From the NCBI GenBank assembly GCA_016839955.1, contig JAEOTI010000324.1, positions 1-5,080 on the forward strand: 5,080 bases of DNA. Reading direction: 5' to 3'. The first letter of the stretch is position 1; each line of letters starts with the position of its first letter. Below the pieces are notes generated by a model. The model was not told the DNA's origin, did not search any database, and saw nothing but the letters and a program-made list of their open reading frames with translations. Origin of the DNA: Candidatus Hodarchaeota archaeon (GTDB taxonomy: Archaea; Asgardarchaeota; Heimdallarchaeia; Hodarchaeales; YT1-057). Below, one piece after another: positions 1-5,080 of this stretch. Both the position numbers and the translations under genes were made by a program.

Positions 1-103
1 AATCCCAAAAGACAGCTAATTTAGTATGAGAATCGGAATATTCCAATATAAGACCTCAAATATGAATTATGATCTGACGTTTAATAATATTCAAAGGTGA
101 ATA

Positions 104-1036
104 CTAATTTCTAGATTGAAGTTCTTTCGAAGTCATTAATTTTTCAGGAAGATTGGAAGGATCAAATGATAAAGAATGGAAAGCTTGATCCCAAATCATT
201 TGTTGACATCTTGTTTCTTCTAATTCAACAAGCAATCTACATCGTTCTGTATGGACACAATTAATACATTCTTCGGAATGAAAAAATGAGGGATTAAATC
301 CTTTAGTAGTAATATATTTTGATATTAATTGTATAACCTCGTTTATTGTGGTTGGAGAATATTCGACTGAATGAATGCTTTCTGGAGTAAGAATCCGAAC
401 ATTTTGAATAGAAACTGAGTAAAAAGTCTGAATGACCATTGCTGTTAAGATTGCTTGTGTTTTAGCGACTTGGAGAAACGTATCCGAGAGTTTGAGTTCC
501 CAGACTGCAGCCTGATTGTTGTGAATCGCATAAAGATCTGGTTTGACAACTATTTGGTTTTCAAAAAGACTTATTCGTTCCTCAAAATGAGGGGTGCCCC
601 CAAAAACTTGATTTACAATCTCTTGGGGAGTAAAGGATTCCTCAGTGATTAAATTTTCAATAATCCATGTACCAAAGGTACAAAATAAGGCATAAAACTC
701 ATTATGAATTAGTCGAAGAAAATCTAAAGGAATGTCTTCCACTTGTTCTAAATTTTCGAAAACCAGATCTGCAGCTGTATCTAAATTTTGTGACAAAGTT
801 TCAGAAGAAACGTCTCCTCTATCCCAAATATCTTCTAACCAGAGATAGTTCCAACGATGGAAAGCTTTGTGTAAGAGTCGTCCTGTAAAAAGTTTCAAGT
901 TGGTCGGGGTGAGCCAATAATTATTAAGAAAGGCTGCATTAGGGCAGTAACTCATCCAACCAATGGTACTAGCCCAAAAAGGTGATGAATTATAGAGTTG
1001 GGGGAAAATTGATTCAAAGAGTGAAATGTCAGTCAT
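104..1036 (-). CDS. Cas4/Dna2-like PD-(D/E)XK nuclease with 4-Cys Fe-S cluster
   Basis: This is a RecB-family (Cas4-like) nuclease, probably a DNA exonuclease or end-processing enzyme in the cytoplasm. Numbered from the ATG at 1036 (310 aa), the sequence shows Cys31 in a 'SYCPNAAFL' context, where Cas4 has its first cluster cysteine. Next come the GxxxH motif (Gly52, His56), 'VKPDL' with Asp167, and 'WELK' with Glu180 and Lys182, which together form the D...ExK active site. Gln194 fits the following Q motif, although the usual tyrosine is replaced. A C-terminal C-x2-C-x5-C (Cys257, 260, 266) completes a likely [4Fe-4S] site. The protein is longer than typical Cas4 (about 170-220 aa) because of a roughly 110-residue helical insert between the His and Asp motifs and a C-terminal tail of about 45 residues. 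A TTG at 1045 is in frame but is a poorer start. No cas genes or repeats are nearby, so a CRISPR role is not supported. Dna2-, AddB- or Cas4-type repair nucleases are the alternatives. Confidence 0.8.
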   Translation of the reverse strand: MTDISLFESIFPQLYNSSPFWASTIGWMSYCPNAAFLNNYWLTPTNLKLFTGRLLHKAFHRWNYLWLEDIWDRGDVSSETLSQNLDTAADLVFENLEQVEDIPLDFLRLIHNEFYALFCTFGTWIIENLITEESFTPQEIVNQVFGGTPHFEERISLFENQIVVKPDLYAIHNNQAAVWELKLSDTFLQVAKTQAILTAMVIQTFYSVSIQNVRILTPESIHSVEYSPTTINEVIQLISKYITTKGFNPSFFHSEECINCVHTERCRLLVELEETRCQQMIWDQAFHSLSFDPSNLPEKLMTSKELQSRN

Positions 1037-1045
1037 GGCTATCAA

Positions 1046-1072
1046 TAATTATATAGATTGATGATTTTAATA
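1046..1072 (-). promoter_or_regulatory. Possible TATA region for the Cas4-like nuclease gene
   Basis: Reading the minus strand upstream of the ATG at 1036, there are two TATA-like stretches: TATTAAAAT, centred about 31 bases upstream, and CTATATAAT, centred about 16 bases upstream. The first has archaeal spacing for a nearly leaderless transcript starting just before the ATG. The second is the better sequence match but is too close to the start. There is no Shine-Dalgarno sequence before the ATG, which fits a leaderless first gene. Which box is used cannot be decided from sequence. Confidence 0.3.
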
Positions 1073-1090
1073 CTCCGAATGGCATTATTA

Positions 1091-1106
1091 GAAAGCTTTA
1101 TATTAT
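1091..1106 (+). promoter_or_regulatory. Archaeal BRE/TATA promoter of the secreted-protein gene
   Basis: GAAAGC followed by TTTATATTA is a good match to an archaeal BRE plus TATA box. Its centre at about 1101 predicts transcription starting near 1126, some 10 bases before the ATG at 1136. There is no Shine-Dalgarno sequence in between, so the mRNA would be leaderless or short-leadered. The box also argues against the longer open frame from 1058, because a start at 1058 would lie upstream of the promoter. Confidence 0.5.
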
Positions 1107-1135
1107 ATGCCAGAATTAATAAAATAGTGATTGTA

Positions 1136-1819
1136 ATGAAGCAGTCTAGTTTGTTTTGCGTTCTGGTCTTATTTATCGTCATAATAAATCCTTCTTCAGT
1201 CACTAGTAGTACCAAAAATGATTTACGCTATCAAGTGCAATTGGGAGATTCTGTAACTTATATTGTAACAAAGAACCACATTTTTGGATCGAACGATATG
1301 TGGACATATTATAATACTACAGTCACTGAGGGGACACAGTTTGAAGTAGAAGTTACAGAGCTAAAAATCATTAAAAGAAAAGGAGAGCCATCTATTATAG
1401 ATTCTGTCATTGGGCACTTCTATTTTGAGAATAGTAGTATTGAACGATATTTATCAAATTATATTCCTAAGCCTCCTAATCATTCTAGTAGGGGAGTATT
1501 AATACGGACTTTAGAAAATAAACTTAGTTGGCAAGAGTATTATGTTGATAATTATACAAATACTAATTATCGGCGCTGGATTGAGGGGGAGATTCTGTAT
1601 GAGAGGCATCTCAGTAATATGAAGATTGTGGGGTATAATCTTCGAACAGGTTGGTTAGTATATTATTATAGTGAGAAGTTTGATACTACTTATGAAGTAC
1701 AAGCGCTTCAAATACCTGATAATGGAAAAACCTTTGATATTACTTTAATTTCAGTTGTTTCGAGTTTAAGTTTTGGAATAATAGTTGCTCAAGTCTTGTC
1801 ATCCAGGAAAAAATCTTAG
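1136..1819 (+). CDS. Secreted, C-terminally membrane-anchored surface protein (unknown family)
   Basis: I do not recognise a named family. With the start at 1136 the product is 227 aa. It begins with a classical signal peptide: Lys2, then a hydrophobic core at about residues 6-17 (LFCVLVLFIVII), with cleavage likely around residues 20-25 in 'SVTSS'. The middle 170 residues are polar and aromatic-rich, with alternating patterns typical of beta-sheet, and contain four N-glycosylation sequons (NTT, NSS, NHS, NYT). One hydrophobic segment at about residues 200-221 is followed by 'SSRKKS', a short positively charged cytoplasmic end. This is type I topology: ectodomain outside, one C-terminal membrane anchor. 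A longer in-frame start at 1058 would place about 26 hydrophobic residues before the signal peptide and lies upstream of the TATA box, so I rejected it. From memory, signal-plus-anchor ectodomain proteins with a 'TGWL' motif near the end are common in Asgard genomes. The function is unknown, with cell-surface or envelope roles possible. Confidence 0.75.
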   Translation: MKQSSLFCVLVLFIVIINPSSVTSSTKNDLRYQVQLGDSVTYIVTKNHIFGSNDMWTYYNTTVTEGTQFEVEVTELKIIKRKGEPSIIDSVIGHFYFENSSIERYLSNYIPKPPNHSSRGVLIRTLENKLSWQEYYVDNYTNTNYRRWIEGEILYERHLSNMKIVGYNLRTGWLVYYYSEKFDTTYEVQALQIPDNGKTFDITLISVVSSLSFGIIVAQVLSSRKKS

Positions 1820-1826
1820 TTTTGAA

Positions 1827-2192
1827 TTAAGACTTGTGGATAGGGGGAAATTCGTGTTGAAAGGCCTTACTAATGATATCAATACAACTTTCATGTTGAG
1901 GACATCGGAACCCTTGCATTATTCGAGCTATCTCAAGTAGAGGCATATCCTGTTGTAACAGATTTGAAGCAAATCGTCCTATTATTTCTAGCAGACTGCC
2001 TACACAACTCCCACTCTTGAATTTTGAAAAAAAGAAGAAGATTTCACGGGGACTACCTTGATCATAAGAGATTGTGATATAAATAGGCCCACATCCCACC
2101 GATATCTTACAGGTAATACTTGGAAGGTTGTGGGGGCGTTGATAGGGTTCTGGAAGACTTGTGTCTGATATGTTAGGGGTAGTAGATTCCAT
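1827..2192 (-). CDS. Stand-alone TSCPD-domain protein (RNR NrdJ C-terminal-like)
   Basis: This 121-aa protein consists almost entirely of one TSCPD domain, the small cysteine-rich module found at the C terminus of B12-dependent (class II) ribonucleotide reductases and also as free-standing proteins. The family pattern is visible in order: 'RPHNLPSITCKI' (residues 19-30), the 'GCGPIYITI' strand with Cys34, 'KSGSC' with Cys63, the helix 'LLEIIGRFAS', 'GFRCP' with Cys97, and 'SCIDIISKAF' with Cys103, which corresponds to the 'SCPDAI' signature. Cys34, 63, 97 and 103 are the likely four metal (zinc) ligands; Cys28 is an extra cysteine. The N-terminal 18 residues are Ser/Pro-rich and probably disordered. 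No reductase catalytic subunit is in the window, so this could be a trans-acting RNR accessory protein or a relative with another role. The ATG at 2192 has a GAGG four bases upstream on the minus strand. It ends 7 bp from the convergent upstream gene. Confidence 0.75.
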   Translation of the reverse strand: MESTTPNISDTSLPEPYQRPHNLPSITCKISVGCGPIYITISYDQGSPREIFFFFSKFKSGSCVGSLLEIIGRFASNLLQQDMPLLEIARIMQGFRCPQHESCIDIISKAFQHEFPPIHKS

Positions 2193-2200
2193 TTTCCTCA
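2193..2200 (-). promoter_or_regulatory. Ribosome binding site of the TSCPD gene
   Basis: On the minus strand the sequence before the ATG reads TGAGGAAA-ATG. The GAGG core is an anti-Shine-Dalgarno match, though the spacing of 3-4 bases is short. It supports the start at 2192. Confidence 0.4.
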
Positions 2201-2220
2201 GAAGAATATGGTCTTGAACA

Positions 2221-2236
2221 GTTATAAACTTCTTAA
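2221..2236 (-). promoter_or_regulatory. Likely TATA promoter of the TSCPD gene
   Basis: On the minus strand TTAAGAAG is followed by TTTATAAC, resembling a purine-rich BRE plus TATA box. Its centre at about 2226 lies 34 bases upstream of the ATG at 2192, predicting a transcript start near 2200 and a leader of about 8 bases. The rest of the 95-bp spacer (2193-2287) must also hold the promoter of the divergent NYN gene. No convincing TATA box is visible at the right distance for that gene. Confidence 0.45.
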
Positions 2237-2287
2237 TGACAATATCCTAGTTCTCTATTCAATTCAAATGTAGTCTTCCTATTATAA

Positions 2288-4135
2288 GTGACAAATTTCA
2301 TACATACTGGTGATCGATCAGTGTATGTTGACTCGACTCAACTAAAACAGACTGGACCAGCACTTCTACCGTTAATAACGACATTAATTTGTTTTCTATT
2401 AGGGTTAAAAACAATCTATATTGCTATATTGACCGTGGGAGTAGCTATTCCTGTAGGATTATACAGTCGAAGGTTATTTGAATCAGAAGAATCATCGTAT
2501 ACTATGCGAGAACCAGATGTTACTTTTTGGATTCTGCAAGAAGCACCTAATGTTGTTGTCACGAAAGCTCGAAACGAAATCGCTCGTGTTATGGGTTATA
2601 AAAAAATAACCCGTCGTCCACAACGAGAATTAGTCTATAGCCTTCAGACAGGGATCAGTAATTCGCTGTTAACAATGGGAATTGCTGATAACATGTATGG
2701 GACGTTTATAGTTGTCCGGTTATTAGATCGCAGTCATCAGAATGATCCGCACTTGATTGAGGATGCGAAAAAACATTTTCAGATATTTTTTGATATGATA
2801 AGTCAGAAAATTCCGGGGTTAGTCTTAGAAGATCCAACACAGGATGAATTACGAGCATTAACTGGAATACCAAATTTAAGTATCCCAAAGGATGATTCAC
2901 CAACAATTTCTCAAGAAAAAACATCAATTTCACCAATAAATTCACGGAATGAGATTATTTCAAAGAATAAACCTGTTAAGACACCTTCCCTAGACACATT
3001 TGTTAAAAAAATGACTCCTGTAACTGTTCTAGAAGAAAGTAGAAGTACAATTGAAACAGATCTTGTCAGAGAATCACCATTGGATCAGTTTATTTCTATG
3101 ATGGATTCTTCTACAATTAATACTAATGAATCACTTACCTTAGAAGAAGACAATTTACCTTGTAGATTTGTTTTAGATGGTAGTAATGTCGCAAAACATA
3201 ATATGAATGTGACAGGAATAGCCTGCCTAGAAAATCTAATTATAGTAAGAAAGAAATTTTTAAAATTAGGACAAGTAAAAATTATTGCGAAAAAGAATCT
3301 TCGACAATATATTGATAGACCAGAAGAATTTGATGCGATGGTAGAAAAGAGAGAGATTAACGAAGCTCCTTATAGTCGGGATGAGAAGGAAGGAGAATTG
3401 GACGACGAGACAATAGTGAGATATGCGTATGAAAATGATTATTATGTTATTTCAAATGATCTATACAAGAAAGAAGACATAAATAGCGATTTTTTACGTG
3501 ATGAGACCACTCAAGCATGGTTACGAACTCATCGGATACCATATTTTATTTATGAAAAAGAATGTATTTTCTATGATTTACAAATACAGGAACCAGGGTT
3601 ATTAACAGACTTTAATAAACTGATAACTTATGAAAAAGACACACGAAAAGAGAAAATCGCTGTAATAGATGCTTATGATGTAATAAGAAATAATAGTGGG
3701 TATAACATCTCTCAGTTAACAAAATTGCAAAAGGATCTCGAAGAAAGAGAAAGAATGCAAACTATTGTCATAATGAATCCCAAACTGCGATATAAGAAAG
3801 ACCTGAAAGAAGAATACGAACGAATGAAAGTAGATGGATTGTTCTATGAACGACCTGCAGGGACAATGGGAGAGTTCTTTGTTATTCGATTGGCTCAACA
3901 ATTGGGAGGATGGGTGGTCTCTAATAGTCAGTTCAGTTCATTTTGGAAGGAATTGGAAGAAGATTTTGGTGATTTGAAAGTTTCGTTGAAAAATTGGTTA
4001 GAAAAGCGACAGGTGAGGTATCAAATCATTGGAGATCAAATTACATACATTCCAACTGATTTTAATCCGTTCTTTAATGTCAAAAGGAAAGAAAAAGGGA
4101 AAACGAAAGTAAAAAAAAGATGTACAACCCTTTGA
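2288..4135 (+). CDS. Membrane-anchored protein with tandem Zc3h12a/Regnase-like NYN RNase domains
   Basis: This 615-aa protein is probably a membrane-tethered endoribonuclease. Two hydrophobic segments at residues 24-40 and 43-59, followed by 'SRR', form a membrane hairpin with the bulk of the protein in the cytosol. Residues 70-197 are an alpha/beta domain I do not recognise. Residues 198-290 are a Ser/Thr/Pro-rich linker. Residues 291-428 form an NYN (PIN-fold) domain: 'VLDGSNVA' (Asp297), 'LDDETIVRYAY' (Asp372, Asp373) and 'VISNDLY' (Asp391). These match the acidic residues of Regnase-1/Zc3h12a, including the 'DD..I...AY....vSND.Y' block. Residues 455-590 repeat the fold ('VIDAYDVI', 'GEFFVIRLAQ', 'VVSNSQF'), but the DD is reduced to Gly-Glu and the last Asp is Ser547, so this copy may be inactive. 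The end is Lys/Arg-rich ('KRKEKGKTKVKKR'), suiting RNA contact. The start is GTG at 2288, directly after an in-frame TAA, without a Shine-Dalgarno sequence; the next ATG (residue 73) would lose the membrane segments. A small gene follows 39 bp downstream. Confidence 0.82.
   Translation: MTNFIHTGDRSVYVDSTQLKQTGPALLPLITTLICFLLGLKTIYIAILTVGVAIPVGLYSRRLFESEESSYTMREPDVTFWILQEAPNVVVTKARNEIARVMGYKKITRRPQRELVYSLQTGISNSLLTMGIADNMYGTFIVVRLLDRSHQNDPHLIEDAKKHFQIFFDMISQKIPGLVLEDPTQDELRALTGIPNLSIPKDDSPTISQEKTSISPINSRNEIISKNKPVKTPSLDTFVKKMTPVTVLEESRSTIETDLVRESPLDQFISMMDSSTINTNESLTLEEDNLPCRFVLDGSNVAKHNMNVTGIACLENLIIVRKKFLKLGQVKIIAKKNLRQYIDRPEEFDAMVEKREINEAPYSRDEKEGELDDETIVRYAYENDYYVISNDLYKKEDINSDFLRDETTQAWLRTHRIPYFIYEKECIFYDLQIQEPGLLTDFNKLITYEKDTRKEKIAVIDAYDVIRNNSGYNISQLTKLQKDLEERERMQTIVIMNPKLRYKKDLKEEYERMKVDGLFYERPAGTMGEFFVIRLAQQLGGWVVSNSQFSSFWKELEEDFGDLKVSLKNWLEKRQVRYQIIGDQITYIPTDFNPFFNVKRKEKGKTKVKKRCTTL
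2357..2464 (+). other. Transmembrane hairpin of the NYN protein
   Basis: Residues 24-59 of the NYN protein hold two uncharged hydrophobic stretches (LLPLITTLICFLLGL and IYIAILTVGVAIPVGLY) separated by only 'KT', then 'SRR'. The short turn and the positive charges after the second stretch favour a re-entering hairpin with both protein ends in the cytoplasm. This is an unaided hydropathy reading. Confidence 0.7.
3158..3571 (+). other. NYN domain 1 (predicted catalytic Regnase-like RNase)
   Basis: Residues 291-428. The four acidic positions expected for the metal site of a PIN/NYN nuclease are present: Asp297 in 'VLDGSNVA', Asp372 and Asp373 in 'LDDETIV', and Asp391 in 'SNDLY'. The helix 'FLRDETTQAWLRTHRIPYFI' corresponds to the segment after the SND motif in Zc3h12a proteins. 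Confidence 0.8.
3650..4057 (+). other. NYN domain 2 (degenerate copy)
   Basis: Residues 455-590 repeat the order of domain 1: a first strand 'IAVIDAYDVI' (Asp461, Asp464), a helix starting at Glu529 with 'FFVIRLAQQLGG', the strand 'WVVSNSQF', and an end resembling the 'RL..Y...D.F.P' region of Regnase-1. Compared with domain 1, the Asp-Asp pair is Gly528-Glu529 and the SND aspartate is Ser547. It is best read as a diverged internal duplication, possibly structural or RNA-binding. Confidence 0.6.
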
Positions 4136-4164
4136 TAAGGAAAAATTCAAAGAGAAATTCATTC

Positions 4165-4228
4165 AGGAGTTATCATGTCTGAAAAAACAACACAATATGA
4201 TTCTCGCAACGATGGCCGCTATCCGTAA
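4165..4228 (+). other. Shine-Dalgarno plus 17-codon frame overlapping the small gene's 5' end
   Basis: AGGAG at 4165-4169 sits five bases before an ATG at 4175, the best ribosome binding site in the window. The frame opened there reads MSEKTTQYDSRNDGRYP and stops at TAA 4226-4228, in a different frame from the following gene (frame of 4197). A +1 shift anywhere between the ATG and the stop joins it to that gene. It is either the true N terminus with an assembly or natural frameshift, or a short leader peptide. Confidence 0.5.
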
Positions 4229-4568
4229 AGATCCTTCCATGAATGGATTAACTCATACAGCAAAGAAAGTCTCGGCAAAACGAGTTGTAGAATCTCTTAT
4301 GAAAATTAAAATCCTTTTTAATATTTTTGAAAATGTACCAAAAGAACTTTCACAAATTATAGAAACATATCAGGAAAGTTTGATACAAAATATTGAGATA
4401 GATGATGAGATTGAACCGGACAAAGTCTGGGACTTGATTTCAAATATCCTGAATCAACTCCATCCGTTAATTGTACAATTTGAAAAATTAGAATTACTGC
4501 CAAATAATGGAAATGGAAAAGATCAAAAAAAAGATCAAAAAGATGATAATACTTCTTTGTTACTATAA
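4197..4568 (+). CDS. Small acidic helical protein following the NYN gene (unknown)
   Basis: I do not recognise this protein. The open frame from 4197 gives 123 aa: a basic first part ('THTAKKVSAKRVVESLMKIK', residues 19-38), two or three amphipathic helices to about residue 100, an acidic turn 'IEIDDEIEPDKVWD' (66-79), and a polar low-complexity tail ('GKDQKKDQKDD', 107-117). No signal peptide or membrane segment is credible. The start is uncertain: no ribosome binding site precedes the ATGs at 4197, 4212 or 4239, whereas a strong one precedes the ATG at 4175 in another frame. The likely real N terminus is therefore MSEKTTQYDS... joined after a one-base shift. The frame is also open again beyond the stop (4569-4721). 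It lies 39-61 bp behind the NYN ribonuclease gene on the same strand, so co-transcription and a partner role are plausible inferences. It may also be a decaying gene. Confidence 0.6.
   Translation: MILATMAAIRKDPSMNGLTHTAKKVSAKRVVESLMKIKILFNIFENVPKELSQIIETYQESLIQNIEIDDEIEPDKVWDLISNILNQLHPLIVQFEKLELLPNNGNGKDQKKDQKDDNTSLLL
4519..4546 (+). repeat. A-rich GATCAAAAA direct repeat and A8 run
   Basis: Two copies of an AAGATCAAAAA unit lie in tandem and encode KDQKKDQK in the tail of the small helical protein. The run of eight A at 4525-4532 is prone to polymerase or sequencing slippage and sits just before the stop at 4566. Confidence 0.5.
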
Positions 4569-4721
4569 AATGACACTGTTGATGAGAAATCAATTCAATT
4601 AAAGATTGAAAGACCTTTATGGATGCATTTTTTCGAAAACAAACCAGAAATAGTAATTCCTAATTTATCTTTAAATGAAACCTGGATTCAGAGACTAAAA
4701 ATGCTAATTACGAATAATTAA
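4569..4721 (+). other. Coding-like extension in frame after the stop of the small gene
   Basis: Immediately after the TAA at 4566-4568 the same frame stays open for 50 codons and ends at TAA 4719-4721. Its translation, which begins NDTVDEKSIQLKIERPLWMH and ends QRLKMLITNN, has a balanced protein-like composition. No Shine-Dalgarno sequence is evident and the only in-frame ATG is at 4623 (32 codons). It may be a C-terminal part cut off by a nonsense mutation, a separate tiny gene, or chance. It overlaps the end of the convergent gene by 14 bases. Confidence 0.35.
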
Positions 4722-5080
4722 TAATAATGGCAACAATATTGATCTCTAAGCTTGTCTGATACACATAGACATCTTCGACTTTAACAGTCAAGATGTGTAG
4801 TCCTCTCGTTACTAGTGTAGAAGAGAGGTTAAATTCTCCATTTAATATCCAATCCAGTAAAACAGTTCCATCTAATAGAACTTGAAATCGTTCTGTGGAA
4901 GAAATATTAAAGAAAAAGACCTCATTGACTTCTACGACATTTCCTTTAGGAGAGAGACTATCAAAAAAGAGAAAATTAATCTGAGCTACATTCCAGACTT
5001 CAGTTGTGGTATTAGCTGAATCAATTGTTCCTTCGATTTTGACTACAATTGGTCCTTTAGTATCTGAAACCGTCCAAAAG
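4708..5080 (-). CDS. C-terminal part of a probable beta-sandwich surface protein (partial)
   Basis: A minus-strand frame enters from the right edge and stays open for 123 codons to a TAA at 4710-4708; the start lies outside the window. The translation alternates hydrophobic and polar residues throughout, as in Ig-like beta-sandwich domains. Examples are 'GPIVVKIEGTID', 'FQVLLDGTVLLDW', 'RGLHILTVKVEDVYVY' and the final strand 'LEINIVAIII'. The 'G-x-H-x-L-T-V-x-V-x-D' string is typical of the closing strands of such domains. Three N-glycosylation sequons (NTT, NIS, NLS) fit an extracellular protein. The end has no membrane anchor and no charged tail, so the protein would be secreted or anchored at its N terminus. 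Length and family cannot be told from this fragment. It is convergent with the small gene to its left. Confidence 0.65.
   Translation of the reverse strand, partial: FWTVSDTKGPIVVKIEGTIDSANTTTEVWNVAQINFLFFDSLSPKGNVVEVNEVFFFNISSTERFQVLLDGTVLLDWILNGEFNLSSTLVTRGLHILTVKVEDVYVYQTSLEINIVAIIINYS
4769..4796. repeat. Inverted repeat / hairpin inside the partial surface-protein gene
   Basis: ACATCTT, one bulged C, GACT, a five-base loop TTAAC, then AGTC and AAGATGT form an 11-bp stem with a single bulge. It lies inside the coding frame, about 20 codons before the stop. No T-tract follows on either strand, so it does not look like a terminator. It may be chance. Confidence 0.4.

Follow-up and report, generated by a model that had tools for sequence, protein, structure and literature searches.

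Gene content of the window

The window, by which we mean the whole stretch of 5,080 nucleotides analysed, contains the following genes and, within the gene at 2288..4135, the following features:

104-1045, minus strand: Cas4-like PD-(D/E)XK protein, 313 aa (TIGR00372, E 6e-7, 29.5 bits, cut-off 65)
1058-1819, plus strand: probable surface protein (C-terminal hydrophobic stretch by eye)
1827-2192, minus strand: stand-alone TSCPD domain protein (PF12637, E 8e-15)
2288..4135, plus strand: whole gene under study, 615 aa, GTG start
2351..2467, plus strand: hydrophobic stretch, probably a transmembrane hairpin (aa 22-60; hydropathy, predicted topology)
2471..2872, plus strand: predicted cytosolic domain, probably folded (aa 62-195; matches no family above cut-off)
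2873..3157, plus strand: polar linker, probably disordered (aa 196-290; composition)
3158..3592, plus strand: NYN1, RNase_Zc3h12a, predicted catalytic (aa 291-435; D297, N300, D372, D373, D391; Pfam, motifs, alignment)
3650..4072, plus strand: NYN2, RNase_Zc3h12a, degenerate (aa 455-595; D461, R501, R522 kept; Pfam, alignment)
4073..4132, plus strand: basic tail, role putative (aa 596-615; composition)
4197-4568, plus strand: downstream gene, 123 aa, after a 61-base gap

The placement of the gene at 2288..4135 in the initial annotation was borne out: an in-frame stop lies immediately 5' of the GTG at 2288 and the frame ends at 4135, giving 615 aa. The GC content per codon position was 0.446/0.324/0.255, close to the values for the neighbouring Cas4-like gene, 0.443/0.347/0.271. 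The window was found to contain no tRNA and no Rfam family at gathering score.

Hydrophobic anchor, N-terminal domain, linker and tail

Hydropathy reached a maximum of 2.17 and exceeded 1.2 in 27 of the 28 19-residue segments starting at residues 19-46, which suits the membrane anchor originally proposed and fits two short transmembrane helices forming a hairpin at about aa 22-60. The pair R61-R62 directly follows the hydrophobic stretch, and both ends of the hairpin would lie in the cytosol. The next segment (aa 62-195) had been described as an unrecognised cytosolic domain, and in agreement with this description profile searches of Pfam and NCBIfam found nothing above cut-off; its single-sequence AF2 model contained strands, at low confidence (pLDDT 52). 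Serine or threonine accounted for 26 of the 95 residues of the linker (aa 196-290), and lysine or arginine for 9 of the 20 residues of the tail (aa 596-615), which from its composition is a possible candidate for RNA contact.

Two domains of the Zc3h12a family

The RNase_Zc3h12a model (PF11977) of Pfam matched two separate stretches of the protein, with E 6.7e-19 and 68.6 bits for the full length. When each copy was cut out alone, NYN1 was matched at aa 295-426 (48.5 bits, E 1e-12) and NYN2 at aa 456-589 (28.5 bits, E 1.4e-6), both exceeding the curated Pfam cut-off of 23 bits and agreeing with the two NYN domains first recognised at aa 291-428 and 455-590. With the limit set at E 10, each copy matched one further Pfam family, in each case below its cut-off: NYN1 matched DUF5615 (E 0.028), and NYN2 a glycosyl hydrolase domain (E 0.036). 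The nearest solved structures by sequence were ZC3H12A chains (3v32, E 0.0065, aa 294-395), followed by ZC3H12C and ZC3H12B; NYN2 alone matched no NYN structure among the solved structures at E up to 10.

NYN1 and NYN2 were 22% identical (BLASTP E 0.002 for this single comparison). Their Smith-Waterman score was 64, compared with a mean of 32.9 (sd 5.8) when the NYN2 half was shuffled, and none of 2000 shuffles reached 64. By these alignment scores the two copies are alike beyond chance, indicating an internal duplication. A single-sequence AF2 model of the tandem NYN region had a mean pLDDT of 35, too low to inform on a PIN-like fold or on contact between the copies.

NYN1 carries the motifs DGSN (297-300), DDETIV (372-377) and SNDLY (389-393). 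Alignment with ZC3H12A retained the columns DGSNVA, DD..IV..AYE and SND, and placed D297 and N300 (DGSN), D372 and D373 (DD) and D391 (SND) on conserved family positions. The full motif set claimed for the first NYN domain is thus present, including D297, D372, D373 and D391. When NYN2 was paired with NYN1, D461 corresponded to D297, G528 to D372, E529 to D373 and S547 to D391, and the DGSN of NYN1 to DAYD; in this reading of one sequence three of the four acidic positions of NYN2 are lost or changed and its acidic set is incomplete. Because NYN2 has G528, E529 and S547 at acidic positions, NYN1 and NYN2 are probably unequal nucleases. The initial annotation had described both as ribonuclease domains, which holds for the family membership of the two copies, but NYN2 is unlikely to be an equal nuclease.

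The counterparts of Regnase-1 R214 (R364 in NYN1, R522 in NYN2) and R183 (R339 and R501) were found in both copies, whereas W182 and K184 were retained in neither, the corresponding residues being L338/Q340 in NYN1 and L500/Y502 in NYN2. We take D244 of Regnase-1 to be the aspartate of SND. The conserved acidic residues of Regnase-1 include D225, D226 and D244, according to the available part of PMC4772114.

A predicted catalytic and a degenerate NYN domain in one chain

Head-to-tail pairing of the Regnase-1 PIN domain has been reported as required for activity, monomeric mutants having no significant activity, and a dead D226N/D244N partner rescues the K184A and R214A mutants (PMC4772114, in the sections available). 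Because this partner rescues K184A and R214A, the secondary PIN need not be catalytic and one cutting site suffices. From the residue pattern, and by analogy with Regnase-1, a complete NYN and a degenerate NYN in one chain would fit an asymmetric PIN pair made covalent. On balance we favour the reading that the protein is a membrane-tethered endoribonuclease in which one catalytic and one degenerate NYN of the same chain imitate the primary/secondary PIN pair of Regnase-1. The transmembrane hairpin would keep the protein tethered on the cytosolic side of the membrane and be followed by the family-less domain and the flexible linker. NYN1 would be the catalytic domain, cutting a putative RNA substrate via metal ions on D297, D372/D373 and D391. 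NYN2, a degenerate and likely structural copy, would pack on NYN1 as a non-catalytic 'secondary' partner and present its basic residues to the RNA.

Besides the missing W182 and K184, two points of the Regnase-1 literature weigh against the analogy: Rao and co-workers regarded the PIN dimer as a crystal artefact, as reported in PMC4772114, and the N-terminal domain of Regnase-1 is likewise described there, in the text available, as required for activity in vitro. Pfam found no N-terminal domain of the Regnase-1 type in the 615-aa protein. On the supporting side, Mn-dependent RNA cleavage has been demonstrated for another prokaryotic NYN protein (PMC11346440, available part).

The NYN family itself is already known; the architecture, joining a hydrophobic anchor, a family-less domain, a catalytic-looking NYN and a degenerate NYN, is new. 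NYN1 resembles Regnase-1/ZC3H12A, ZC3H12B and ZC3H12C in belonging to the same family (PF11977) and in its DGSN, DD and SND set. In Regnase-1 PIN pairing is reported between molecules, whereas here two NYN copies, one of them degenerate, lie in one chain; the protein also differs from the Regnase-1/ZC3H12 proteins in its hydrophobic anchor and in having another N-terminal domain. A search of the 615-aa protein with the Pfam models (E up to 1) revealed no zinc finger, which in ZC3H12 proteins proper accompanies the NYN domain. The CRISPR-associated NYN of Bacteroides fragilis, also a ribonuclease from a prokaryote, has conserved aspartates of which one was shown to be necessary, and is compared in its paper with VPA0982 and MARF1; unlike the protein analysed here, it occurs in a type III CRISPR context, and the available part of that paper mentions no membrane anchor (PMC11346440).

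Among 14 control genomes PF11977 was found in Methanocaldococcus jannaschii alone, and the methanogen orthologous group OG0001213 is annotated with the same family (PMC11915815, available text). Because PF11977 occurs in M. jannaschii and in a methanogen orthologous group, the description of the enzyme as eukaryote-like in the initial annotation is weakened; the family is no eukaryotic speciality. These archaeal proteins, compared with ours by description only, share its Pfam family. The source gives OG0001213 as having 0 transmembrane segments, unlike the probably anchored protein here, and assigns it to a gene cluster that also holds a nucleotide cyclase having more than one such segment (PMC11915815, as far as its available text goes). 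Searches of the open literature for Asgard with NYN domain, or for Zc3h12a with archaea and NYN, returned only PMC11915815, and none was found that joins Regnase with Asgard.

If the pairing is true, the asymmetric PIN dimer for which Regnase-1 needs two molecules would be built permanently into a single prokaryotic chain, with one site functional and the other worn out, and the protein would offer a simple system for probing the role of the second PIN. Membrane anchoring, if true, would be an unusual cellular placement for this RNase family. An archaeal host is plausible; if it were an Asgard archaeon in particular, which the results do not indicate, the gene would be relevant to the origin of the eukaryotic Regnase family.

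Alternative readings

The suggestion in the initial annotation that the enzyme surveys RNA or acts in defence at the membrane is a guess; turnover of tRNA or of mRNA is a further candidate role. The combination of a membrane anchor, a nuclease and a possible sensor domain in one protein would suit a defence or toxin-like effector, in which the anchor and the cytosolic domain would sense infection or stress and free NYN1 for broad RNA cutting. We consider this unlikely. The Cas4-like gene, 1.2 kb away on the opposite strand, points in this direction but scores 29.5 bits against an NCBIfam cut-off of 65, and the adjoining downstream gene resembles Csx1 weakly (E 0.004), over no more than model positions 48-87 of 267. 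Furthermore, no PADLOC model matched the 615-aa protein at E up to 1, the neighbouring genes lie on alternating strands and the window has no direct repeat of at least 16 bases in more than two copies. Term searches of the archaeal defence papers PMC12988326 and PMC11291487 found neither NYN nor PIN domain, and the terms Regnase, ribonuclease and RNase were likewise absent from PMC11291487.

It is distinctly unlikely that a single membrane anchor carries two NYN domains that each cut RNA independently. In favour of this reading, NYN1 and NYN2 both score above the Pfam cut-off, D461 is retained and E529 could replace an aspartate; against it, two of the four acids are replaced, by G528 and S547, and DAYD stands in place of DGSN. 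In the CRISPR-associated NYN, D13A alone abolished cleavage (PMC11346440, available part), and Regnase-1 bearing both D226N and D244N was wholly inactive (PMC4772114, available part).

Very doubtful, too, is a tRNA-directed nuclease, in which aa 62-195 would be a diverged Cgi121 (a KEOPS subunit) gripping the 3' CCA end of tRNA while NYN1 cuts. The Pfam model CGI-121 (PF08617) gave a weak match to aa 62-195 (13.0 bits, below the 25-bit cut-off), with an E value of 0.11 that is non-significant for a database of Pfam size; the match appeared only with the piece cut out, none being found in the whole protein at E up to 1 or in aa 1-288 at E up to 10. A profile made from four Cgi121 sequences scored 13.2 bits, above the best shuffle (9.9 bits; 3440 scored of 4000 made), but the shuffle test followed the choice of family, this home-made profile scored a lower 10.3 bits when run on the full-length sequence, and its hhalign probability was 9.6%. 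Cgi121 is expected to be helical, whereas the low-confidence AF2 model of the segment (pLDDT 52) shows strands. In Cgi121, tRNA is recruited through its CCA tail, which would suit such a nuclease, but in M. jannaschii Cgi121 replacing M60 by Glu abolished t6A modification, and in an alignment made by eye this Met pairs with an Arg here (PMC7718258, available part, for the tRNA recruitment and the mutant). Fainter still is the prospect of a membrane tRNA-cutter that would combine a KEOPS-derived Cgi121-like domain with a NYN pair (catalytic plus pseudo-enzyme) as an archaeal surveillance or shut-off system.

Membership of the family does not by itself demonstrate activity, and neither NYN might cut, the protein serving as a non-catalytic RNA-binding scaffold. 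NYN1, however, retains the family acidic positions while NYN2 changes three. This difference suggests that selection has maintained catalysis in NYN1 and makes a scaffold even less probable than a tRNA-directed nuclease.

Searches for relatives

In a protein search the whole protein retrieved only itself among the candidates listed (at least 7997 scored), and aa 286-430 only itself of 155 candidates. The whole protein matched 62 stretches in genome contigs and 6 in viral contigs, and NYN1 aligned to ZC3H12A matched 61 in viral contigs, with none confirmed in any of these searches. Phages and plasmids gave no tblastn match to the whole protein. When pieces were searched with the limit relaxed to E 10, the first 200 aa matched one plasmid record (E 4), and NYN1 matched two plasmid records (E 2 and E 7) and no phage. 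A DGSN-type pattern scan of the viral contigs yielded 56 loci, and none of the 54 to which PF11977 was applied (L056 and L057 left out) matched it; a second pattern yielded one viral locus, where three ORFs showed no NYN motif by eye. Most of these searches for relatives require words of five residues in common or an exact match to a pattern of eight, and can easily overlook distant kin. The lack of a relative in the searched collections would agree with an assembly chimera or a private pseudogene of one contig, but the 615-codon open frame, the codon-position GC like that of the Cas4-like neighbour and the sharp family motifs make this the least credible explanation of all.

Neighbouring genes

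By eye, the Cas4-like protein shows PD...ELK and C..C....C motifs. It matched 3 stretches in viral contigs, none confirmed, and nothing among plasmids; no repeat array was seen in the window. The probable surface protein at 1058-1819 weakly matched a choice-of-anchor S family, below cut-off (E 0.0023).

The TSCPD gene is separated from the gene at 2288-4135 by 95 bases and lies on the opposite strand. Among 11 candidates in a protein search its product retrieved itself and one relative (P0003, 71% identity over 68% of the query); these two proteins matched 46 stretches in genome contigs, none confirmed. Its best NCBIfam matches, below cut-off, were B12-dependent ribonucleotide reductases at late model positions, and its phage matches (E 0.003 to 0.008) were ribonucleotide reductases in 5 haloarchaeal virus records.

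The downstream gene at 4197-4568, whose start is tentative, is a possible operon partner of the gene at 2288-4135. Its matches to Csx1, which acts in type III CRISPR signalling (E 0.004 and 15 bits, over model positions 48-87 of 267), to RegB_T4 (E 0.052) and to a PHROG family (E 0.16) were too weak to be accepted. Within 4165-4230 on the plus strand, ahead of the ORF called from 4197, a GGAG precedes an ATG at 4175, from which the reading frame, judged by eye, runs for only some 17 codons.
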